DNA of 64,000 nt from positions 682,001 to 746,000 of the forward strand of contig NC_010525.1 of assembly GCF_000019805.1 (NCBI RefSeq), given 5' to 3'. Below the pieces are notes generated by a model, which worked only from the letters and a program-made list of their open reading frames with translations, made no database searches and was not told the origin of the DNA. Origin of the DNA: Pyrobaculum neutrophilum V24Sta (GTDB taxonomy: Archaea > Thermoproteota > Thermoprotei > Thermoproteales > Thermoproteaceae). A program made the translations under genes and the position numbers. Numbering within the stretch: position 1 is the first letter of the stretch; each line of letters begins with the position of its first letter. Shown here in pieces: positions 1 through 64,000 of the stretch.

Positions 1-39
1 GCGACGGGCTACGGAGACCCGCCGCAGGCGGCGCTGTGA
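1..39 (+). CDS. possible C-terminal tail of an unidentified protein (partial)
   Basis: Frame 1 is open from the window edge to a TGA at 37-39 and would encode the last dozen residues (ATGYGDPPQAAL) of a protein that starts to the left. Twelve codons are too few to identify a family, and an open stretch this short can arise by chance. The only support is GC-rich third positions like the neighbours. Confidence 0.2.
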   Translation, partial: ATGYGDPPQAAL

Positions 40-68
40 GGTAGCCTGACGGCGTCTGGGATCACTCC

Positions 69-923
69 TTATCGCATCTCTCTGTATAGGTGCCCCACGT
101 AGGCCAGATTCAGGGCGCCTCTCCCCCTGAGCCCCACGTCTAGGAGGAAGGCCAGATCCGCCGATCTTGCTAGGTTGTACATCGCCAAAGCCCAGGCCGC
201 ATCCTCCGCCCTCCCCTGCATGTATACATACGTCGGCCGGCCCCCCTCCCCGTACATCCACACCTGGAGCTCGCCCAGGTTTATCTTCGACGCCTTACCC
301 TCGGGCCTGCAGCCAAACGCGGCGTAGAACCGGTCTTTCCCAACGGCGTATTCAAGCTTGATCCTCCTCCTGGGAGCCTCCATCCCCATGATGGCGGCGT
401 AGATATCCACGGCGGCGTATATCCTCTCCAGGGCGCGCATGGGCGTGTAGAGGCAGCCGCCCCAGGCGTCCCTTGCGCTACAGAGGCTGTAGTCGCCCCC
501 CACGTAGGGCCTATACTTCACCGAGACCTCCACAAACTGGCCCGTCTTCTCCACGGGGATATCCACCTCCACGTCTGGCACAGGGAGGGATCTATACAGG
601 GAGAGGGAGGCCGACAGCCACCCGTCCCCCACCACGTACACCACCTCGCCGCCGGCGAGAGCCCTCCTCACCTCATCAAAGCCGAAGACGTCGCAGGAGT
701 CCACCACCGCGTCGTACCTCCCCTCCGGCTCTTGCACAAGCCGAACCGCCAAGACATCCCTTATAAAATCCAGCGTAAACAGCGGCTCAAAAGGCGGGAC
801 GTCCAGGAGGGGGTCCGCCGGGTTGGCGGTCAAGAGGTCTACCTCAACCCCGCTCTCCCGGAGGAGATACGCCAGGTAGGCGGAGCCCGCCTCAAGCCCC
901 CTAATCAAAACCCTCTCAGCCAT
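69..923 (-). CDS. uncharacterised protein with a degenerate dinucleotide-binding-like N-terminus
   Basis: I do not recognise this 284-residue protein. Its first 30 residues (VLIRGLEAGSAYLAYLLRES, then an acidic strand end at VDLL) look like a beta-alpha-beta Rossmann start of the FAD/NAD type, but the glycine motif is imperfect, so cofactor binding is only a suggestion. The rest is mixed alpha/beta with four scattered cysteines and no membrane segment. The start ATG overlaps the last eight bases of thyX on the same strand, so the two are probably co-transcribed from the thyX promoter. That linkage hints at nucleotide or flavin metabolism but does not prove it. Codon use matches the neighbours. 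Confidence 0.75.
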   Translation of the reverse strand: MAERVLIRGLEAGSAYLAYLLRESGVEVDLLTANPADPLLDVPPFEPLFTLDFIRDVLAVRLVQEPEGRYDAVVDSCDVFGFDEVRRALAGGEVVYVVGDGWLSASLSLYRSLPVPDVEVDIPVEKTGQFVEVSVKYRPYVGGDYSLCSARDAWGGCLYTPMRALERIYAAVDIYAAIMGMEAPRRRIKLEYAVGKDRFYAAFGCRPEGKASKINLGELQVWMYGEGGRPTYVYMQGRAEDAAWALAMYNLARSADLAFLLDVGLRGRGALNLAYVGHLYREMR

Positions 924-1650
924 TTACCGCCAGAGCCAGCCAAGGCTTCTCCGGGAGCGGGCCGTGCTTCTCCTCGGCGTCTTTTACGGCGTATAGGCGG
1001 CAGTCCTCGCCCTTCGGCACCTTGGTGCAGAAGTCCCTGTGGAGGCTGGGCAGGTCGTCCCACACCAACTTGGCCAGATTCGGCCAGAGCCTCCAGACGT
1101 GGGCGTACATCTGCCAGCAGACGTGTCTAATCTCGGCCTGGGCGGCGTAGGCGCACCTCAGGGGGACGAAGTTCAGCAGAAGCTCCCTGGCGTTCATCTG
1201 GACGGCGAAGAGGACGGCGGTGGCGTTGGGGAGGACCATCCTGGCGTGCTCCGGCCTCCAGCCCTCCCTAAGCTTCACGTAGTCCTCGTAGGCCCTCTTG
1301 AGGAGGTCGGCGGGGAAGCCCCTGGGCACTATGAACCTGATCTCCCTCCGCGCGTAGTCGACGTAGCGTTGTGACTCAGACCAGTAGGAGGCGAGCCTGT
1401 GTCTTATGAACTGGGTGTGGCAGGCGCGGGAGCACTCCACGAGGAACTGAGCCCCCATGAACTCGAAGACAGACCAGTGGCCCTGCCTGTAGAAAGCCGA
1501 GATGCGCCTCGCCACGACGTCGCCGCCCTGTTTAAGCGCCTCCTCTAGGGGGACGCCCCGGTAGAGCACGTCGGTGAAGGAGGACACCAGCTCCTCCGAC
1601 CCCCACGACCCAACCAGGGCAACCCTAGGCGTGTGGGACACCAACACCAC
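916..1650 (-). CDS. thyX: flavin-dependent thymidylate synthase ThyX
   Basis: ThyX makes dTMP from dUMP in the cytoplasm using FAD, NADPH and methylenetetrahydrofolate (or the archaeal equivalent). The protein has 244 residues, normal for the family. The diagnostic ThyX motif RHRxxxxxxxS is present as RHRLASYWSES near residue 85, followed by QRY, with upstream residues (HWSVFEF) that also fit the family. The start is GTG at 1650; a TATA-like TTTTTAAG around 1668-1676 lies about 22 bases upstream, consistent with a leaderless mRNA. The uncharacterised gene at 69-923 follows with an 8-base overlap. Nothing is missing or truncated. No ThyA-type gene is visible in the window. Confidence 0.96.
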   Translation of the reverse strand: MVLVSHTPRVALVGSWGSEELVSSFTDVLYRGVPLEEALKQGGDVVARRISAFYRQGHWSVFEFMGAQFLVECSRACHTQFIRHRLASYWSESQRYVDYARREIRFIVPRGFPADLLKRAYEDYVKLREGWRPEHARMVLPNATAVLFAVQMNARELLLNFVPLRCAYAAQAEIRHVCWQMYAHVWRLWPNLAKLVWDDLPSLHRDFCTKVPKGEDCRLYAVKDAEEKHGPLPEKPWLALAVNG

Positions 1651-1729
1651 AGCTCAACAGCCCCATGACTTAAAAACCTAGGCGTCTTTTCCACATATTA
1701 CAAAGCCCCGCTCGGCGGTTGAAATCGCG

Positions 1730-3304
1730 GTGTTGTTGAGAGCGGGTGCGTCGCCGTCTGTGGGATGGGCGGCAAAAGCTTTTGTACCGGCTCCATCTTT
1801 CGACGTGGTTAACATCACTTTTTTGAACGTGTCTATTCCGAAAAACGTCATCAACGAGACACTCCAGGTGCTAAATAGGACTAGGGAGGGGCCTGTCACG
1901 ATCTCGAACGCGCCGGAGGTCCCCATGTGGCTTCAACACGCCTTGCTTGCCATATACTTCGCCTTGCTCGCGCTGGCTATCCTGTTGATGATGCACTACA
2001 TCTACTACGCGAGACACGCCAGGCCAGCCAGCGGCGACCCGCCCGACCCCCCCTCTGACGTCCCCCTCTCCATAATCATACCTGTGAAAAACGAGGCTAC
2101 GGAGACCGTCGTAAACGCGGTGAGGAGGCTGGCGCAGCTGCGGTGTCCCAACGCGGAGGTGGTCGTCGTATCCGACGACCCCCCCGAGAAGGCGGCTGAG
2201 CTGGAGAAGGCGCTGGCGGGGCTCCCCGCCCGGGTGCTGAGGAGGCCGAACCCCACCGGCTACAAGGGCGCCGCCTTGAACTGGGCCGTGGAGCACGCAA
2301 GGGGGGAGATCCTCCTCTTCCTAGACGTAGACAGCGTCCCCCCGCCGGACCTCTGCGCCAGGGCCCGCGCCGTGGGCGAGAGGGAGATAGCCTTTCTGGG
2401 GTGGGACGGCTACGCCGCGGTTAAGACCCCCATCGCCGCCCTCCAGCTCTTCCTCTACAAGTACCTCCTGTACTACGTCGCGATCCTAGGCCGCTACAAC
2501 ACCGGGCATCCCGTCTTCGCCTTGGGCTCGGGGATCGCCGTGAGGAAGAGGTTTCTGAGGGAGGTAGGCGGCTTCTGCAACTGCACAGCCGACGACTACG
2601 ACATATCCATGAAGGCGTACCTCAGCGGCGGGCGCGTCGTCTACCTCCCGGGGCCTCCCGTATACGTCGAGGTGCCCGCCGGCTACGGCGCGTTTAAGAG
2701 GCAGTACGCCAGGTGGACCTACAACTCCGCCTACCTCCTGGCGCAGTACGCCAGGCAGATCCTCAAGCTGAAGATGCCGCTGGCTCACAGGCTGAGCGTG
2801 TTTCTAAACGTGGCGACGCACCCCCTCATGATACTCACGACCTTCGCCACGATGGTCGCCACCGTCGCCATGAGCTACATGGGCATACTCCTGCCCCCCT
2901 TCCACATCTTAGCCATGCAGGGGGGCCTTCTGGCGCTGGCGCTGGCGCAGACCTTCTACGTCTACAAGCTGGCGAAGCCCGACGGCCACGGGTTCGCGGA
3001 GGTGGCCAGCATGTTGGCCAAGTCGGCGGCCCTCCTCCTCGCCCTCAGCCCCTACCTAACCTTCTACGTCCTGTTGGGCCTCCTCCGGAGGAGGATCAGG
3101 TGGTACGTAACCCCCAAGGGCCTCGCCGTGTTGAAGAGCGGAGCCCTAGGGCCCTACGAGGTGGCCACCACGTCGGCTCTCGCGGCGCTTCTAGCGCTGT
3201 CTTTCTACACGGCCAACTGGCTCTTTATAACAAACGCCGCAACCCTCCTCCTCGTCTTCCTCTACGTCTACCTACGGGTGGCCGCGGCGGCTAAGCCCTC
3301 TTGA
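1730..3304 (+). CDS. membrane-embedded family 2 glycosyltransferase (cellulose synthase-like)
   Basis: Probably a processive sugar transferase that builds and perhaps extrudes a surface polysaccharide or glycolipid. An N-terminal stretch with several NxT/NxS sequons precedes a first membrane segment at about residues 68-88. A GT-A domain follows, with SIIIPVKNE, the VVVSDD strand, the DxD motif as DVDS, TADDYD (acceptor or catalytic Asp) and QYARW, the QxxRW signature of processive GT2 enzymes. The last 170 residues hold about five more membrane helices. The start is uncertain: TTG 1730 gives 524 residues, while ATG 1925 would begin directly at the first membrane helix. The gene ends 14 bases inside the 3' end of convergent lysS. 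The acceptor and sugar donor cannot be read from the sequence. Confidence 0.87.
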   Translation: MLLRAGASPSVGWAAKAFVPAPSFDVVNITFLNVSIPKNVINETLQVLNRTREGPVTISNAPEVPMWLQHALLAIYFALLALAILLMMHYIYYARHARPASGDPPDPPSDVPLSIIIPVKNEATETVVNAVRRLAQLRCPNAEVVVVSDDPPEKAAELEKALAGLPARVLRRPNPTGYKGAALNWAVEHARGEILLFLDVDSVPPPDLCARARAVGEREIAFLGWDGYAAVKTPIAALQLFLYKYLLYYVAILGRYNTGHPVFALGSGIAVRKRFLREVGGFCNCTADDYDISMKAYLSGGRVVYLPGPPVYVEVPAGYGAFKRQYARWTYNSAYLLAQYARQILKLKMPLAHRLSVFLNVATHPLMILTTFATMVATVAMSYMGILLPPFHILAMQGGLLALALAQTFYVYKLAKPDGHGFAEVASMLAKSAALLLALSPYLTFYVLLGLLRRRIRWYVTPKGLAVLKSGALGPYEVATTSALAALLALSFYTANWLFITNAATLLLVFLYVYLRVAAAAKPS

Positions 3305-4739
3305 CGATTGGGTAGGGGATCACGTCTTTGATAGACTCCGCGTTTGTGATAACCATCGCCAGCCTATCTACGCCTATGCCCACCCCCCCTGTGGGAGGCA
3401 TCCCAAACGACAGCTCTTCGACGAAATCCCAGTCGAGGGGGTGCGCCTCCTCCTTTGGAAACAGCTCCTCCTCTCTCACGAAGTATTCGTACTGACGCAC
3501 CGGGTCGTTCAACTCCGTATAGGCGTTAGCCACCTCGTGCCCTCCCACGAAGGCCTCGAACCTCTCCACGAGGCCTCTCTTCTCCCTATGGGGTTTACAA
3601 AGCGGCGTGGACTCCTCGGGGTAGTCCAGCACAAAGGTGGGCTCCACCAGCTTCTTCTCCACCAGCTTCTCGAAGAGCTTCACCAGGGCGACGCCCCTGT
3701 TGTAGACCTTGACCGGGACCTGTAGCTCCCTGAGCTTCTCCCTTATCTGGTCGTCCGTAAGTCTATCCGGGTCGACGCCCCCGTACTCCCTAAGAGCGTC
3801 GTGGAGGGTGATCCTGCGCCAGGGCGGGGAGAAGTTTATGGTCTGGTCTCTATACTTCACAACGCCTGTGCCTAAGACGGCGGACACGGCCTCGTACACC
3901 ACCTCCTCCGTCAGCCTCATCATGTCGTTGTAGTCCGCATAGGCTTGATACGCCTCGAGAGACCAGAACTCGGGGTTGTGAAGCGCGTCGATATCCTCGT
4001 TGCGGAACTGAGGCCCCACCTCGAACACCTTGGGAAAACCGGCGATGATGTAGCGCTTTAGGTACAGCTCGGGGGATATACGGAGGTACCACTCCTCATC
4101 TATAGCCCAGATCTTCGTCGTGAAGGGGCGCGCGGCGGCGCCGCCGTAGATCGGCTGGAGAACCGGCGTGGGGATCTCTATAAAGCCGCGCTTCCACATG
4201 GCCTCCCTCAGCGCCTGTATAAACCTAGCCCTCGCCGCGATCCTCCACCGGAGCTGGAGATCCAAGACCATAGCCACCGAGCGGTATCTCATGTAAAACG
4301 GCGAATCCCGGTCCACCTTCCCCCACTCCGGCAGAGGCTGAACCGCCTTAGCCAGGAGGATCAGGGAGGAGGCCTTCACCGCGTAGTCGCCCCGCTGGGT
4401 TTTAACTATGGCCCCCTCGACCCCCAAGAAGTCCCCACGCCACACGCCCTCTACCCCCGGGAGCTTGGGGTCAGCCATGACCTGGAACCTCGCCCCGTCC
4501 TCGTAGAGGTCTATAAAAACGACGTTGGGGTGCCTCCTCACGTCGGTCACCCTGCCGGCGGTCCTCACCACGAGGCCAACCCAGGGCTCCAGAAGCGCCT
4601 GCCTCCTCAGCTCGTTAAGCGCCTTAACGCTGTGTGTAATACGGAAGGAGTGGGGGTAGGGCTCCACGCCGGCCCCCCTCAGCGAATCTATAAGTCTACG
4701 CCACTCGCCGACTTTCTCAGCGCTCTGCCTCTCCGCCAT
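3291..4739 (-). CDS. lysS: lysyl-tRNA synthetase, class II
   Basis: Charges tRNA-Lys with lysine in the cytoplasm. It has an N-terminal OB-fold anticodon-binding domain (residues about 45-140) and a class II catalytic core with motif 2 (FRNEDID) and motif 3 (GIGVDRLAM) near the C-terminus. I placed the start at ATG 4739 (MAERQSAEK), giving 482 residues. The frame stays open for 52 further codons upstream, but that extension is not lysyl-synthetase-like. A TATA box (TTTATATA, about 4757-4764) sits about 21 bases before this ATG, inside the tail of the upstream gene. Many euryarchaea use an unrelated class I enzyme, so a class II LysRS is informative for lineage. Confidence 0.96.
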   Translation of the reverse strand: MAERQSAEKVGEWRRLIDSLRGAGVEPYPHSFRITHSVKALNELRRQALLEPWVGLVVRTAGRVTDVRRHPNVVFIDLYEDGARFQVMADPKLPGVEGVWRGDFLGVEGAIVKTQRGDYAVKASSLILLAKAVQPLPEWGKVDRDSPFYMRYRSVAMVLDLQLRWRIAARARFIQALREAMWKRGFIEIPTPVLQPIYGGAAARPFTTKIWAIDEEWYLRISPELYLKRYIIAGFPKVFEVGPQFRNEDIDALHNPEFWSLEAYQAYADYNDMMRLTEEVVYEAVSAVLGTGVVKYRDQTINFSPPWRRITLHDALREYGGVDPDRLTDDQIREKLRELQVPVKVYNRGVALVKLFEKLVEKKLVEPTFVLDYPEESTPLCKPHREKRGLVERFEAFVGGHEVANAYTELNDPVRQYEYFVREEELFPKEEAHPLDWDFVEELSFGMPPTGGVGIGVDRLAMVITNAESIKDVIPYPIVKRA

Positions 4740-4767
4740 CGCGGCAACAAACCCACGTCTATATAAA

Positions 4768-5400
4768 TCAATCCACCACGACGATGCCCCAGCCGCCGAA
4801 AGACACGTCCTTGACGACGGGGATCCCAAGGCGTATGCCCAGCCCAGCCGCGCGCCGTAGCGCCCAGCGGGATGGCACATCCACAAACCGCACAACGGCG
4901 TTGCCCACCACCTCCACGAGGCGCGACACCGCCACCGCCACTCCGGAGCCCACGGAGGCCCCCTGAAGAGCTATCCTCCAGCGGGAGGGCCCCACCTCCG
5001 CCAAGCGCTCCACCGCGGCGCGGCGGGGGTCGCCCCCCACGACTTCGACCCGCCTCAACCTCGGCACCCGGCCAAGCGCCTCTACCACATAGGCCAGGGG
5101 GGCCACCTCCAGGCGGGAGGGGTCCCCCCCGTCTACATACACAAAGCGGTTTGAGGCGGCGTACTGCGCGGCGGCGTTGTCCACATAGGCCACCACGTAC
5201 CTCCCCACCTCGCCCCCCGACACCACCACCCCCAGCGCCCACCGGGAGAAGGGCCCCCGCCCCCTCCGCAGAGCCCACAGAGAGAAGTCGTCTATGAGGA
5301 AGGCCTTGACCTTAATGCCCACGTGCCCCCTCGGCACCACGACAGCCGGCTCCTCCACCCTCCTCACCTCGCCCCCCTCCAGTACCAGCCTCCACATCAC
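4768..5400 (-). CDS. uncharacterised protein resembling a reduced zinc-less alcohol dehydrogenase
   Basis: The 210-residue protein reads like a shrunken medium-chain dehydrogenase: an N-terminal GroES-like stretch (VEEPAVVVPRGHVGIKVKAF, then GVVVSGGEVG) followed by alternating strands and helices. The zinc ligands and the GxGxxG cofactor loop of that family are absent, and the length is about two thirds of normal. It may be a non-catalytic descendant, so I give no function. Its ATG overlaps the UbiD stop codon by four bases (ATGA), implying co-translation with the decarboxylase. The lysS promoter lies at its 3' end. Confidence 0.7.
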   Translation of the reverse strand: MMWRLVLEGGEVRRVEEPAVVVPRGHVGIKVKAFLIDDFSLWALRRGRGPFSRWALGVVVSGGEVGRYVVAYVDNAAAQYAASNRFVYVDGGDPSRLEVAPLAYVVEALGRVPRLRRVEVVGGDPRRAAVERLAEVGPSRWRIALQGASVGSGVAVAVSRLVEVVGNAVVRFVDVPSRWALRRAAGLGIRLGIPVVKDVSFGGWGIVVVD

Positions 5401-6830
5401 CGCCCCAGAAGCCTACGCACCACCTCCTCCACGCGCGCCGCCACGCCGGGGTCGGGGGCCACTTCCTCAGGCCACGGCATCCCCCCGTACTCCTCCGGGA
5501 GCTTCCTCGTCGCGTCTATCCCAAGCTTAGAGCCGTAGCCGGGGACCGGCGAGCCCGTGTCCAAGACGTCGACGTGCGCCCCCTGCACCACCACCACATC
5601 CCGCTGGGGGTCAACCCGCTGCGCTATGGCGAACACCACCTCGTTAAGGTCGTGGACGTCAACGTCGTGATCCACCACGACCACCACCTTGGTCAAAGAC
5701 AGCATGTGGCCGAGCCCCCAAAGCGCAAACATGACCTTCTTCCCCTGGCCGGGATACCGCTTACGGATAGAGACGATGGCGACGCCTTGGAAAAGGCCGT
5801 ACATGGGCAAGTTCAGATCCACCACCTCCGGCATGAGGAACTGGAGCACCGGGAGGAAGACCCTCTCAACCGCCTTACCCATGTACGCGTCCTCAAGAGG
5901 CGGCCGGCCCACCACCGTGCCGTAGTAGATGGGGTCCTCCCTCCTAAGCAGAGCCTTGGCCTTGAAGACGGGGTAGAGGCCCCCCCGGTCGTACACGCCG
6001 TAGTGATCCCCGAAGGGCCCCTCCCTCCTCAGATCTCCAACGTCTACACAGCCCTCCACCACGGCCTCGGCCCGCGCCGGGATGTGGAGATCCGTGGCGA
6101 CGCCTTTCGTCACCTCCAGCCCGCCCCCCCTGAGCACCCCCGCGAATAGATATTCGTCGAGGGGGTAGGGCGTCGGCATCATGCCGCTGAGGAGAAAGGC
6201 GGGGTCCCCCCCGACGACAATCGCCGCGTCTACACAGCCCCGGGTAGAGCCGAAGAGGTCGGCCGCCCTCTTGTGGATCTGGGCGTGGACAACGGCCTCC
6301 CTCTCCCCCAGGATCTGAATCCGGTACACCCCCAGGTTGTACACCCCCCGGACGTCCCTCGTGACCAAGACGCCGTATGTAATGTAGCGGCCGGCGTCCC
6401 CAGGCCAGCTCTTGAAAGCCGGGATGGAGAGCAGGTTGGGCTCCTCCACCACCTCCCTCACCGGCCCCCCACGCACGACCCTAGGCGCGTAGCGCCCCAG
6501 CTCGAAAAGGCCGGCGGCGGCCTTGAACTTATCCAGGAGAGAAAGGGGAGGCGGAGCGGCGAAGGGCTCCACAAGCCGCCTACCCACATCCTCAAGCCGC
6601 TCAACGCCGAGCGCCAGCTTAACCCTGTCTAGAGACCCGAAGAGGTTCCCAGCCACCCGCCACCCGGGGAACCCCCTAACCGACTCGAACAAGACGGCGG
6701 GCCCCCCGCCGTACATAACCCTCCTCAACACCTCCGGTATCTCGAGCTCGGGGGAAAGGGGGTCGGAAACCCTCCTCAGCCACCCCCTCTCCTCCAGGGC
6801 GGACAGAAACTCCCGCAGGTCGGAAAACAC
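5397..6830 (-). CDS. UbiD-family prenylated-FMN decarboxylase
   Basis: UbiD enzymes reversibly decarboxylate unsaturated or aromatic acids using prenylated FMN. The 477-residue length is typical. Recognisable motifs are YNLGVYRIQ and HAQIHKR in the cofactor-binding part, and REGPFGDHYG containing the conserved EGPFG(D/E) catalytic segment, followed by the usual C-terminal domain (MFALWGLGH, VVVDHDVDVHDLNEV). In archaea one UbiD homologue acts as anhydromevalonate-phosphate decarboxylase in the modified mevalonate pathway; others serve quinone synthesis or aromatic degradation, and I cannot choose from sequence alone. The start is GTG 6830, with a TATA-like TTATTTAG about 25 bases upstream. 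It overlaps the following small gene by four bases. Confidence 0.93.
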   Translation of the reverse strand: MFSDLREFLSALEERGWLRRVSDPLSPELEIPEVLRRVMYGGGPAVLFESVRGFPGWRVAGNLFGSLDRVKLALGVERLEDVGRRLVEPFAAPPPLSLLDKFKAAAGLFELGRYAPRVVRGGPVREVVEEPNLLSIPAFKSWPGDAGRYITYGVLVTRDVRGVYNLGVYRIQILGEREAVVHAQIHKRAADLFGSTRGCVDAAIVVGGDPAFLLSGMMPTPYPLDEYLFAGVLRGGGLEVTKGVATDLHIPARAEAVVEGCVDVGDLRREGPFGDHYGVYDRGGLYPVFKAKALLRREDPIYYGTVVGRPPLEDAYMGKAVERVFLPVLQFLMPEVVDLNLPMYGLFQGVAIVSIRKRYPGQGKKVMFALWGLGHMLSLTKVVVVVDHDVDVHDLNEVVFAIAQRVDPQRDVVVVQGAHVDVLDTGSPVPGYGSKLGIDATRKLPEEYGGMPWPEEVAPDPGVAARVEEVVRRLLGR

Positions 6831-6849
6831 AGCCCTGGGGGGGACCCGG

Positions 6850-7743
6850 CTAAATAACTCTAACGCCGAAGAGGCCGCCGAGCCACTCGCCCAACATGTA
6901 GGTCAAGGCGGCGGTCCCCAGCAGAAGACCCACCGTCTGCAGAAACTCGTACTTGAAATCTCTCCCCGTGTATACAGACCCCTGGAAGGTCAACATGAAG
7001 CTCAGCAGAACCCCCACGGCGATGGAGGCGGCGAAGGCGTGGTAGACGTCGTGGGTGAGGAAGTAGGGAAGCGACATGAGGGACACAGCCGCAATGTAGC
7101 CCACGCCGGTGACCAAGGCCGCCACCGCGGGGGATTTCCCAACCTCGTGGCGCGTCTGGAGGTAGGAGGCAGACGCCATGGAGATGGCGGCCCCTATCCC
7201 CACAATAAGGCCGATGACCCCCGCCACGACGGTGCTGTTGGTGGTGCCAAGAGTCCCCGCGTGGGCCCCAGTGATCTCGATCACCGCGTCCGCCAGACCC
7301 AACACCAGAGACCCCATGTACTTCACAATAGTCTCGTCGATCTGCTCCACAAGCGCCACCTCGTGCTCCTCCCCATCCCTAATAATGCGGCGGAGAGCCT
7401 CTAGATCCTCCCCCCGGACCACCCCCAGGAGGGACTTGTACCGCGCCACCGCCTCCACCTCTCCACGCTCCAGAAGCTTAGCCACGAAGGTAACCCCAAA
7501 GACAAACCGCAGGAGAACCATAAACAGGGCGTAGAGCCGCGTCCGCCACACCGGCGGCCTCACGCCGGCGATGCGGCTCCAGAACCTGAAGTGGTCCAGC
7601 TCAGCCGCCGCCAAAGCCTCCAGAACCCCCCTCCGCCTCTCGTTTCTCTCCACCCGCGCCAAGGCGCTGTACACTACATATTCCTTATACTCGTCCAGCG
7701 CCGCCTCCCGCGCGATTCTGTACAAACTAGAATCTACTTCCAT
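6850..7743 (-). CDS. ferritin-like domain plus VIT1/CCC1 membrane transporter
   Basis: Likely moves iron or manganese across the membrane. The N-terminal ~135 residues form a rubrerythrin/ferritin-like four-helix bundle with candidate metal ligands (DEYKEY, ELDHFRFW, then GEEHE). The C-terminal ~160 residues are a VIT1/CCC1 domain with about five membrane helices, including GLADAVIEITGAHAG and the polar linker QTRHEVGKS. This combination is known for membrane-bound ferritin-like exporters of Fe/Mn. Start ATG 7743 is preferred over TTG 7746 because a TATA box (GTTTATAAAC, about 7766-7775) lies 27 bases upstream. The winged-helix gene just upstream on the same strand could be its regulator, but each has its own TATA box. 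Confidence 0.9.
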   Translation of the reverse strand: MEVDSSLYRIAREAALDEYKEYVVYSALARVERNERRRGVLEALAAAELDHFRFWSRIAGVRPPVWRTRLYALFMVLLRFVFGVTFVAKLLERGEVEAVARYKSLLGVVRGEDLEALRRIIRDGEEHEVALVEQIDETIVKYMGSLVLGLADAVIEITGAHAGTLGTTNSTVVAGVIGLIVGIGAAISMASASYLQTRHEVGKSPAVAALVTGVGYIAAVSLMSLPYFLTHDVYHAFAASIAVGVLLSFMLTFQGSVYTGRDFKYEFLQTVGLLLGTAALTYMLGEWLGGLFGVRVI

Positions 7744-7766
7744 CAAGAAGCGAGTTGCAATGTAGT

Positions 7767-8162
7767 TTATAAACCTTGGCCCCTCCTCCAGTGGTAGAGG
7801 TTCCTCGCAATAGAGAGGAGGGAAAGGCCCACCTCCCGCCTATCCTCCTCCAGCGAAAGCACCGCCTCCATAAACGGCGTACTCCCGTCGATCCCCCGCG
7901 ACCTGAGATACGCCCAGAGATCCCTAAAGAAGTCGGTCATCTTAAGCGAGTTGAGGTAGGCGTCAAGGGAATCCCTCAATACGGCAATCCGCTTCCTCCC
8001 CTGAACCACCGTGAAGACAACCCCGTCCCGCTCCAGAACATAGAGGTGCCACTGCGCCGCCCCATAGGAGATGCCCAAAGCCTTAGCGATCTGGTAGACA
8101 GATGCGCTCCCCCGCTCCCTAAGGAGCTCGACGATACGCCTCCTAACCTCAGAAGGCTCCAC
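7767..8162 (-). CDS. winged-helix DNA-binding regulator
   Basis: The first 70 residues are a winged helix-turn-helix of the ArsR/MarR kind: RRIVELLRERGSASVYQIAK, a recognition helix around SYGAAQWHLYVLERDG, and a wing VFTVVQGRKRIAVL. The rest is helical, probably for dimerisation. It acts on DNA in the cytoplasm; the target is unknown. Start GTG 8162 is chosen because a TATA box (GTTTTATAT, about 8182-8190) lies about 23 bases upstream; the frame is open further up, but that extension runs through the promoter. The recognition-helix sequence QWHLYVLER(D/E)G recurs almost unchanged in the membrane-anchored regulator at 40011-40682, so the two belong to one subfamily. It lies back to back with the rRNA promoter. 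Confidence 0.85.
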   Translation of the reverse strand: MEPSEVRRRIVELLRERGSASVYQIAKALGISYGAAQWHLYVLERDGVVFTVVQGRKRIAVLRDSLDAYLNSLKMTDFFRDLWAYLRSRGIDGSTPFMEAVLSLEEDRREVGLSLLSIARNLYHWRRGQGL

Positions 8163-8220
8163 GAAAGACACAAAACCCCGATATAAAACCTTGAACAACG
8201 GCGCGGGAGAGGGCAGAAAA

Positions 8221-8232
8221 ACTTTTAAACAC
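8221..8232 (+). promoter_or_regulatory. rRNA operon promoter (A-rich BRE plus TTTTAAA TATA box)
   Basis: The run AAAAACTTTTAAAC is the only A/T-rich block ahead of the 16S gene and has the BRE-TATA form of crenarchaeal promoters. It predicts transcription starting near 8250, giving a leader of about 165 bases before mature 16S. The leader is GC-rich with several short hairpins. The divergent winged-helix gene uses a separate box at 8182-8190. Confidence 0.7.
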
Positions 8233-8387
8233 CCAAGTTCAAGAAAGAACGCGCCTTCACAAGTGAAGCCGGGCAAAAGCCCGGCAGACCCTCACCCTAA
8301 TGTTCCCCGGACGTCCCCCCCTGGAAACCCCAGGCCGGGGCGCCGGGGAGAAACCCCACGCCGCCGCCAAGGAGAAGCCCGGACAAA

Positions 8388-8400
8388 CCCACCCCCCGGG
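8388..8400 (+). other. 5' half of the 16S pre-rRNA processing stem
   Basis: The leader segment CCCACCCCCCGGG pairs with ACCCGGGGGTGGG at 10615-10627, directly after the 16S 3' end, with a single extra C as a bulge. Such stems enclosing the 16S rRNA carry the splicing-endonuclease cut sites in archaea. The pairing brackets the gene and supports the 3' end at 10614. Confidence 0.65.
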
Positions 8401-8939
8401 CGGCCTTGCGGCCGTCCGAAACCGGTTGATCCTGCCGGACCCGACCGCTATCGGGGTAGGGCTAAGCCATGCGAGTCGCGCGCCCGGGGGCGCCCGGGAG
8501 CGGCGCACGGCTCAGTAACACGTGCCCAACCTACCCTCGGGAGGGGGACACCCCCGGGAAACTGGGGCCAATCCCCCATAGGGGAGGGGCGCTGGAAGGC
8601 CCCCTCCCCCAAAGGGATGGCGGCCGATCCGCCGCCATCCGCCCGAGGATGGGGGCACGGCCCATCAGGTAGTTGGCGGGTTAAAGGCCCGCCAAGCCGA
8701 AGACGGGTAGGGGCGGTGAGAGCCGCGAGCCCCGAGATCGGCACTGAGACAAGGGCCGAGGCCCTACGGGGTGCAGCAGGCGCGAATACTCCGCAATGCG
8801 GGCAACCGCGACGGGGCTACCCCGAGTGCCGGGCGAAGAGCCCGGCTTTTGCCCGGTCTAAAAAGCCGGGAGAATAAGCGGGGGGCAAGTCTGGTGTCAG
8901 CCGCCGCGGTAATACCAGCTCCGCGAGTGGTCGGGGTGT

Positions 8940-8970
<31 letters not shown>

Positions 8971-9114
8971 GGCAAGTCGCTCCTGAAATCCCAGGGCCCA
9001 ACCCTGGGGCGGGGGGCGATACTGCCGGGCTAGGGGGCGGGAGAGGCCGCCGGTACTCCGGGGGTAGGGGCGAAATCCGTTAATCCCCGGAGGACCACCA
9101 GTGGCGAAAGCGGG

Positions 9115-9154
<40 letters not shown>

Positions 9155-9459
9155 GAGCAAAGGGGATTAGATACCCCTGTAGTCCCGGCCGTAAACGATG
9201 CGGGCTAGCTGTCGGCCGGGCTTAGGGCCCGGCCGGTGGCGAAGGGAAACCGTTAAGCCCGCCGCCTGGGGAGTACGGCCGCAAGGCTGAAACTTAAAGG
9301 AATTGGCGGGGGGGCACCACAAGGGGTGAAGCTTGCGGCTTAATTGGAGTCAACGCCGGAAACCTCACCCGGGGCGACAGCAGGATGAAGGCCAGGCTAA
9401 CGACCTTGCCGGACGAGCTGAGAGGAGGTGCATGGCCGTCGTCAGCTCGTGCCGTGAGG

Positions 9460-9491
<32 letters not shown>

Positions 9492-9589
9492 CCACCCCTA
9501 GTTGCTACCCCGTCCTACGGGACGGGGGGCACACTAGGGGGACTGCCGGCGTAAGCCGGAGGAAGGAGGGGGCCACGGCAGGTCAGTAT

Positions 9590-9623
9590 AGGGACCATGG
9601 GGAAACGCCCAGGTCCCGCTGAA
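9590..9623 (+). other. 34-base mini-intron candidate in the 16S gene
   Basis: After the conserved GGTCAGTAT the archaeal 16S normally continues directly into GCCCCGAA. Here 34 extra bases intervene, and they fold on themselves: GGGACC pairs with GGTCCC, and inside them TGGG pairs with CCCA. Flanking TCAG and CTGA can also pair across the insert, as exons do around an archaeal bulge-helix-bulge. The location fits the known insertion hot spot near E. coli position 1205. Very short 16S introns are, from memory, known in Thermoproteales. The exact cut sites are not determined, and it could instead be a retained helix extension. Confidence 0.6.
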
Positions 9624-9632
9624 GCCCCGAAA

Positions 9633-10292
9633 GCCGTGGCCCCAACGGGTAAATTAACCCCATCTACAAAAGACATGGACTGGCGGCTCTACCTATGTGG
9701 TCTCATAGCTGCAGATGGCCACCTCGACTGTAGAGGAGAAATCACATTGGCACAGAAGAGGAGAGACTTCATAGATACAATCGCAACGATAATGAAGACA
9801 AACGGCATAGATATAGCGAGCATTTTCTACGATAGAAAAGCGGGTGTGTGGAAGCTCAAAACAAGAGACAAAGATTTCTACAGGTACCTAATAAACAACG
9901 GGCTAAAGTGCGGAAGAAAAAGCTCGGAGATCAACCCACCCGCCGTTGAACCAACGGCGGGACTCCCATACGTCATAGGCTTCATCGATGGAGACGGGTG
10001 GGTTGAACAAATTACAAAAAAGTACAGAAGCCGAACATACACCTATCTGAGAGTAGGCCTAAAGACGAAAAGTAAAGCGCTAAGGGACTGGATCGCAGAG
10101 GTGCTCAAGGCCAACGGCATAAGAGCCAACACCGCGGACAAAAAAGACGGATACGAAATCCACATAGATACGATAGAGGCGTGGACAGTAGCCAAAATGT
10201 TGCTCAACCCTACCCACCACGAAAGACTAAAACAAATCCGGGACTCCAGACTCTAACTCATCTTTCTCCCAACCCGTTGGGGCACGGCCGGG
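9633..10292 (+). other. archaeal-type 16S rRNA intron of about 660 bases
   Basis: The 16S sequence is interrupted shortly after GCCCCGAAA and resumes at about ACCCCGGGGCTGCACGCG (from roughly 10293). The intron ends pair strongly: GCCCCAACGGGT at 9639-9650 with ACCCGTTGGGGC at 10272-10283, and GCCGT with ACGGC beside it. This is the terminal hairpin expected for a tRNA-splicing-endonuclease substrate. The interior is A-rich, unlike the rRNA, and is mostly filled by the LAGLIDADG ORF. Boundaries are good to a few bases; I could not assign the two three-base bulges uniquely. The insertion site is about nine exon bases after the mini-intron, near E. coli 1213. Confidence 0.82.
9675..10256 (+). 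CDS. LAGLIDADG homing endonuclease encoded in the 16S intron
   Basis: A 193-residue protein with two LAGLIDADG helices, LCGLIAADG near the start and VIGFIDGDG about 100 residues later. It should therefore act as a monomer that cuts an intron-less 16S gene at the insertion site and so spreads the intron. Both motifs keep an acidic residue at the catalytic position. The frame is open from 9597, but that part overlaps 16S exon sequence and the intron's terminal helix; ATG 9675 is the first plausible start inside the intron. Codon use is A-rich (AAA, AGA, ATA), in sharp contrast to neighbouring genes, as expected for a mobile passenger. Transcription probably comes only from the rRNA promoter. 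Confidence 0.9.
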   Translation: MDWRLYLCGLIAADGHLDCRGEITLAQKRRDFIDTIATIMKTNGIDIASIFYDRKAGVWKLKTRDKDFYRYLINNGLKCGRKSSEINPPAVEPTAGLPYVIGFIDGDGWVEQITKKYRSRTYTYLRVGLKTKSKALRDWIAEVLKANGIRANTADKKDGYEIHIDTIEAWTVAKMLLNPTHHERLKQIRDSRL

Positions 10293-10564
10293 AGACCCCG
10301 GGGCTGCACGCGAGCTGCAATGGCGGGGACAGCGGGATCCGACCCCGAAAGGGGGAGGCAATCCCGTAAACCCCGCCCCAGTAGGGATCGAGGGCTGCAA
10401 CTCGCCCTCGTGAACGTGGAATCCCTAGTAACCGCGTGTCACCAACGCGCGGTGAATACGTCCCTGCCCCTTGCACACACCGCCCGTCGCACCACCCGAG
10501 GGAGCCCTCTGCGAGGCCCCTTGCCGACGAGGTGGGGGGACGAGCAGGGGGCTCCCAAGGGGGG

Positions 10565-10614
<50 letters not shown>

Positions 10615-10650
10615 ACCCGGGGGTGGGTAGTCCAAAGGGCTTCTCCTTGG

Positions 10651-10666
10651 CCCCGCAAGCCGCCGC
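10651..10666 (+). other. 5' half of the 23S pre-rRNA processing stem
   Basis: CCCCGCAAGCCGCCGC in the short 16S-23S spacer can pair with GCGGCGGCGTGGGG at about 14329-14342, after the 23S gene, with a small internal loop between the GCCGCCGC block and the CCCC block. It encloses the 23S rRNA and was used here to bracket its ends. Confidence 0.5.
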
Positions 10667-11155
10667 TCCGCACGGCAAAGCCGTCCGGTGGATGGCTCGG
10701 CTCGGGCGCCGAAGAAGGGCGTGGCAAGCTGCGATAAGCCCGGGGGAGCCGCAGGCAGGCTTAGAACCCGGGATCCCCGAATGGGGCTTCCTGCCGGGGC
10801 CGAACAGGCCCCGGCGCCCCGTAAGGGGCGGGAACGCGGGGAACGGAAACATCTTAGTACCCGCAGGAGGAGAAGCCAAAAGGGATCCCCTGAGTAGGGG
10901 CGACCGAAAGGGGGAGAGCCCAAACCAAATCCCCACGGGACAACCGTGGGGAGATGTGGGGCTTGGGCCTGGGCAACCGCCGGCGGGCGGTAGCCGAAGT
11001 GGGCTGGAAAGCCCCGCCGTAGAGGGTGATAGCCCCGTAGGCGAAACCGCCCGTGGCGGAGTCCCGGGATCCCGGAGTACCACGGCTTAGTTTTGCCGTG
11101 GGAATACGCCGGCCACTGGCCGGCAAGGCTAAACACGTCCCGAGTCCGATAGCGC

Positions 11156-11189
<34 letters not shown>

Positions 11190-12619
11190 GGAAGGGGGGT
11201 GAAAAGAGCCTGAAACCGGGCGGCTACAGTGGGGCGGGCCCGAAAGGACGCCCCTCCCCGAAGGAAACCCCGGTGACGGGGGAGTACGAGGGGAGGGGTC
11301 CAGGGTCCGCCCTTACGTCTAGAAACACGGGCCGGGGAGTTCACGGCCGTGGCGAGCCTAAGGGGTTCAACCCCGGAGGCGTAGGGAAACCGACAGCCCG
11401 CAGCGGGGAAACCCGCGAGGGGCGGGGTCTGAAAGGGCCCGTAGTCACGGCCGTGAGACCAGAAACCGGGCGATCTAGCCCTGGGCAGGGCGAAGCGGGG
11501 CGAAAGCCCCGTGGAGGCCCGAAGGGGTTCTGATGTGCAAATCGTTCCCATGACCTGGGGCTAGGGGCAAAAGACCAATCAAGCCCGGTGATAGCTGGTT
11601 CCCCCCGAAGCTGGTCCCAGCCAGGCCTCCCCAGAGGCGGCCGGCGGGGTAGAGTACTGATCGGGGGTGCGGGAGCCGAAAGGCTCCGGCCCCCGGTCAA
11701 ACTCCGAACCTGCCGGCGCCGTAGAAGGGGGGAGGCGGGGGCGGTGGGGTAAGCCTCCGCTCCGAGACGGGAACAACCGAGACCGGGGTTAAGGCCCCCA
11801 AGTGCGGGCTTAGTGTCAATCTCAAAGGGCGTCCCCCGCCCAAGACAGCGGGGCCGTGGGCCTAACAGCAGCCATCGGCTAAGCAACGCGTAACAGCGGA
11901 CCCGCCGAGGCGGGGGGCCCCGAAGATGTACAGGGACTAAGCCCGCCGCCGAGACCCCGGGCCTCCGGCCGTTGGCCGGAGTGCGGTAGGGGGGCGCGGC
12001 CGTGGGGCAGAAGCCGGGCCGTGAGGTCCGGTGGACCCGCGGCCGACGAAGATCCCGGCGGTAGTAGCAGCGAAGAGGGGTGAGAAGCCCCTCCGCCGGA
12101 AAGGACCAGGGTTTCCTGGCAACTTCAATAGGCCAGGAGTTAGCCGGTCCTAAGGCGGGGCCTAATAGGCACCCGCCGAAAGGGAAACGGGTTAATATTC
12201 CCGTGCCGCGGGGGTAGGTTCTGCGGCAACGCAGGCCCCGTCCCCGACGCCTCGGGATAGGGCGGGCGGGACTGCCGTCCCGCTTAACCGTCGAAGGCCG
12301 GGGAGTGCCGTAATGGCGAGAACCGGCCGAAGGCGGGAATAGCCGGGGGTTTCCCCGGTCCGCCCGAATCCTGGGGCCCGTGAAAAGGGGACGGGGAACG
12401 AGCCCCCGCGCCCGTACCGAGAACCGACGCAGGTGCTCCTGGGTGAGAAGCCCAAGGCGGCTCGGGTGACCCCGGGCCAGGGAACTCGGCAAATTGGCCC
12501 CGTAACTTCGGGAGAAGGGGTGCCTGCGGCCTTAGGGTACACCCCTGGGGCCGCAGGTCGCAGTGACAAGGGGGACCTGACTGTTTAACAAAAACATAGG
12601 TCCCCGCGAGCCCGTAAGG

Positions 12620-13228
12620 GCGGTAAGGGAGCCAAGCTTAAAAATACGGGGGTGGCAATTGTATAGTGGATATATTCCAGTATGTCAAAGCTCTCAGCGC
12701 TTTTGATGGCTATGTCGATTACAGAGTCGGCAAAAACTACGAAATCGTAATCGCCGATATGTCTAAGGAATTCCTCGAGGAGATATGCAACGAGCTAAGA
12801 AAATACGGCGTGAGTTGCGGAGTCTATGCTTCGCGAAGAGACAGAGCCTTTAGGCTTAGAATATACGGCAAGGAGTCTGTCGATAGAATCTTGAACTCCA
12901 GCCTTGCCCCCGAGGTGCTAATAGCGGCTGCAATAGATGCCGAGGGGAATGTGAAGAAATATAGAAATCAGCCTTTTAGAACCAGAATTGTTGTAAAGAG
13001 CGACATGGCTAGACGAATTGAAGATGCGCTCACTGCGCTTTCGATAAGATACGTTAAGATCACTAGGAAAGGAGGTAGATACACTGAAATCGTTGTATCT
13101 GGTAAGGAGGAGAACCAAAAGCTGTATCGGGTAGTTAAAATACGCCACCCCCAAAAATTACAGGTGGTGGGTCATTATCTTAACCTCTAGGCCGAACAAG
13201 CTGGCTCCCTTCCGCCCCGGGAGAGGGT
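12620..13228 (+). other. archaeal-type 23S rRNA intron of about 610 bases
   Basis: In archaeal 23S the segment GAGCCCGTAAGGG runs directly into GTGTACGGGGGCTGAATCC. Here they are separated by about 610 bases of mostly A-rich sequence. The intron ends pair: GGCGG-T-AAGGGAGCC-A-AGCTT (12620-12639) with AAGCT-GGCTCCCTT-CCGCC (about 13197-13215), two single-base bulges apart. The region lies upstream of the conserved TAACTCTGACCCTCTTAAGG (E. coli about 1929). Exact splice points are not fixed. Confidence 0.82.
12666..13190 (+). CDS. LAGLIDADG-type protein encoded in the 23S intron
   Basis: A 174-residue ORF that starts at GTG 12666 and fills the intron. Two degenerate LAGLIDADG helices can be seen: ALSAFDGYVD near residue 9 and LIAAAIDAEGN about 85 residues later. 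The second matches the consensus better (IDAEG). The first has lost the usual small-residue packing pattern, so nuclease activity is uncertain; such proteins can persist as splicing helpers or in decay. Codon use is AT-rich compared with the host. It would be translated from unspliced pre-23S RNA or from the circularised intron. Confidence 0.8.
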   Translation: MDIFQYVKALSAFDGYVDYRVGKNYEIVIADMSKEFLEEICNELRKYGVSCGVYASRRDRAFRLRIYGKESVDRILNSSLAPEVLIAAAIDAEGNVKKYRNQPFRTRIVVKSDMARRIEDALTALSIRYVKITRKGGRYTEIVVSGKEENQKLYRVVKIRHPQKLQVVGHYLNL

Positions 13229-14124
13229 GTGTACGGGGGCTGAATCCTGGCCACTGGCGGTACGTGAACCCCGGTTACAACCGGGCGAAGCGCCGCTGAA
13301 GGCCGGGGGTAACTCTGACCCTCTTAAGGTAGCCAAATGCCTTGCCGGGTAAGTTCCGGCGTGCATGAATGGATCAACGAGGTCCCCACTGTCCCGGCCC
13401 GGGGCCCGGCGAACCCACCTCCAGGTGCACAGTCCTGGGACCCCCGACGGGGCGAGAAGTCCCTATGGAGCTTCACAGCAGCCTGTCGTTGCGGGGGGGC
13501 GGGGGGTGCAGAGCGTAGGTGGGAGCGATGAAACGGGGCCTCCGGGTCCCGTGGATGCGGTCCTGGAACACCACCCACTCTCCGCCCCTCCGCTTACCCG
13601 CCGGAAGGCGGGGACAGCGGCAGGCGGGCTGTTCGGCTGGGGCGGCACACCCCTGAAAAGATATCGGGGGTGCCCAAAGCTCGGCTCAGGCGGGTCAGAA
13701 ATCCGCCGTAGAGTGTAAGGGCAAAAGCCGGGCTGACTGGGCCCTTGAACACAAGGGGCCCAGGCGGGAAACCGGGGCCTAGAGAACGCTCGTGCCCCCA
13801 CCAGTGGGGGCCGGGCATGACAGAAAAGTTACCCTAGGAATAACCGGCTCGTCGCGGGTGAGAGTCCCCATCGACCCCGCGGTTTGGTACCCAGACGTCG
13901 TCTCTTCCCATCCTGGCGGTGCAGCAGCCGCCAAGGGTGGGGCTGCCCGCCCATTAAAGGGGAACGTGAGATGGGTTCAGACCGTCGCGAGACAGGTCGG
14001 TCTCTACCTGTCGGGGGCGTTGGCCGCCTGAGGGGAAGGTGCCCTCAGTACGAGAGGAACGGGGCGCCGCGGCCTCTAGTGTACCGGTTGTCCGGCAGGG
14101 CACTGCCGGGCAGCCACGCCGTGG

Positions 14125-14159
<35 letters not shown>

Positions 14160-14342
14160 TCCCCGAGACGAGGCGGCCGTCGCCCTGGGGGGCAACCCCT
14201 GGGGCGCGAGGGCTCCCGTAGAAGACGGGGTTGATGGGGGGGCGGTGTAACCCCCGAGGGTTCTCCCGAGGGGGGAGCCGGCCCCTCCCAATCGCCCGAG
14301 CGTGCGGGGCGGCGGGCGAAAGGGCCTGGCGGCGGCGTGGGG

Positions 14343-14460
14343 GTTGCCTCTTCTGGCATTCTTCTTGTCCACTCCTTCTGCGCAGATCTTAACTCTAGAG
14401 CTCACCTCTTCTGACCTTCTTGCTGGGTTTTTGGCTTGTTGTTTGTCAGGTAGTGTTTAT
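14343..14460 (+). terminator. pyrimidine-rich termination region after the rRNA operon
   Basis: Just past the 23S processing stem the composition switches abruptly from GC-rich to T-rich, with TTCTTCTTGTCC, CTTCTGACCTTCTTGC and GGGTTTTTGGCTTGTTGTTTG in succession. Several short T-runs without a strong hairpin are typical of crenarchaeal termination zones. Confidence 0.5.
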
Positions 14461-15330
14461 TGCCGTTTTTCCGTCTGGTATGCGGGTTTTATTGTTGGTG
14501 TTGGCTTTGTACAGACCCGTTAACCCGCTGAAACCTCCACTCAGCCCCACAGAAGCCCTCACCAAAACCTCCGAATACCCTAAATCCCACCAACGCTGAA
14601 GATCAAAAACCTTCAAGAAATACGCATCACGGTAGTCACCAGTATCACAAGAACAAGACCACTAGTCTCCACATTACCCAACACAACTACACCGTTCTTT
14701 ACTTTGCCTGTTTTGGGAGGACTGTTCTTGGTGCGGCTCTGGGGAGCCTCCTCCTGTGAAGAACGTGGGTACGCTGTATGAGGATGAGATTTTGTGGGTT
14801 ACCTACGTGGGGGGTAGGTGGGGGGTAGAGGTTTTGTGGCACCAGGGGGCTTCGGCTATCAGGTTTGTGTGAATGGATCTCTCTTCTCCGTGACTATGGC
14901 CTTTGGCGGATCCGCAGAAGGCGTATATGGAACTGCTGAGGAGGTGGCTACTGGAGGAGAGGTGGGGGGATATAAGGGTGCCGGGTTCGACGGGGCGCCC
15001 CTCTGGTTTGTCGACGCTACACGAGGGCCTCTGCAGAGCGGGATAGGCGGCTTGGCCGTTTACGTAGCCTCTTTTGCGCTGGTTGGGGCTAACTCGCGCG
15101 CCGGGCTTTCCGCCTCCGCGCCTATCTGCCGAGGCGCGCGGCGCCGTAGCTCCGGCGTGGGGGCAGTCCCGTGAGGTGCCTCGACCGGGCCTGTCCCGAG
15201 CTCTGCAGAGGGGGGCCGCGCCGCTGTCCCCCATGCCCGATGACCCCACGCCCGAGGCATCCTGGATGCCGATGAGGGCGCAGGCGAGGAGGAAGTCCCT
15301 AGGCGCGAGTCAAGAATCGTCAGTAAATTT
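14461..15330. other. gene-poor interval after the rRNA operon
   Basis: About 870 bases with no intact gene I can support. The first 290 bases are low in coding character and relatively AT-rich. From 14756 to 15046 two overlapping coding remnants are visible (listed separately). From 15050 to 15320 the sequence is GC-rich with no convincing frame. No tRNA T-loop/acceptor pairs, no 5S and no repeat array were found here. Confidence 0.5.
14756..15046 (+). pseudogene. decayed coding remnants, family not identified
   Basis: Two stretches read like protein but lie in different frames. Frame A, GTG 14756 to TGA 14872, encodes 38 residues including LYEDEILWVTYVGGRWGVEV. Frame B, 14903 to TAG 15046, encodes 47 residues including YMELLRRWLLEERWGDIRVP. 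Both have the charged/hydrophobic patterning of real proteins, and neither has its own promoter. They may be pieces of one frameshifted gene or of two. I could not assign a family. Confidence 0.35.
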
Positions 15331-15354
15331 TTATCTCGCATCTCCCTTGTTGTC

Positions 15355-15555
15355 GTGTTGAGGAGGGGGGATGTCTGTCCCCGGTGTGGGAGGGCTATTA
15401 GCTACTTCCACTACTGGCGTAAGGGGTCTCGGGTTTATGTCTCGGCGGTTCACTACCTAGGCAGGTCTGGGGGGAAGAAGATTATCGAGAAGTGCTACCT
15501 GGGGAGCTACTCCGCGGAGGAGGCGGAGCGCCTCTTCGGCGTGCCGCGCGGCTGA
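15355..15555 (+). CDS. small zinc-finger-like protein
   Basis: A 66-residue protein beginning at GTG 15355. It has a single CxxC pair near the N-terminus (CPRCGRA) and a third cysteine about 35 residues later (EKCYLG), possibly with histidines completing a metal site. The middle (YFHYWRKGSRVYVSAVHYLG) is a likely beta hairpin, and the tail YSAEEAERLFGV is helical. A TATA-like AAATTTTTATC at 15325-15335 stands about 25 bases upstream, consistent with a leaderless transcript, and this supports reality despite the small size. Function unknown. Confidence 0.65.
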   Translation: MLRRGDVCPRCGRAISYFHYWRKGSRVYVSAVHYLGRSGGKKIIEKCYLGSYSAEEAERLFGVPRG

Positions 15556-16012
15556 GACCGACTCCATGCCCCGCGTCTGTTTGGTTGGGGTGGGAAAGAC
15601 CGGGTTTCCACGGGGGCTACCGCTATTTTCCGTAACCTGCTACTGTGGTTATCAGGGCGTCGCCGTGTTGCAACACGTCGGGTGTCTAACATCGTGTTGG
15701 TTGTTATGCCGATGGATGGGAAGTGCTGTTGGTAGTTTGGAGTAGATACGGGGGGCTGTAGGGCGTCGTCGTCTGAGGCTTGTACCAGCGGGGTAGAGGC
15801 GGGGACTTATGTCGATAGGTCCGCTTTTGTAGAGTTTGTATGACGTCGGTTCAGGTTGTCTGTTGCCCCTTTGGTAGCTCCAGCCTACTGAGTTGGCGAG
15901 GGTCGGCGATGGGGGGTGGTCGTATGTTGGGGTGGAATCGTTTTGGTCTTCCATTGGGGGGTGGGCGTCGCCGAGTTTCGCCGTAATGAGGCGTAGCGGT
16001 TGTGCATATGTT
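15556..16012. other. intergenic interval with no supported gene
   Basis: About 450 bases between the small zinc-finger gene and the permease stop codon. Frames on both strands are broken or have poor codon character, no TATA box is followed by a credible start, and I see no tRNA, box C/D pair or repeat. It may hold decayed sequence like 14.5-15.3 kb. Confidence 0.45.
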
Positions 16013-17296
16013 CTAGCGTTTTCTTGTGGCGGCGTAGAGGAGGTATCCGAAGGCTAGCCACAGGGCGAGGAACCATAGGTATGGTAGTTTTTCGATGGCT
16101 GTGAACGCTATTCCTGTGGCTGTGAGGGCTGTGGCGGCGATTGAGGTGGTGGGGAACCCGCGTATGCGTGGCGATCTGAAGGCGCTGTGTAGGATGCCGC
16201 GTTTTGTGACGAGTCCTAGGGAGAGGGCTATCATTAGGTAGTTTATTAGGGACCCCACGGCGTAGATGTCTACCAGTAGCTCTATCTCCCCGGGGAGGAG
16301 GAAGAGTATGGAGACTACGTAGGTGAAGGTGAGTCCGACGTAGGGGGTTCTGAATCTCCTGTGTAATTTCGCGAAGTGTGGGGGTAGGAGCTTTTCGTCC
16401 GCCAGTATGTAGATTAGGCGGGCGAAGGCCACGTATCCGGTGAGGGCGGCCATCAACATTATCATGACTATGACCGCGAAGACTGGGGTCTCCATCGGGG
16501 GGGCGACCTTTTGGGCTAGCTGTAGCATGACTAGCGCTGGGTCTTTTATCTCGGCGGGCGTTAGGGCGGACATTATCGCGGACGAGAGCAGGAGGCCGTA
16601 TGTGGTGCCGACGGCCGCCGCAATGGCGGCCGCTCTGGGTATCTGTATGAGGGGGGCCGTGGCCTCGCCGGCTAGTTGCCCGATCGCGTCTATGCCAGTG
16701 TAGCCTCTGGAGGCGAGGGAGAAGGCGTAGAGGAGGTTCTGCGGCTCTACGCCGCGCCAGCTGAAGTAGGGGGGCGGCGCGCCGAATTTCGTGAAGACGG
16801 CGGCGAGTAGGGCTGTCATCACCGCGGCCTCTGCGGTAAATACGGCCAGGCCGACCCGCGACGACTCTTTTATCCCCACCAGGGCGAGGATGTAGAGCGC
16901 GGTGGAGAGGGCTATGGCAAGGGCCTGCGGAGGTATGGCCAAGCCGCTGTAGGCCAGTATGTACTTGGAGGCGTCTAGGGTTCCGTAGCCGACCATGATT
17001 ATCTGGTCTATCGCGAGTAGCCAGACCGCGGTGAAGGCGCCCAGGTTGCCCAACCCGATTTTCACATGTAGATAGGAGCCGCCCGTCTCCGGGAACCTCG
17101 ACCCCATCTCTCCGTAGGCCAGCGCAACCGCTATCAACAGGGCGGCGCTGTACAACATGACGAAAAGCCCGTACTGACCAGCCGCGAGGAGGATGAAGCC
17201 CGCCATTAGGTAGAAGGTGGACTGTGAGTCGTGGTGGACTAGGGCGTAGATATCCCAAGTGCCCAACCTCCTCCTCAGCCATTCGCGGAAGGCCAC
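16013..17296 (-). CDS. APC-superfamily amino acid permease
   Basis: A 427-residue membrane transporter with about 12 predicted membrane helices, probably importing amino acids by secondary transport. Family features include the unwound first helix region around FYLMAGFILLAAGQYG, GEMGSRFPETGGSYLHVKIGLG (the conserved P..GG.Y segment after helix 2) and YTGIDAIGQLAGEA in helix 6. The substrate is not predictable. The next gene on this strand is the chorismate operon, but whole-operon linkage runs the other way: aroE-aroC lie upstream. A TATA box (GCTTAAATAG, about 17319-17328) sits 25 bases before the start. Confidence 0.9.
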   Translation of the reverse strand: MAFREWLRRRLGTWDIYALVHHDSQSTFYLMAGFILLAAGQYGLFVMLYSAALLIAVALAYGEMGSRFPETGGSYLHVKIGLGNLGAFTAVWLLAIDQIIMVGYGTLDASKYILAYSGLAIPPQALAIALSTALYILALVGIKESSRVGLAVFTAEAAVMTALLAAVFTKFGAPPPYFSWRGVEPQNLLYAFSLASRGYTGIDAIGQLAGEATAPLIQIPRAAAIAAAVGTTYGLLLSSAIMSALTPAEIKDPALVMLQLAQKVAPPMETPVFAVIVMIMLMAALTGYVAFARLIYILADEKLLPPHFAKLHRRFRTPYVGLTFTYVVSILFLLPGEIELLVDIYAVGSLINYLMIALSLGLVTKRGILHSAFRSPRIRGFPTTSIAATALTATGIAFTAIEKLPYLWFLALWLAFGYLLYAATRKR

Positions 17297-17420
17297 CTGG
17301 CCCGTCGTACCTCGGCCCTATTTAAGCATATCCGCAGGTCAACACGCCGTCTTCCAGCCCGCAGACTGGGGGCGGCGCCTCCTTGCGGTACAACCGAAAG
17401 CCTCAGGGCCGAGGGCGCGG

Positions 17421-18518
17421 CTATCTCCCCAGCGGCTTATCTCTTCTTATGAGACCTGCCCTGAGTAGGTGGTCGGCGAGTGCTACCGCCGTGATGGCCT
17501 CCAGCGCCACGAGGGCTTTGGGGACTATGGACACGTCGTATCTCCCCTTGAACTCTATCGTCGTAGGCTCCATCTTGGCTAGGTCCACCGTCTGCTGCGG
17601 CTTTCTGACGGAGGGGGTGGGCTTGAACCAGGCTCTGAAGTATATGGGGGTTCCCACGGTTATTCCGCCGAGGACGCCGCCGATTTTGTTGGTGGCGAGG
17701 GTTGGCCTGCCGTTGGCGACTGTTATGGGGTCGTTGGCCTCGCTTCCCCACATCTTCGCCAGCGCTCTGCCCATGCCCCAGTCGAGCGCTATGGCGCCTG
17801 GTATGGAGAAGGCGGCGGCGGCTATGTCGGCTTTTATCTTGCCGAAGTGGGGCTCCCCCAGGCCGGGCGGCACCCCCACGGCCCAGACCTCCACCCCCCC
17901 GCCTATGCTGTCTCCCCTCATGGCGGCCTCCCGGATCTTTTCCAGCATTTTGTCTAGGGCTTGTTGATCCACCACGGGGAGGGGCCGCCCCCAGCTTTTT
18001 TTGACGTCTTCGTAGGTGTAGCTGGCGTTTATCTCGACGCCGCCTAGCTCGACTATGTGGCCGGCCACCTCGGCGCCGGCTAGGGCGAGCATCTTCTTGG
18101 CGACTGCCCCCGCCGCCACCACAGCCGCGGTTGTTCTACCGGAGGCTCTGCCTCCCCCCCTGTGGTCGTAGTGTCTGCCGTATTTGAGGTAGTAGGCGAA
18201 GTCGGCGTGGCCCGGCCTGGGCTTCATCCAGAGCTCCTCGTAGTAGCTGGAGATGACGCGTCTGTTCCATATCACGACGGCTATGGGGGTGCCCTGGGTG
18301 TAGCCCTCCTTCACGCCGGATAGTATCTCCACCTCCTCCGGCTCGCACCTCGGGTTGAGGACTGGTATGTGGCAGAACATCCTCCTCTCCAGCTCCCTCT
18401 TGATGTCCTCCTCCGTCAGTTCCAGCCCAGCCGGCACGCCGTCTATCACCACGCCTATGGCCTTGCCGTGGGATTCGCCGAAGGTGGTTATCCGGAGCTC
18501 TCTTCCGAAGGTGTTCAT
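17421..18518 (-). CDS. aroC: chorismate synthase
   Basis: Converts 5-enolpyruvylshikimate-3-phosphate to chorismate, needing reduced FMN; seventh step of the shikimate pathway. The 365 residues include the N-terminal signature [19 protein letters not shown], the GRASGR(T/E)T signature as [12 protein letters not shown], and the C-terminal [16 protein letters not shown]. It begins four bases inside the end of aroE (ATGA), so the two are translated together. Length and motifs are complete. Confidence 0.97.
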
Positions 18519-19297
18519 ATCCCTAGGAACTCGAGGACGGCCCTCTTCATAACTGTTCTGTCCGGCTCTACTCCGAGCCAGATCTTCTCGGCTTGAGCCC
18601 CCTGCTCCACCAGTAGGTCTACCCCGTCTACCACCTTTATCCCTAGCCTCTGGGCCTCCTCCACCATCTTTGTCCTGGGGGTTGGGATGTAGGCGAAGTC
18701 CACGTAGAGAGAGGCGCCGCTGAGGTCTGCCACCATGGCGTCGTAGACGGGGGTCGCGTTTACGACCACGTCCGCCTTGACGGGGCTCCTCACGGCTTTT
18801 ACCTCCCTCTTGAACTTCTCGGCGAACTCCCTGGCTAGGGCCTCGGCCCTCTCGTAGGTCCTGTTGGCTATGTAGACGGCCCTGGCCTCGGCCTTGATCG
18901 CGGCGAAGAGGGCGGCCCTCGCGGCGCCCCCTGCGCCCACTATCAACACGTCTGCCCCCCTCATGTGGGAGCCCGCCAGCTGGTAGACCGCCGAGGCGTC
19001 TGTGTTGTAGCCGACGAGGAGGTTCCTCTCCACAAGCACAGTGTTCACAGCGCCTATGGCTCTGGCGTCTGCCGCAACGCCGTCGAGGTGCTTCACCACC
19101 TCCTCCTTGTGGGGGATAGTGACGTTGAAGCCTCTTAGGTTCAGCCTGGCGAGCTTGAGGAAGCAGGGTAGCTCCTCCCTCGGCACGTCGACGGCTATAT
19201 ACACGGCGTTGACCCCGAGGGCTTTGAAAGAGGCGTTGTGCATGGCGGGGCTCGCCGACTTCCCCCTCACGTGTGTGCCTATCACCGCGAAGTACAT
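18515..19297 (-). CDS. aroE: shikimate dehydrogenase
   Basis: Reduces 3-dehydroshikimate to shikimate with NADPH. The 260 residues show the substrate domain with KSASPAMHN and [12 protein letters not shown] (catalytic Lys), then NTD in YNTDASA, and the Rossmann domain [12 protein letters not shown] with NRTYERAE. The C-terminal [17 protein letters not shown] is standard. It is the first gene of an aroE-aroC pair. It shares a palindromic TATA box (19311-19320) with the divergent proC gene. Confidence 0.97.
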
Positions 19298-19310
19298 GGC
19301 GCCTGTATTA

Positions 19311-19320
19311 ACTATTTAAA
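19311..19320. promoter_or_regulatory. shared symmetric TATA box between aroE and proC
   Basis: CTATTTAAATAAG is nearly palindromic and is the only A/T-rich block in the 40-base divergent gap. Centre-to-start distances are 19 bases to aroE ATG 19297 and 24 bases to the ATG at 19340 that would head proC. One box serving both directions suggests joint control of shikimate and proline genes. Confidence 0.55.
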
Positions 19321-19367
19321 TAAGTGTTTTCCCATCCATATGCGTCCCCCAGCTGACGGTTGGGGTA

Positions 19368-20069
19368 GTGGGCGCCGGCAAGTTGGGTAGCCAGCTGGCG
19401 CTGCGCCTAAGGGGAGACGGGGTGAGGGTAATCGCGTCGGTAAAAACGGAGAGGTCTAGGCAGAGGCTCTCTGCCCTTGGCCTAGAGGCGTATACTGACA
19501 ACAGGCCCGTGGTGGAGGGCAGCGACCTCCTCCTCCTCGCCGTGAAGCCGGCTAATCTCCCGGAGCTTGACTTCCATGTGGATAAGCCGCTCGTCTCCTT
19601 CGTGGCTGGCGCGTCGACGGAGGCCCTGAGGAGGCTCTCCTCCCGGCCCTACAGGGCTATGACCAACGTTGGTCTTACGGCCATCGCCGTGGCTGGCCCC
19701 TACGACGAGGAGGTAAACTCCGTGCTCTCCCGGATAGCGCCCACCTTCTGGGTGGAGGAGCGCCTCATAGACCCCCTCACCGTGTTGCTGGGCTCGGGGC
19801 CGGCCATCGTGGCTGAGCTCGCGCTTGCCCTCGTGAGAGCCGGCGTAAACATCGGCATCCCCTGGGACCTCTCCAGGGAGGTGGTCCTATCTCTCATGGC
19901 CTCCCTCCCCCACCTCGACGAGAGGTTCACCCTGGAGAAGCTGGCGCAGTACGTGGCGACCCCCGGCGGCACTACGATAAAGGCGTTGCTCGAGCTTTAC
20001 CCAGCCGAGGCTCAGCTGGGCAGAGCCGTGGAGGAGGCCTACAGGAGGATCCTAGAGATGAGGAGGTAG
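19368..20069 (+). CDS. proC: pyrroline-5-carboxylate reductase-like protein, 5' end irregular
   Basis: Would reduce pyrroline-5-carboxylate to proline with NAD(P)H. It has the N-terminal GAGKLGSQLA nucleotide loop, a central LLLAVKP, and the C-terminal LLGSGPAIVAELA plus TPGGTTIKALLEL, which match the ProC signature. GTG 19368 is the first usual start in frame (233 residues), but it cuts off the first Rossmann strand (LTVGVV), which is encoded just upstream in the same frame. ATG 19340, correctly spaced from the TATA box, is one frame off; removing one C from the CCCCC run at 19346-19350 would join it to give MRPQLTVGVVGAGKLG. So either the sequence has an extra C, or the gene uses CTG 19353, or there is a +1 shift. 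The 3' end overlaps the Nudix gene by 31 bases. Confidence 0.85.
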   Translation: MGAGKLGSQLALRLRGDGVRVIASVKTERSRQRLSALGLEAYTDNRPVVEGSDLLLLAVKPANLPELDFHVDKPLVSFVAGASTEALRRLSSRPYRAMTNVGLTAIAVAGPYDEEVNSVLSRIAPTFWVEERLIDPLTVLLGSGPAIVAELALALVRAGVNIGIPWDLSREVVLSLMASLPHLDERFTLEKLAQYVATPGGTTIKALLELYPAEAQLGRAVEEAYRRILEMRR

Positions 20070-20458
20070 TCTATAACCTCCCTTGTGGTTTTCGTGAGAT
20101 CCATCTCCAGCGCCTTTTCCACTGGCACGAAGGCGGCGTCCTCTGCGTCGTCTGAAGCCTTGGGCTGCGCGCCGTCGGCTACCTCGACTAGATACACCAG
20201 GATGACGAAGTGGTACTTGACGCGTCCTCCCTCCCGCTCGATGTACTCCACGGGCTTTAGGAAGCGCTTCACCACGCCCTCTAGACCAGTCTCCTCCTTG
20301 AGCTCCCGGAGGACGGCCTCCTCGAGCTTCTCCCCCAACTCCACGTGTCCCCCCGGGAGGCTCCACTTGCCGGCGCTGGGCGGGTACTTCCTCTTTATCA
20401 GGAGGATCTCGCCGCCTCTAACCGCGGCCGCGGCCACCGCTACGACGGGGCGCTCCAC
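20039..20458 (-). CDS. Nudix hydrolase
   Basis: A 139-residue pyrophosphohydrolase that cleaves nucleoside diphosphates linked to another group. The complete Nudix box Gx5Ex7REUxEExGU is visible from GHVELGEKLEE to RELKEETGLEG. The sequence before it (KRKYPPSAGKWSLPGGHVE) is typical of MutT/ADP-ribose pyrophosphatase-like members. The substrate is not predictable. Start ATG 20458 has a TATA box (CATTTATAAAG) centred about 24 bases upstream. It converges on proC with a 31-base overlap. Confidence 0.94.
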   Translation of the reverse strand: MERPVVAVAAAAVRGGEILLIKRKYPPSAGKWSLPGGHVELGEKLEEAVLRELKEETGLEGVVKRFLKPVEYIEREGGRVKYHFVILVYLVEVADGAQPKASDDAEDAAFVPVEKALEMDLTKTTREVIDYLLISRILL

Positions 20459-20476
20459 AGCCGGCGGCGCCTGCGT

Positions 20477-20516
20477 CTTTATAAATGTGGCCTCGCTTGG
20501 CCAAATCTTTATAAGG
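20477..20516. promoter_or_regulatory. two TATA boxes in the Nudix/PhoH divergent gap
   Basis: CTTTATAAATG at 20477-20487 is about 24 bases from the Nudix start on the minus strand, and CTTTATAAGG at 20507-20516 is about 25 bases from the PhoH-like ATG on the plus strand. The two face away from each other and explain both leaderless transcripts. Confidence 0.65.
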
Positions 20517-20535
20517 GATTCTCTACACCTCAGCC

Positions 20536-21651
20536 ATGTTTGACAAGCTTAAGCCTATGACTATTGGCCAGGAGAGGGCTGTGAACGTGCTGAAGGACCC
20601 CGACAACGAGCTTATAGGCCTCTTCGGCCCCACCGGCACCGGCAAATCTCTTCTGAGCATCGCCTACGGGATCTGGGCGGTGGAGAGCGGGAAGGCGAAG
20701 AGGTTCATAATCGCTAGGCCGATCGTAGACGTGGCGACCGGCGAGGTGCTTACGCCGGAGAGGCTAGGCGAGATGTACTACCGAATAGCTGCCGCGTACC
20801 TTGAGGACATACTGGGGCCCTACGCCGAGAGGGAATACATAGAGAGGCTTCTGAAGGAGGAGCGGGTTATCGTAACCGACGTGTCCTACCTCAGGGGGAG
20901 GACCTTCGACGACAGCGTGATATTTCTAGACGATGCGCAGAACGTGCGCCCCGAGAGCGCCGCCGAGATGTTGATAAGGCTGGGGAGGGGTAGCAGACTT
21001 ATCGTGGCGGGGGACCCCATCTTCCAAAGGCCCTCCGACGTGGAGAAAGACGGAGCGACCCTCCTGAGGGAGGCTCTGTTGGGGGAGGAGAAGGCCGAGG
21101 TGGTGGATCTGGGGGTTAAAGACATCGTGAGGCCGGGCGCGAGGAGGGGGATAAAGCTCGCCCTCGAGCTTAGGATGAGGAAGAGGCAGCTGTCCGAGGT
21201 GGAGAGGTACATATACGAGACCGCGAGGATTTTTGCCCCCGACGCCGACATAATAACCGCCGTGGAGTTCAGGACGGATAAGGACTCGCTGGGGATAAGG
21301 GGGGAGAACGTCCCAGACGCAATAGTCGTGGTCAAGGAGGGCCAGCTGGGGAGGGTGGTGGGGAAAGGCGGCGAGCGCGTCAAGACCATAGAGGGGGAGG
21401 TGGGGGCGCGGCTACGTCTGCTCGAGATGTCCCTCGACTTCAAGCAGTGGGTGAGGGCCGTCCACCCGGTGGGGTGGATCTCGAAGCACATAGTAGACGC
21501 CGACTTCGCGGGGCCGGAGCTCATGGTGCAGGTGAGAAAAAGCGAGTTCGGCGCCTTCATAGGCCAGAGGGGCGCCTATATAAGGCTAATAGACAGGGTT
21601 TTCAGGAAGTTGCTCGGCATAGGCGTTAGGGCGGTGGAGGCGGAGGAGTAG
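20536..21651 (+). CDS. PhoH-like ATPase with C-terminal KH RNA-binding domains
   Basis: The 371-residue protein combines a PhoH-type P-loop ATPase with RNA-binding modules, so it probably works on RNA as a helicase-like or nuclease-assisting ATPase. Walker A is GPTGTGKS at about residue 30; Walker B is VIFLDDAQN; sensor-like RLIVAGDP follows. From about residue 265 a KH domain is clear (LGRVVGKGGERVKTIE, with GxxG as GKGG). A second KH-like loop, AFIGQRGAYIRLI, lies near the C-terminus. The PhoH plus KH arrangement recalls archaeal and bacterial RNA-decay factors. The next gene starts immediately after its stop codon. Confidence 0.88.
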   Translation: MFDKLKPMTIGQERAVNVLKDPDNELIGLFGPTGTGKSLLSIAYGIWAVESGKAKRFIIARPIVDVATGEVLTPERLGEMYYRIAAAYLEDILGPYAEREYIERLLKEERVIVTDVSYLRGRTFDDSVIFLDDAQNVRPESAAEMLIRLGRGSRLIVAGDPIFQRPSDVEKDGATLLREALLGEEKAEVVDLGVKDIVRPGARRGIKLALELRMRKRQLSEVERYIYETARIFAPDADIITAVEFRTDKDSLGIRGENVPDAIVVVKEGQLGRVVGKGGERVKTIEGEVGARLRLLEMSLDFKQWVRAVHPVGWISKHIVDADFAGPELMVQVRKSEFGAFIGQRGAYIRLIDRVFRKLLGIGVRAVEAEE

Positions 21652-22647
21652 ATGCGGGGGTACCTCCTGGGGAAGTTCGGAGAGCCCCCCGCCCTTGTGG
21701 AGCTGGAGAAGCCGAGGGCTGCCCCCGGCAGAGTTGTCGTGAAGGTGGCGGCGGCCGGCGTCTGCTACAGGGACTTCCTCACGTGGCGCGGCCTCCAGAG
21801 GGCTAGGTTGCCGGTGGTTCCAGGCCACGAATTCGCCGGCGTGGTGGAGGAGGTGGGGGAGGGCGTGGCGGAGTTTAAGCCGGGGGACGCCGTGGCCGGC
21901 ATGATGTATGAGTACTGCGGCGTCTGTGAAAACTGCAGATCCGGTAGGGAGTACCTCTGCCGAAGTAGGAGGATATACGGCGAGGACCTCCACGGCGCCT
22001 TCGCCGAGTACATATCGGTGGACAGGAAATCCCTTGTGAAAATACCGCCGGGGGTGCCCCTGGAGGCTGCCTCCTTCGCCGCCTGCGTCCTCTCCACAGT
22101 CGTGAGGGGCGTTAGAAAAATCGGCGTGGCGCCAGGCATGCGGGTGCTGGTGACCGGGGCGGGCGGCGGCGTGGGGATCCACGCGGTTCAGATAGCCAAG
22201 GCCTACGGGGCGAAGGTCATAGCCGTGACGAGCCCCAGCAAGGCGGAGGCCGTGGGCAAATACGCCGACTACGTAATCTCCGAGAAGGCCTTCTCAGAAG
22301 AGGTGAAGAAGCTAGGGGGCGCAGACGGCGCGGTGGAAGCCGTCGGGGGGCCTACCCTGGAGCAGACCGTGAGATCCCTCAACTGGGGCGCCCGCGTGGC
22401 CTTGATTGGGAACGTCGACCCCCAGCCGGCGCCCCTCCCACTGGGCCTCCTCATACTGAAGGAGGTGGAGATACTGCCAGTGATCCAGGGAGGTAGGAGG
22501 GACCTAGAGGAGGCGTTGAGGCTCCTCGCCTCCGGCGCCGTAAAGCCGGTGTACACGGTACACAGCTTCTCGGAGCTACCCAAGCTCATCGCCGAGACCC
22601 CAAACGCCACACACATAGGCAGGAGGGTGGTCAAGATCGACATCTAG
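21652..22647 (+). CDS. zinc-dependent medium-chain alcohol dehydrogenase/reductase
   Basis: A 331-residue NAD(P)H-dependent oxidoreductase. Catalytic zinc ligands are likely Cys in GVCYRD and the His-Glu of PGHEFAGVVEEVG. The structural zinc site is CGVCENCRSGREYLC. The Rossmann domain has VTGAGGGVGIHAVQIAKAYGA. In related crenarchaea, proteins of this subgroup include acryloyl-CoA reductase of the 3-hydroxypropionate route, but alcohol dehydrogenases look similar, so the substrate stays open. The ATG follows the TAG of the PhoH-like gene without a gap. The 3' end overlaps a small ORF on the other strand by 17 bases. Confidence 0.9.
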   Translation: MRGYLLGKFGEPPALVELEKPRAAPGRVVVKVAAAGVCYRDFLTWRGLQRARLPVVPGHEFAGVVEEVGEGVAEFKPGDAVAGMMYEYCGVCENCRSGREYLCRSRRIYGEDLHGAFAEYISVDRKSLVKIPPGVPLEAASFAACVLSTVVRGVRKIGVAPGMRVLVTGAGGGVGIHAVQIAKAYGAKVIAVTSPSKAEAVGKYADYVISEKAFSEEVKKLGGADGAVEAVGGPTLEQTVRSLNWGARVALIGNVDPQPAPLPLGLLILKEVEILPVIQGGRRDLEEALRLLASGAVKPVYTVHSFSELPKLIAETPNATHIGRRVVKIDI

Positions 22648-22723
22648 CGCCTCTCCGCCTCAGCCAGGTATACACGACGACGCCCACGAGCAGAGCCACG
22701 GCAACCGCCGTATCTAACCACAT
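22631..22723 (-). CDS. 30-residue single-pass membrane peptide (new small gene)
   Basis: ATG 22723 opens a 30-codon frame: a short acidic start (MWLD), a run of about 15 hydrophobic residues (TAVAVALLVGVVVYTWL) and a basic tail with four arginines before one cysteine (RRRGARC). This is a textbook N-out/C-in membrane peptide. It has a TATA box (TATTAAATAAAT, 22745-22756) whose centre is 27 bases upstream, the spacing seen for real genes here. It ends 17 bases inside the 3' end of the convergent dehydrogenase. Partner unknown. Confidence 0.55.
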   Translation of the reverse strand: MWLDTAVAVALLVGVVVYTWLRRRGARCRS

Positions 22724-22886
22724 GCCAGCCAGCGAAGCTTGAGCTATTAAATAAATCCCCGGCTTCTGGCGGGAGGCCTCAGCGCTTATCTAATCGGCGC
22801 CAGGTCGCATTAGCCTGTGCCGAGCTCGCCTGGCCGGGAGTTGGCGACGGTCGCCGGGATGTTGGGAAGCCCGCCGTTTACGGGGG

Positions 22887-23813
22887 TCATAGTGATGAAC
22901 CGCGGCGGCTCTCCAGCTCCTCCAACAGCTCCCTCACGGCCCTTCTAACGCTGTCGGCGCTGGAGAGCCTCGGCCTCCACCCGGCGAGCTTTGATATCTT
23001 CTCAACGGAGAGATACGAGCTTCTGCAGTCAGAAGACGCCCCACCGGCCTTTATAACCGGCGCCACACCCATCACCTCGGCAACCAACCCAGCTACATCC
23101 AACACCGTTAGAGAATCTACATTCCCGACGTTTAGCGCTAGGTACGGCTCCCCCACCTCCTCGAACTTTCTCCAGGCTCTCAGCGTTGCCTCCACAGCCT
23201 CTTCGACGTGTAGGTAGCTTTTCCTCTGTGTGCCGTCTCCCAGAACCTCCAGCTCCTCTGGCTTCTTCCTCAGCTTCATGAGGAAGTCGTAAAGCGCCCC
23301 GTGTCTCAGCCTCGGCCCCACCACGTTGGCATACCTCAGCGCCAGGCACCTAACGCCGTAAAGCCTGGCGTATGTGGCGCACATCACCTCGCCAGCCGCC
23401 TTAGCCGCGCCGTAGACCGAAACCGGCTCCAGCGGGTAATCCTCCGGAGTCGGCATAACCCTGGCGTCTCCATACACCGTCGAAGAAGAGGCAAACACGA
23501 CCGTCTTAACGCCAGAGACGCGAGCCCACTCCAACACATTAAACGTAGCCACCACATTCTCCTCAAAATGGACGCGGGGCTCCGCCCTAACCTCGGGGTT
23601 GGCGGCGAAGTGGAAGACGACGTCTGCGGAGACGCCGACGGCCCAGTCCGGGTCTTTGAGGTCTGCCACGTGGAGCCACGCCTGTGGATTCACGTTCTCC
23701 CTCCTTCCGGTGGAGAGGTTGTCCACTACGATGACCTCATAGCCCTCCTCCACAAGCCGATCCACCAGGTGGCTGCCGATGAAGCCGGCTCCGCCGGTTA
23801 CCAACACCTTCAC
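22887..23813 (-). CDS. galE: NAD-dependent sugar epimerase (UDP-galactose 4-epimerase-like)
   Basis: An extended short-chain dehydrogenase, 308 residues, that probably interconverts UDP-glucose and UDP-galactose for glycan synthesis. It shows TGGAGFIGSHLVD (NAD loop), VDNLSTG, the HFAANPEVR segment, FASSSTVYG with the catalytic Ser/Thr, and YGAAK with catalytic Tyr and Lys. Start is GTG 23813, with a TATA-like CATATAAAAC about 23 bases upstream. Exact nucleotide sugar is inferred from family resemblance; UDP-glucuronate epimerase is an alternative. It follows the aro operon after a terminator-like hairpin and could supply the glycosyltransferase at 1.7 kb. Confidence 0.88.
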   Translation of the reverse strand: MKVLVTGGAGFIGSHLVDRLVEEGYEVIVVDNLSTGRRENVNPQAWLHVADLKDPDWAVGVSADVVFHFAANPEVRAEPRVHFEENVVATFNVLEWARVSGVKTVVFASSSTVYGDARVMPTPEDYPLEPVSVYGAAKAAGEVMCATYARLYGVRCLALRYANVVGPRLRHGALYDFLMKLRKKPEELEVLGDGTQRKSYLHVEEAVEATLRAWRKFEEVGEPYLALNVGNVDSLTVLDVAGLVAEVMGVAPVIKAGGASSDCRSSYLSVEKISKLAGWRPRLSSADSVRRAVRELLEELESRRGSSL

Positions 23814-23850
23814 GTCTGTCTGTTGTACGTGTTTTATATGTGGCCTTCTC

Positions 23851-23880
23851 GTGAAAAACCTCGCCCTTTGGGCGGGGTCA
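23851..23880 (-). terminator. hairpin with T-run after aroA
   Basis: On the minus strand the aroA stop codon is followed by CCCCGCCC-AAA-GGGCGAGG and then TTTTTC, a stem-loop plus T-tract placed exactly between aroA and galE. The stem resembles the hairpins at the ends of the IS elements in this window, but it lacks their other end sequences. Confidence 0.5.
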
Positions 23881-25077
23881 CCCTTTGAAGTAGAGGACGG
23901 CCGAGGGCCAGGACTTGGCTACTGGCGTGAGGTCGTCTACGCATCCGCCCACTATCTTCGCCGCGGCTAGGGCCATGAGGCCTATCCTGTGGTCCCCGTG
24001 TGTCTGGAAGGCGACTTCCCGCCTGGTGGGAGGCCCCCTTATGTATATGGCGCCTTTGTCGTAGCGCGCCTCTACGCCGAGGCGCCTCAGAACGTCGAGG
24101 ACTGTGGCAACTCTGTCGCTTTCTTTGTACCGGAGGTGCTCCACCCCCCTGATGACGCTCTCCGCTTCAACCGTGGCGGCCGCCAGAGCCACCGGCATGA
24201 CGAGGTCTGGGTTTCTTCCGAGGTCCACATCTACGCCTTTTGTGAAGGCGCCGCTGGCTTTGACGACGCCGTTGTCTACGGTTACATCGGCGCCCATCTG
24301 CCTAAAAACGTCGATTGCCCACCTGTCCACCTCGGCGAGCGTCCCTAGAAGCTCGACGCGGCCTCCCGTGGCGACGCCGGCTACCACGAGAAAAGCCGCT
24401 AGGCTGAAGTCGCTGGGGACGTCGACGGCTCCGGGGCTCCTCAGCGGGCCTTCCACCTCTATAGCCTCCCCCAGCTCCACGCGGGCGCCGAACTTCCTCA
24501 AGACCTCGGCGGTGGCCTCCACAAAGCTCCAGGACTTCCTCTCGCCCACCGGCCGGACGACGCCTCTTCCCACATGGGCGGCGAGGTACATAAGCCCAGA
24601 GATGTACTGCGAGGACACGTCCGCGCGGATTTCGACGTCTAGCTCCCCCAGGCGTCTCCCCTCCACGACGATGGCGCCTGCCGTCTTCTCCACCGTGGTC
24701 AACCGCCTCAAGGCCTCCACGAGCTCGTCTATCGGCCTCCCCCTCAGTGTGCCTCCGTAGTACACGGAGGTCACCCCGGGCACCCCTGCGTATACCGCCA
24801 CCGCCGTCCGTAGCGTGAAGCCGCTCTCCATGACGTTAAAAGACCTGTAGAAGTCCGGCTCCCTCCCGGAGGCCTTGACCACGCCGCCTTCGCAGTACAG
24901 CCTAGCCAGGGGCTGGACGGCTCTAAACATGGCGGTGAAGTCGTCGCTCCACTCCACCCCCCTGATGACCGTTTCGCCCTCGGCTAGGGCAGAGGCGAGG
25001 AGGAGCCTCTGGGAGTAGGGCTTGGAGGGCGGGGCGGCGAACCTCCCCTCCAGCCTACCCGCCCTGACGCAGAACAT
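23878..25077 (-). CDS. aroA: 5-enolpyruvylshikimate-3-phosphate synthase
   Basis: Transfers enolpyruvate from PEP to shikimate-3-phosphate, sixth step of the shikimate pathway. The 399-residue two-domain protein has the expected [20 protein letters not shown] near the N-terminus and the C-terminal RYKESDR plus [12 protein letters not shown]. The GNSGT/GTAxRP-type loop is present in a diverged form around [15 protein letters not shown]. It overlaps aroB by 23 bases and is the last gene of the tktN-tktC-aroB-aroA operon. Confidence 0.96.
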
Positions 25078-26086
25078 ACCTGACGGCCTTCTCCACCTCC
25101 TCCACAGCTATCTTCTCCAGGATCCACCTCCCCGGCCTAACGACCAGGGGGATGTAGATGTGGCCGCCGCGTCTCTTCTTGTCGAACTTCACGAGGGCCG
25201 CCGCCTCCGCCAGCTGTTGCTCAGTCGCCTTCACGCTTGTGGGCAAGCCGAGGGAGCTGAGGACCTCAGCCGCCTCGGCCACGTGGCTCTCCCGGAGGTA
25301 GCCCAGCTCGCTGGAGAGGCGGAGCTCCGCAACCATCCCCACGGCCACCGCCTCCCCATGTAGAAGCCCTAGCACCCTCTCCACGGCGTGACCCACCGTG
25401 TGGCCCACGTTGAGAACCTGCCTAACGCCCCTCTCCTCGAACTCGTCCACCTCCACAACACCCGCCTTGAGCTGGAGGGAGCGGTACACCGCGTACTCCA
25501 GAGCCCCCCCGTCTCTGGCCAGGAGGGCCTTGGCGTTTTCCCTCACCCAGCTGTAGAAATCCCCGTCTAGCGCCAGGCCGTACTTCACCACCTCGGCGAA
25601 GGCCGAGCGGTAGACCCTCTCGGGGAGGGTCCCAAGCCAAGACAGATCGCAGAGTATAGCCGCCGGCTGGTAGAACACTCCGATTAGGTTCTTGACGGGG
25701 CCCCAGTCGACGGCGCCTTTGCCGCCCAGCGCTGCGTCTACCATGGCAAGGAGGGTGGTCGGTATGTGGACGAGGCGGATGCCCCTCATGTAGGTCCCCG
25801 CGGCGAAGGTCGCCAGATCCAGGAGAGCCCCCCCGCCGACCGCCACCAACGTGGTGGATCTATCCGCCCCCACCTCCTTCAAAAAGCCGTAGACCTTGGT
25901 CAAAACCTCAAGGCTTTTGACCTCCTCGCCTCCCCTAAGCGCGAGGGTGGGGGCGCCGGGTATGGGGGGCCTAAGCCCCTCCTCCGCCAAAACCACGGGA
26001 CGCTCGACGTAGTCGCCGTACTGCAGACCGCTCCCCACCACCACCTCGGTGACCCCCCTGCTGTGTCTGTAGAAAAACCTCCTCAT
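25055..26086 (-). CDS. aroB: 3-dehydroquinate synthase
   Basis: Converts DAHP to 3-dehydroquinate with NAD and a divalent metal; second step of the pathway. The 343 residues include [51 protein letters not shown] and metal-ligand histidines in [12 protein letters not shown] and [11 protein letters not shown]. Many archaea lack AroB and use a different route from aspartate semialdehyde. Its presence with DAHP synthase shows that this organism uses the classical E4P + PEP entry. It overlaps the upstream transketolase gene by four bases. Confidence 0.97.
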
Positions 26087-27027
26087 CTCAGCCGCACAAG
26101 CTCCTCCGCCCTCGCCGCTATGTTTTCGGGGGTGAGGCCGTAGTACTGATACAGCTCCTGGGGGTTCTTCGCGGTTCTCCCATACGACTTAAGACCCATA
26201 ATCGCCATCTTCGCGGGCTTGGTCTGGGATAGGTGCTCGGCGACGGCTGAGCCGAAGCCTCCGTGCACCATGTGCTCCTCAACCGTCAAAACCGCGCCGG
26301 TGGCCGACGCGTATTTCTCAACGGCGGCGTAGTCCAAGGGCTTCACGGTGGGGAAGTGGACGACGGCGGCGGAGATCCCTCTGTCTTTCAGTAGCTGGGC
26401 GGCCTCCACCGCGAAGGGCAGCGTGATCCCTGTGGTGAATATGGCCACGTCGCCGCCCTCCACAGCCACGTAGGCCCTCCCCACCTCGAACCGGTCGTAC
26501 ATGCCGCATGTGGTGGGTATGTGGAAATCTCTCCCAACCCTGACGTAGACGGGGCCCTTCACGGCGGCTGACGCGGTGACAGCCCTGTAGACCTCGCAGG
26601 AGTCTGCGGGAACCAACACGGTGAAGTTGGGGAGAACTCTGAAGATGGCGATGTCCTCCAGCATTTGGTGGGAGGAGCCGTCGTAGGCGTCGGCGAATCC
26701 AGCGTGGGTGCCCACCAGCCTCACGGGGAGGTTCATCCGATCTACAGAGTTGCGGGCCTGCTCCCAAGCCCTCGCCATAAAGGCGGCGAAGGTGAGGGCG
26801 TAGGGCATGAAGCCCGCCAGGGCGAGCCCCGCCGCAATTCCGACTAGGGCCTGCTCGGCGATGCCCACGTTGAAAAACCGCTCTGGGTACCTCTCCGCGA
26901 AGAACCTAGCCCGCGTGGTCTCGCCGGTGTCCGCCACAAGGACCACCACGTCTTTTCTCAGATCCCCCAGATCTGCCAACGCCCGGCCCAGCGCCTCCCT
27001 CGGCGTCAGCCCCTCGAGGTCTAGCAT
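26083..27027 (-). CDS. transketolase, C-terminal subunit
   Basis: The 314-residue protein carries the pyrimidine-binding and C-terminal domains of transketolase. It contains [42 protein letters not shown] (with the catalytic Glu of GIAEQ) and the TITL-like C-terminal domain ([17 protein letters not shown]). In archaea transketolase is often split in two; the N-terminal half is encoded just upstream with a 7-base overlap. Being in one operon with aroB and aroA points to supply of erythrose-4-phosphate for DAHP synthase. Confidence 0.95.
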
Positions 27028-27824
27028 ATGTTCCCCGCGTATTTGAGGGCGTCGTCTCTCGAAAGCCTCTGCTTAGCTGTGTCCTCTATCGGCGGAACCC
27101 CCCTCCCCCTGACGGTCTTGGCTATTATGACGGGGGGCTTCGCGCTCCTCTCGGCCTTCTCAAGCGCCTCGATTATCTGCCCAACGTCGTGTCCGTCGAC
27201 CTCAAACACCTCGAAGCCGAGGGATCTAAACCTAGCGGCTAGATCCCCCTTGCGTAGCACCTCCTCGCTGTGTCCATCCAGCTGAACGCCGTTTAGATCC
27301 ACTATCGTCACCAGGTTGTTCAAGCCGTAGTGCGCCGCCACGGCGAAGGACTCCCAGCTCTGGCCCTCGTCAAGCTCGCCGTCTCCGGTTACGAGGTACA
27401 CCCTGCCCGGCTCACCCCTCAGCCGGAGGCCCAAGGCGAGGCCCACGGCTATGCTTATGCCCTGCCCAAGCGAGCCGGAGTTCGGCACGTCCACGAAGGG
27501 GGTGTCCACCTCTGGGTGGTTCTGGAGGCGGCTACCGAGGCTACCCGTCTCCCTGAGCTCATCTATGCTCAAATACCCCATCGCCGCCGCCAGCGCATAT
27601 ATCGCATGTACCGCGTGGCCCTTAGAAAGCACGAAGTAGTTCCTATCCCGCGTGCCGTTAGCCACGTTGAACTTCACCCGACCTGTCCCATACAGCGCAG
27701 CCGCTATCTCCACGACGGAGAGAGATGAGCCGAGGTGCATCCCCGGGTCGTAGCCGGCCATCAACACGATGTATCTCCTAGCTTTACAGATAAGGCCGTT
27801 TAGTTCGGGGCGGCTCCTCTCCAC
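27021..27824 (-). CDS. transketolase, N-terminal (TPP-binding) subunit
   Basis: Binds thiamine diphosphate and pairs with the C-terminal subunit. Seen: DPGMHLGSSLSVVEI (equivalent of GHxGxxxS), LSKGHAVHAIYA, NSGLGQG-like PNSGSLGQGISIAVG, and GDGELDEGQSWES, the TPP motif GDGxxxEG. GTG 27824 gives 267 residues, a normal length. The open frame continues upstream to 28226, but that part overlaps tyrS on the other strand and is not conserved-looking. The TATA box (ATATTTAAAC, 27871-27880) points to transcription near 27850, where ATG 27850 lies one frame away; a -1 shift at either of two GGGG runs would join it to this frame. First gene of the aro operon. Confidence 0.94.
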   Translation of the reverse strand: MERSRPELNGLICKARRYIVLMAGYDPGMHLGSSLSVVEIAAALYGTGRVKFNVANGTRDRNYFVLSKGHAVHAIYALAAAMGYLSIDELRETGSLGSRLQNHPEVDTPFVDVPNSGSLGQGISIAVGLALGLRLRGEPGRVYLVTGDGELDEGQSWESFAVAAHYGLNNLVTIVDLNGVQLDGHSEEVLRKGDLAARFRSLGFEVFEVDGHDVGQIIEALEKAERSAKPPVIIAKTVRGRGVPPIEDTAKQRLSRDDALKYAGNIC

Positions 27825-27945
27825 CCCGACAGCAAATACCCCTGTGACATAACATGAAGCGAAAGCCGCGATATTTAAACCTTTACAGCCGCCGGGGAGG
27901 CGTCGATATGCGTGGAACGTTATATATAGCTGGTTTATTGACCCT

Positions 27946-28905
27946 ATGGAGCACCTCTTGAGAAACGTGGAGGAGGTGGTGACTAAGGAGGAGTTCTTGA
28001 ACTTGCGAGGCGGCGTGGCGTACCTCGGGTTCGAGCCTCTGTGGCCTATACACGTGGGTTGGCTCGTCTGGGCCCACAAGCTGGCGGAGCTGAGGGAGGC
28101 CGGGTTCGACGTCGTTGTGCTCGTCGCCACGTGGCACGCCTGGATAAACGACAAGGGGTCTCTGGAGGAGCTCCGTAGCCACGGCGAAAAGGTAAAGGCG
28201 GTGTTGGACAAAATCGGCAAGTTCAAGTACGTATATGGAGACGAGATCGCGAAGGACCCCCGCTACTGGGAGCTTGTGGTGAAGACGGCCAAGGAGACCT
28301 CGCTGGCGCGGGTGAGGAGGGCCACCCCGGTCATGGGGAGGCGCACGGAGGAGGTGGAGCTCGACTTCTCGAAGCTCCTCTACCCGATAATGCAGGTGGC
28401 CGACATATTCTACCTGGGCGTAGACGTGGCCGTGGGGGGCATGGACCAGAGGCGGGCCCACATGCTGGCGCGCGACGTCGCCGAGAGGCTCGGCTTCAAG
28501 AAGCCCGTCGCTATACACACACCGATTATAACCTCGCTCTCCGGCACCGGCAGGATGGAGGGCACCCACAGAGAGCTAGACGAGGTGTACGCCATGTACA
28601 AGATGAGCAAGTCGAAGCCCCAAAGCGCCATACTGGTCACAGACGCCGAGGAGGAGGTCAGAAGGAAGATCTGGGCGGCCTACTGCCCCCCCAGAGAGAC
28701 GAAGTTCAACCCGGTGTTTGAAATAGCGGCGTACCTCCTCATACCCTACGGCGGACCGCTGGAGGTAGGCGGACGGCGCTACGAAGACGCCGAGGCGCTG
28801 GGGAAGGACTACAGAGAGGGGGCTGTATCTCCACAGGCGTTGAAAGAGGCGGTGGCGGCGGCGCTGGCGGCTATGCTCACGAGGTTGGGGGCCCCCAGAA
28901 GCTAG
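27946..28905 (+). CDS. tyrS: tyrosyl-tRNA synthetase
   Basis: Charges tRNA-Tyr. The 319 residues are the usual length of the short archaeal/eukaryal form. The class I signature is diverged as PIHVGWLVWAHK, and the KMSKS loop is YKMSKSKPQ. Tyrosine-site residues appear in LYPIMQVADIFYLGVDVAVGGMDQR. The TATA box GTTATATATAG at about 27919-27928 lies some 23 bases before ATG 27946. It is divergent from the transketolase-aro operon, so tyrosine charging and aromatic synthesis share one control region. A hairpin CCAACCCCCTTTGGGGTTCC follows at about 28925-28944. Confidence 0.96.
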   Translation: MEHLLRNVEEVVTKEEFLNLRGGVAYLGFEPLWPIHVGWLVWAHKLAELREAGFDVVVLVATWHAWINDKGSLEELRSHGEKVKAVLDKIGKFKYVYGDEIAKDPRYWELVVKTAKETSLARVRRATPVMGRRTEEVELDFSKLLYPIMQVADIFYLGVDVAVGGMDQRRAHMLARDVAERLGFKKPVAIHTPIITSLSGTGRMEGTHRELDEVYAMYKMSKSKPQSAILVTDAEEEVRRKIWAAYCPPRETKFNPVFEIAAYLLIPYGGPLEVGGRRYEDAEALGKDYREGAVSPQALKEAVAAALAAMLTRLGAPRS

Positions 28906-29014
28906 CCCCACCCACGAACTCGCCTCCAACCCCCTTTGGGGTTCCGCGTCGAGCGCTCCTGGCCGGCGCCGTAGCGGACCCCTCAAATTAATATCCCGGG
29001 TCTATAGGTCTGCC

Positions 29015-30001
29015 ATGCTGTATATAGTTGGGGGTCCTCAACAGGGAAAGTCCCTAAAGGAGGAGATCGAGGCTAGGGGAGTGCCGGCGTGGTATGTAGA
29101 GCTGTGGGGGCACTATATAGTGGCTACGCCGCCGAACGCCAAGCTCCAGGATCTGAAAACCCCCGTCAAAGCAGCCATAGAGCTTAGGACAGACGGCCAA
29201 CTGGTCTCCAGGGAGTGGAAGAGGGACCCCACGCCTGTCTACATCGGAGGTAGGGAGGTGAGGGAGGGGAAGATCTTCATAATAGCCGGCCCCTGCTCGG
29301 TGGAGACCGAGGACCAGATCATGAAGACTGCGAGGTTTGTAAAAGAGGCTGGGGCGGACGCGTTGAGGGGCGGCGCCTTCAAGCCGAGGACAAGCCCCTA
29401 CACATTCCAAGGCCTAGGGGAGGAGGGGCTGAAGCTGTTGGCCAAGGCCAGGGAGGAGACGGGCCTCCCCGCCGTCACGGAGCTTATGGACCCGGAGGAC
29501 ATGCCGCTGGTGGTTAAATACGCAGACGCGATACAGGTGGGGGCTAGGAACATGCAGAACTTCACCCTTCTTAAGAAGCTCGGCCGGGCGGGCAAGCCGG
29601 TGCTCCTCAAGAGAGGCTTTGGAAACACCATAGAGGAGTGGCTGCTGGCGGCTGAGTACGTGGCTCTCCACGGCAACGGCGGCATTATCCTAGTGGAGAG
29701 GGGCATCAGAACCTTCGACAAAACCCTTAGGTTTACGCTCGACGTAGGCGCGATAGCCTACGCCAAACAACACACCCACCTGCCAGTGATAGGCGACCCC
29801 AGCCACCCGGCTGGAGACAGGAGATATGTCATACCGCTGGCCCTCGCCATATTAGCGGCTGGGGCAGACGGCCTAATCGTGGAGGTGCACCCCGACCCCG
29901 ATAGGGCGTGGAGCGACGCAAAACAACAGCTCACCTTCGACCAGTTCAGAGAGCTTGTACAAAAGGCTAGAGAAGTGGCGAGGGCTCTAGGCAAGAGCTA
30001 A
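29015..30001 (+). CDS. 3-deoxy-7-phosphoheptulonate (DAHP) synthase, KDOP-like type
   Basis: Condenses PEP with erythrose-4-phosphate, the first step of the shikimate pathway. An N-terminal ferredoxin-like/ACT-sized domain (residues 1-75) precedes a TIM barrel. The barrel has IIAGPCSVE, GGAFKPRTSPYTFQGLG, QVGARNMQNF and KRGFGNTIEEWL, then IGDPSHPAGDR. This is the AroG/KDOPS-related Ibeta class, as in Thermotoga and Pyrococcus; the N-terminal domain may confer feedback control. TATA box AAATTAATATC lies about 26 bases before ATG 29015. The 3' end overlaps the convergent MocA-like gene by 35 bases. Confidence 0.96.
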   Translation: MLYIVGGPQQGKSLKEEIEARGVPAWYVELWGHYIVATPPNAKLQDLKTPVKAAIELRTDGQLVSREWKRDPTPVYIGGREVREGKIFIIAGPCSVETEDQIMKTARFVKEAGADALRGGAFKPRTSPYTFQGLGEEGLKLLAKAREETGLPAVTELMDPEDMPLVVKYADAIQVGARNMQNFTLLKKLGRAGKPVLLKRGFGNTIEEWLLAAEYVALHGNGGIILVERGIRTFDKTLRFTLDVGAIAYAKQHTHLPVIGDPSHPAGDRRYVIPLALAILAAGADGLIVEVHPDPDRAWSDAKQQLTFDQFRELVQKAREVARALGKS

Positions 30002-30590
30002 GGCTCTCCAGCTCTCCTGGGCTGTCCACGTCGATCAATACCCCTGGGTCGTCCACTGGGATATATTTCGTCGAGACGGCGTTTATTAAAGCGCGGAGGC
30101 CCACATCGCCGGTAAGACCCATCGCGAGCGGGTAGACGTCTCTACAAGACGCCACGGGATTCCCTCTGCGGCCGCCGTACGTAGGCACGGCCAAGCCGGC
30201 GCCGCATCCCCCGGCTATTTTGAGGTGCGTCTCCGGCCTCACGCAGGGCATATCGCCGAGGGCCCACAAGATGCAGGGTCTGTCGTAAAGCGCAGCGAGA
30301 GCCGACTTCACGCTCGTAGATAGGCCAAACCGCCACCAGGGGTTATACACAACGCCGTCGACGCCGCCGGCCGCCTCAGCGACCTCCCTCCTGTTTACCA
30401 CGATGTATATCTCAAGGCCTGCTCTCCTGAGCGACTCGGCGGCCCACCACACAAGAGGCCGCCCGCGCCATATGTGGAGAAGCTTGTCGCCTCCGAAGCG
30501 CGTGGAGCTGCCCGCCGCGAGCAACGCCGCTACGCACCTCTGCGGCTCAAGCCGTAGATGCCGACGATAGCTATCGCCTTTTAACTCCAC
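29967..30590 (-). CDS. MobA/MocA-like nucleotidyltransferase
   Basis: A 207-residue protein of the MobA-like NTP transferase fold. It begins with the nucleotide loop ALLAAGSSTRFGGDKLLHIW (LAAGxSxRxGxxK), and continues with GRPLVWWAAESLRRAG, ALGDMPCVRPE and a C-terminal DIDSPGELE-like segment (LIDVDSPGELE). MocA adds CMP to molybdopterin to make the dinucleotide cofactor of xanthine-oxidase-type hydroxylases. The adjacent Mo-hydroxylase genes (31.1-35.6 kb, same strand) support that role over guanylylation. The first ~15 residues precede the fold, so the start may lie further in. Confidence 0.85.
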   Translation of the reverse strand: MELKGDSYRRHLRLEPQRCVAALLAAGSSTRFGGDKLLHIWRGRPLVWWAAESLRRAGLEIYIVVNRREVAEAAGGVDGVVYNPWWRFGLSTSVKSALAALYDRPCILWALGDMPCVRPETHLKIAGGCGAGLAVPTYGGRRGNPVASCRDVYPLAMGLTGDVGLRALINAVSTKYIPVDDPGVLIDVDSPGELESLSSCLEPSPLL

Positions 30591-30635
30591 GGGTTAGACA
30601 CGTCAGGTGGGAAAAATAGCTTACGGCGTTTATCG

Positions 30636-30989
30636 TCAACGTTGCTTCAGAGCATAGATGAGAAAGGCGACTATGGCGTTTACGGCTATGCTCTCCACGA
30701 GGCCGAAGATCTTCAACAGCGGTAGCGGCTCAACGCCTACAAATGAAAAGATCCAGTCTGATGTAAGCCAGAAGAGGATTGGCCCAACCACCGGAAGGAA
30801 GCCCAAGACAAGCGCCAACGTGTATACAGCCCAGCCTAAGAAGGCGCCGGCGTAAAGCGCTATGCCAACGGAGCCCGTCTTCATATAAACGCCGCCGACT
30901 GCCACCATTACAGAAACAGCCATAGATGTGCAGGCAAGCCCAGCCCCTATCGAGCTCTTTCCCACATCATATTCATCGATTAAACACAC
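30636..30989 (-). CDS. small integral membrane protein of unknown function
   Basis: A 117-residue protein with about three or four hydrophobic segments (MAVSVMVAVGG, ALYAGAFLGWAVYTLALVLGFLPVVGPILFWL in two parts, and SIAVNAIVAFLIYALK). I do not recognise a family. GTG 30989 has a TATA-like CTTTAATACG about 26 bases upstream, which supports a leaderless transcript. It sits between the MocA-like gene and the Mo-hydroxylase large subunit on the same strand, but with its own promoter, so a link to that enzyme is only positional. Confidence 0.7.
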   Translation of the reverse strand: MCLIDEYDVGKSSIGAGLACTSMAVSVMVAVGGVYMKTGSVGIALYAGAFLGWAVYTLALVLGFLPVVGPILFWLTSDWIFSFVGVEPLPLLKIFGLVESIAVNAIVAFLIYALKQR

Positions 30990-31088
30990 TTGTAGGGCTG
31001 TCCATCGACGCCCGTATTAAAGAGAGGCCATCTACGAGGCGCCCGGTCTCCCCCGGGGAGGGCTTAATTCAGATCTCCATCGGTGGAA

Positions 31089-31130
31089 TGACCACCACGC
31101 TCCCCGCCCTCTAGGGCGGGGCTTTCTGTT
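31089..31130 (-). mobile_element. 42-bp solo remnant of an IS200/IS605-type element
   Basis: Read on the minus strand, TTAC is followed by AACAGAAAGCCCCGCC, a hairpin (CCCCGCCCTAGAGGGCGGGG) and an end GGTCA. The full TnpB element at 53693-55189 has the same order at its ends: TTAC, AACCGAAAGCCCCGC, a hairpin, and finally GGTCA. This short copy joins the left-end start to the right-end finish with one hairpin and nothing between. It is best explained as an internal deletion product or a mini-element moved in trans. It lies between the membrane gene and the Mo-hydroxylase large subunit and may act as a terminator. Confidence 0.65.
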
Positions 31131-31143
31131 GTAAGGGCTTCCC

Positions 31144-33318
31144 TTACCTCAACATCCTCCAGATGTCCTCGGGCGACACGGGGGTCTTAGATATCCTAAC
31201 CCCAGGCTTGACCCTGCGTATGGCGTCTTCCACAGCCGCCACCACAGCCGGCGTGGAAGCGATCGTGGCGGCTTCCCCTATGCCTTTTGTCCCTGTGGGG
31301 TGTTTAGAGGGGTGGGGCTCCTCGGCGAAGTGCACCTCGAAACGGGGCGCCTCGGCGGCTGTGGGCACGTGGTAGAACGCCAGATTCGACGTGACGAGGT
31401 TTCCATCGCCGTCGTAGACGACCTCCTCGTATAGGGCTTGGGCGATGCCCTGGAGAGCGCCGCCCATTACCTGCCCCGCGGCTAGGAGCGGGTTGACGAC
31501 GACGCCGACGTCGTCGTACGACCTGTAGAGGATGGGCTTCACGAAGCCGGTCTCGGGGTCGAGCTCCACCACGGCGACGTGGACGCCGAAGGGGAAGGTG
31601 GGCTCCGCGTGGTAGATAGACTCCACGGTCAGCTGAGCCTCGGCCTTCCCTCTGTAGACGGCCTTAACCACATCGCCGATGGAGATCTCCCTGCCGCCGC
31701 AGCGGAACTTGCCGCCGCCGTACTCCGGCCTGCAGCCCAGTAGCTTCTCCGCCGCCTTGGCCAGCTCGGCCTTCAGCTTCCTAGCCGCCTGGATAGCGGC
31801 GGAGCCGCCCGCTGTAATCGAGCGGCTGCCCATCGTTCCGATCCCATCGCCTATGTACGCGGTGTCTCCCCAGTACACCTTCACAGCCTCCGGAGACACC
31901 TCAAGCTCGTCGGCTACCACCTGGGCGAGGGCGGTGGCGAGGCCTTGGCCGTGCGGCGTCAACGCGGTGTAGAGCGTAAAACTGCCGTCTTCCTCGGCCC
32001 TCAAGATCGCCGTCTCGTAGCCGAAGGTGGTGATTTCGACATATACCGACAGCCCAACCCCCAGCAACCTGCCCCTCCGCGCCTCCTCCTCAGCCCACTT
32101 CCTGAGCTGGTGGTAGCCCAGCCTCTCCAGCCCCCTCTCGAAGGTGGCCGGGTAATCCCCTGTGTCGTAGGTGATGCCGAAGACGTTTGTGTAGGGGAGC
32201 TGCCGGACTAGGTTCCTCCTCCTGATCTCCACCCTGTCTATCCCCAGCTCGTCCGCGACGTGGTCAACTATACGCTCGATAAAGAGGGTGGCCTCCGGCC
32301 TCCCGGCCCCCCTGTAGGCGCTGAGCGGCGTCTTGTTCGTCAGAACCGCCACGGCCTTCACTCTGCCGTGCCGTATGTCGTAGGGACCCGGGAGCATCCT
32401 GGCGGCGGTGTCCGCCAAGCCCTCCCCCCAGTAGTAGGCCCCGGCGTCTTCGTACACAACCCCCTCCACCGCCAGTATCCGCCCGTCCCGCCTCGCCCCC
32501 GCTCTATATTCGAGGACGAGCCCCCGGCCGTGTGTGGTAGCTCTAAAGTCCTCCGTCCTCGTGGCCACCCACTTCACAGGCGCTCTGAGGACGTAGGCAG
32601 CCCTCGCCACCCACAGCTCCTCCGGATACACAAGGAGCTTAGACCCGAAGGCCCCCCCGACGTGGGGCTGTATCACCCTGACCTTAGCCAGAGGCAAGCC
32701 GAGGGCTTTGGCCACCTCCTTCCTAATGTCGAAGGGCACCTGGGTGGAGCTCCACACCGTGAGGGTCTCCCCGTCGTATGAGGCAACGACCCCCCGCGTC
32801 TCCATGGCAGAGGGCACGAGCCGCTGTATCGAGAACCTCCCCTCCACAACCACGTCGGCCTCGCGGAAGGCCCTCTCCACATCGCCGCCGGTGTACACCC
32901 TCTCATACACCACGTTGGATCCAAGGCTCTCGTCTACAAGCGGCGCGCCTGGCTTCAACGCCTCGTACACGTCCACCACGGCAGGCAGAGGCTCGTAGTC
33001 AACCGACGCCTTCTCCAACGCGTCGTAGAGAACGTAGCGGTCTCGCGCCACCACCATCGCCACGGCCTCCCCCTGATACCTCACCTTCCCCCCAGGCGCG
33101 AAGTCAAAGCCGCCGCCGGGGCCGAAGACAGCCACAACGCCGGGATGTCCAGCTACGTCCGACAAATCCACCTTCAAAACCCTCGCGTGGGCATAGGGAG
33201 ACCTGACAAAACCCGCATACAACATGCCAGGAAGATCGACGTCGTCCACATACCGCGCCTTCCCCCTAAGAATCACGTCGTCTTCAAACCTGGGAAGCGG
33301 CTTGCCAACAAACCCCAC
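31144..33318 (-). CDS. molybdopterin-binding large subunit of a xanthine-oxidase-family hydroxylase
   Basis: The 724-residue catalytic subunit of a Mo-hydroxylase (aldehyde oxidase/CO-dehydrogenase-like). Seen: the N-terminal KARYVDDVDLPGMLY, HVGGAFGSKL, the active-site loop AYRGAGRPE, TGSRSITAGGSAA-like MGSRSITAGGSAAI and the C-terminal GTKGIGEAATIAS, whose Glu is the catalytic base. The loop AYRGAGR is that of form II/aldehyde-oxidase-like proteins; genuine CO dehydrogenase has AYxCSFR. So oxidation of an aldehyde or heterocycle is more likely than CO. The medium and small subunits lie upstream on the same strand, separated by an ATPase gene on the other strand. GTG 33318 has a TATA box 25 bases upstream. 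Confidence 0.93.
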   Translation of the reverse strand: MGFVGKPLPRFEDDVILRGKARYVDDVDLPGMLYAGFVRSPYAHARVLKVDLSDVAGHPGVVAVFGPGGGFDFAPGGKVRYQGEAVAMVVARDRYVLYDALEKASVDYEPLPAVVDVYEALKPGAPLVDESLGSNVVYERVYTGGDVERAFREADVVVEGRFSIQRLVPSAMETRGVVASYDGETLTVWSSTQVPFDIRKEVAKALGLPLAKVRVIQPHVGGAFGSKLLVYPEELWVARAAYVLRAPVKWVATRTEDFRATTHGRGLVLEYRAGARRDGRILAVEGVVYEDAGAYYWGEGLADTAARMLPGPYDIRHGRVKAVAVLTNKTPLSAYRGAGRPEATLFIERIVDHVADELGIDRVEIRRRNLVRQLPYTNVFGITYDTGDYPATFERGLERLGYHQLRKWAEEEARRGRLLGVGLSVYVEITTFGYETAILRAEEDGSFTLYTALTPHGQGLATALAQVVADELEVSPEAVKVYWGDTAYIGDGIGTMGSRSITAGGSAAIQAARKLKAELAKAAEKLLGCRPEYGGGKFRCGGREISIGDVVKAVYRGKAEAQLTVESIYHAEPTFPFGVHVAVVELDPETGFVKPILYRSYDDVGVVVNPLLAAGQVMGGALQGIAQALYEEVVYDGDGNLVTSNLAFYHVPTAAEAPRFEVHFAEEPHPSKHPTGTKGIGEAATIASTPAVVAAVEDAIRRVKPGVRISKTPVSPEDIWRMLR

Positions 33319-33361
33319 ACGCGCATCTAACGCCCCAGTTATAAACGTTAATAAAGCGGAT

Positions 33362-34363
33362 GTGCACAGCCACGTGGATATCTTCGTCGGCCGTGTCCGG
33401 GAGCTTGGGTGGTTTAGGGAGGTTATGGGGGTGCAACATACCTACCCCTTCCTCCTCTACGGCCCTCTCGGCTGCGGCAAGACGACGCTGGCGCAGAAGG
33501 TCGCGGAGAAGGCGGAGGAGCTCTTCGGCGATGCGCTGGTTCTCTACGTAAACACTAGGGCTGAGAGGTGGGACGACGCCCTCGTCACAAACGCCGTTGA
33601 CATACTGGGCGAGGTGGCGAAGGCTCTGGCGGCCCAGTTCGCCGGCAGGCCGGCGGGGGAGGTCGCGGCCAAGTTCACCACAACCGCAATACTAGAGATA
33701 CTGAAGCGCCTCTCCCTGCGCAACGTGGAGAAGGTGCTCCTCGTAGTGGACGAGTTCCACCACGCCTATGGGGACGACCCAGTCGGCTGGGTCAAATACT
33801 TCATGGACAGGATGGAACACCCAACGCTTAGGGTAAAAGAGCTGAAAAACAAGATATACAACGTCGTCCTCATAACGTCTGAGTATGCCGCCGTTGAGAG
33901 GATACTTCCGAGGGGCTACGCCGATCCGTATATGGTTTGGAATCTGGCGCGGGAGGAGTTTAGAGAGCTCTACGACGCCCTCAACCCGCCTATAGATTTC
34001 GAGACGCTCTGGCGGACATGCGGAGGAAACCCAAGATGCGCAGGCGACTTGAAGAGGGTGGGCTGGGACGTGGAGAGGTATGAGGAGGAGTTGATAGAAA
34101 GAGAAAATATAAATAAAATGGTGAAAGAGGCGGCCAAGCTCGGCGTTGTTGAATTGCTCAAGCGGGCGGTGGAAGACCCGGACGTCCTCGACCAGCCGGG
34201 GGCCGAGAGGCTGGAAAGGCTACTCTACAGGTACAACAAGGTGTTGGAAATAAAGAGGACAATCGCCGGTGGGAAGCCGCCGAGGGATCCCGCGCTCGGC
34301 GTCGGCGAACGCTACGCCTGGCACTGGCCGGCGCTTAAAGACGCGGTGGCAAAAGCGCTTTAG
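33362..34363 (+). CDS. archaeal AAA-type ATPase
   Basis: A 333-residue P-loop ATPase of the archaeal ATP-binding family often found as mobile, lineage-expanded genes. Seen: the entry motif DIFVGRVRELGWF, Walker A GPLGCGKTT at about residue 40, Walker B VLLVVDEFHHAYGD, and a sensor-like VVLITSEYAAVERI, with a C-terminal winged-helix-like region. GTG 33362 is preferred; the upstream open frame back to 33224 is a shadow of the large-subunit gene. Its promoter (TTATAAAC at 33340-33347) is shared with that divergent gene. It sits on the opposite strand inside the Mo-hydroxylase operon and ends four bases inside the small-subunit gene. Confidence 0.85.
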   Translation: MHSHVDIFVGRVRELGWFREVMGVQHTYPFLLYGPLGCGKTTLAQKVAEKAEELFGDALVLYVNTRAERWDDALVTNAVDILGEVAKALAAQFAGRPAGEVAAKFTTTAILEILKRLSLRNVEKVLLVVDEFHHAYGDDPVGWVKYFMDRMEHPTLRVKELKNKIYNVVLITSEYAAVERILPRGYADPYMVWNLAREEFRELYDALNPPIDFETLWRTCGGNPRCAGDLKRVGWDVERYEEELIERENINKMVKEAAKLGVVELLKRAVEDPDVLDQPGAERLERLLYRYNKVLEIKRTIAGGKPPRDPALGVGERYAWHWPALKDAVAKAL

Positions 34364-34803
34364 GAGTTTGCCACCTCTTTTACGGCCTCTACTATGTTTT
34401 GGTAGCCTGTGCATCTACAGAGCACCCCCGCGAGACCCTCCGCTATCTCTTCAGCGGTTTTGGCGCCCCTCTTGACGAGGTAATAGGCTGTGAGAAGCAT
34501 GCCGGAGGTGCAGAAGCCGCATTGCGCTGCGTGTTTCCTCTTAAACGCCTCTCTGAGCCTCTCCATGACCTCGTCGCTGTACTCGGCCGTGTATATCTCC
34601 GCTCCGTCTGCCTGCACGGCCAGCACGTTGCAGCTCTTGACCGGCCTCCCGTTCATCAACACTGTGCACGCGCCGCATGTGGCCGTGTCGCACCCCACGC
34701 GTACAGACCTGTAGCCGAGGTCTCTAAGGACGTGCACAAGCAGAGCCCTCGGCTCCACATCAACCTCATGCCAAACGCCGTTTACCCTCAGCCTCACCCT
34801 CAT
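34360..34803 (-). CDS. [2Fe-2S] small subunit of the Mo-hydroxylase
   Basis: A 147-residue electron-transfer subunit with the two canonical iron-sulfur clusters of the xanthine oxidase family. The plant-ferredoxin-type site is GCDTATCGACTVLMNGRPVKSC, shown here only by its cysteines (C..C..C...C at about residues 40-61), and the helical site is QCGFCTSGM with LCRCTGYQNIV. It passes electrons from the Mo centre to the FAD subunit. It overlaps the FAD-subunit gene by four bases and would be followed by the large subunit but for the inserted ATPase gene. Confidence 0.95.
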   Translation of the reverse strand: MRVRLRVNGVWHEVDVEPRALLVHVLRDLGYRSVRVGCDTATCGACTVLMNGRPVKSCNVLAVQADGAEIYTAEYSDEVMERLREAFKRKHAAQCGFCTSGMLLTAYYLVKRGAKTAEEIAEGLAGVLCRCTGYQNIVEAVKEVANS

Positions 34804-35618
34804 AGCCTCTCCAAAGCCCTTCTCACGGCCACGCTTAGGAGAGCCCTCCTATATTCCGCAGAGGCGCGGAAGTCCGACGGGGGGTCGGCCTCCTTAGCCG
34901 CCGCCTCGCCCGCCGCCGCGATGACGTCTCTGCCCAGGGGCGACCCCGCCAGGAGCGCCTCCACCTTCCTAAGCCTCACCGGCCTATCCCCAGCGCCTAG
35001 GGCCGCCACGCGGGCCCACACCACATGGCCCTCCTCCACCTCGGCGACGACCGCGGCCGCCGCCAGGGCGAAGTCGTTGTGCCGCCTGGAGAACTTGACG
35101 TAAGACCCCCTCTGGGGGCACCTAAATCTGACCCCCGCCACCAGCTCCCCCCTCTCCAGCGCGGTGGAGTAAGGCCCCCGGATGAAGCCGTCGGCGTCGA
35201 TCTCTCTAACGCCGCCGGGCCCCACCACCTTAACCACCGCGCCGAGCGCCAGTAGCGCGGCGGGCCAATCGCCCAGCGGGTCGGCGTGGGCGAGGGAGCC
35301 CCCCACCGTGCCCAGGGATCTCACCTGGGGGTCGCCTATCCGCGACGCCACCTGCCGCAGAAAGGGACATGGAGAATCCTCAAGCTCGAAGTGCCGCGTC
35401 AGAGCCCCCACCTCCACCACGTCTCCATATCTGACGTAGCGGAGCTCCGGGATCCCACCTATGTCAACCAAGAGGCCGTAGCGAACGAGGCGCAACTTAA
35501 GCAGAGGGATCAAGCTCTGGCCTCCCGCAAGAGGCGCCGAGTCCTCCCTCCGCGAGAGGACCTCTACGGCCTCGGAGAGAGAGCCAGCCCGCAGGTACTC
35601 GAAAGCAGGCGGGTACAT
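34800..35618 (-). CDS. FAD-binding medium subunit of the Mo-hydroxylase
   Basis: The 272-residue flavin subunit of the complex, cytoplasmic. FAD-binding motifs are LAGGQSLIPLLKLRL near residue 32 and TVGGSLAHADPLGDW near residue 105, with the C-terminal CO-dehydrogenase-flavoprotein domain afterwards. It is first in the operon: a TATA-like TTTATTTAAAA at about 35640-35650 precedes ATG 35618 by about 27 bases. The order FAD, Fe-S, (ATPase on the other strand), Mo subunit is unusual only because of the insertion. Confidence 0.94.
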   Translation of the reverse strand: MYPPAFEYLRAGSLSEAVEVLSRREDSAPLAGGQSLIPLLKLRLVRYGLLVDIGGIPELRYVRYGDVVEVGALTRHFELEDSPCPFLRQVASRIGDPQVRSLGTVGGSLAHADPLGDWPAALLALGAVVKVVGPGGVREIDADGFIRGPYSTALERGELVAGVRFRCPQRGSYVKFSRRHNDFALAAAAVVAEVEEGHVVWARVAALGAGDRPVRLRKVEALLAGSPLGRDVIAAAGEAAAKEADPPSDFRASAEYRRALLSVAVRRALERL

Positions 35619-35797
35619 GGCCGAAGAGTAGGTCCCCGTTTTTAAATAAAGACAGCCCCGGCGCCCACGCCCCGAGACGCCGGCCGCCCCTCCAGCTATG
35701 TAATATCGACGGTCTTAGGGCGGGAGCGCGGCGTAGTGGGTTGCCCAGTGGGCTGAACAGCTCCACGCTGAGGGTCCCCGGCGAACGTCTACGCGGT

Positions 35798-36550
35798 TCA
35801 GCTGTAGAGGTCTTTCAGCGCCTCCAGCGCCCTGTAGAAGGCTTCGTATGCCGCGTTGGGGTCCAGCAGGGCCTTTGGCAAATCGCCGCGGCTGAGGGCC
35901 TTTATGAACTCCTCCAGGGGGGCCTCCTCGGCGTATCTAGGCGCGTTCGGGTCGCGCAGGAGGGAGAAGGCGTAGGCGGCTAGATATCTAAAGGAGGTGC
36001 CGCCGTATTTGAACACCTCCTCGCCCGCCTCTGCGTAGATCCTCGCCAGGGCTAGACCCACCGCGTAGCTAAGCGCGATTGTGCGCGAGACGTAGTAGTC
36101 GTGTCTGGCGAGATCCCCCCACTCCGCCGCGGCCCCCAGCTCGGACCAGAAGTGGAAGGCCTCCAGAGCCCCCGGCCTACCCGGCACCTCCATCACGAGA
36201 ACCCTCTGCCCCCTTATGGAAGGAGCCCCAGGGCCAAAAAGCGGGTGGACAGACGCAACCTTCGCGTCCAGCGGAAATACGCCATACGCCTCCACCACCC
36301 CCCTCTTAAACGTGGCTATGTCCATAACCAGCCTGCCAGAGGCCAAGGGCGCCACCTCCCTAAGCACGTCCCCAGCCGCCCAAAAAGGCACAGCCACAAT
36401 GACGACCTCGGCCCACCTAACCAGCTCCCCAAGCGTAGACACGTCAGACCTAGACCTATCCACGTCGTACACCAGCGTCTCGTGGAGAGCCGAGAGCTCC
36501 CGCCTAAGCCAAACCCCCATGGCCCCACCCCCCACAATCCCCACCTTCAT
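35798..36550 (-). CDS. tyrA: prephenate dehydrogenase
   Basis: Oxidises prephenate to 4-hydroxyphenylpyruvate on the way to tyrosine, using NAD(P). The 250 residues show the Rossmann loop VGIVGGGAMGVWLRRE, VVIVAVPFWA, MDIATFKRGVVE, and the family signature ASVHPLFGPGAPSIRGQRV with the substrate-binding His. It lacks a fused chorismate mutase or ACT domain; the mutase is instead joined to AroD at 43.5 kb. It is transcribed alone; ATG 36550 is about 40 bases from the divergent surface-protein promoter. Confidence 0.93.
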   Translation of the reverse strand: MKVGIVGGGAMGVWLRRELSALHETLVYDVDRSRSDVSTLGELVRWAEVVIVAVPFWAAGDVLREVAPLASGRLVMDIATFKRGVVEAYGVFPLDAKVASVHPLFGPGAPSIRGQRVLVMEVPGRPGALEAFHFWSELGAAAEWGDLARHDYYVSRTIALSYAVGLALARIYAEAGEEVFKYGGTSFRYLAAYAFSLLRDPNAPRYAEEAPLEEFIKALSRGDLPKALLDPNAAYEAFYRALEALKDLYS

Positions 36551-36584
36551 AAACCGCTACTAACGGCGGCTTTTTAACACACGG

Positions 36585-36604
36585 CGCAACGTTGAATATT
36601 TAAG
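36585..36604 (+). promoter_or_regulatory. CAACGTT-TATA element, copy 1
   Basis: CGCAACGTTGAATATTTAAG precedes ATG 36625 with the TATA centre 25 bases upstream. The CGCAACGTT part is repeated ahead of two more genes of this locus at the same distance from the TATA box, so it is a candidate operator or extended BRE. Confidence 0.6.
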
Positions 36605-36624
36605 CTCTGGCGTGTGTGGCGCTT

Positions 36625-37203
36625 ATGGTGAGGAGGAGGAACTATAGGCCTCTGGCGGCGGTTGCGGTGTTGGCTGTGGCTGCGCTTGTGGCTGCCACTG
36701 TTACGTTTACCAACGTCACCTACTGGCTTATCAACGCCACTAAGCCGCCTGCCATGAAGTACCCCGGCGCGGACACCGCCGTGGCCGGCGGCCAGTACGT
36801 CAAAGTCAGCTACTACTACGACAGCCAACGCGGCGTAAACATCACGAGGATCTCCATCATAGGCTTCACAGGAGACCCCACCAACTACACCTCCGTCGTG
36901 AAGGTGTGCAACTACTACGGCACCACCCCCATAACAGCCTATCTGGTGTGGGTAGGCCAGGTGGGCACCACCGGCTATGAGGGGTACATAAAGGCCTTCC
37001 TAGTCAAAGGCCCAGACGGCAAAGGCGTAGGCTTCGTAGGCACAACCACATACACCCAGGCAGGCCCCTACACCATCAACCCAGGCGCCTGCATCGACAT
37101 AGGAGCCTACGTCGCAATAGACCCAGCAATACCCCTAAGCCTAGCCAACGGCCAGACAATACTCGGCACATACCAAGTAAACATACAAATGAGCCCACAG
37201 TAA
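36625..37203 (+). CDS. exported pilin-like surface subunit 1
   Basis: A 192-residue secreted or membrane-anchored protein. A basic start (MVRRRNYRP) and one hydrophobic helix (LAAVAVLAVAALVAATVTF) form a signal sequence; then comes FTNVTYWLINATKPP and an all-beta, Thr/Tyr/Gly-rich domain with N-glycosylation sequons. Two cysteines, in KVCNYYG and PGACIDIG, are placed as in the next gene and in 43002-43547, suggesting a disulfide. The end is TYQVNIQMSPQ. The layout fits TasA/camelysin-like fibre subunits such as the bundling pilin of Pyrobaculum, a match from memory of the fold and not from alignment. Start ATG 36625 is chosen over GTG 36616 by promoter spacing. Confidence 0.75.
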   Translation: MVRRRNYRPLAAVAVLAVAALVAATVTFTNVTYWLINATKPPAMKYPGADTAVAGGQYVKVSYYYDSQRGVNITRISIIGFTGDPTNYTSVVKVCNYYGTTPITAYLVWVGQVGTTGYEGYIKAFLVKGPDGKGVGFVGTTTYTQAGPYTINPGACIDIGAYVAIDPAIPLSLANGQTILGTYQVNIQMSPQ

Positions 37204-37333
37204 ACCCCCCTTTTCCCCAACCGCTCACTCCAAATCCCCCCTTTTCTCCCGTCTCAAGCCTTTTTCTGCTGTCATATTGAATCGAATTGGGTGTCGGGGT
37301 TGGAGGGCGTTGCAGGAGGCGGGTTTTGTATGT

Positions 37334-37353
37334 CGCAACGTTAAATATAAATG
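37334..37353 (+). promoter_or_regulatory. CAACGTT-TATA element, copy 2
   Basis: CGCAACGTTAAATATAAATG lies with its TATA centre about 27 bases before ATG 37374. It matches copy 1 over CGCAACGTT and copy 3 over CAACGTTAAATATAAAT, far more than TATA boxes elsewhere in the window share. Confidence 0.6.
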
Positions 37354-37373
37354 CAGTAGAGTTTTTGGGGGTC

Positions 37374-37946
37374 ATGAGTAGCGGGAGAAGGCTGGTGGTG
37401 TTGGCTGTGTTGTTGGGCGCAGCGGCGCTGTTTGCTACAGTGTCTATTCTGAACGTTACATATTGGTATGTAAACACCACGGCGCCTCCGGTTATTAAGT
37501 ACGTGGGCAACGACACCTATGTGATGAACGGCACCTTTGTAAAGGCCAACTGGTACTACGACCCGAACACCGGCCTCAACATCACTAGGGTGTACGTCAC
37601 GGGCGTGCCTGGCGACATTGTAAATATCACAAACGCGTTGAGGGTGTGCAACAGGTACAACGTGCCTGTGAAGATCAGGTTAGCCAGCGTCTCTATGTTG
37701 CAGGACTACTACCCCAACAACGTCTACATTAGGTACATGGCCGTTAAGTTAGTCAGCCCCACCAACTCCACCGACAACCAGGCGGTGATTGTGAACGAAG
37801 CCGTTGTCGACCCCTCGACGGGCTATGTAACTCTGCAGCCAGGCCAGTGCGCCATCTTAGGCGTTGACCTCACCATCGACGCCAACGCTCCATACTACCA
37901 GACCCTCGCCGCCTACCAGATAAACATCGAGAAGGTGCCCCAGTGA
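37374..37946 (+). CDS. exported pilin-like surface subunit 2
   Basis: A 190-residue paralogue of the preceding protein. Signal helix LVVLAVLLGAAALFATVS is followed by ILNVTYWYVNTTAPP, which aligns with FTNVTYWLINATKPP of subunit 1. Conserved positions continue through YYD...G.NITR, VCNRYN and PGQCAILG (the cysteine pair) to the end AAYQINIEKVPQ, against GTYQVNIQMSPQ. By eye close to 40% of positions agree. It is acidic/Asn-rich with several sequons, so probably glycosylated outside the cell. Two such subunits suggest a major and a minor component or alternative fibres. It has its own CAACGTT promoter and overlaps the next gene by four bases. Confidence 0.75.
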   Translation: MSSGRRLVVLAVLLGAAALFATVSILNVTYWYVNTTAPPVIKYVGNDTYVMNGTFVKANWYYDPNTGLNITRVYVTGVPGDIVNITNALRVCNRYNVPVKIRLASVSMLQDYYPNNVYIRYMAVKLVSPTNSTDNQAVIVNEAVVDPSTGYVTLQPGQCAILGVDLTIDANAPYYQTLAAYQINIEKVPQ

Positions 37947-39184
37947 TGAGCCGCGAGGCGGCGGCTAGAACACTCCTCTTTTTCCTCCCCACGCTCGTCT
38001 TCATAATCGCCTTGACGGCCCCCGGGGGCGACTACGCCTTTAGGACGGGCCCCCTGGGGGAGGTCCAGCCGGGCTCCCTCCCCTACTATGTTGCAGTGGA
38101 GAACAAGACCCTGTATCTATACAGCTCCCCCTACGCGCCGTGGCTCTACCCCGGCGCTCTGGAGCTCAAGCTCTTCTACCCGACTAAGGTGGCGGTGTTT
38201 TCCACGTGCGGCGCTGTGGCCGCTGGGGAGCTGGGCGGGCAGCCCGGCGCCTACCCAGTAGACGTGGCTGTGCCCCCGGCGTTTCAGGGGGACTGCTGGG
38301 TCAACTTCACACACCCCTCCGGATGGCGTCAGGCGGTGCTCCTCCGGGTTAGGCTGGTGGACTGGTATCCCGGGGCCTCCGAGAGGGCCGTGGTGGAGCT
38401 AAACGGCTCCGGCTGGCAGTTTCTGCAGGTGGGGCAGGACGGTATGTTGTACATATGGGAGAGGCCGGTGGTTAGGCTGCCGGTGGCCGGCTGCGTCTCT
38501 GTGTACAACAGGTCGGTGCTCCTCACGGAGATCCTCCGCTATGTGGAGGCGGCGCCTAACGTTGTCCCGCCGGTCTACGTACCGTCTGAGGCCGGGGCCG
38601 CTAGATACGGCGCGTTTATACACCTTGAGGGGCCGGCGAAGCTCTACATATACGGCGCCCCCTGCCTCAGCCACAAGCCCTTAAACGCGACGCCGCCGCC
38701 TCCCCTGCGCGGGCGGCTGGGGGTCGTGCTCCCAACGCCGACGGGCCCGGTCTTCGACCAAGCGGAGGTTAACAACACGGCGGTTTTCAAGACGGGGCTT
38801 AGGGTTGTGAACTACAGCGTGGCGCCCGCCAGGGTGTACAAGCTCTACCTCTATACATACAGCACGCCGGTGGGCATGTGGGGCGCCGTGTTGAGGTACA
38901 ACTTCGCCCTAACCGCATACCTCACCACCGAGATCTCCCTACTCTGGCCAGAGGGGGCGCGGTCTGTGGAGAAGAGGGGCGACGTCTGGGCGATACACAC
39001 AGGCGGCGCGACCTACTGGGTCTACAGCAGAGCGCCGCCTCGCACAATCTGCGAGCCGCCCTGCGGAGTGCCGGCTGGCTGGGCGGACCCCATCTACGTC
39101 GTGGTGGATCCCACAGGCCGCTGGGGCGGCTGGCCAAGCGTTTTGTCGGTCAAGAGGGAGGTTCTGCAGCCGTGGAGACCGTAA
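37943..39184 (+). CDS. large exported protein of the surface locus
   Basis: A 413-residue protein of unknown family with an N-terminal signal/anchor (LLFFLPTLVFIIALTAPGG) and an extracellular, beta-rich body containing many Tyr, Pro and Val, six or so sequons, and several cysteines. I see no C-terminal membrane helix, so it is either secreted or held by the N-terminal helix. The final third contains two cysteines in a row of close spacing (TICEPPCGVP). It is translationally coupled to subunit 2 (ATGA overlap). It may be an assembly, cap or anchoring protein of the fibre; this is inference from context only. Confidence 0.7.
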   Translation: MMSREAAARTLLFFLPTLVFIIALTAPGGDYAFRTGPLGEVQPGSLPYYVAVENKTLYLYSSPYAPWLYPGALELKLFYPTKVAVFSTCGAVAAGELGGQPGAYPVDVAVPPAFQGDCWVNFTHPSGWRQAVLLRVRLVDWYPGASERAVVELNGSGWQFLQVGQDGMLYIWERPVVRLPVAGCVSVYNRSVLLTEILRYVEAAPNVVPPVYVPSEAGAARYGAFIHLEGPAKLYIYGAPCLSHKPLNATPPPPLRGRLGVVLPTPTGPVFDQAEVNNTAVFKTGLRVVNYSVAPARVYKLYLYTYSTPVGMWGAVLRYNFALTAYLTTEISLLWPEGARSVEKRGDVWAIHTGGATYWVYSRAPPRTICEPPCGVPAGWADPIYVVVDPTGRWGGWPSVLSVKREVLQPWRP

Positions 39185-39213
39185 AACATTTTTGGGGGGA
39201 CCCCCGCAGACCT

Positions 39214-39615
39214 ATGAATTGGGTTGCCCTCCTCGTCGGCGTGGCGGCCGGCATGGCCGTGGCCTTCGGCAGGGTATACGCCGAGAGGGCGGTGGCTAGG
39301 CACTTCGGCCTGGTGCCTCAGTTGCTTTTCAAACATAGAGACGTGCTTGTGCCCTTCTTGGTGTTGGCCACCGCCGCCAACATATACGCCGTGTGGATCA
39401 CCGTGGCGTACGGCGGTATCTCCGCCTGGAGGCTCTCGGCCCTCGTCGGCATGGGGCTTCTAGTCGCGGCGCAGATGATGCAGCTCCACATTGCTCTACG
39501 CCCCAGTAGGCATGACCTGCAGCTGGCGTTGCTGTCGTGTGCGCCGTATGTATACCTCTTCGCACTTTATATAGCAGCCCTGGCCACGGGGAGGTACAGC
39601 CTCTGGCTGTTTTAG
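39214..39615 (+). CDS. polytopic membrane protein of the surface locus
   Basis: A 133-residue protein with about four hydrophobic helices (VALLVGVAAGMAVAF, VLVPFLVLATAANIYAVWI, LVGMGLLVAAQMMQ, LLSCAPYVYLFALYIAAL). No family recognised and no obvious catalytic Ser/Lys pair of a signal peptidase. ATG 39214 lies 29 bases after the preceding stop; the next gene starts one base after its TAG, so it belongs to the same unit. A platform or anchoring role is a guess. Confidence 0.65.
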   Translation: MNWVALLVGVAAGMAVAFGRVYAERAVARHFGLVPQLLFKHRDVLVPFLVLATAANIYAVWITVAYGGISAWRLSALVGMGLLVAAQMMQLHIALRPSRHDLQLALLSCAPYVYLFALYIAALATGRYSLWLF

Positions 39616-39616
39616 C

Positions 39617-39979
39617 ATGAACTTCGCAGAGACGATGCTGATCTCGGCGGCGGGGGGCGCCATAGCGGCGCTGGCCCCCCTGGTGTACATCATGTACTAC
39701 GGCAGGCCCACCACCTTCACCGTGTGGACCGGCGCCGTCGTGTCCTTCATAGGCGGCTTCATCTTCACGCTCCTCGCCGCCCAGTGGCCCCTCTTCTACG
39801 CCAGATTTACATACCTACTAGCCCTCGCCCTCCTCCTCACCTCCATAGCCTACACCTACTGGGGGATGTACAGGAGGAGGTGGTTCGCGTACCTCTTCGC
39901 CGCGGCGGCGTGGATATACATAATACTGCTGGCGCTGGTGGCTAAGGCCCTCGGCCTAGGCGACCCCTTCATCGCCTAA
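39617..39979 (+). CDS. small four-helix membrane protein of the surface locus
   Basis: A 120-residue membrane protein with about four helices (MLISAAGGAIAALAPLVYI, VVSFIGGFIFTLLAAQ, YLLALALLLTSIAYTY, YLFAAAAWIYIILLALVAKAL) separated by short polar loops such as GMYRRRW. Function unknown. It follows the previous membrane gene by one base. The promoter of the regulator gene begins at its stop codon. Confidence 0.65.
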   Translation: MNFAETMLISAAGGAIAALAPLVYIMYYGRPTTFTVWTGAVVSFIGGFIFTLLAAQWPLFYARFTYLLALALLLTSIAYTYWGMYRRRWFAYLFAAAAWIYIILLALVAKALGLGDPFIA

Positions 39980-39998
39980 CAACGTTAAATATAAATTG
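39980..39998 (+). promoter_or_regulatory. CAACGTT-TATA element, copy 3
   Basis: CAACGTTAAATATAAATTG directly follows the stop of the membrane gene and precedes the regulator gene at 40011, with the TATA centre about 23 bases before GTG 40011. It is identical over 17 bases to copy 2 (37336-37352). Confidence 0.6.
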
Positions 39999-40010
39999 TG
40001 GGACGGTACG

Positions 40011-40682
40011 GTGGATGTGAACATCACAGTGTTCCTCGTCCTTGCGCCGCTCGCCGCCTGGATGTACCCAGTGTACGTGCCGCCTAACTCCACCGCCTAT
40101 ATACACGCGGATCTGCCCCCAGCGCTCTGCAACGTGACCGGCACACTCCAGATAGACAAGCCCACGACTGTGGCCTGCGTAAACACGGCGCTACAGCCGG
40201 CCCCCCTCAGGGGGAGCCTCTCCGTCGAGTACCCCACACCGCCGCCGCAGCCTCCGCCCCCAGCGCCCGAGGCGCCTATAGTGGCCGTAGCCGCCGGGGC
40301 CGCGGCGGCCGCCGGATTAAGCCACCTGGCGAGCAACAGGAGGGAGTTGCTGGCCGCCCCCGTGGTGGCCATAGCCGCGAGGGTGAAGAGGGCCGTCGCG
40401 GAGGACCCGGCGCGGAGGGAGATACTAAACGTCGTGGAGAAGATGGGCGCCGCCACCCTCTCCCAGATAGCAAAGGCCACGGGAAGGGGCTGGGGGGCTG
40501 TGCAGTGGCACCTCTACGTCCTCGAGCGGGAGGGGAGGGTTAGGTCTGTGAGGATCGGGCCCTTCACCTACTACTACGTCAACCCGAGAGCCGCCGCGGA
40601 GGTCATCCTATCCTCGGTCGACCCGGAGACCCTCTCGCCCGAGGATAGAGAAAAGCTTGATCTAATGGCCTCCTCGCTATGA
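40011..40682 (+). CDS. membrane-anchored winged-helix regulator with an external domain
   Basis: A 223-residue protein with an outside-in layout: an N-terminal hydrophobic segment (ITVFLVLAPLAAWMYP), an external region of about 60 residues with sequons and two cysteines, a proline linker (PTPPPQPPPPAPEAP), a membrane helix (IVAVAAGAAAAAGL), and a cytoplasmic winged helix. The last has REILNVVEKMGAATLSQIAK, recognition region GWGAVQWHLYVLEREG and wing VRSVRIGPFTYYYVN. It closely resembles the soluble regulator at 7767-8162. It could sense the fibre or surface state and control the CAACGTT promoters, one of which is its own. GTG 40011 is chosen by TATA spacing; the next gene overlaps by four bases. 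Confidence 0.8.
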   Translation: MDVNITVFLVLAPLAAWMYPVYVPPNSTAYIHADLPPALCNVTGTLQIDKPTTVACVNTALQPAPLRGSLSVEYPTPPPQPPPPAPEAPIVAVAAGAAAAAGLSHLASNRRELLAAPVVAIAARVKRAVAEDPARREILNVVEKMGAATLSQIAKATGRGWGAVQWHLYVLEREGRVRSVRIGPFTYYYVNPRAAAEVILSSVDPETLSPEDREKLDLMASSL

Positions 40683-43000
40683 GGTATGCCGCCCTCCTGG
40701 CTCTGCTGGGCGCCTTGGCGGCTTTGGCAGTCCTCTCCTTTTTAAACGTGGTGCAGACCGCCGTAAACGCCTCTCTTGCACCGGTCGCCAAGGGGCTAAA
40801 CGGCTCGGTCTACCCCCTGGCGAAGGCTTGGTACAGCTACGCCGGCTTCTACAACGTGACGTACTACTACATGAGGTTTGTCCCTGGGTGGCCCGAGCTG
40901 TACACCGTAGGCCTATTCGCGCCGAGGCAGACCGGCTGGCAGAGCTGGCTGGAGGCCGTGGGGAGGTCGGGCACTGGGCAGTACGCCATAGCCCTAGGCG
41001 GCCAGGTGCAGATAACCCAGAGCCAGAACTCGGGCCCCCCCGTGGCCATAAGCCAAAACACGCCTCTCCAGTGGCAGACCCTCGCCACCCAGCGCTACTC
41101 GGTCCTAGCCCGCGCCTGGTTCAGACAAGGGGGAATAACCGCCGTCCAGCTGGTCAACTTCACAGCAGAGCCGATGTCTAAGCTCTACAGCCAGACCTTC
41201 TCATGCGGCACTACGACGTATGTGGAGCAGTTTAACTACTGTACAACGCAGACCTTCTCCTACAGCGACAGCTTCAGCTACACGACCCTGCCCCCCTACA
41301 TCACCAAATACCTAAACTACGACCCCACAACCGTCACGGTACCTCCCGTCTCAATAGACACGACAAACAGCCCCACAACCCCCCCAAGCCTCAAGACGCA
41401 GGTGGACGCAAAACGGACTGGCGCGGGTGTAGTAGCCGCTGTGTACAACACGGCGGCGAGGTGGGGCTTGATACAGTCCTACGGCACCACAGTCGCCGTA
41501 AGCCTAAGGTACCAGAGGGATACCGTAGTCGCAACTGATACACAAAATAACGTTGCATACATATCTATAGCGGTGGATAGAGACGGCGATGGGAGACCAG
41601 ATGTGGAGCTTATATACTACTACTACGATATAGCCGTCAGATATTCTGGTGCAATCTATTCGGTGTTTGTAAACCCGGGGGCCTACCTCGCCAGTGTGTC
41701 GTCTACCGGCGGTTTAACATATGCGGCTGGCGTGTCGAATGGCACTACTTACTACTTCTACCGCGTGGGCTCCATGTCGTCTGGCCAAACCTACAGATTT
41801 AGTAGAACGCTGGCTGTCAGCGGCTACATAGTGGCCGTAGCCTTCGTCGTAGTTGACGCCGCTTACTACGCCGATGGCTCCCCCGCCGGCGATTTCTGGG
41901 TGTGGTGGGACGACTTTGGGATAAGCGGGACGGGGACTGTCTGTAGCCTGCCGGGCAACGTCGCCGTGTACACCAGAGGCTACAACTACACCCAGGTGTA
42001 TATAGCCCCCGGCGTGGGGAACCCAGCGCCTTCTCTAGTTACTGAGGTGGACGCCTACGGCGCCTCCGGCAACCCCCAGACGGATTGGGGAGCCGCCATC
42101 GCGGTCTACAGGCTGGCTCAGCCCGTCCCAGCCCTCGGCACCTCAGTCTCCGTCTGGGGGCTCTACCAGAAGGATGCCAACGACCTCTCTAACAACGTGG
42201 CGTATGTCTCCATCGGCGTCGACGCCAACGGAGATGGCCAGGTGGATAAGGAATACATCCTCTACAGAAGCGACACGGGAGGAGGCCCCGGCGCCATAGT
42301 GTCGGCCTTCTTCAAAGACGCAAGTGGAAACCCAGTCTACGTATGTACAGTAGACACCACCGGCGCCTGCGCCACCACAGACCCCCGTTTCGTCGTCGTA
42401 AACCTCGGCGCTATGACAAGCGGCAACAGCTACACCTGGAGCTACACCCTAAACGACCAAGGCGCGGTGGTGGCCATAGCCCTAGCCGTCACAGACGGCA
42501 GCTACTACGGCGAAGGATACAGCGGCGACGTCTGGGTGTACTGGGATAACCTGCAGCTTCAATACAGCGCGTGTCCTCTCCCCGCCGGCTGGAGCGTCTC
42601 GGGCGCCTACGCCTGGCAGTCGTATAGCTACCTCCTGGCCTCTGGGAGCGTTGCTGTATACATGGGGCTCGTCGCCGGTGGGCTTACCTACGTGTCTAAC
42701 TTCACGGGGGTTGGGGCCTACGCGGTTTTTGACTCCTCTCTCACGCCGATTTTCGGCGTCTCCATAAGCGGTAGTAGCTTCTCAGCCCTCTGCGGCTCCT
42801 CTGCCGTCTCGCTCGGCTCTCTGCCGTCGGCTGCGTGGGTCGAGCTTAGGCCTCTCTCGGGGCTAGGCGACATAATCGTGAGAGACCAGTACGGAAACAT
42901 CCTAGCTAGATACGGTTGCCCCTACACCGCGGCGCCGCAGTACATAGGGTACAAAACCACAAACACCCTCAAAATATACAACATAACAGCGCTGGGCTAA
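40679..43000 (+). CDS. 773-residue repeat-containing surface protein
   Basis: Probably an adhesin, tip or scaffold protein of the fibre. The signal helix (ALLALLGALAALAVLSF) is followed by LNVVQTAVNASLAP, which mirrors the FxNVTYWxxNATxPP start of the two small subunits. The body contains two long repeats of about 200 residues, each with N-NVAYISIAVDRDGDG or NNVAYVSIGVDANGDG and ending WVWWDDFGI or WVYWDNLQL. The Asp-rich loops DRDGDGRPD and DANGDGQVD look like calcium-binding sites. A third C-terminal segment lacks the loop. Between about 41500 and 41900 the DNA is visibly richer in A/T than the rest of the gene. Start ATG 40679 overlaps the regulator by four bases. Confidence 0.82.
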   Translation: MRYAALLALLGALAALAVLSFLNVVQTAVNASLAPVAKGLNGSVYPLAKAWYSYAGFYNVTYYYMRFVPGWPELYTVGLFAPRQTGWQSWLEAVGRSGTGQYAIALGGQVQITQSQNSGPPVAISQNTPLQWQTLATQRYSVLARAWFRQGGITAVQLVNFTAEPMSKLYSQTFSCGTTTYVEQFNYCTTQTFSYSDSFSYTTLPPYITKYLNYDPTTVTVPPVSIDTTNSPTTPPSLKTQVDAKRTGAGVVAAVYNTAARWGLIQSYGTTVAVSLRYQRDTVVATDTQNNVAYISIAVDRDGDGRPDVELIYYYYDIAVRYSGAIYSVFVNPGAYLASVSSTGGLTYAAGVSNGTTYYFYRVGSMSSGQTYRFSRTLAVSGYIVAVAFVVVDAAYYADGSPAGDFWVWWDDFGISGTGTVCSLPGNVAVYTRGYNYTQVYIAPGVGNPAPSLVTEVDAYGASGNPQTDWGAAIAVYRLAQPVPALGTSVSVWGLYQKDANDLSNNVAYVSIGVDANGDGQVDKEYILYRSDTGGGPGAIVSAFFKDASGNPVYVCTVDTTGACATTDPRFVVVNLGAMTSGNSYTWSYTLNDQGAVVAIALAVTDGSYYGEGYSGDVWVYWDNLQLQYSACPLPAGWSVSGAYAWQSYSYLLASGSVAVYMGLVAGGLTYVSNFTGVGAYAVFDSSLTPIFGVSISGSSFSALCGSSAVSLGSLPSAAWVELRPLSGLGDIIVRDQYGNILARYGCPYTAAPQYIGYKTTNTLKIYNITALG

Positions 43001-43001
43001 C

Positions 43002-43547
43002 ATGGGAGCAGAAAAGACGCCGCAGGTCCAGGAGATGAGGCAACAAGCCGAGGAGGTCGAGGAGAGGAGGCGGGGCGCCGTGTTGATCATACTAGGCCTG
43101 GCGGCCCTCCTGGGGGCCTTCTGGGGCGGCCTGACGTTTCTGCCCGCCGCGGCGGGTGGGGGCGCGGGCGTCGGCGGCGTTGGGCCCGAGGCTGTGGGGG
43201 TGGGCAACGTGGTGTTGGTTGGGTTCAACGGGACTCAGAGGTTTGTGCTTTGGGCTCCTCCTGGGTCCGTGGTGGTTTGGGATGTGGCTTTCTGCAACGT
43301 GGCAGATGGCGACGTGGTGGCCTCTGTGAAGCTTGTCGATCTGCCTCGGGAGTTTAGGCGTTTTAGGTTCTATGTGAACGGGAGTTGGTTTGGGTGGGAT
43401 GGGGTTAATATGACTGGGTGGAGCGGCGTCTTCCGCCGGGGCTTGTGTCTGCCGGGGAGGCTGGAGGTTCTGGTGGATGGCCGGGCGGCGCCCGGCGGGG
43501 TTTACGCGGCTAGGGCTCAAGTCGAGGCGAGGCCGCTAGGCGACTAG
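43002..43547 (+). CDS. membrane-anchored pilin-like protein 3
   Basis: A 181-residue protein with a 25-residue charged cytoplasmic N-terminus (QEMRQQAEEVEERRRG, helical), one membrane helix (AVLIILGLAALLGAFWGGLTF), a Gly-rich linker, and an external beta-rich domain. The external part contains DVAFCNVADGDVVASVKLVDLP and RRGLCLPGRLEV, so its two cysteines fall in the same places as KVCNYYG/PGACIDIG of subunit 1. It is therefore a diverged member of the same family, but permanently anchored: a possible base or anchor subunit. Its 3' end overlaps the convergent aroD gene by 12 bases. Starts one base after the 773-residue gene. Confidence 0.72.
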   Translation: MGAEKTPQVQEMRQQAEEVEERRRGAVLIILGLAALLGAFWGGLTFLPAAAGGGAGVGGVGPEAVGVGNVVLVGFNGTQRFVLWAPPGSVVVWDVAFCNVADGDVVASVKLVDLPREFRRFRFYVNGSWFGWDGVNMTGWSGVFRRGLCLPGRLEVLVDGRAAPGGVYAARAQVEARPLGD

Positions 43548-44423
43548 TTGTACCGCCTTGCACATCTGCACCACCAGCTCGAAGATCTGTTTAAAGTCGC
43601 CCGCCCTCTTCAAGACCTGGGCCTCTCTGATGTCGTCGTAGATGGGGAGACCGGCGGACTTCTTTATCTTCCCCATGTCGCGGCACACCTCCAGCCTCCT
43701 CTTGAGAAGGTGCATGAGGGCGCCGTCTATCCAGTCCAGCGCCTCCCTCAGCGCCGGCAGACCCTCACCCCCGGGGGCGGCCCCCATGCCCAGGAGCGCG
43801 GCGTAGTAGGCGTCTAGGGATATCTGGCCAGGCGCCGTCGCCTCGCCCAGCGATACGTACATGATGGGGCTCCCCAGGGCCGCCGCCGCCAGCCTGGTGT
43901 AGGCCCCGGCCGGCCCCATGGCGAAGGCCACCGTCGGCTTCTCCACGGCGCCGATTAGGGAGAGAACGGCGAGGCCGTCCCGGGGCTCTCTGGCGTAGGT
44001 GACTATCTTCACCACGTCGCCCAAGGCCGCCGCCTCCCGGGCCCAGGAGAGGAGGGTTTCATACGGGGGGGTCCCGCCGAAGTCGTGTCTGCTGGCTATA
44101 AGCTTAGTCCTCCCCCTGGCGGCCGCCACCTGCCCAGCCGCCGGCGCGGCGGCCTCCACGTCTACGAAGTGGGGCGTCAGCTCCAGGAGCTTTAGGTAGA
44201 GGGCCGCCCTCTCCTCCTCGGTGCCCCGCCAGGCGCCCCCCTCCTCCCTCCTCCTAACTGTTAATATGACTGTCCTCCTCGCGACCGCCTCCTCCAACGC
44301 GGGCTTCGCCTCGGCGAGGGAGCTCTCCAGATAGTCGAGCCTTAGCTCGAGGCAGGGGGCGGGGGAGTCCAGAGCTCTATATACGTCCGCCGGCTTTCTA
44401 ACCGGTACCGCGCCGCATATCAA
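43536..44423 (-). CDS. aroD: 3-dehydroquinate dehydratase (type I) fused to chorismate mutase
   Basis: A bifunctional enzyme of about 295 residues. Residues 1-205 are type I dehydroquinase: LELRLDYLE, TVILTVRRREEGGAW, IASRHDF (catalytic His) and VKIVTYA (Schiff-base Lys). Residues 215-295 are an AroQ-type chorismate mutase: LLKRRLEVCRDMGKIKK and IYDDIREAQVLKRA. The two reactions are steps three and eight of the route to Phe/Tyr, so the fusion links distant steps. The in-frame start here is TTG 44423. ATG 44431, correctly spaced from the TATA box (TATTTTAAAG at 44451-44460), is one frame off, with GGGG between; a -1 shift would give MGVLICGAVPV. Confidence 0.93.
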   Translation of the reverse strand: MICGAVPVRKPADVYRALDSPAPCLELRLDYLESSLAEAKPALEEAVARRTVILTVRRREEGGAWRGTEEERAALYLKLLELTPHFVDVEAAAPAAGQVAAARGRTKLIASRHDFGGTPPYETLLSWAREAAALGDVVKIVTYAREPRDGLAVLSLIGAVEKPTVAFAMGPAGAYTRLAAAALGSPIMYVSLGEATAPGQISLDAYYAALLGMGAAPGGEGLPALREALDWIDGALMHLLKRRLEVCRDMGKIKKSAGLPIYDDIREAQVLKRAGDFKQIFELVVQMCKAVQLVA

Positions 44424-44439
44424 TACCCCATGTCTCGCG

Positions 44440-45314
44440 CTATAGACGGCCTTTAAAATATTTAGCCGTCCGCCAGCAGACGCCGCACTGGATGCACTGG
44501 GGCAAGCCGGAGAACTCCTCTGGGTCGAAGACCACCCTCCTGGCCAGCGGGCCGAGGGCGGCTCTGAGCTGTGTGCGGATGGCCCGGGGGTCGCCCCTGG
44601 GCGCGTGTTGGACGTGGTTTAGGAGAAGGAGGAGCACAGCCCCGGTGTTTTCCAGTATGTAGCGGATGGGGCCCAGGTCCTCTCCCGGCGTATATACATA
44701 GGTTATGAGGCCCCTCCTAAGCTCGCGCCACGTCTCAACGGCCTTCACGTAGTTGTGGGGGTCCGCGCTTATGTGTATGACCAGGTTCTCCGGCGTTTCA
44801 ACGCGCCTTACTAGGTCCAGGGATTTGGTGTAGGTGTAGAAGATCTTGTCGGGCCGCCTCCCCGCCGCCTCTGCCCACTTCTCTAGGTAGGCCCTGCTGT
44901 AGAAGTCGCCGCTTACGTGTAGTCTAACGACGGGATGCGGGACCTCCGCCAGGTAGCTCAGCACAACGTCTACGAAGTCGTCTCTCTGCGAAAGCAGGTA
45001 GGAGGCGGCCTCCCGCACGTGGGCGCGCCAGTTGGACACCTCGTATATGGCGTAGCACCACCTGAGGCAGAAGGGCGTGTGGCCGGGGCACGTCGCCACC
45101 GGCGGCAGAGAGAAAAACGGCATCTCCCCCAGCTTCCTATTGCCTATGGTGAAGGGGCCGGCCCACCACTCCCCACGCCCACAAGCGCCGGCTCGTAGGG
45201 CGTTTTCTCTAAACAGCGGAGGTCGCCGCGGCACTTTGCCCAGGCCTCAGCCAGATCTGCCGCGAGCTCGCTTTCCACAAGCCGCTGGGCCCCCTCCACG
45301 CGCCACAGCCTCAT
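44440..45314 (-). pseudogene. GP88-like cysteine-rich protein, split by a frameshift
   Basis: The 3' frame (44440 to about 45170) encodes FTIGNRKLGEMPFFSLPPV, CPGHTPFCLRWCYA, LHVSGDFYSRAYLEKW and a C-terminal CIQCGVCW, which together resemble the phage GP88-like family (cysteine-rich, probably metal- or cluster-binding). The 5' part lies in another frame: ATG 45314 gives MRLWRVEGAQ through CLEKTPYEPALVGVG. The frames meet at a GGGG run (45171-45174); one more G, or a -1 slip on GTG GGG, gives VGVGEWWAGPFTIGN, a smooth join. So it is either a sequence error, a real pseudogene, or a frameshift-expressed gene. A function in nucleic acid or redox chemistry cannot be chosen. Start GTG 45299 is also possible. 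Confidence 0.65.
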
Positions 45315-45337
45315 ATTTAATAAACGTGGCTATTGTT

Positions 45338-46336
45338 ATGGATTTTTCGCTTGTTCTAAGGCGCATAGGCGAGGCGGCGCCGAGGCATAGGTTGGACATT
45401 GGGGATCCGGATCTGCCGCCGCCGCCCGAGCTGGTGGAGGCCCTTAGGGGAGGCGGGGACTTTAGATACGGGCCCTCGGAGGGCCTGCCGGAGTTTAGGG
45501 AGGCTGTCGCCGAGGTGTTCAAGGCGGACCCCGGAGAGGTCGTGGCGGTGGCCGGGGGTAGGCACGGCCTTGCCGCCTTGATGTGGATCTTTAGGAAGAG
45601 GCGCCTCTTGACCACATCCCCCTTCTACCCCGGCTACTTCGACATCGCTGGGGTCTTCGGGCTGGAGCTCGGCCTTGTGGAGGGGGGCGACGGGTGGATC
45701 CCCAACTTCGCCGAGCGGGGCGTCTACGTGGTGAACTACCCCAACAACCCCACGGGGGCCGTCCTGCCGAGGGGGAAGGTGAGGGAGCTTGTGGACGTCG
45801 CGGAGTTCGTGATCAGCGACGAGATCTATAGAGATATCGTGTTTACCGAGTTCGTGTCTCCGGCTGAGCTCTCCCCCTCCTCGGTGGCGGTGGTGTACAG
45901 CTTCTCCAAGGTCTTCTCCGTGCCTGGGCTGAGGGTTGGCGCCGTCATCGCGCCGAGGGATATCGCCAGGGAGGTGGCGAGGTTCAACAGAGCTACGGTG
46001 AACGTGGCCCCCACCCCGGCCCAGAGGGCTGTGGCGTCTGTAGTACACTTGTTGCCGCGGCGTAGCAGGGAGATCTCCCAGGCCTACCTGAGGAGGGTGG
46101 AGCTGGCGTCTGCCGAGCTGAGGCTGAGGTTCACGAGGCCGGGCGGCGCCTTCTACCTCTTCCCCTGGGTGGGCGACGACGTCAAATGTTTTGAGTCGGC
46201 TCTGGAGGCGGGGGTGTCCATCCTGCCCGGCTCCCTGTACGGCAGGGGGGGCTACGTGAGGATCGCGCTTGTGGAGCCTGAGGAGAGGCTTAGGGAGGCC
46301 TTCTCCGCCATAAACAAGGCGTGTGGAGGCGGATGA
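45338..46336 (+). CDS. PLP-dependent class I/II aminotransferase
   Basis: A 332-residue fold-type I aminotransferase. Seen: LDIGDPDLPPPPELVEAL, YGPSEGLPEFREAV, the NPNNPTGA segment as NYPNNPTGAVLP, ISDEIYRDIVF, and the PLP-lysine region SFSKVFSVPGLRVGAVI. Given its four-base overlap with aroK and the aromatic genes around it, it may transaminate 4-hydroxyphenylpyruvate/phenylpyruvate or aspartate. Start ATG 45338 (MDFSLVLRR) is chosen because a TATA box (TATTTAATAAA, about 45313-45324) lies about 20 bases upstream; the open frame back to 45077 overlaps the other-strand gene. It is about 50 residues shorter than typical AspC proteins. Confidence 0.9.
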   Translation: MDFSLVLRRIGEAAPRHRLDIGDPDLPPPPELVEALRGGGDFRYGPSEGLPEFREAVAEVFKADPGEVVAVAGGRHGLAALMWIFRKRRLLTTSPFYPGYFDIAGVFGLELGLVEGGDGWIPNFAERGVYVVNYPNNPTGAVLPRGKVRELVDVAEFVISDEIYRDIVFTEFVSPAELSPSSVAVVYSFSKVFSVPGLRVGAVIAPRDIAREVARFNRATVNVAPTPAQRAVASVVHLLPRRSREISQAYLRRVELASAELRLRFTRPGGAFYLFPWVGDDVKCFESALEAGVSILPGSLYGRGGYVRIALVEPEERLREAFSAINKACGGG

Positions 46337-47151
46337 TGGGTTGCGCCGTGGGTTGCGCCTACGGCGGGGGGACCGTGATAAACGCAATCGCCACGGGGCA
46401 CGGGGCCGCCTTCCCCATCTCGCTGAGGGTGGCCGCCAGGGTCTGCGCCTCGGACAGGTTCGAGGTCTCCACATACGCCGATGTGGACATCTCGCCGGTG
46501 AGGCGGATCGTGGAGAGGATCGCGGAGAGGTTCGGCCTCGGGCCCCTCTCGGTGGAGATCTCAGGCGATCTCCCCACCGCGGGCGGGCTGAAGTCCAGTA
46601 GCGCGGCTGTAAACGCCGTTATCATCGCCGCGGCGAAGCTGGCCGGCGCCCGGCTTGACCTCTTTGACGTCGCGCGCCTCAACGCCGAGCTCAGCAGGTG
46701 GGCTGGGATAAGCGTCACCGGGGCCTTTGACGACGCCGTGGCCAGCGCCACCGGGCGTAGCTACCTCACGGACAACTACAAGATGCTCGTGATTAGGGAT
46801 CTGGACGTGTCGGGGAGAGCCGTGGTGTTGATCCCGCCGTATGAGAAGAGGAGGCACAAGCTCGACGAGATGAGGGCGCTCGCTCCGGTTGTGAGAACCG
46901 CGGTGGCCTACGCCGGGTTGGGAATGTGGAGGGAGGCGATGTTGATAAACGCCGTGGCCTACGGCTACGCCCTGGGCTACCCCCCGGAGCCGACGCTGGA
47001 GGCTTTAAAGCTGGGCGCGGTGGGCGGCGTGTCGGGGACCGGCCCCTCCCACGTCTTTATCTCGGATGAGCCGGAGAGGCTGGCCGACGCCCTGGCGAAG
47101 TTCGGAAAAGTCTACGTCGTTGACATCCCCAACTCCCCCTGCCAGACCTAG
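46333..47151 (+). CDS. aroK: shikimate kinase, archaeal GHMP type
   Basis: Phosphorylates shikimate at O3, the fifth step of the pathway, using a GHMP-kinase fold unrelated to bacterial AroK. The 272 residues include GGGTVINAIATGHGAAFPISL, the GHMP loop LPTAGGLKSSSAAVNAV (P-x3-GLxSSxA), and TGAFDDAVAS with the active-site Asp region; the C-terminal GVSGTGPSHVF is typical. ATG 46333 overlaps the aminotransferase stop by four bases, so the pair is co-translated. Together with the fused AroD-mutase nearby it completes the shikimate route. Confidence 0.95.
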   Translation: MMGCAVGCAYGGGTVINAIATGHGAAFPISLRVAARVCASDRFEVSTYADVDISPVRRIVERIAERFGLGPLSVEISGDLPTAGGLKSSSAAVNAVIIAAAKLAGARLDLFDVARLNAELSRWAGISVTGAFDDAVASATGRSYLTDNYKMLVIRDLDVSGRAVVLIPPYEKRRHKLDEMRALAPVVRTAVAYAGLGMWREAMLINAVAYGYALGYPPEPTLEALKLGAVGGVSGTGPSHVFISDEPERLADALAKFGKVYVVDIPNSPCQT

Positions 47152-47459
47152 CTCGTCTTTGACGCAACCTCTGCCGTCAGCTTCGCCGCTAGGGCCTCAA
47201 GCTGTTTTCTAACCTCTGTGATCTTCCTCCTCGCCTCCTCGCCCTGCGCCAGGTGTTCAAGCTCCTTGGAGAGGACGATCCCCACGTGCAGGTAGTGGTC
47301 TAGGCGAAGTATCGCGGCTAGGTCGACGTCTCGGTAGACCTTAGGGCTGATCTCGCGCTCCCAACACTCCCAGTGTACAGCCCCCTTGCTGTAGAAGGTG
47401 AAGAGCTGGCCCTCCACGATCTCGTCGCCGCAGATGGCGCACCTCCACCGCTTGCGCAT
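47148..47459 (-). CDS. DUF2175-like small zinc protein
   Basis: A 103-residue archaeal protein. The N-terminal half has the pattern CAICGDEIVEGQLFTFYSKG, then AVHWECWE, giving a probable C-x2-C...H-x2-C zinc site as in DUF2175 (COG4847). The C-terminal half is a long amphipathic helix rich in Glu, Lys and Ala (LSKELEHLAQGEEARRKITE), perhaps a coiled coil. Function unknown. It is convergent with aroK (four-base overlap) and divergent from the ribosomal protein genes. Confidence 0.82.
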   Translation of the reverse strand: MRKRWRCAICGDEIVEGQLFTFYSKGAVHWECWEREISPKVYRDVDLAAILRLDHYLHVGIVLSKELEHLAQGEEARRKITEVRKQLEALAAKLTAEVASKTS

Positions 47460-47538
47460 GTGGGATTCGCGATAGCGATATTTAAACGTCGGCTTGCCGA
47501 AGCCGCTAAAGTTTATAAACGGCCTCTATGTCGCGCGC

Positions 47539-48555
47539 ATGGGTTTGAAGATTAATAGGCCGCGCCGCGGCTCGATGGGGGTATATCCGAGGAAGCGCGC
47601 GGCGGATATTGTGCCTAGGGTGCGGACTTGGCCGGAGGTGAACCTCGGCAAGCCGGCTCTGCTGGGCTTTGCCGCGTATAAAGCCGGCATGTTGCACGCG
47701 GTGGTGGTGGAGGATAGGCCGACGAGCCCCTTGTACGGCAAGGAGGTGGTTAGGCCGGTTACTGTGTTAGACGCGCCGCCTCTCTTCATATGGGGCTTTA
47801 GGCTCTACACCCTGGACCCCACCAACGGCTACAGGAGATCCATCGCCGAGGTGTGGGCGCCCGAGCTCCCGGCGTACATCAGACGGGTTTTGACGCTCCC
47901 CGAGAAGGCGGATGTGGATAAGCAGATGAAGAAGGTGGAGGAGTTTAAAGACGTGGCGGTGGACGTGAGGGCGTTGGTGGCCACGCAGCCCCACCTCTCT
48001 GGCATCGGCAAGAAGACGCCGGAGCTTCTGGAGATACCCATCGGCGGAGTCCCCAGCGTGGACGAGAGGATAAAGTTCGCCGTTTCTCTCCTGGGCAAAA
48101 CCGTGTCGCCTAAGGAGGTCTTCACGGCGGGGCAGCTCGTCGACGTAATCGCAGTCACAAAGGGCAAGGGCTACCAGGGCGTCATCAAGAGGTTCGGCGT
48201 CACCATACTCCCCCGCTGGCATAAACACAGGAAGGGCCACAGGAGGACGGGAACCATTGGGCCGCAGGCCCCCGCCCTCATGTTTACGCAGCCGAGGCCC
48301 GGCCAGATGGGCTTCCACCAGCGTACCGAGTACAACAAGAGGGTTGTAAAAATCGGGGACAACGGCGCTGAGATCACGCCCAAGTCCGGCTTCCTCCACT
48401 ACGGAGTGATCAGGGGGCCCTACATACTTATACAAGGCACAGTGCCGGGCGCTAAGAAGAGGCTGGTGGTGCTGAGACACCCGGCCAGGCCGCCGAAGAA
48501 GGCGCCGCCAGCGGCGGAGCCTCAGGTGGTGTGGCTAAGCTCTCAAAGTATATAA
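47539..48555 (+). CDS. rpl3: ribosomal protein uL3
   Basis: Large-subunit protein at the 23S core near the peptidyl transferase entrance. The 338 residues are normal for archaeal/eukaryal L3. Seen: N-terminal GSMGVYPRKRA, GFAAYKAGMLHAVVVEDRP, the W-containing tip VTKGKGYQGVIKRFG, then HRKGHRRTGTIGP and PGQMGFHQRTEYNKRV. ATG 47539 is 24 bases from the TATA box GTTTATAAACGG (47509-47520); the frame is open upstream but would include the promoter. First gene of an L3-L4-L23 group. Confidence 0.97.
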   Translation: MGLKINRPRRGSMGVYPRKRAADIVPRVRTWPEVNLGKPALLGFAAYKAGMLHAVVVEDRPTSPLYGKEVVRPVTVLDAPPLFIWGFRLYTLDPTNGYRRSIAEVWAPELPAYIRRVLTLPEKADVDKQMKKVEEFKDVAVDVRALVATQPHLSGIGKKTPELLEIPIGGVPSVDERIKFAVSLLGKTVSPKEVFTAGQLVDVIAVTKGKGYQGVIKRFGVTILPRWHKHRKGHRRTGTIGPQAPALMFTQPRPGQMGFHQRTEYNKRVVKIGDNGAEITPKSGFLHYGVIRGPYILIQGTVPGAKKRLVVLRHPARPPKKAPPAAEPQVVWLSSQSI

Positions 48556-48577
48556 ATAGGGCCGTGTGGGCGCCGTG

Positions 48578-49420
48578 ATGATGGATCTGCTGAAGTTTAA
48601 ACAGCTGGATCTAAGCCCCTACATACAGCCGGGCGAGAAACCGCCTGAGAAGCTGAAGGTGTATGGACCAGACGGGGCGTACATCGCCGATATAGATCCG
48701 CCGCTCCACTTCATGGAGCCGGTGAGGCCTGACCTAATCCGGAGGGCCTACCTAAGCGCTCTCTCCGCGAGGTTTCAGCCCAAGGGCGTTTACGAAGGCG
48801 CCGGGAGAGAACACAGCTGTGAGTCCTTCGGCGTAGGCCTCGGCATCGCCAGAATCCCGAGGTACAAGGGCTCGCTGTGGCCGCGGGGTTGCTTCGCGCC
48901 CAATACGCGTGGCGGGAGGAGGGCCCACCCGCCGAAGGTGGAGAAGAAGCTACACGAGGAGATAAACAGGAAGGAAAAGAACCTCGCGATTAGATCGGCG
49001 ATTGCGGCCACGGCATATAGGTCCTGGGTGGCGGCTAGGGGGCACGTGGTGGATAAAATCCCCGCACTTCCGCTCGTCGTTGTGGGCGACGCGGAGAAGG
49101 TGGGGCGCGCCAAGGAGGCTAGGAAGTTGCTGGAGGCGCTGGGGTTGTGGCCCGACGTGGAGAGAGCCGCCGCGGGCGTCAAGATAAGGTCCGGCAAGGG
49201 GAAGAGGAGGGGTAGGCGGTATAAGGAGCCCAAGAGCGTGCTCGTGGTGGTGTCCAGCGCCGACGTCCCCCTGGCGGCGGCGGTTAGAAACTTCCCGGGG
49301 GTAGACGTCGTGCCTGTCGACGGGTTGAACATGCTGGTCCTGGCGCCGGGCGGCGCGCCTGGCAGGCTAACCCTCTGGACTGTGCCAGCTGTAGAGAAGT
49401 TGCGTGGGCTGTACCTATGA
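48578..49420 (+). CDS. rpl4: ribosomal protein uL4
   Basis: Large-subunit protein lining the exit tunnel. About 280 residues, archaeal/eukaryal type. The diagnostic segments are YEGAGREHSCESFGVGLGIARIP, the tunnel loop around RGCFAPNTRGGRRAHPPKVEK, and AIRSAIAATA. A TATA box (AGTATATAAATAGG, about 48548-48560) immediately follows uL3; its centre is about 25 bases from ATG 48578. The frame opens at GTG 48566, which is too close to the TATA box. It overlaps the L23 gene by four bases. Confidence 0.96.
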   Translation: MMDLLKFKQLDLSPYIQPGEKPPEKLKVYGPDGAYIADIDPPLHFMEPVRPDLIRRAYLSALSARFQPKGVYEGAGREHSCESFGVGLGIARIPRYKGSLWPRGCFAPNTRGGRRAHPPKVEKKLHEEINRKEKNLAIRSAIAATAYRSWVAARGHVVDKIPALPLVVVGDAEKVGRAKEARKLLEALGLWPDVERAAAGVKIRSGKGKRRGRRYKEPKSVLVVVSSADVPLAAAVRNFPGVDVVPVDGLNMLVLAPGGAPGRLTLWTVPAVEKLRGLYL

Positions 49421-49662
49421 TCAAGCGGTTTGTGGTTACGGAGAAGGCGCTTCGTCTCGCCGAGAGGGAGAACAAGCTGACTGTAGTGGTGGATAGGTCG
49501 GCCACCAAGAAGCAGATCGCCGACGAGATCCAGAGGCTCTACAACGTCAAGGTGGAGAAGGTGAACACGGTGATCACGGCAGCTGGCGAAAAGAAGGCGT
49601 ATGTCAAGCTGGAGCGGGAATACAACGCGATCGACCTCCTGAGCAAGCTGGGCGTCCTCTAG
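49417..49662 (+). CDS. rpl23: ribosomal protein uL23
   Basis: An 81-residue protein at the tunnel exit, where SRP and other factors bind. The core IKRFVVTEKALRLAERENKL, VDRSATKKQIADEIQRLYNVKVEKVNT and KAYVKLEREYNAIDLLSKLG is the normal archaeal L23. Start ATG overlaps the L4 stop codon (ATGA). It ends the group here; L2 and others usually next in the S10 cluster are not in the window. A hairpin CCTCCCCGTTTCGGAGG follows about 60 bases downstream and may end transcription. Confidence 0.96.
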   Translation: MIKRFVVTEKALRLAERENKLTVVVDRSATKKQIADEIQRLYNVKVEKVNTVITAAGEKKAYVKLEREYNAIDLLSKLGVL

Positions 49663-49735
49663 TCAGTTCGTGGGTTCGTCTTCACTTCTCCGAACTAAAG
49701 ACCTGCATCACCCCCGCCCTCCCCGTTTCGGAGGT

Positions 49736-50101
49736 TTATAAACCTAGCTTTCTGAGCAACCTCAGCCAGGTGGCTATGGACTCTCCCCCCGCCACGAACT
49801 TGTTCTTTATGAGCCAGTACTGGGTGGCTAACCCCCTCTGGACGAGGTAGGCGGCGAACATGTTGACGAGCACCTTACCCTGGCCCCTCCTTATTAAGCC
49901 CTTCGCGTACTCCTCCGGGTAGTCCCTAGCCACCGGGTTGCCCCTCTCGGCGGCCTCCCTCACCCTAAGGGCTATGAGCCTCGTCCCCACCTCCCTAACC
50001 CACCGCTCGAACTTGTCCACCTCGCCGCGGTACGCCTTGGCGATGTCGGAGTTCTCGAACTGGGCCCAGTACCGCCTGAGCTCCCTCATTAGGGGCTCCA
50101 T
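49736..50101 (-). CDS. uncharacterised small helical protein
   Basis: A 121-residue, basic, mostly helical protein (MRELRRYWAQFEN, EVDKFERWVREVGTRLIALRV, ATWLRLLRKLGL) with no cysteines and no membrane segment. I do not recognise it; it may be restricted to this genus. The TATA box CTTATAAAGC about 24 bases before ATG 50101 supports expression. It sits downstream of, and on the same strand as, the exosome Csl4 gene, with a 29-base gap. A similarity to small CRISPR subunits was considered and not supported. Confidence 0.7.
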   Translation of the reverse strand: MEPLMRELRRYWAQFENSDIAKAYRGEVDKFERWVREVGTRLIALRVREAAERGNPVARDYPEEYAKGLIRRGQGKVLVNMFAAYLVQRGLATQYWLIKNKFVAGGESIATWLRLLRKLGL

Positions 50102-50130
50102 GTGTGTTACAACGCGTAGCTTTATAAGAG

Positions 50131-50667
50131 TTAGGCCATGTAGTGGCCCACGGCGATTTTCCTCCTAACCTCCGTGGAGCAGACGGGGCAGTAGAGCGCC
50201 GGGCCCCGCCTCTTGAGGACGGAGCCGCATTTTGGACACCGGGAAAGCACCGAGCCGTAGGTGGGGCCCCGTATAGACACCACCAGGGGGGGCCCGTAGG
50301 TTGAGACGACCCTCGCCCTTATGTAGTCCCCGACGCCTAGATCGCCGTCGGAGAAGAAATACGGGAGGACCCCCGTGTAGAGGTACTTCAGGTCGCGGAT
50401 CTCTCTGTCCCTCTCCACGGCGAAACAGCGGAGCTGATAGGCCCGCCTCCCCTTGCCGGTCACTTGGCAGTACACCACAGAGCCCTGTTGAGGCATGGGC
50501 GGGTCCCTCAGAGGTTTCACAGTTGCCACGTGGCTCCTCTCGTCGTATGCGGCCATGCCTAGGACGTAGGCGTGGAGCTTGTAGTCAACGCTGTAGGCCC
50601 CCCACTTCGCCTCGTACTCCTCCGCATACGCCACCTCCTCCCCAGGCGTCACAAGCCTCCTCTTCAC
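50131..50667 (-). CDS. csl4: exosome RNA-binding subunit Csl4
   Basis: One of the two cap subunits of the archaeal exosome, which degrades and tails RNA. The 178 residues have an N-terminal domain (VTPGEEVAYAEEYEAKWG), a central S1 domain (about residues 65-145, with GDYIRARVVSTYGPPLVVSIRG) and a C-terminal zinc ribbon CPKCGSVLKRRGPALYCPVC. Divergent from the DUF2067 gene; this neighbourhood with RpoL is common in crenarchaea. Its TATA box (GTTTTTAAAC, about 50687-50697) is some 25 bases upstream of ATG 50667. Confidence 0.94.
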   Translation of the reverse strand: MKRRLVTPGEEVAYAEEYEAKWGAYSVDYKLHAYVLGMAAYDERSHVATVKPLRDPPMPQQGSVVYCQVTGKGRRAYQLRCFAVERDREIRDLKYLYTGVLPYFFSDGDLGVGDYIRARVVSTYGPPLVVSIRGPTYGSVLSRCPKCGSVLKRRGPALYCPVCSTEVRRKIAVGHYMA

Positions 50668-50757
50668 GTGGCCGCGTAGGCAGAGGTTTAAAAACGTGTC
50701 TAGGAGCTACGCGGTCGCGGCGGGGCAACAGTTTTTAGCTGGACTCTCCCCCCGGCC

Positions 50758-51351
50758 GTGTATCTCACGCTCTCGTTTAAGTTCCACAGCAGGGAGGAGG
50801 TGGAGAGGTTCCTCTCGTTTCTAGAGCGCCATCTGAAGACGACCTACCTAGTGGACACGCGGCTCACCCACGTGTATGTCCAGTTAGAGGGCGAGGGGAG
50901 GGAGCTTGAGGAGGCCGCCTCGTTGGTGAAGAGCCTGGCGGCTTTGGCCAGGGGCGGCCGAGGGAGGGCCAAGGTCCCGCTTCTCGTCGTGTTCAAAGAC
51001 GCGGAGCTGGCCAGGCCTGTGCCTCCCGACGCGCTGGCCGACGCGCTGACTCTCGCGGGGGCCCCCTCCGAGGTCAGAGGCGGCTTTTTAGACACGGCGG
51101 CTAGCTACGAGGAGGTGCTCAAGACGGCCGAGGCCCTCTCGAGGCTCTACCAAGAGGCCGAGGGGTACCCGCTGACGCCCCAAGCCAAGAAGATCGCAGT
51201 GGTCTACGCCTACGTGAGCGGGAAGCCGCTGGGGCAGGCGCTAGAGGATCTGCAATCTGCCGGCCTTCTAAACAGAGGTGCGGTGTTGAGCTTGAGGGGG
51301 CCGCCCGACGAGGCGAGAAGGCGCCTCCGGGAGCTGCTGAGGAGGGCCTAG
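50758..51351 (+). CDS. DUF2067 family archaeal protein
   Basis: A 197-residue protein of an archaea-specific family with no settled function. The N-terminus LTLSFKFHSREEVERFLSFLERHL and VYVQLEGEGRELEEAASLVKSL gives a beta-alpha-beta pattern reminiscent of small RNA-binding folds; the middle is helical, and the C-terminus is basic (RRRLRELLRRA). It starts at GTG 50758 and lies between Csl4 and RpoL, a conserved arrangement that suggests a link with RNA processing or transcription. Confidence 0.82.
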   Translation: MYLTLSFKFHSREEVERFLSFLERHLKTTYLVDTRLTHVYVQLEGEGRELEEAASLVKSLAALARGGRGRAKVPLLVVFKDAELARPVPPDALADALTLAGAPSEVRGGFLDTAASYEEVLKTAEALSRLYQEAEGYPLTPQAKKIAVVYAYVSGKPLGQALEDLQSAGLLNRGAVLSLRGPPDEARRRLRELLRRA

Positions 51352-51386
51352 GGCGAAGGTTTAAAAGCTGGGTCGAAGGTGGCCAC

Positions 51387-51656
51387 ATGCTCCAGATGGA
51401 GGTGGTAACCCTCACCGACAAGTACCTAGAGCTTAAGGTGAAGGGCGAGACCTACACCCTCTTCTCGCCCCTCGTCGAGTATCTATCCAGCGATCCAGAC
51501 GTGGAATACATCCAGTTCGACGTAGACCACCCCCTGCAGGAAAACGCCCACTTCAAGCTCAAGGTGAGGAGGGGGACCCCGCTTGAGGCGGTGGAGAGGG
51601 CTGTAAAAGCGGTGCTGGCAGATATCGAGGAGCTGGAGAGGGGGTTCTTTTCGTGA
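51387..51656 (+). CDS. rpoL: DNA-directed RNA polymerase subunit L (Rpo11)
   Basis: An 89-residue subunit that pairs with RpoD (Rpo3) to form the assembly platform of archaeal RNA polymerase. The sequence ELKVKGETYTLFSPLVEYLSSDP and VDHPLQENAHFKLKVRRGTPLEA matches the family pattern (T-x2-N/S-L, DHPl-x2-n). A TATA box (GGTTTAAAAG) lies about 25 bases before ATG 51387. The downstream Nep1 gene overlaps by four bases. Confidence 0.94.
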   Translation: MLQMEVVTLTDKYLELKVKGETYTLFSPLVEYLSSDPDVEYIQFDVDHPLQENAHFKLKVRRGTPLEAVERAVKAVLADIEELERGFFS

Positions 51657-52318
51657 TTCTCGTACTGGCGGAGTCGGCCATCGAGCTTGTGCCGAGGGAG
51701 ATCTGGAGCCACCCCGCCGTGGCCTCCGACGCCAGGCGGAGGGGGAAGAGACCCGGCGAGATTCTCCTAGATAGAGCCCGCCACCACCCCGCCATGGCAG
51801 GCCTTGAGGACGGCGCAAGGCGGGGGCGCCCCGACATCGTACACCAGGTTCTGCTCGTGTTTCAATACAGCTTGTTAAACAGGAGGGGTCTGGGGAGGGT
51901 GTATATACACACCAGGGGCGACTACATAATACAAGTGAAGCCCCAGACCCGGATCCCCAAGAACTACAACAACTTCGTCTCTCTGATGGAGCAGCTCTAC
52001 GCCTTAGGCAGAGCGCCGCCACACGGCGACTCCCTCATGGAGCTACATAGGGGCAGCCTCGCCGGTCTCCTGGAACAGCTGGGGGGCCGCTGGGTTGTGC
52101 TACACGAGAGGGGGGCCAGGAGGCGGTTCGCGGAGCTGGGCGCCGCCTTGTTGAACTCCGTGGTGGTCGTGGGCGGCTTTCCACATGGGGATTTCTCAAA
52201 CCGCTGGGTTTTGGAAAAAGCCGAGGCGGTATATAGCGTTGGGGACGAGCCGCTTGACGCGGCCCAGGCCGTGTGTAGAGCCGTCGCCGCGGCGGAGGCA
52301 TCGGCCGGGCTGATATGA
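51653..52318 (+). CDS. nep1: 16S rRNA pseudouridine N1-methyltransferase Nep1
   Basis: A SPOUT-class methyltransferase that makes N1-methylpseudouridine in helix 35 of 16S rRNA and helps 30S assembly. The 221 residues contain the family signatures GRPDIVHQVLLVFQYSLLNRRG, YIHTRGDYIIQVKPQTRIPKNYNNF and VVGGFPHGDF (SAM-binding knot). Starts at GTG 51653, overlapping rpoL, and overlaps the following gene by four bases. Confidence 0.95.
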   Translation: MILVLAESAIELVPREIWSHPAVASDARRRGKRPGEILLDRARHHPAMAGLEDGARRGRPDIVHQVLLVFQYSLLNRRGLGRVYIHTRGDYIIQVKPQTRIPKNYNNFVSLMEQLYALGRAPPHGDSLMELHRGSLAGLLEQLGGRWVVLHERGARRRFAELGAALLNSVVVVGGFPHGDFSNRWVLEKAEAVYSVGDEPLDAAQAVCRAVAAAEASAGLI

Positions 52319-53067
52319 GGTTCCAGGTCTACCTCAAACGGCGGGGGAAGTGGCGTAGCTACCTCAACGCGGTGGAGCGCGTAGGCGCCCCCTACGTCCT
52401 GGAGGTAGGCCACCTAGACACCTCAAGGTCGCCCCTCGCGGCGGCGCTGGAGCTAGAGGAGGCGGCGCCGGAGGCCCTCGTACTGCCGTGGATAGGCGTC
52501 GCGGAGCTGGAGTGGTACATACTCCTCGCAGACGCCCTCGGCGTTAGAAGGCTCGTGCTCCCCCCGCCCCCGACTCTGCAGGAGATCGAGGCCTACTACA
52601 GAGCCGCCGTAGAGTACGGCATAGAGGTAAACTGGATCTACGGCGTGCCCCCCATGGCCAGGATAAAAGACGTCGAGGCGGTTGCCCGGGCGCTGAGGCC
52701 AACAGCGGCGAGGATAGTGTACGACCCTGTCAAGGCGAGGGGGACCAAGGAGATATACACAACCGTGGTGGCCCTAAGCGGCTACATCAGGGAGATATAT
52801 CTCTCAAACAGAAGGGGGGAGAGGGGGCCCCGGCTCCCGCCCTTCGACCCAATAGGCAGAATAAACTACGTAGAGCTACTCCAGGCTCTACAGCTGATAC
52901 AGTGGGAGGGGAGAGCCACGATTAGGCAGTCGCCTCAGTTCGTAAACGAGCTGGAGCTCCAGCTCAGGCTGGGCTCCGAGGTGTTGGAGACGGCGAAAAA
53001 CGCCGGCGTTTCTAAGAAAGTACAGAGGCGGATCTCGGCAGTAATAGACGAGCTTGTATCACAGTAA
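52315..53067 (+). CDS. putative TIM-barrel protein (sugar isomerase/AP endonuclease-like)
   Basis: A 250-residue protein whose alternating strands and helices fit a TIM barrel like that of xylose-isomerase-type epimerases and endonuclease IV. Helpful segments are YVLEVGHLDTSRSPLAAALEL, RIVYDPVKARGTKEIY and EIYLSNRRGERGPRLPPFDPIGRINY, where a metal-site-like region would fall. Metal-binding residues are not confidently identifiable. It is co-translated with Nep1 (overlap of four bases). Function is not assigned. Confidence 0.72.
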   Translation: MRFQVYLKRRGKWRSYLNAVERVGAPYVLEVGHLDTSRSPLAAALELEEAAPEALVLPWIGVAELEWYILLADALGVRRLVLPPPPTLQEIEAYYRAAVEYGIEVNWIYGVPPMARIKDVEAVARALRPTAARIVYDPVKARGTKEIYTTVVALSGYIREIYLSNRRGERGPRLPPFDPIGRINYVELLQALQLIQWEGRATIRQSPQFVNELELQLRLGSEVLETAKNAGVSKKVQRRISAVIDELVSQ

Positions 53068-53692
53068 AAAATATAAACAACAATGATTTTTACTTTCATG
53101 GGAGGCAAAGCACTAATAATTGCGGTATTGGCGCTGGTCATATTTACACAAGCAACTAGGGTGGTTATAGGGTATGAGGACCCCTCGTCGTTGACAGATC
53201 TACAGGCGTTGAACAAAACAGGGGATATAAAGATGCTCAAACACATAAAAGAGATCAGGGCGGTCGTGGTAAACGTACCTGATCACAAGGTGGGGGTGCT
53301 TAAAGATAAGCTAAAGGGCGTAAGGTACGTTGAGGAGGACAAGATAGCTTGGGCAACAGGCTTTGCTGACTACGCAGATGTGCAGTGGAATATCAAGATG
53401 GTCAATGCCCCCCTTGTGTGGGATACGTACTTTGTGACAATACGTGACGCCGCGTTTGGCTACGGCGTAACTGTCGCCGTGTTAGACACCGGCATAGACT
53501 ACGCGCACCCCGAGCTATACGGGAAGGTCGTTTATTGTATAAACACGGTGGGGATCAGTTTGTACAAAGGCACAAAGCTAAAGAACTGTGCAGATAGAAA
53601 CGGCCACGGGACACATGTAGCTGGCATAATCGCCGCCTCGCTGGATAACGTAGGAGTGGCTGGCGTTGCGCCGAAGGTAAGGCTGATAGCTA

Positions 53693-55189
53693 TGACCCCC
53701 TCCCCGCCCTAGAGGGCGGGGGCCGCACTGTGGGGGTCTCGGCCGTTGCCCCTCTTCGGGGTTAATCCGTTCGACGTGGGGTAGTACGCCTCTATCTTTT
53801 TCGGCGCCGGCGTTTTAAAGCCCAGGTTTGCGGCGATGTTTCTCGCGGCGTTTATATCGGCGTTCAGAGCGACGTTGAACCTCTTGCAGACGTAGAGGCC
53901 GCGGTGGACTCTGCCGTTTTCATGTATTTCGCCGCAGATGGAGCACGTCTTAGACGTGCTGTGTTCGTCGGCGGCGTACAGCTTTATCCCGTACTCCGCC
54001 AATACTTCTGTTAATCTCTGTACAAGTTTTTTGTAGCCCCAGACGTTAACCACATACTCGTTCTGCTGATCGTGGGCTATATCCTCGGGGTAGCCGACAT
54101 AGACCTCAGAGACTCCCGATTCCCAGAGCACCTCGGCGAGCCCCCTCACGGCGGTGTTGCGGTAGTGCCTCAGCCTCTCCCTCATCCTCCAGAGAGCCCT
54201 CAGATATCTCCTATGCCAGCTCTGCCATGGGAGCCCTAGGTTCCTCCTCACGTCTCTCACGCCCTGGTAAAGGGCCTTCTGCCTCTTCCACCAGAAGTAC
54301 TCCGCCTTCAGCGGAGTCCCCTTGATGAGGATAGCCCTATCGCTACCTTCAATCACCGCGGCGAAGAGGTTGTTTATGCCGATGTCGATAAAAGCTTTCT
54401 TATCGCCCTTGGGTTGCTTTATCTGTATTCTGTCGTACGTCCCCCTCACATATCCCTTGGGGTTTCCGGCTGGGGGCTGTGCGCCGACCTCTACGGTGAG
54501 GTAGGCGAACCATCTGCCGCGCTCGTATACGATCTCCAGTCTGCCCTGCTTCCCGCTCCACTTTATCCTCCCGGCGTATCTTACGCGCATGCCGAAGTCC
54601 TTGAGGACGATGTAGCCCTCTCCGCCGTTTACCGGCTCTACATAGTACCGGTCGCTCCTCACGACGAGGCGCTTAACCCTCCTCCCAAGGAGTCTGTCCT
54701 TCCAGTAGCCGGGAGGAGAGACCTTCTTCACATGCGGCGGTAGCTCGCCGGCGTTCAGCTTGGCCAGGAGGGCGAAGAAGCCCAGCCACGCCTCGTTGTT
54801 TTTGTTGAGGATCTGCTGGAGGGCGGCCGGCGCAAGAATACGCCTATACCTGTTGTATATCTCGTTATACGTGCCCCTTAGGTCTACGCCCTGCTTTGCG
54901 AAGAACTGCCGCCTCCTTAGGTAGTTCACCTCGTTCCAGGCCTTGGCCGCTGTATTCGCCAGGCGGTGTAGTTTCCTCTCCTGCGGAGTCGTGGGGAGAA
55001 GGCGCAGGCGGACCGTCCGCGTGGGGGGCATTTGGGCGGGGTGTCCCCCCGCCGGGGCCATCTTGCGCTTGAGTTCGCCCCCCGCGCGGCGTCCGCCCCT
55101 CCCTCTCCTTTCCTCGGCCCTCTTCACCAGCTCAGCCATGAAAAATATGGCTTAAATTCACCCCGCCCTGAAGAGCGGGGCTTTCGGTT
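53693..55189 (-). mobile_element. TnpB-only IS200/IS605-family element
   Basis: A 1,497-bp element carrying only tnpB. Reading on the tnpB strand, TTAC precedes the left end AACCGAAAGCCCCGC, a hairpin (CCCCGC..GCGGGG) lies at 55161-55180, and the right end has a hairpin CCCCCGCCC-TCTA-GGGCGGGG overlapping the tnpB stop, then finishes GGTCA at 53693. No target duplication and no inverted terminal repeats, as expected for single-strand transposition. The TTAC flank is shared with the 42-bp relic at 31089. Without TnpA it can only move with help. The right-end hairpin and the tnpB 3' end are where the omega RNA of TnpB is normally encoded. Confidence 0.85.
53709..55139 (-). CDS. tnpB: TnpB, RNA-guided nuclease of an IS605-type element
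   Basis: TnpB is an omega-RNA-guided DNA nuclease that helps the element persist. The 476 residues show TVRLRLLPTTPQERKLHRLANT near the N-terminus (first ~38 residues are an extra basic stretch; MPPTRTVRLRL could be the start), RuvC-I DIGINNLFAAV, a RuvC-II segment YVGYPEDIAHD where the usual Glu is displaced, the zinc ribbon and RuvC-III ADINAARNIAANLG. The ribbon is CSICG ... CKRFN: the fourth cysteine is Phe. That loss and the displaced Glu cast doubt on cleavage activity. Codon use is slightly less biased than host genes. Confidence 0.9.
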   Translation of the reverse strand: MAELVKRAEERRGRGGRRAGGELKRKMAPAGGHPAQMPPTRTVRLRLLPTTPQERKLHRLANTAAKAWNEVNYLRRRQFFAKQGVDLRGTYNEIYNRYRRILAPAALQQILNKNNEAWLGFFALLAKLNAGELPPHVKKVSPPGYWKDRLLGRRVKRLVVRSDRYYVEPVNGGEGYIVLKDFGMRVRYAGRIKWSGKQGRLEIVYERGRWFAYLTVEVGAQPPAGNPKGYVRGTYDRIQIKQPKGDKKAFIDIGINNLFAAVIEGSDRAILIKGTPLKAEYFWWKRQKALYQGVRDVRRNLGLPWQSWHRRYLRALWRMRERLRHYRNTAVRGLAEVLWESGVSEVYVGYPEDIAHDQQNEYVVNVWGYKKLVQRLTEVLAEYGIKLYAADEHSTSKTCSICGEIHENGRVHRGLYVCKRFNVALNADINAARNIAANLGFKTPAPKKIEAYYPTSNGLTPKRGNGRDPHSAAPAL

Positions 55190-55417
55190 GTAACTGGCGT
55201 CGTGGCGTTGATACAGGCGGTTAGGGCGGCGTACGGCCTTAGGCCTCTGACGCCGGGCGAGGTGTACCAAGTGTTGACCTCCACCGCCAGGGACATAGGC
55301 CCGCCCGGCTTCGACGTCTACAGCGGCTACGGGCTTGTCGACGCGTATGCGGCTGTCGCCGCCGCGTTGAAGATCCAGTAACCATAAATCTTTTTATATA
55401 GACTCGGGGCGTCCTCC

Positions 55418-56665
55418 ATGCCAACGTGGACTGAGTATATATTCCAGAGGAAGTTGGGGCGTGCGCCGTCTCCTGGCGACGTGGTGGAGGTTGTGCCAGA
55501 CCTCGTGGGGTTCCACGATCTGACGGGGTACCACGTGTTGGAGGTGCTGGAGAGCATGGGCAAGGTGGAGGTTTTTGACAAGGGGAGGGTGGTGGTGGCG
55601 TTTGACCACCTGTCTCCTCCGCCGACGCAGAGAGCCGCCGAGATTATGGTCTACATAAGGAAGCACGTCAAAGCGCTGGGTCTTCCCAACTTCTACGACG
55701 TGGGAGGCGGCATCCTTCACCAGATAATCCTGGAGAAGTACGCGATGCCTGAGTACGTGATATTCGCCGCGGATTCGCACACAAACACGGCGGGGGCGGT
55801 GGGGGCCTTCGCCCACGGCATGGGGGCCACCGACATAGCGGCCGCCTTGAAGCTCGGCAGAACTTGGGTGGTGGTGCCGGCGCCGTTTAGGGTAGACGTG
55901 AGGGGGGAGTTTCCGCCGGGGGTCATGGGGAAGGACGTGGCCCTCCACCTCCTTAAGCAGTTCGGGGCGGAGGGCTTCAACGGCTACTCGGTGGAGGTCT
56001 TCGTCGAAAGGCCCAAGGCCTTCCCGATGGACGACAGAGCCACCGTTGCCAACATGTCTACCGAGATGGGGGCGGACGCCCTGATGTTTATCCCAGACGA
56101 AGTGACGGCCGACTATCTACAGCGCGAGAGAGGGGTCTCCTACAAGCCGCCGAGTTTAGAGCCGGGCAGATACGTGGATAGGTACGAGGTGGAGCTCCAG
56201 AGGTTGGAGCCGCTGGTCGCGGCGCCCTACAGCGTCGACAACGTAAAAGCGGCGAGGGAGGTCGAGGGGGTCGAGGTAGACCAGGTATTCATAGGGTCGT
56301 GCACCAACGGGAGGCTGAGCGACTTTGAGGTAGCCGCCAGAGTTCTAAAGAGGGGCAGGGCGAAGGCCAGGTGTATCGCGATACCCGCGAGCTACGCCGT
56401 GTTTAGACGCGCCATGGAGCTCGGCTACATAGACGTGTTGACGAAGGCCGGTTGCGTTGTAACCTACGGCACATGTGGGCCGTGTCTAGGGGGCCACTTC
56501 GGCGTGGCGGGGCCGGGCGAGGTGGTTGTGACCACGAGCAACCGCAACTTCAAGGGCAGGGTGGGGCACCCGGACTCCAAGGTCTACCTGGCCAACCCTG
56601 CCACGGCCGCCGCCGCCGCTCTCGAGGGCAAGATAGTGGACCCCCGCCCCTACCTAGCCCCTTAG
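55418..56665 (+). CDS. leuC: aconitase-family large subunit (isopropylmalate isomerase/homoaconitase)
   Basis: The 415-residue large subunit of a [4Fe-4S] dehydratase. Cluster ligands are the Cys in [13 protein letters not shown] and the pair in [11 protein letters not shown]; substrate residues appear in [21 protein letters not shown]. It catalyses isomerisation in leucine synthesis, or the homocitrate to homoisocitrate step of the aminoadipate lysine route; the nearby homocitrate/isopropylmalate synthase is compatible with either. The small subunit is not in the window. TATA box TTTTTATATAG lies about 22 bases before ATG 55418. The 3' end overlaps argF by 12 bases. Confidence 0.93.
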
Positions 56666-57574
56666 GAGGTAGGCGAAAACGGCCTTGGCGGTGTGCATCC
56701 TATTTTCGGCTTGATCCCACACGGCCGACTGAGGGCCGTCGATTACGTCGTCTGTCACCTCCTCCCCCCGGTGGGCTGGGAGGCAGTGGAGGAAGACCGC
56801 CCTCGGGCCCGCCAGCTCCATCACCGTTCTGTTTACCTGATACGGTTTGAGGAGCCGTCTCCTCTCCTCCGCCTCTTTTTCAAAGCCCATGGAGACCCAG
56901 ACGTCTGTATAGACGCCGTCTACCCCCGCCACCTCTTCGATGGACTCGGCGAAGTAGATGCGGCCGCCGGTCGTAGACAGATCTTGGGAGAGCTCGTCTA
57001 TTATCTTGGTGTTCCACAGCGGCCGCGGCCCGATCAGCCTAACCTCCCAGCCGAGCTTGGCGCCGATTACCGCCAGGCTGGTCGCCACGTTGTTTGAGAC
57101 ATCTCCCACGAAGGCGATTTTCAGACCCCGGAGTCTACCCGCCCTCTCCCAGAGGGTTAGGGCGTCCGCCAGCGCTTGAAGCGGGTGGTGTTTGTCGGAA
57201 AGGGCGTTTATCACAGGTATGGAGCTGTACCTCGCCATCTCCTCAAGGGTCTCATGCCTGTACACCCTCGCCGCCACCGCGGCGGCGTACCTAGAGACGA
57301 CTCTCATGGTGTCCGCGACCGTCTCCCCCCGCCCCAGCTGTAGCTCGTTCGGCGTGACGTAGACCGCCTGCATCCCCAGCTGAGCCGCCGCGGCGGCAAG
57401 CGAAAGCCTGGTCCTGGTGCTTGGCTTCTCGAAGTAGAGAAGCACTATCCTGCCGGCGAAGGTTTGGACGTAGCCGCCGCCCCCGTAGTTCTGCGTCTTG
57501 AAGTCCCGGGAAAGCAGGAGCATCTGCTCCACCTCGTGCGGTCTATACTCAAGCAACGTGAGCAGATGTCTCAT
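56654..57574 (-). CDS. argF: ornithine carbamoyltransferase
   Basis: Transfers carbamoyl phosphate to ornithine to give citrulline in arginine synthesis. The 306 residues carry the carbamoyl-phosphate motif KPSTRTRLS, the domain link [14 protein letters not shown], and the ornithine-specific [15 protein letters not shown]. Length is normal. A TATA-like CTTTATAACG lies about 22-25 bases before ATG 57574. Arginine and lysine routes share carrier-protein chemistry in this group, which makes the neighbourhood with the synthase at 57.7 kb natural. Confidence 0.97.
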
Positions 57575-57664
57575 ACGGCAGGTTTTACACCACGTTATAA
57601 AGTTTCGCCGGGTGGGAGACGTCCCTAAAAGGAGGGCACCGGCGAGTGCGTCGCGACTACGGCC

Positions 57665-59085
57665 TTATTGTGACAGAGGCGCGTTGGTGGGCAACTCCTT
57701 GAGCACTAGGCTCGTGAGGGTGGAGTGGACTCCCTTCACCTCTCTTATGCTTTCGATTACTTGGTTTAGCTCCTCCGTGTTTTCGGCCACCACCTTCACG
57801 ATTATGTCGTAGTCTCCCGTGACCTCCGCCACAGACACGACGTTTTTTATCGCTGCGACTCTACGGGCTACGGAGGTTGTGTAGACGTTGTTGGCTACCT
57901 TAAGCCACACGTAGGCCTCGATGTGCCTATTTACCCTCGCCCTATATGCCGTGTTGGTGATCTTCTCCAGTATCTCCAGAAGGTCGTCGTCTCTGAGCCT
58001 CCTCGCGTTTATACGCTTTACCTCCTCCACAAGCTTATCCACCACCTCGGGCGGCACCGAGATGCCCATGCGCTCGAGTCTGTACTGTATGGCCCTCCTC
58101 CCGCTGTATTTATCCAGAGAGAAGTCCCGGGTTCTGCCGACCACCTCCGGCGGTATGGGCTCATACGTCTCCGGGTTGGCGATTACGCCGGCTTGGTGGA
58201 CACCTGCCTTGTGCGTGAAGACGTTTTCGCCGACTATGGGGAAAGTCGGCATGATGGTTATGCCGCTGGCCGCCTCCACCATGGCGGTTATCTCGGGGAG
58301 CTTCTCAAGTTTGATCAACTTCACGCCCTTGTGGTAGTAGTAGGCGGCTGCGAAGGCCTGTAGCGGGGTGATCCCAGCCCTCTCCCCAAGGCCGTTTACG
58401 GTGGTGTGAACCACGTCGGCCCCTCCTTCTACAGCCGCCAAGCTGTTGGCCACGGCCATCCCGAAGTCGTTGTGGGCGTGGATGTCCAGCTTCACCCCCG
58501 GCACAGCCGCCTTTATCTTCGCGAAGACCTCCCTGGCGCGATCCGGCGTGAAGACGCCGACGGTATCCGCTATGCTCACCCGGTCGGCGCCTGCTTGGTA
58601 GGCGGTCTTGACAACCTCGACTAGGTAGTCGAGGTCGGCCCGCGAGGCGTCTTCGGCTGTGAACCTCACGGACACACCGTGGGATTTCACCAGCGACACC
58701 ATCTCCGCGATTATCTGGAGGGCCTCCTCCCTGGACTTCTTGTGCTTGTACTTGAGATGTATATCACTAACGCCGTAGAACACGGCGACGCGGTCCGGCT
58801 CAAGAGAGGCGGCCGTCTCCAGGTCCTGCTTTACGGCTCTGCTGTGTACCACGATGTCGCTCTTAATCTCGCCCTGCTTCTTAAGGCCGACGATCTTCTT
58901 AATCGCGGACTTTATATCGGGGGCGACGTTGGGATCCCCAACCTCCACCATGCCGACGCCGATGTCGGACAGAGCCTTCGCGATTCTAACACGCCACTCC
59001 TCGGAGAACACGACGCCGGGCGTCTGCTCGCCTTCTCTAAGGGTTGAGTCGAGGATTATCGGGTGGCCTCTTTCCCCGAACGCAT
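57665..59085 (-). CDS. homocitrate/2-isopropylmalate synthase with C-terminal RAM domain
   Basis: An acyl-transferase of the DRE-TIM type: DSTLREGEQTPGVVFS (metal/base), RFTAEDASR, HAHNDFGMAVANSLAA and NGLGERAGITPL; the last segment favours homocitrate synthase. Residues from about 390 on form a separate AsnC/Lrp-like RAM domain (YVWLKVANNVYTTSVARRV, VAEVTGDYDIIVKVVAE), probably an allosteric amino-acid sensor. The frame opens at TTG 59134, upstream of the TATA box (TTATATAC, about 59103-59110). No usual start lies in frame before the catalytic motif. ATG 59085 lies at the right distance but one frame off; a -1 shift at TCG GGG joins it to give MRSGERGHPIILDSTLREGE. Coordinates start at that ATG. 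Confidence 0.88.
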
Positions 59086-59124
59086 GCCTCCCGCAACAGA
59101 CCCGTATATAAGCTTTTAGGCGAC

Positions 59125-60930
59125 GTGGAGACAAAGCTTATTTCTCCACATCTCCACACAGCCGTGCGCCTCTTCTGGTGCGAAGAGCTGAATCTTCCGG
59201 TGCTGGACCCCAGGGCGGCCGCGGATAGATGCGGGAGCTTCACGCCTGTATACATCACGGAGCCGGCGGACCCAAGGCCGGCTTTCCCGCAGGATATCGA
59301 ATCGATAAGGCGGGCTGTCGCGTATGAGCTGGGGGACGAGGGGCTTGGGGCTGCGCTGATACCGAGTGACGAGGTTGTGTTGTTGAACAAGATCCCCGGC
59401 TACGCAGATCAGGCAGACGAGGTCGTGGTGAGGGGGAGGGTGGTGGGGCATAGGTTCTACGACGTCTTAGAGCGCCGGTGGAGGTTCAGGCCGCTGTACG
59501 AGGCGGTCTCCACGATCTTGAAGGAGAGGCGGGGCTACTGGGCCGTAGTGGATATGTCCGAGCTACCGGAGGGCTACGACATACATCCGGAGAGGGTGGT
59601 GGAGGGCAACCTCCCCACGGAGAAGTATAGACACGTGGCTATTTCCACAAGAGACGGCAGAGTGCACGGGGTCGCCAAGCTGTTTCGGGGCCGCCGGCTA
59701 CATGTGGTGAAGTCGTGGAGGGCCCGCCCCCCGTTGCCGCCCGGCAGACCGTCCAGCTTAAGAGAGGCCGCTGAGCTAAACAGGGTACATATAGAAAGGC
59801 TGGCGGAGGAGGCCGTCCGCTTCGTCCGAGAGGTGGCTGAGAGGTACGGGAAGCCCGTGGTGGTGTCTTACTCAGGCGGCAAAGACAGCCTAGTGGCTCT
59901 TGACGTAGTGGCGAAAAGCGGCGTGAAGTTCAGCGTGTTTTTCAACGACACGGGGCTGGAGCCGCCGGAGACCTATGAAAACATAAAGAAGATCGAGGAG
60001 CGCTACGGCGTAGAGGTGGTCGTGGGGTCCGCCGGCGATAGGTTCTGGAAGGCTATAAAGCTCTTCGGGCCGCCGGCCAGGGACTACAGGTGGTGTTGTA
60101 AGGTCATAAAGCTGGGCCCCACCACGGAGGCCCTCAAGAGCCGGTTTCCCCAGGGCTACGTCAGCATCGTGGGCCAGAGAGGCGCCGAGTCGTTCCAGAG
60201 AGCTAAAACGCCTAGGGTATCGCGGAGCAAGTGGGTGGCCGGCTCCATAGTGGCGGCGCCTCTGCAGAGCTGGACAGCGCTTGAGGTGTGGCTCTACATC
60301 GTCCTCAACGGCCTCCCCTACAACCGCGCCTACGAGCGCGGCTTCGACAGACTCGGTTGCGTCGTGTGTCCAGCCAACGAGCTGGCGGAGCTGGACATGG
60401 TGGCCTCCAGCTACCCTGAGATATACAGCAGGATGGAGGTGGAGCTCAAGAGCCGCTTCTCCGACGAGGAGGTGAAGATGGGCTTGTGGAGGTGGCGCGG
60501 CAAGATACCCGGGGACATGGCCAGATGGGTCAAGAGGGAGAGGGGGGCCGAGCTACCAGTTAGGGTGAAAAAGACCGAAGGCGGCGTGGCGGTGGAGATG
60601 GACGCCGAGCCCGACCCACACACCCTGCCGGAGCTTCTGAAGATGCTGGACAAGGCCGCCGGCAGGAAGAGCCCAGTGAAGGTGGAGGGGGGAGGAGGCC
60701 TCTGGAGGATCTCGGCACAGGACCCCCGGCTTGCGCTGGACGCCGCCGCCCTCGTGGTGCGGGCCGCCATATGCGGCGACTGCGACCTATGCGTCCACTG
60801 GTGCCCCACGGGGGCGCTGAGGAGGACAGGCCCGGGGAGGAGGTTCGAGGTAGACGAGAAGAGGTGCGTCGGGTGCCTCCTCTGTAGCTCCGCGTGCCCC
60901 GCCGCCCAGTACCTAGTTTACAGGGCATGA
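59125..60930 (+). CDS. PAPS-reductase-like PP-loop protein fused to a 2[4Fe-4S] ferredoxin
   Basis: A 601-residue multidomain protein. An N-terminal ~190-residue archaeal domain with a PUA-like part precedes a PP-loop ATPase/adenylyl-sulfate reductase domain (VVVSYSGGKDSLVALDVV at about residue 250; DYRWCCKVIKLGP; SWTALEVWLYI; FDRLGCVVCPANE). The C-terminus has a ferredoxin domain with CGDCDLCVHWCP and CVGCLLCSSACP. It likely reduces activated sulfate or transfers sulfur using electrons from the clusters; a tRNA- or cofactor-thiolating role is the alternative. GTG 59125 is 18 bases from the TATA box shared with the divergent synthase gene. It overlaps archaemetzincin by four bases. Confidence 0.88.
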   Translation: METKLISPHLHTAVRLFWCEELNLPVLDPRAAADRCGSFTPVYITEPADPRPAFPQDIESIRRAVAYELGDEGLGAALIPSDEVVLLNKIPGYADQADEVVVRGRVVGHRFYDVLERRWRFRPLYEAVSTILKERRGYWAVVDMSELPEGYDIHPERVVEGNLPTEKYRHVAISTRDGRVHGVAKLFRGRRLHVVKSWRARPPLPPGRPSSLREAAELNRVHIERLAEEAVRFVREVAERYGKPVVVSYSGGKDSLVALDVVAKSGVKFSVFFNDTGLEPPETYENIKKIEERYGVEVVVGSAGDRFWKAIKLFGPPARDYRWCCKVIKLGPTTEALKSRFPQGYVSIVGQRGAESFQRAKTPRVSRSKWVAGSIVAAPLQSWTALEVWLYIVLNGLPYNRAYERGFDRLGCVVCPANELAELDMVASSYPEIYSRMEVELKSRFSDEEVKMGLWRWRGKIPGDMARWVKRERGAELPVRVKKTEGGVAVEMDAEPDPHTLPELLKMLDKAAGRKSPVKVEGGGGLWRISAQDPRLALDAAALVVRAAICGDCDLCVHWCPTGALRRTGPGRRFEVDEKRCVGCLLCSSACPAAQYLVYRA

Positions 60931-61385
60931 AGCCCCGCCTCTACATATACGCGCCGTCCCACATAAGGCCCGTGGATGTGCCCGAGTTCGCCGCCGTCTG
61001 GGAAACGGCCGAGGTGGAGATAGAGGAGTTCCTAGACAGGTCAAGGGGCCAGTGTAGAGCAGACGAGGCCGTTAAGAAGCTGGCGCAGAGGGGCCAGAAA
61101 CCCGCGGTGTACGTCCTAGACTGCGACGGCTACTACCCCGGCTTCAACTACGTGTTTGGGCTAGCGGCTCCTGAGCTGAAGACGGCCGTGGTCTTCACGG
61201 CGAGGTTGCGCCCAGCCCTCTTCGAGAGCAGGCTGGCTAAGGAAATAACCCACGAGGCCGGCCACCTCTACGGTCTCGGCCACTGCGTCAACCCCCGTTG
61301 CGTCATGTACTTCAACAGCATATACGACACCGACGCGAAGGGGGTGCACTTCTGCGAGACCTGCAGGAGAAAACTCCGGGGCTAG
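60927..61385 (+). CDS. amzA: archaemetzincin, zinc metalloprotease
   Basis: A small 152-residue protease of the metzincin clan. The extended zinc motif is HEAGHLYGLGH (HExxHxxGxxH), immediately followed by C and the second zinc-type site CVNPRCVMYFNS ... HFCETC, the archaemetzincin hallmark with a structural zinc. A Met turn is present (VMYF). No signal peptide, so it works in the cytoplasm; its natural substrate is unknown. Start ATG overlaps the preceding stop codon. Confidence 0.95.
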   Translation: MKPRLYIYAPSHIRPVDVPEFAAVWETAEVEIEEFLDRSRGQCRADEAVKKLAQRGQKPAVYVLDCDGYYPGFNYVFGLAAPELKTAVVFTARLRPALFESRLAKEITHEAGHLYGLGHCVNPRCVMYFNSIYDTDAKGVHFCETCRRKLRG

Positions 61386-61392
61386 GGAGGCG

Positions 61393-63450
61393 CTATCTGC
61401 CGGCCACCTCTACGCCCAGCCGCTGAGCTATCTTGCCGTCTAGAGACCTCAGCAGATCTCTGTTGCCGACTAGGGTGTGGAAGTAGTTCGTAACTCCGTT
61501 TGCCCCCATGAGGAGCCTCAGCTCCTTTGTCAACGCCGTGATCACGTTTTCGAACTTCACCATCCTAGACCTCAGGTCGAGGTTTCGCACCCTCTGGTGG
61601 ACGTGCTCAAATATGCCGAGGGGGCACACCAGGTCGGCCCCTAGAGCGGCCAGCTTGTATATATCCCCGCCGTTGTACAGCCTCCCCACCGCAACTATGT
61701 AGGTCCTGTCTCTCGTCCCCCGCCTCCTCAGCTGGAGATCCAGCCGAGCCACGGCCTCCTCCAGCAACCCGCCGCCTTTTGTCTCATCTATCACCACGAC
61801 GCCGCCGTCCACCTCCGCGGCCTCTTGAGGCGCCACCACCGTAGCGCCCTCGTTTATACATCTGAAGCCGCGGCAGTCCCCGCCGTATATAGGCGCGCCG
61901 AGGGCCGCGGCTGCGTAGACAGCGGCCTCGTCTATAGCTGGGACAACCACAGGCGTGTAGTACCTCTCGCCGCCTATCCACACGTCCACCTCCAGCTCCT
62001 CCCTGTAGGGATCCACCGACGGGTGGGTCACCTGCGCCGCCTCTATGCGGAGGAGGTCCAGAGGCCTCCTGGCGGGGCTTGTGTACCCCGGCACCACGCC
62101 CCCCATCCCTATTATCGGCGGCCTCCCCTCCTCGTAGTACTCCCTCTGCACCACCGCCCTCGCCGTCCCGTCCAGCCAAGCCACGTCCCCCGGCTGGGCT
62201 AGGTCAAGGCCGAGGGTCTCGGCCACCTTCTCGTCTACGTTGTAGACCTCCAGGAGGTCCCTCCTACCCACCAGCTCCCTGAGGCTCGACATGCCGAGGG
62301 CGTAGAGGATGGCCTTGAGGCCTTTCCCAACCGCGGTGAGGTAGTTGGCGAGGAGCCGGCTCCCCCACTCGACGTCTAGGACTTTCCCAGAGCCTATCAT
62401 GTTTGTCAAAGCCGTGGGGCAGCCGCCGGTGTGGCACGCGTGGCACAGTATACACCCCATGGCCATCAACGCCGCCGTTCCCATGTTGGCCATGTCTGCC
62501 CCCATGGCCACTATCTTCGCGACGTCCATCGGGCTGTACAACATGCCGCCGGCTATCATGATCAGCCCCCCGCGAGTCCCATCTCTCCTAAGCCACATGT
62601 CTACCACGGGCACGGCGTAGTCTATCGGTATGCCCAAGTGATCCCTCGCCACGATGGGCGTCGCCCCGGTCCCCGCCCCCGCCCCGTCTATGATTATGCC
62701 CTCCGCGGTGGATCTCCCAACCCCCACCGCCACGAAGTGTATCTTGTTGACGGCGGCCACCTTCACGAGGACGGGCTTCCCCGTGAGATCCCTAAGGGCT
62801 TTAACCCTCTGGGCCAGATCCTCGATGGAGTATATGTCGTGGTGCGGCGCTGGGGAAAGCGCCTCGCTCCCAACCGGTATCTTCCTAAGCTGGGCGATGA
62901 TGTCGACCACCTTCCTCCCGGGCAGATGGCCGCCGATGCCGGGCTTGGCGCCCTGGCCGATCTTGATGTTCACCGCAAGCCCCGCCCTCAGCAGGGCCAT
63001 GTCCATGCCAAAGCGGGCGGAGGCCCACTGCACCACGATATTGCGGTACTTCGCGATCTCCGGGTGGAGGCCTCCCTCCCCTATGCCGGCCACGGCCCCC
63101 ACCTCGGTAACCGCCTTCGCGATAGCTATGTTGGGGTTCCCGCTCAACGCGCCGAAGGACATATCGCCGACGTAGATAGGTATCTCGAGGCGGGTTCCGA
63201 AGAAGTCGATGCCCGTATCTACGTCGAGTTTATCCGCCTTCGTCAAAGCCTCCTTGAGGTCCGACGGCCTTAGGTCCTTGAAGACGGCTCTGTCGAGGAT
63301 TCTTCCAACCTTAGCCGGCGTGACCCCCTCCAAGGCCGGCTGCCCCGTCTCGGCCATCCGCCTAATCAGCCTAATTTTCTCCTCTTCCCAGAACTCGGGG
63401 ACTAGGTGCTTCGCCGGCTCTATATATGTCCGCACCACTATATGTTGCAC
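61393..63450 (-). CDS. archaeal glutamate synthase, FMN/FeS catalytic protein
   Basis: The 685-residue protein matches the FMN-binding synthase domain of glutamate synthase, here as a free-standing archaeal polypeptide. Seen: GDMSFGALSGNPNIAIAKA, GEGGLHPEIAKY, QGAKPGIGGHLPG, SEALSPAPHHDIYSIEDLAQ, IDGAGAGTGATP and an iron-sulfur cysteine region CILCHACHTGGCP. The C-terminal ~190 residues are a further domain with two cysteines in YGGDCRGFRC. It should make glutamate from 2-oxoglutarate and ammonia or glutamine-derived ammonia. Start GTG 63450 has a TATA box (ATTTATATTC) about 24 bases upstream. The GXGXG part is encoded upstream on the same strand at 63.5-64 kb. Confidence 0.93.
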   Translation of the reverse strand: MQHIVVRTYIEPAKHLVPEFWEEEKIRLIRRMAETGQPALEGVTPAKVGRILDRAVFKDLRPSDLKEALTKADKLDVDTGIDFFGTRLEIPIYVGDMSFGALSGNPNIAIAKAVTEVGAVAGIGEGGLHPEIAKYRNIVVQWASARFGMDMALLRAGLAVNIKIGQGAKPGIGGHLPGRKVVDIIAQLRKIPVGSEALSPAPHHDIYSIEDLAQRVKALRDLTGKPVLVKVAAVNKIHFVAVGVGRSTAEGIIIDGAGAGTGATPIVARDHLGIPIDYAVPVVDMWLRRDGTRGGLIMIAGGMLYSPMDVAKIVAMGADMANMGTAALMAMGCILCHACHTGGCPTALTNMIGSGKVLDVEWGSRLLANYLTAVGKGLKAILYALGMSSLRELVGRRDLLEVYNVDEKVAETLGLDLAQPGDVAWLDGTARAVVQREYYEEGRPPIIGMGGVVPGYTSPARRPLDLLRIEAAQVTHPSVDPYREELEVDVWIGGERYYTPVVVPAIDEAAVYAAAALGAPIYGGDCRGFRCINEGATVVAPQEAAEVDGGVVVIDETKGGGLLEEAVARLDLQLRRRGTRDRTYIVAVGRLYNGGDIYKLAALGADLVCPLGIFEHVHQRVRNLDLRSRMVKFENVITALTKELRLLMGANGVTNYFHTLVGNRDLLRSLDGKIAQRLGVEVAGR

Positions 63451-63501
63451 TCCGGCACTCTATTTTCCGAATATAAATTTACTCCCCCCGCGCGCGGCGG
63501 G

Positions 63502-64000
63502 CTACTCCTTCTGGAGCTCGGCCACTTTCACAACTGTGAAGACCTCCCTCTCGATCTTAACGTCCTCGTTAAACAGGGCGTTGAAACGCTGGACGTAGGG
63601 CCTCAAGGCGTTTACCTCCTCCTCTGTGAGCTCCCGAACCTCGACGCTGTGGTACATCGAGAATATCCTCCGGAAATGCGGATCCTCAGACGCCCTTTTC
63701 ACATCTATGTCGACGCCGGCGGCCTTCAAAGCCTTGATGTAGCGCTCAAGCCTCTCGTGGTCTACTCCACCCCCGATCTTGTCCCTCTCAACCTCGCCTC
63801 TTATGTATATGGCGCCGCCGACCATCCCCGCCCCGATCCGACGCCCCACCTCCTCCTGCCAGGTGTGGCGGAGGACGAGTATCACGCCGCCGCCCATGTA
63901 TTCGCCGAGGTAATCCCCGGCGGACCCCCCGATGACCAACACGCCGCCTCTATGCTGGATCCCCGCTCTGTTGTTGGCGTTGCCGTATATGTAGATCTCG
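63502..64000 (-). CDS. glutamate synthase GXGXG-domain protein (5' end outside window)
   Basis: The visible C-terminal part (about 165 residues) is the right-handed beta-helix domain of glutamate synthase. It contains the regularly spaced glycine turns IYIYGNANNRAG, GVLVIGGSAGDYLGEYMGGG, RRIGAGMVGGAIYIRG typical of GXGXG domains, followed by a helical tail. In archaea this domain is a separate subunit that associates with the FMN protein next door. The frame stays open through the window edge at 64000, so the N-terminus is missing here. It ends about 50 bases before the promoter of the FMN-protein gene. Confidence 0.9.
   Translation of the reverse strand, partial: EIYIYGNANNRAGIQHRGGVLVIGGSAGDYLGEYMGGGVILVLRHTWQEEVGRRIGAGMVGGAIYIRGEVERDKIGGGVDHERLERYIKALKAAGVDIDVKRASEDPHFRRIFSMYHSVEVRELTEEEVNALRPYVQRFNALFNEDVKIEREVFTVVKVAELQKE

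Follow-up and report, generated by a model that had tools for sequence, protein, structure and literature searches.

What does a run of eight consecutive genes in Pyrobaculum neutrophilum V24Sta build, and what controls it? The genes lie on the forward strand (36625-43547) of the window, the 64,000-nucleotide stretch of DNA that was analysed. The first-pass annotation had described a surface-fibre locus with three related short subunits, a large repeat adhesin and its own transmembrane regulator. In 2022, Wang et al. reportedly described in PNAS a bundling pilus from the archaeon Pyrobaculum calidifontis, with AbpA as its subunit. To our knowledge, a single organism has supplied the only known bundling-pilus filament, and little is openly available on how it is started, ended, anchored or switched on. 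Our analysis indicates that the locus probably builds an AbpA/TasA-like archaeal bundling pilus and controls its own output. The kind of pilus is already known. The circuit and the end subunits appear undescribed; a search of the literature on archaeal bundling pili, with the 2022 AbpA paper outside its scope, found no locus anatomy.

All eight genes share a strand, and most encode exported or membrane proteins, as first described (Table 1). Every gene is kept across species, so the open reading frames are not chance. The several four-base overlaps noted at first were overstated: the sole clear case joins g6 and g7 (40679-40682). The overlap of g2 and g3 is one base, given the conserved ATG at 37946, and the remaining intergenic gaps in the locus run from 1 to 170 bases. 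Judged by its upstream boxes, the locus has at least three promoters and is not a single operon.

Table 1. Genes and promoter boxes of the pilus locus (window coordinates).
Feature	Position	Strand	Description	Basis
Box 1	36587..36602	+	CAACGTTGAATATTTA; AACGTT fused to TATA element, 37 bp before abpA1 start	exact motif, spacing
g1, abpA1	36625..37203	+	AbpA-family pilin, 192 aa, signal helix and N-terminal donor segment	phmmer, alignment, donor profile
Box 2	37336..37351	+	CAACGTTAAATATAAA; 37 bp before abpA2 start	exact motif, spacing
g2, abpA2	37374..37946	+	second AbpA paralogue, 190 aa	7UEG match, tree, tblastn identities
g3	37946..39184	+	exported or anchored protein, 412 aa, no known family	class-wide presence, hhalign
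g4	39214..39615	+	small polytopic membrane protein, 133 aa	conservation, alignment
g5	39617..39979	+	small polytopic membrane protein, 120 aa	alignment, divergent homologues
Box 3	39980..39995	+	CAACGTTAAATATAAA; 36 bp before g6 start	exact motif, spacing
g6	40017..40682	+	membrane-spanning regulator, ~221 aa	alignment, HTH matches
g7	40679..43000	+	large subunit, 773 aa	hhalign, internal repeat, AF2, Foldseek, region conservation
g8	43002..43547	+	181 aa; charged cytoplasmic-type N-tail, one helix, beta-sandwich	AF2, hhalign, body-only HMM, bridging protein

The assignment to a pilus starts from the first two genes. Both g1 and g2 align over their full length to the bundling-pilus AbpA of P. 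calidifontis (PDB 7UEG), g1 at E 3e-61 (phmmer) and g2 at E 7.5e-29, and an AbpA profile matches 7UEG at 1e-86. These alignments establish AbpA1 and AbpA2 as homologues of the pilin of P. calidifontis, and the link first drawn to the TasA-like bundling pili of Pyrobaculum was right. The two proteins are 37% identical to each other (E 4e-29). The abpA2 clade has a support of 100/100 in the tree, and abpA2 is ~87% identical to its orthologue in one relative (G029) by tblastn. A third abpA, near-identical to abpA1, sits elsewhere in the genome, outside the locus. No Pfam match to camelysin (peptidase M73) was obtained for the eight locus proteins or for 16 AbpA members. Directly after the signal helix, the AbpA alignment has a donor segment with conserved N30, Y33, W34, P41 and K45. 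By homology to 7UEG, once the signal helix is removed this segment (FTNVTYWxxNATxPPxxK) would insert into the sheet of the next subunit, and strand insertion of this kind would give a stable fibre that bundles cells.

Conservation of the neighbourhood in relatives had been set beforehand as a check, with unrelated folds and no conserved neighbourhood as the outcome that would speak against a fibre locus. What was found was the alignment to AbpA and a kept neighbourhood. The gene set is present with conserved order in 13 of 19 Thermoproteaceae genomes, including P. calidifontis, where g3 to g8 follow abpA in the same order as here. The P. calidifontis locus has one abpA, whereas P. neutrophilum has two with separate promoters and the copy elsewhere. 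In P. islandicum only a wreck of the locus is left. A core of regulator, AbpA, g3 and g7 recurs in Thermofilaceae, with matches up to E 1e-173 for g7, 1e-41 for AbpA and 1e-21 for the transmembrane winged-helix regulator. Matches of ~300 aa in Vulcanisaeta-type genomes were set aside because they hit other genes or other frames by chance; the real distant homologues there are ~130-148 aa. A further match (G265) sits on a contig of 3.5 kb that closely resembles Pyrobaculum, probably a contaminant.

The large protein g7 was said to share its start with the pilins, and hhalign agrees (prob 97.5, E 5e-12), over the N terminus only. An AbpA-type signal and donor segment (~1-40) is followed by a conserved body (41-176), two lectin-like repeats (~236-425 and 450-632; 38% identity, E 4e-29) and a conserved C-terminal domain (633-773). 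In the AF2 model (pLDDT 79.6) the donor segment is unpaired and of low confidence, and Foldseek returns tandem CBM22 at E 2.5e-6. Across the 19 genomes, the only matches to a profile of the donor segment are the AbpA genes, a single g7 in each locus and one truncated gene. A body-only profile found the g7 body not to be AbpA-like. Prior work in Bacillus subtilis has shown that TapA and TasA have a common N terminus, which TapA donates while being unable to accept a strand (PMC10151520). The TasA-TapA-SipW system pairs a donor-strand subunit with a partner that shares the donor N terminus only, as AbpA and g7 do, and g7 is the analogue of that partner here. It differs in being ~3x larger than TapA and in carrying lectin-like repeats, and in P. 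neutrophilum the regulator lies within the locus. No match to a SipW-type signal peptidase was found among the eight locus proteins.

The makeup of g7 suggests a TapA-like fibre-end subunit. Since its donor segment sits on a different body, g7 could donate a strand and probably not accept one. From the parts that it has and misses, it would sit at one fibre end, as TapA does for TasA, and would act as an adhesin through its pair of carbohydrate-binding-like repeats. Alternatively, g7 could be a separate surface adhesin with nothing but the signal-peptide and export region in common with AbpA, a reading suited to a short common segment that takes in the signal helix and to a body of another type. 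We think this rather unlikely, because the likeness does not stop at the probable cleavage site and continues into NxTYW..NATLPPVxK, the AbpA donor region, whose positions are among the best conserved, and because g7 and AbpA are co-located and co-conserved in two families.

Control of the locus was read from its promoters. The 1.77-Mb genome holds exactly four copies of the motif AACGTTNAATATWWA: one upstream of each abpA gene in the locus, one upstream of g6 and one upstream of the abpA copy elsewhere. Exact matches to AACGTTRAATATWWA in the 19 family genomes all lie before abpA or g6 (17 of 17), with 0 control matches. Spacing is fixed at 35-38 bp before nearly all starts. A matrix trained on Pyrobaculum finds, as its best match in held-out Thermoproteus loci, the abpA or g6 promoter. 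Thermofilaceae have a different box, GAACTAA..TATAA, which precedes abpA as well as the regulator gene (6 of 6 matches). The pattern was drawn up on these same loci, and independent evidence comes solely from its scarcity elsewhere. Two broader searches were dropped. Allowing two mismatches for a wider regulon gave 32 matches against a close 23 in the reversed control, and the relaxed Thermoproteus pattern YWACGYWAARTATWTA proved less specific, with matches in a genome without the locus (G040) and stray ones in G041 and G042.

The proposed membrane-spanning winged-helix protein, g6, held up. It appears to consist of an N-terminal hydrophobic segment, a short external domain with two invariant cysteines in the alignment, a proline-rich linker, a membrane helix and a cytoplasmic C-terminal winged helix; the membrane helix and external part were read by inspection of the alignment. 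Helix-turn-helix families match at least 12 of 13 g6 members, with Pfam HTH_20 at 2.2e-10 in a relative. The P. neutrophilum protein itself falls just below the Pfam cut-off, and a match to NCBIfam HTH_metalloreg (5.3e-7) is likewise below cut-off. From orthologue starts and promoter spacing, translation most likely begins at GTG 40017. The regulator first described, g6, is genuine and conserved, and a shared box that is nearly exclusive to the locus links it to the pilin promoters. We propose that g6 would sense something outside the cell via its small external domain, possibly the state of pilus subunits. Its winged helix would act on AACGTT, at the BRE position beside the TATA of abpA1, abpA2 and its own gene, an action predicted from the co-occurrence of box and genes only. 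The outcome would be a self-contained feedback circuit in which the locus controls its own output.

The box lies exactly at the BRE/TATA position, where TFB binds, and its spacing to the start is nearly constant. Both features would also fit a dedicated core-promoter element, such as a specialised BRE recognised by an alternative TFB; g6 would then have other targets. This is unlikely in our judgement: a basal factor would serve many genes, while the box is exclusive to the locus and its duplicate, and in Thermofilaceae the box has changed at both abpA and the regulator gene, as expected of a co-evolving regulator and operator. Regulation by g6 also has a precedent. ArnR and ArnR1 of Sulfolobus are membrane-bound winged-helix one-component regulators with dedicated promoter boxes at a surface filament (PMC6396743), and g6 resembles them in its apparently membrane-anchored HTH and in the dedicated boxes at a surface-filament promoter, its action on the box being predicted. 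ArnR has an N-terminal HTH, two C-terminal helices and boxes upstream of the BRE (PMC6396743), whereas in g6 the HTH is C-terminal, an external Cys domain is predicted, and the box coincides with the BRE position.

Of the three short subunits first grouped together, g1 and g2 are related as described; g8 has no BLAST match to either, and profiles link it weakly and remotely. The hhalign comparison of g8 with AbpA gives prob 76, a weak match. With an AbpA body-only HMM, the six ranks directly after the clear AbpA homologues are all g8 (E 0.15-2.5), and a bridging protein (L047:13073-13606) lies between the two groups. Most of residues 70-180 in the AF2 model exceed pLDDT 90, and in Foldseek the model finds generic beta-sandwiches only, with TM below 0.35 to the query. 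Neither the donor profile search nor the alignment has an N-terminal donor segment in g8. An ordinary third pilin was therefore rejected, and g8 is at most a remote AbpA relative.

With AbpA-like body positions, a membrane helix and no donor segment, g8 may be the pilus anchor. Given the parts that it has and misses, g8, probably membrane-anchored, could accept the final unpaired donor strand and so fix the fibre base. It is absent from Thermoproteus loci and is thus not a universal anchor. A precedent for a distinct end subunit exists in the Sulfolobus acidocaldarius thread (Saci_0406), a donor-strand filament with Saci_0405 proposed as a distinct cap (PMC9715654). Its gene set differs, and PDB searches with AbpA gave no match to Saci_0406. 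The separate promoters of abpA1 and abpA2, and species with just one or the other, would also suit three alternative pilins, genes 1, 2 and 8, each forming its own fibre, with the cell switching between them. We regard this as quite improbable, since g8, with no donor segment and with a long charged N-tail on its helix, would not polymerise by the AbpA mechanism.

An S-layer or glycoprotein locus is a highly improbable reading of the cluster, despite exported beta-rich proteins and many NxT/S sequons read from the translations, because g1 and g2 are directly homologous to a solved pilin and the locus is also present in P. calidifontis, in which the pilus was observed. Pfam searches of the eight proteins gave no match to a type IV pilus assembly ATPase, platform protein or prepilin peptidase, or to the chaperone and usher of chaperone-usher pili.

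The bundling-pilus reading offers candidates for an end subunit or adhesin (g7, TapA-like), an anchor (g8) and a regulator (g6), and the box predicts a complete and very small regulon. If true, the TasA-TapA plan would have been reached with a different end protein, and Pyrobaculum and Thermofilum would provide a natural regulator/operator pair for studying co-evolution. More tentatively, and rather less likely than not, all parts may form one self-contained circuit: a donor-only g7 tip, a donor-and-acceptor AbpA shaft and, in Pyrobaculum, an acceptor-only g8 anchor, with g6 as a receptor reading pilus or substrate outside and switching a box used by these genes only. Receptor and box would then have changed in step, giving two archaeal families different codes.

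The three remaining genes, g3 to g5, would form a membrane-proximal assembly or export set. In relatives g3 always comes next after abpA. It is found in 13 of 81 genomes of the class, all 13 Thermoproteaceae, and Thermofilaceae have a remote homologue at the corresponding position (hhalign prob 92, E 6.5e-7). Ten g3 members gave no Pfam match, and g3 has no PDB match and no match to AbpA by profile. The description of two small polytopic membrane proteins fits g4 and g5, with ~4 helices each by inspection. A relation between the two was rejected (hhalign prob 0.8). Both are missing at one locus (G033) and are therefore not strictly needed, if that metagenome-assembled genome is right. One g4 per genome is kept in 12 of the 19 family genomes, and divergent homologues of g5 lie beside three Thermofilaceae loci (1e-7 to 1e-9).

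The window spans 682001-746000 of a single-contig genome of 1,769,823 bp. Within it, ORF reading places the eight genes (abpA1, abpA2 and g3 to g8) in one + strand block between - strand genes, as the first-pass annotation had proposed for their common strand. The flanking genes, putatively labeled from their ORFs, are prephenate-dehydrogenase-like on one side and dehydroquinate-dehydratase/chorismate-mutase-like on the other, both on the - strand. The last gene, g8, overlaps its convergent neighbor by 12 bases. In PDB searches, AbpA1 (3e-61) and AbpA2 (7.5e-29) each matched 7UEG, the sole archaeal bundling pilin found, along their own full length, so the suggested link to the TasA-like bundling pili of Pyrobaculum now rests on alignment. 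AbpA1 and AbpA2 are 37% identical. In a tree, AbpA2 proteins form a clade with 100/100 support, separate from the remaining AbpA proteins, and identity to the G029 orthologue is 87% for AbpA2 and 58% for AbpA1. The slower change of AbpA2 would fit a minor subunit under constraint, with the fast-changing AbpA1 as the major one.

A conserved neighborhood was expected in other Thermoproteaceae, and one was found. Genome G028, which we take to be P. calidifontis, has the order abpA-g3-g4-g5-g6-g7-g8, matching that of the window. The window locus is therefore orthologous to the one underlying the known pilus. The g3 gene, in single copy, is present in 13 of 81 class genomes, every one Thermoproteaceae, and g4 was found in 12 genomes. 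In two genomes g3 is split between frames, and each frameshift coincides with a simple repeat: one genome has a 2-base TA insertion, the other breaks at a G9 run. Either on/off switching by slippage or an error of sequencing could account for these splits. In G030, presumably P. islandicum, the locus is ruined between the same flanking genes: abpA1 stops after ~65 recognizable residues, g2 to g7 are missing, and g8 is frameshifted. Between the two remnants lie AAA/KaiC-like ATPase ORFs, broken at a C16 run. Separately, nucleotidyltransferase/HepT-like toxin-antitoxin genes are inserted between g5 (or g3) and g6 at four loci (L052, L044, L045 and L057).

The 773-residue g7 protein does have the pilin-like start ascribed to it. 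Profile comparison with AbpA (prob 97.5, E 5e-12) gave an alignment confined to the N-terminal region, exemplified by P. aerophilum g7 FSFFNVTYWRVNATLPPVMK against AbpA FTNVTYWLINATKPPAMK. With a body-only AbpA profile, no g7 reached significance (the best had E 8.6). Across 19 genomes, a profile of the donor segment, the N-terminal strand predicted to insert into the next subunit, matched AbpA genes, one g7 per locus, a truncated gene (G000:1050756), and nothing else. This layout, in which only a pilin-type N terminus is common with the fiber subunit, resembles that of Bacillus TapA. TapA is like TasA at the N terminus alone, and because it donates this strand but cannot accept one, it can occupy only the filament's beginning (PMC10151520).

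The AlphaFold model of g7 (pLDDT 79.6, pTM 0.49) leaves residues 19-40 outside every sheet, at low confidence. Two central repeats, 38% identical to each other, are the most variable parts across species (33% and 42%; the regions on either side of them, 62% and 57%), and the second is missing in T. tenax. Foldseek placed a tandem CBM22 carbohydrate-binding pair first (E 2.5e-6); given the poor global TM, this match only hints at the class of fold.

The first-pass annotation had grouped g8 with the pilins as a third related short subunit. The relationship holds for AbpA1 and AbpA2, but that of g8 would be remote at most. Its model has a long charged N-tail, a single helix and a confidently predicted beta-sandwich. 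It aligns with AbpA at the invariant residues (G, CN, C and D), and hhalign gave prob 76 for the pair. When 2877 ORFs were searched with the AbpA body profile, the six ranks below the clear AbpA homologues were all g8 orthologues, none significant alone. A separate predicted membrane-anchored protein, some kilobases from the abp locus of G036, combines a g8-like N-tail and helix with an AbpA body (30% identity; HMM 4e-23). Its sequence lends support to the idea that some AbpA relatives are anchored and lack a donor segment. g8 may serve as the anchor; it is missing in Thermoproteus.

Coordinates of features outside the window (G000, the P. neutrophilum genome; L numbers, extracted loci)
Feature	Genome position	Locus position
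Truncated gene with AbpA-type donor start (VSFTNVAVFSVNASLPPGMKYAGAD), no pilin body, then an unrelated gene	G000:C1:1050750-1050923	L054:9218-9502
Second abpA1 copy	G000:C1:1471921-1472496 (-)	L053:9919-10497
Diverged further AbpA, some kilobases from the G036 abp locus		L046:5145-5717
Membrane-anchored AbpA-like protein, G036		L047:13073-13606
g3 in two frames, WP30		L055:11303-12534
g3 in two frames, P. oguniense		L049:10594-11822
Ruined locus, G030		L051:9453-11524
Toxin-antitoxin genes in place of g4 and g5, G033		L057:2121-3052

The interesting part of the locus is its proposed circuit, a putative receptor (g6, a membrane winged-helix regulator) with its own promoter box. The sequence CAACGTT[GA]AATAT[TA][TA]A precedes abpA1, abpA2 and g6. 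With 2 mismatches allowed, the window holds 4 matches against 0.02 expected, and the exact 15-mer occurs 4 times in the genome, before these genes and the second abpA1 copy. In the 19 genomes of the family, all 17 exact copies of AACGTTRAATATWWA precede abpA or g6, and the reversed control has none. The box lies 35-38 bp from the start codon in 28 of 30 promoters, which puts it where BRE and TATA sit in genes that are probably leaderless. A Pyrobaculum-trained matrix ranked an abpA or g6 promoter top in all three held-out Thermoproteus loci. Common descent of the promoters fails to explain the shared box, because abpA and g6 are not duplicates of one another.

Another family of the same class, presumably Thermofilaceae, has pilins matching the AbpA profile in ~7 genomes (E 1e-31 to 1e-39). 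Near them lie a TM-wHTH regulator similar beyond the HTH (E 2e-11 to 1e-21), a 460-480-aa protein joined to g3 by hhalign (prob 92, E 6.5e-7; controls ≤1.4%), and a g7 homologue of 450-720 aa (up to 1e-173). The g7 match is full length in 4 genomes and N-terminal only in 2, and G074 has just the AbpA-type N terminus. Proteins resembling g5 divergently adjoin three loci. The abpA and regulator promoters here have a different common box, GAACTAANANRWWTATAAR, whose exact matches in nine genomes all (6/6) fall at abpA or the regulator gene, the pattern itself having been derived from those loci. On the simplest reading, g6 would recognize the box and the two would have diverged together.

The pilin and pilus are already known. 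We found no account in the open literature, a search that did not include the main AbpA paper, of a donor-tagged large subunit, donor-less anchor or receptor with its own box; part of this surrounding anatomy may already be described.

The second abpA1 copy encodes a protein 99% identical to that of the window and is ~95% identical over ~700 bp, promoter box included; it is followed by a C14 run, the window gene by C6. Distant AbpA-body-like proteins of ~130-250 aa, lacking the donor segment, occur outside any abp locus in sister-family genomes and Thermoproteus (L027, L030, L058 and other profile matches). A 3.5-kb contig (L204, G265:C141) in an other-family genome carries g7 and g8 of nearly Pyrobaculum type and is probably contamination of that assembly.

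Follow-up and report, generated by a model that had tools for sequence, protein, structure and literature searches.

In Sulfolobales, the Ara-box (AACATGTT) is a promoter palindrome that is needed for activity, occurs regulon-wide and has been proposed as the site of an activator (PMC7264815). Pilus promoters of Sulfolobus acidocaldarius carry the UV-inducible ups hexamer A(N)TTTC at -39 to -44, above a weak BRE (PMC5817253), and in the Methanococcus fla promoter the surface-appendage activator EarA, which may recruit TFB, uses 6-bp sites directly above a weak BRE (PMC5512572). Two membrane-bound one-component regulators of crenarchaeal surface appendages, ArnR and ArnR1, have been described in Sulfolobus (PMC6396743), and the broader class of transmembrane transcription regulators (TTRs) is defined by a predicted DNA-binding domain plus at least one transmembrane (TM) region (PMC10269533). 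For archaeal bundling pili, a small search of the open literature found no described operator or regulator.

Here we analyze a promoter element in a 64-kb stretch of the genome of the hot-spring archaeon Pyrobaculum neutrophilum V24Sta (the window, meaning the whole stretch of DNA that was analyzed). Like the Ara-box, it is a short palindrome in archaeal promoters that is common to several genes; unlike the Ara-box/XylR system, its sequence is AACGTT rather than AACATGTT, it stands before pilus genes and it touches the BRE, and XylR itself works in the uptake and use of pentoses, with no membrane anchor described for it. The ups hexamer is non-palindromic and is associated with 214 genes in its genome, whereas we find four exact sites, located at -38 to -32. 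EarA has four sites in one promoter, in contrast to a single site per promoter spread over several units here. ArnR consists of an N-terminal HTH, a HAMP domain and two C-terminal TM helices (PMC6396743); the candidate regulator in our locus has the opposite domain order, with an N-terminal outside domain, one TM helix and a C-terminal winged helix-turn-helix (wHTH), and so lacks the ArnR/ArnR1 architecture. ArnR boxes are 15-bp TCGAC-N5-GTCGA sequences lying between -43 and -84 (PMC6396743), as against -38 to -32 for our element, and they are absent from the three promoter sequences as read.

The first gene of the locus, abpA (36625-37203, 192 aa; all genes and element copies of the locus are on the plus strand), encodes a bundling-pilus pilin that matches AbpA of Pyrobaculum calidifontis (PDB 7ueg, E=3.1e-61 over residues 4-193), and alignment with 7ueg set its start codon. 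By sequence homology, the locus encodes archaeal bundling pili and is orthologous to the AbpA locus. It continues with pil2 (37374-37946), a second AbpA-like pilin of 190 aa that is 40% identical to abpA; p413 (37943-39184), a 413-aa secreted-looking protein in one unit with pil2; two small membrane proteins of 133 and 120 aa (tm133 and tm120, 39214-39979), kept in 12 of the 13 abp loci compared; a putative membrane-anchored regulator (reg, 40017-40682, with a possible alternative start at 40011); adh773 (40679-43000), a 773-aa secreted repetitive protein whose gene overlaps that of the regulator; and p181 (43002-43547), a 181-aa membrane protein that is the last gene of the locus. The order abpA-(pil2)-p413-tm133-tm120-reg-adh773 is found in most of the 13 loci, is partial in G007 and G008, and recurs in both Pyrobaculum and a second genus. 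At the very edge of the window, positions 1-55 match the Rfam family Pyrobac-1 sRNA.

The original prediction proposed that three genes of this locus share an AACGTT palindrome at a fixed distance from the TATA box, and reading the window directly we found each of its three sequences in place, with the common form CAACGTT-RAATATWWA at 36587, 37336 and 39980 (window positions). The distance from AACGTT to TATA is equal in all three copies, copies 2 and 3 are the same across 17 bases (CAACGTTAAATATAAAT), and the closest other site, before tyrS at 27916 (AACGTTATATATAG), is present without the flanks, all as predicted. Copy 1 (ACGGCG+CAACGTTGAATATTTA, 36581-36602) lies in the abpA promoter and copy 2 (CAACGTTAAATATAAA, 37336-37351) before pil2, with the first C of the element 38 nt before ATG 36625 and ATG 37374, respectively. 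Copy 3 (CAACGTTAAATATAAA, 39980-39995) begins directly after the stop codon of the upstream gene and heads the regulator unit, 37 nt before GTG 40017; relatives favor this GTG as the regulator start, and with it the three promoters agree in having the element at -37/-38. The window contains three exact matches to CAACGTTRAATATWWA versus none in 100 dinucleotide shuffles, and ten matches to AACGTTRAATAT at two or fewer mismatches versus 1.4 expected. The three-copy observation is thus confirmed as correct and well above chance. A fourth, degenerate element in the window (GACCGTAAAACATTTT, 39177-39192) precedes the gene at 39214 and is better kept in relatives, where it reads AAACGCAAAATATTTA in G006 and G008. 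The ACGGC[GA]C flank of copy 1 is common to the abpA promoters of G001, G002, G003, G006 and G009 and is also part of the promoter of a soluble regulator paralogue; abpA-type promoters in six Pyrobaculum genomes read ACGGC[GA]CAACGTTGAAT.

Pattern searches of the whole 1.77-Mb genome found four exact matches to CAACGTTNAATATWWA, all before abp genes, none with one mismatch, and no more with two mismatches than in a reversed control. The fourth copy precedes a second abpA gene (G000:C1:1471921-1472533, L004) that is 99% identical to the first and lies in a neighborhood unrelated to the abp locus. The duplicated block, in which the two copies differ by three mismatches, begins 7 nt above the element and extends as far as the stop codon, so that the element was carried along in the abpA duplication; because this duplicate is recent, we rejected the fourth copy as independent evidence. 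We also scanned 1.54 Mb of the genome with a position weight matrix (PWM), the remaining ~13% being covered by pattern searches only. The top PWM hits, with scores of 26.1-34.6, are abpA, its copy, pil2, the gene of the soluble wHTH paralogue and reg, followed by a 47-aa gene at 24.8; the control maximum was 21.1. Two marginal sites score 21.3, one at a related small gene and the other without a start codon in position. No housekeeping gene appears among hits above 22 in the 1.54 Mb, and the same holds down to the control maximum (21.1) with the sole exception of the 21.3 site without a start codon in position. Some of these sites were used to train the PWM, so the order of the hits is not independent; that no housekeeping gene is among them is still informative.

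The element spans about -38 to -32 relative to the start codons, a promoter geometry that appears to be leaderless, and at this position it adjoins the BRE/TATA region and overlaps the BRE in part. We compared it with 97 background promoters from this genome, picked by an AT-rich -32 to -23 region; these have A from -32 to -30 and a TATA box of the TTTWAAA type from -28 to -22, and favor no base above -33. No preference for ACG at -38 to -33 was seen in sampled promoters of either G000 or G015. With sampled promoters of two genomes lacking it, the element is not a general promoter form, a possibility that the 1.54-Mb PWM scan also rules out; the pattern that would have undermined the original prediction, a motif before many housekeeping genes, was seen neither in the scan nor in the sampled promoters. 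Its suggestion that the element might simply be an extended BRE fails, as general promoters in the two genomes show only an AAA BRE and nothing above -33. AACGTTG-type abpA promoters of Pyrobaculum carry G at -31, a base found there in only 1-2% of sampled promoters, which suggests that their BRE is sub-optimal.

Across 13 abp loci, found in 13 genomes of the family, the element stands at the head of the units that begin with abpA, pil2, the regulator gene and, in some cases, tm133. A strict rule detects an ACG-type element before abpA in 11 of 12 loci, before reg in 11 of 13 and before tm133 in 6 of 12, and misses recognizable versions at abpA of G010 and at reg of G007 and G002; the pil2 row, which repeats the abpA row in single-pilin genomes, was left out of these counts. 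At the unit-internal genes p413, tm120, adh773 and p181 it is found in 0 of 46 cases over the 13 loci, with p413 and adh773 each at 0 of 13. The element stays with its gene where abpA is inverted relative to pil2 (G003, G009), and stays with reg despite an MNT-HEPN-like module between tm120 and reg (G001, G003, G007, G009). In a decayed locus of one Pyrobaculum (G004, L110), reg is gone, abpA is truncated, the last gene is broken and the element has mutated to CAATGTTGACTATTTA. The second genus, to which Thermoproteus sp. UBA157 belongs, has TACGCA or TACGTA as its element. Only ACG-Y-W is therefore conserved between the genera, AACGTT being the palindromic version seen in Pyrobaculum, and we ruled out the palindrome as what defines the element. 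The analysis directly shows the element itself, how specific it is, how it is placed relative to start codons, that it is conserved and that it occurs only at unit heads. Inverted-repeat arms around abpA promoters were noticed by eye in the window alone, and we do not claim them as conserved. The module next to reg resembles an MNT nucleotidyltransferase/HEPN-like toxin-antitoxin pair, assigned by eye and partly frame-shifted, and lies just before the regulator promoter in four species (L092, L094, L097, L099).

Alignment and structure prediction give the regulator an N-terminal beta-rich extracytoplasmic domain with two invariant cysteines in the alignment, a Pro-rich linker and a single TM helix, followed by an ArsR-like winged helix at the C-terminus. 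The predicted model (mean pLDDT 67) places the wHTH at residues 131-187 and a helix at 89-104, and is good at the winged helix and poor at the membrane part. With its ArsR-like hits the protein falls within the TTR definition, its TM part being low-confidence in the model. Matches at E<=1e-20 occur in 15 of 45 genomes of the order, all in two genera of its family; among these 15, the G004 match is to the soluble paralogue only. This paralogue is a 79-aa winged-helix protein with nearly the same recognition helix as the regulator (WGxxQWHLYVLER). Its promoter carries a related extended element, ACGGCGCTACGCAA, in nine Pyrobaculum genomes, in which the promoter is ultraconserved (ACGGCGCTACGCAARATTTTTTAAATTGGAT...ACGCCGT); a close variant, CTACGGAAG, is found in G014 and G010. 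Inverted-repeat arms, ACGGCG...CGCCGT, surround the core promoter of this gene, and the abpA-type and soluble-paralogue promoter classes have ACGGCRCWACGYWRAAT in common. The shared recognition helix, together with a related element at the paralogue's own promoter, supports a winged-helix protein as the most likely binder. A second membrane wHTH regulator, regB, is ~60% identical and occurs in another cluster (L105, L106, L107, L108), where its neighbors include a ParA/MinD-like ATPase and an MglA-like GTPase. The regB paralogues have the same recognition helix, but their own promoters carry CACCACAA without ACG. A multi-copy family of ~50-aa proteins (..HVLGVHAYSFVRYGVDPHDDVETAVKKLEAKAPHLA..), at G000:C1 positions 1055437, 1092450, 1140883, 547844, 1714320 and 564430, has promoters resembling that of the soluble wHTH gene, with CGSCGCTACGGAGSRTTTTTTA in most and with flanking arms ACGSCG...CGSCGT showing a compensated G/C swap.

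A related element extends beyond the abp locus, making the original interpretation of a locus-specific element too narrow: the full form is indeed confined to the locus plus the duplicated pilin, whereas related ACG elements lie outside it. We found 15 exact matches to WACGYAAARTATWTA in relatives versus none in the reversed control. Some are abp sites; others precede genes for T4-pilin-like proteins, one mscS gene, one gene for a KaiC-like ATPase and, in three genomes, the gene of a secreted beta-propeller-like protein, mostly with a start codon 36-38 nt downstream. Promoters of ATPase orthologues have CGY at the same position in 10 of 10 cases, as do most Pyrobaculum mscS promoters, both families having been chosen because one member had a match, which introduces selection bias. 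With that bias noted, the outside elements are a lead to a possible surface regulon. One-mismatch matches across the family were considered as extra regulon members and rejected, as most are near the reversed-control level in Pyrobaculum. Two genomes, G012 (only 76% complete) and G014, have no membrane regulator, yet in both AACGTAAAATATATA stands upstream of genes for secreted or pilin-like proteins; the related element must therefore be read by a different factor in these genomes. Type IV pilin-like genes of the second genus are preceded by related ACG elements, as is a gene for a secreted beta-propeller-like protein (L148, L155, L202 in G014, L195 in G015, L146, L153, L157).

With moderate confidence, we propose that the element is an operator coordinating the abp units, most likely bound by the winged-helix regulator or its paralogues and most likely activating, with autofeedback. 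The winged-helix domain of the 40017-40682 regulator, or of a close paralogue, would bind through the ACG core, and the bound protein would help TFB/TBP engage the sub-optimal BRE; the regulator would also feed back on its own gene, and autoregulation of this kind is consistent with the regulator unit beginning with an element in almost every relative. We infer the identity of the binder, activation over repression, and an extracellular signal. Two observations argue against the regulator as sole binder, namely the element in G012 and G014, which lack it, and the regB promoters without ACG; for the same reasons strict co-evolution of regulator and operator is not clean, and we rejected it as proof of the binder. 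ArsR proteins usually repress, and a repressor could make equal use of a site that overlaps the BRE. In a tentative alternative, the winged-helix protein bound over the BRE edge would block TFB until an extracellular cue released it, as might be expected from the ArsR-type fold of the DNA-binding domain, from an element that touches the BRE, and from the ACGGCG...CGCCGT arms in the soluble paralogue promoter, an arrangement often seen in autorepressed genes. Against repression, the G at -31 of abpA in an otherwise A-rich BRE suggests a weak promoter that needs help, and the archaeal sites characterized so far immediately above a BRE mostly belong to activators (PMC5512572, PMC5817253). We prefer activation because characterized sites in this position mostly activate or are proposed to: recruitment of TFB just above a weak BRE is established or proposed for EarA and TFB-RF1 (PMC5512572) and for the Ara-box factor (PMC7264815), and the ups hexamer is another site in this position working, or proposed to work, in this way (PMC5817253).

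We think it unlikely that the element is instead a variant BRE for an alternative TFB, marking a class of surface-gene promoters with no dedicated repressor or activator. The fixed distance to TATA would suit such a role, as would the occurrence of related elements across the family at genes for pilins, secreted proteins, MscS and ATPases, including in genomes without the regulator; yet core and flank (ACGGCRC) reach -44, past a 6-bp BRE, and the normal A-rich BRE positions are still recognizable below the element. The element also stands before two wHTH genes that are paralogues of each other, which fits specific autoregulation better. It is very unlikely that the copies are leftovers of recent promoter duplication with no regulatory role. 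One copy did arise with a duplicated abpA gene and its promoter, and abpA and pil2 are paralogues, but the regulator is unrelated to the pilins and nonetheless has the element at its promoter in nearly all relatives, and none of the 46 internal genes has one. Conservation across two genera while the surrounding sequence diverges already contradicts this explanation.

Returning to an operator read by winged-helix proteins, a wider version that we regard as possible rather than probable is that a family of such regulators in the Thermoproteaceae, with a membrane form that has an outside sensor and a soluble, ultraconserved form, read ACGGCRCWACGYW by the BRE, control their own genes and govern a surface regulon of bundling pili, type IV pilins, a mechanosensitive channel and a KaiC-like ATPase. 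If this is true, the membrane form would pass information on pilus or envelope state straight to the promoter. A short, exact and genome-unique element together with one candidate regulator offers a small, testable regulon for the biofilm pili of a hyperthermophile, and the wider ACG element gives a handle on the co-regulation of surface structures in an order with little promoter work.
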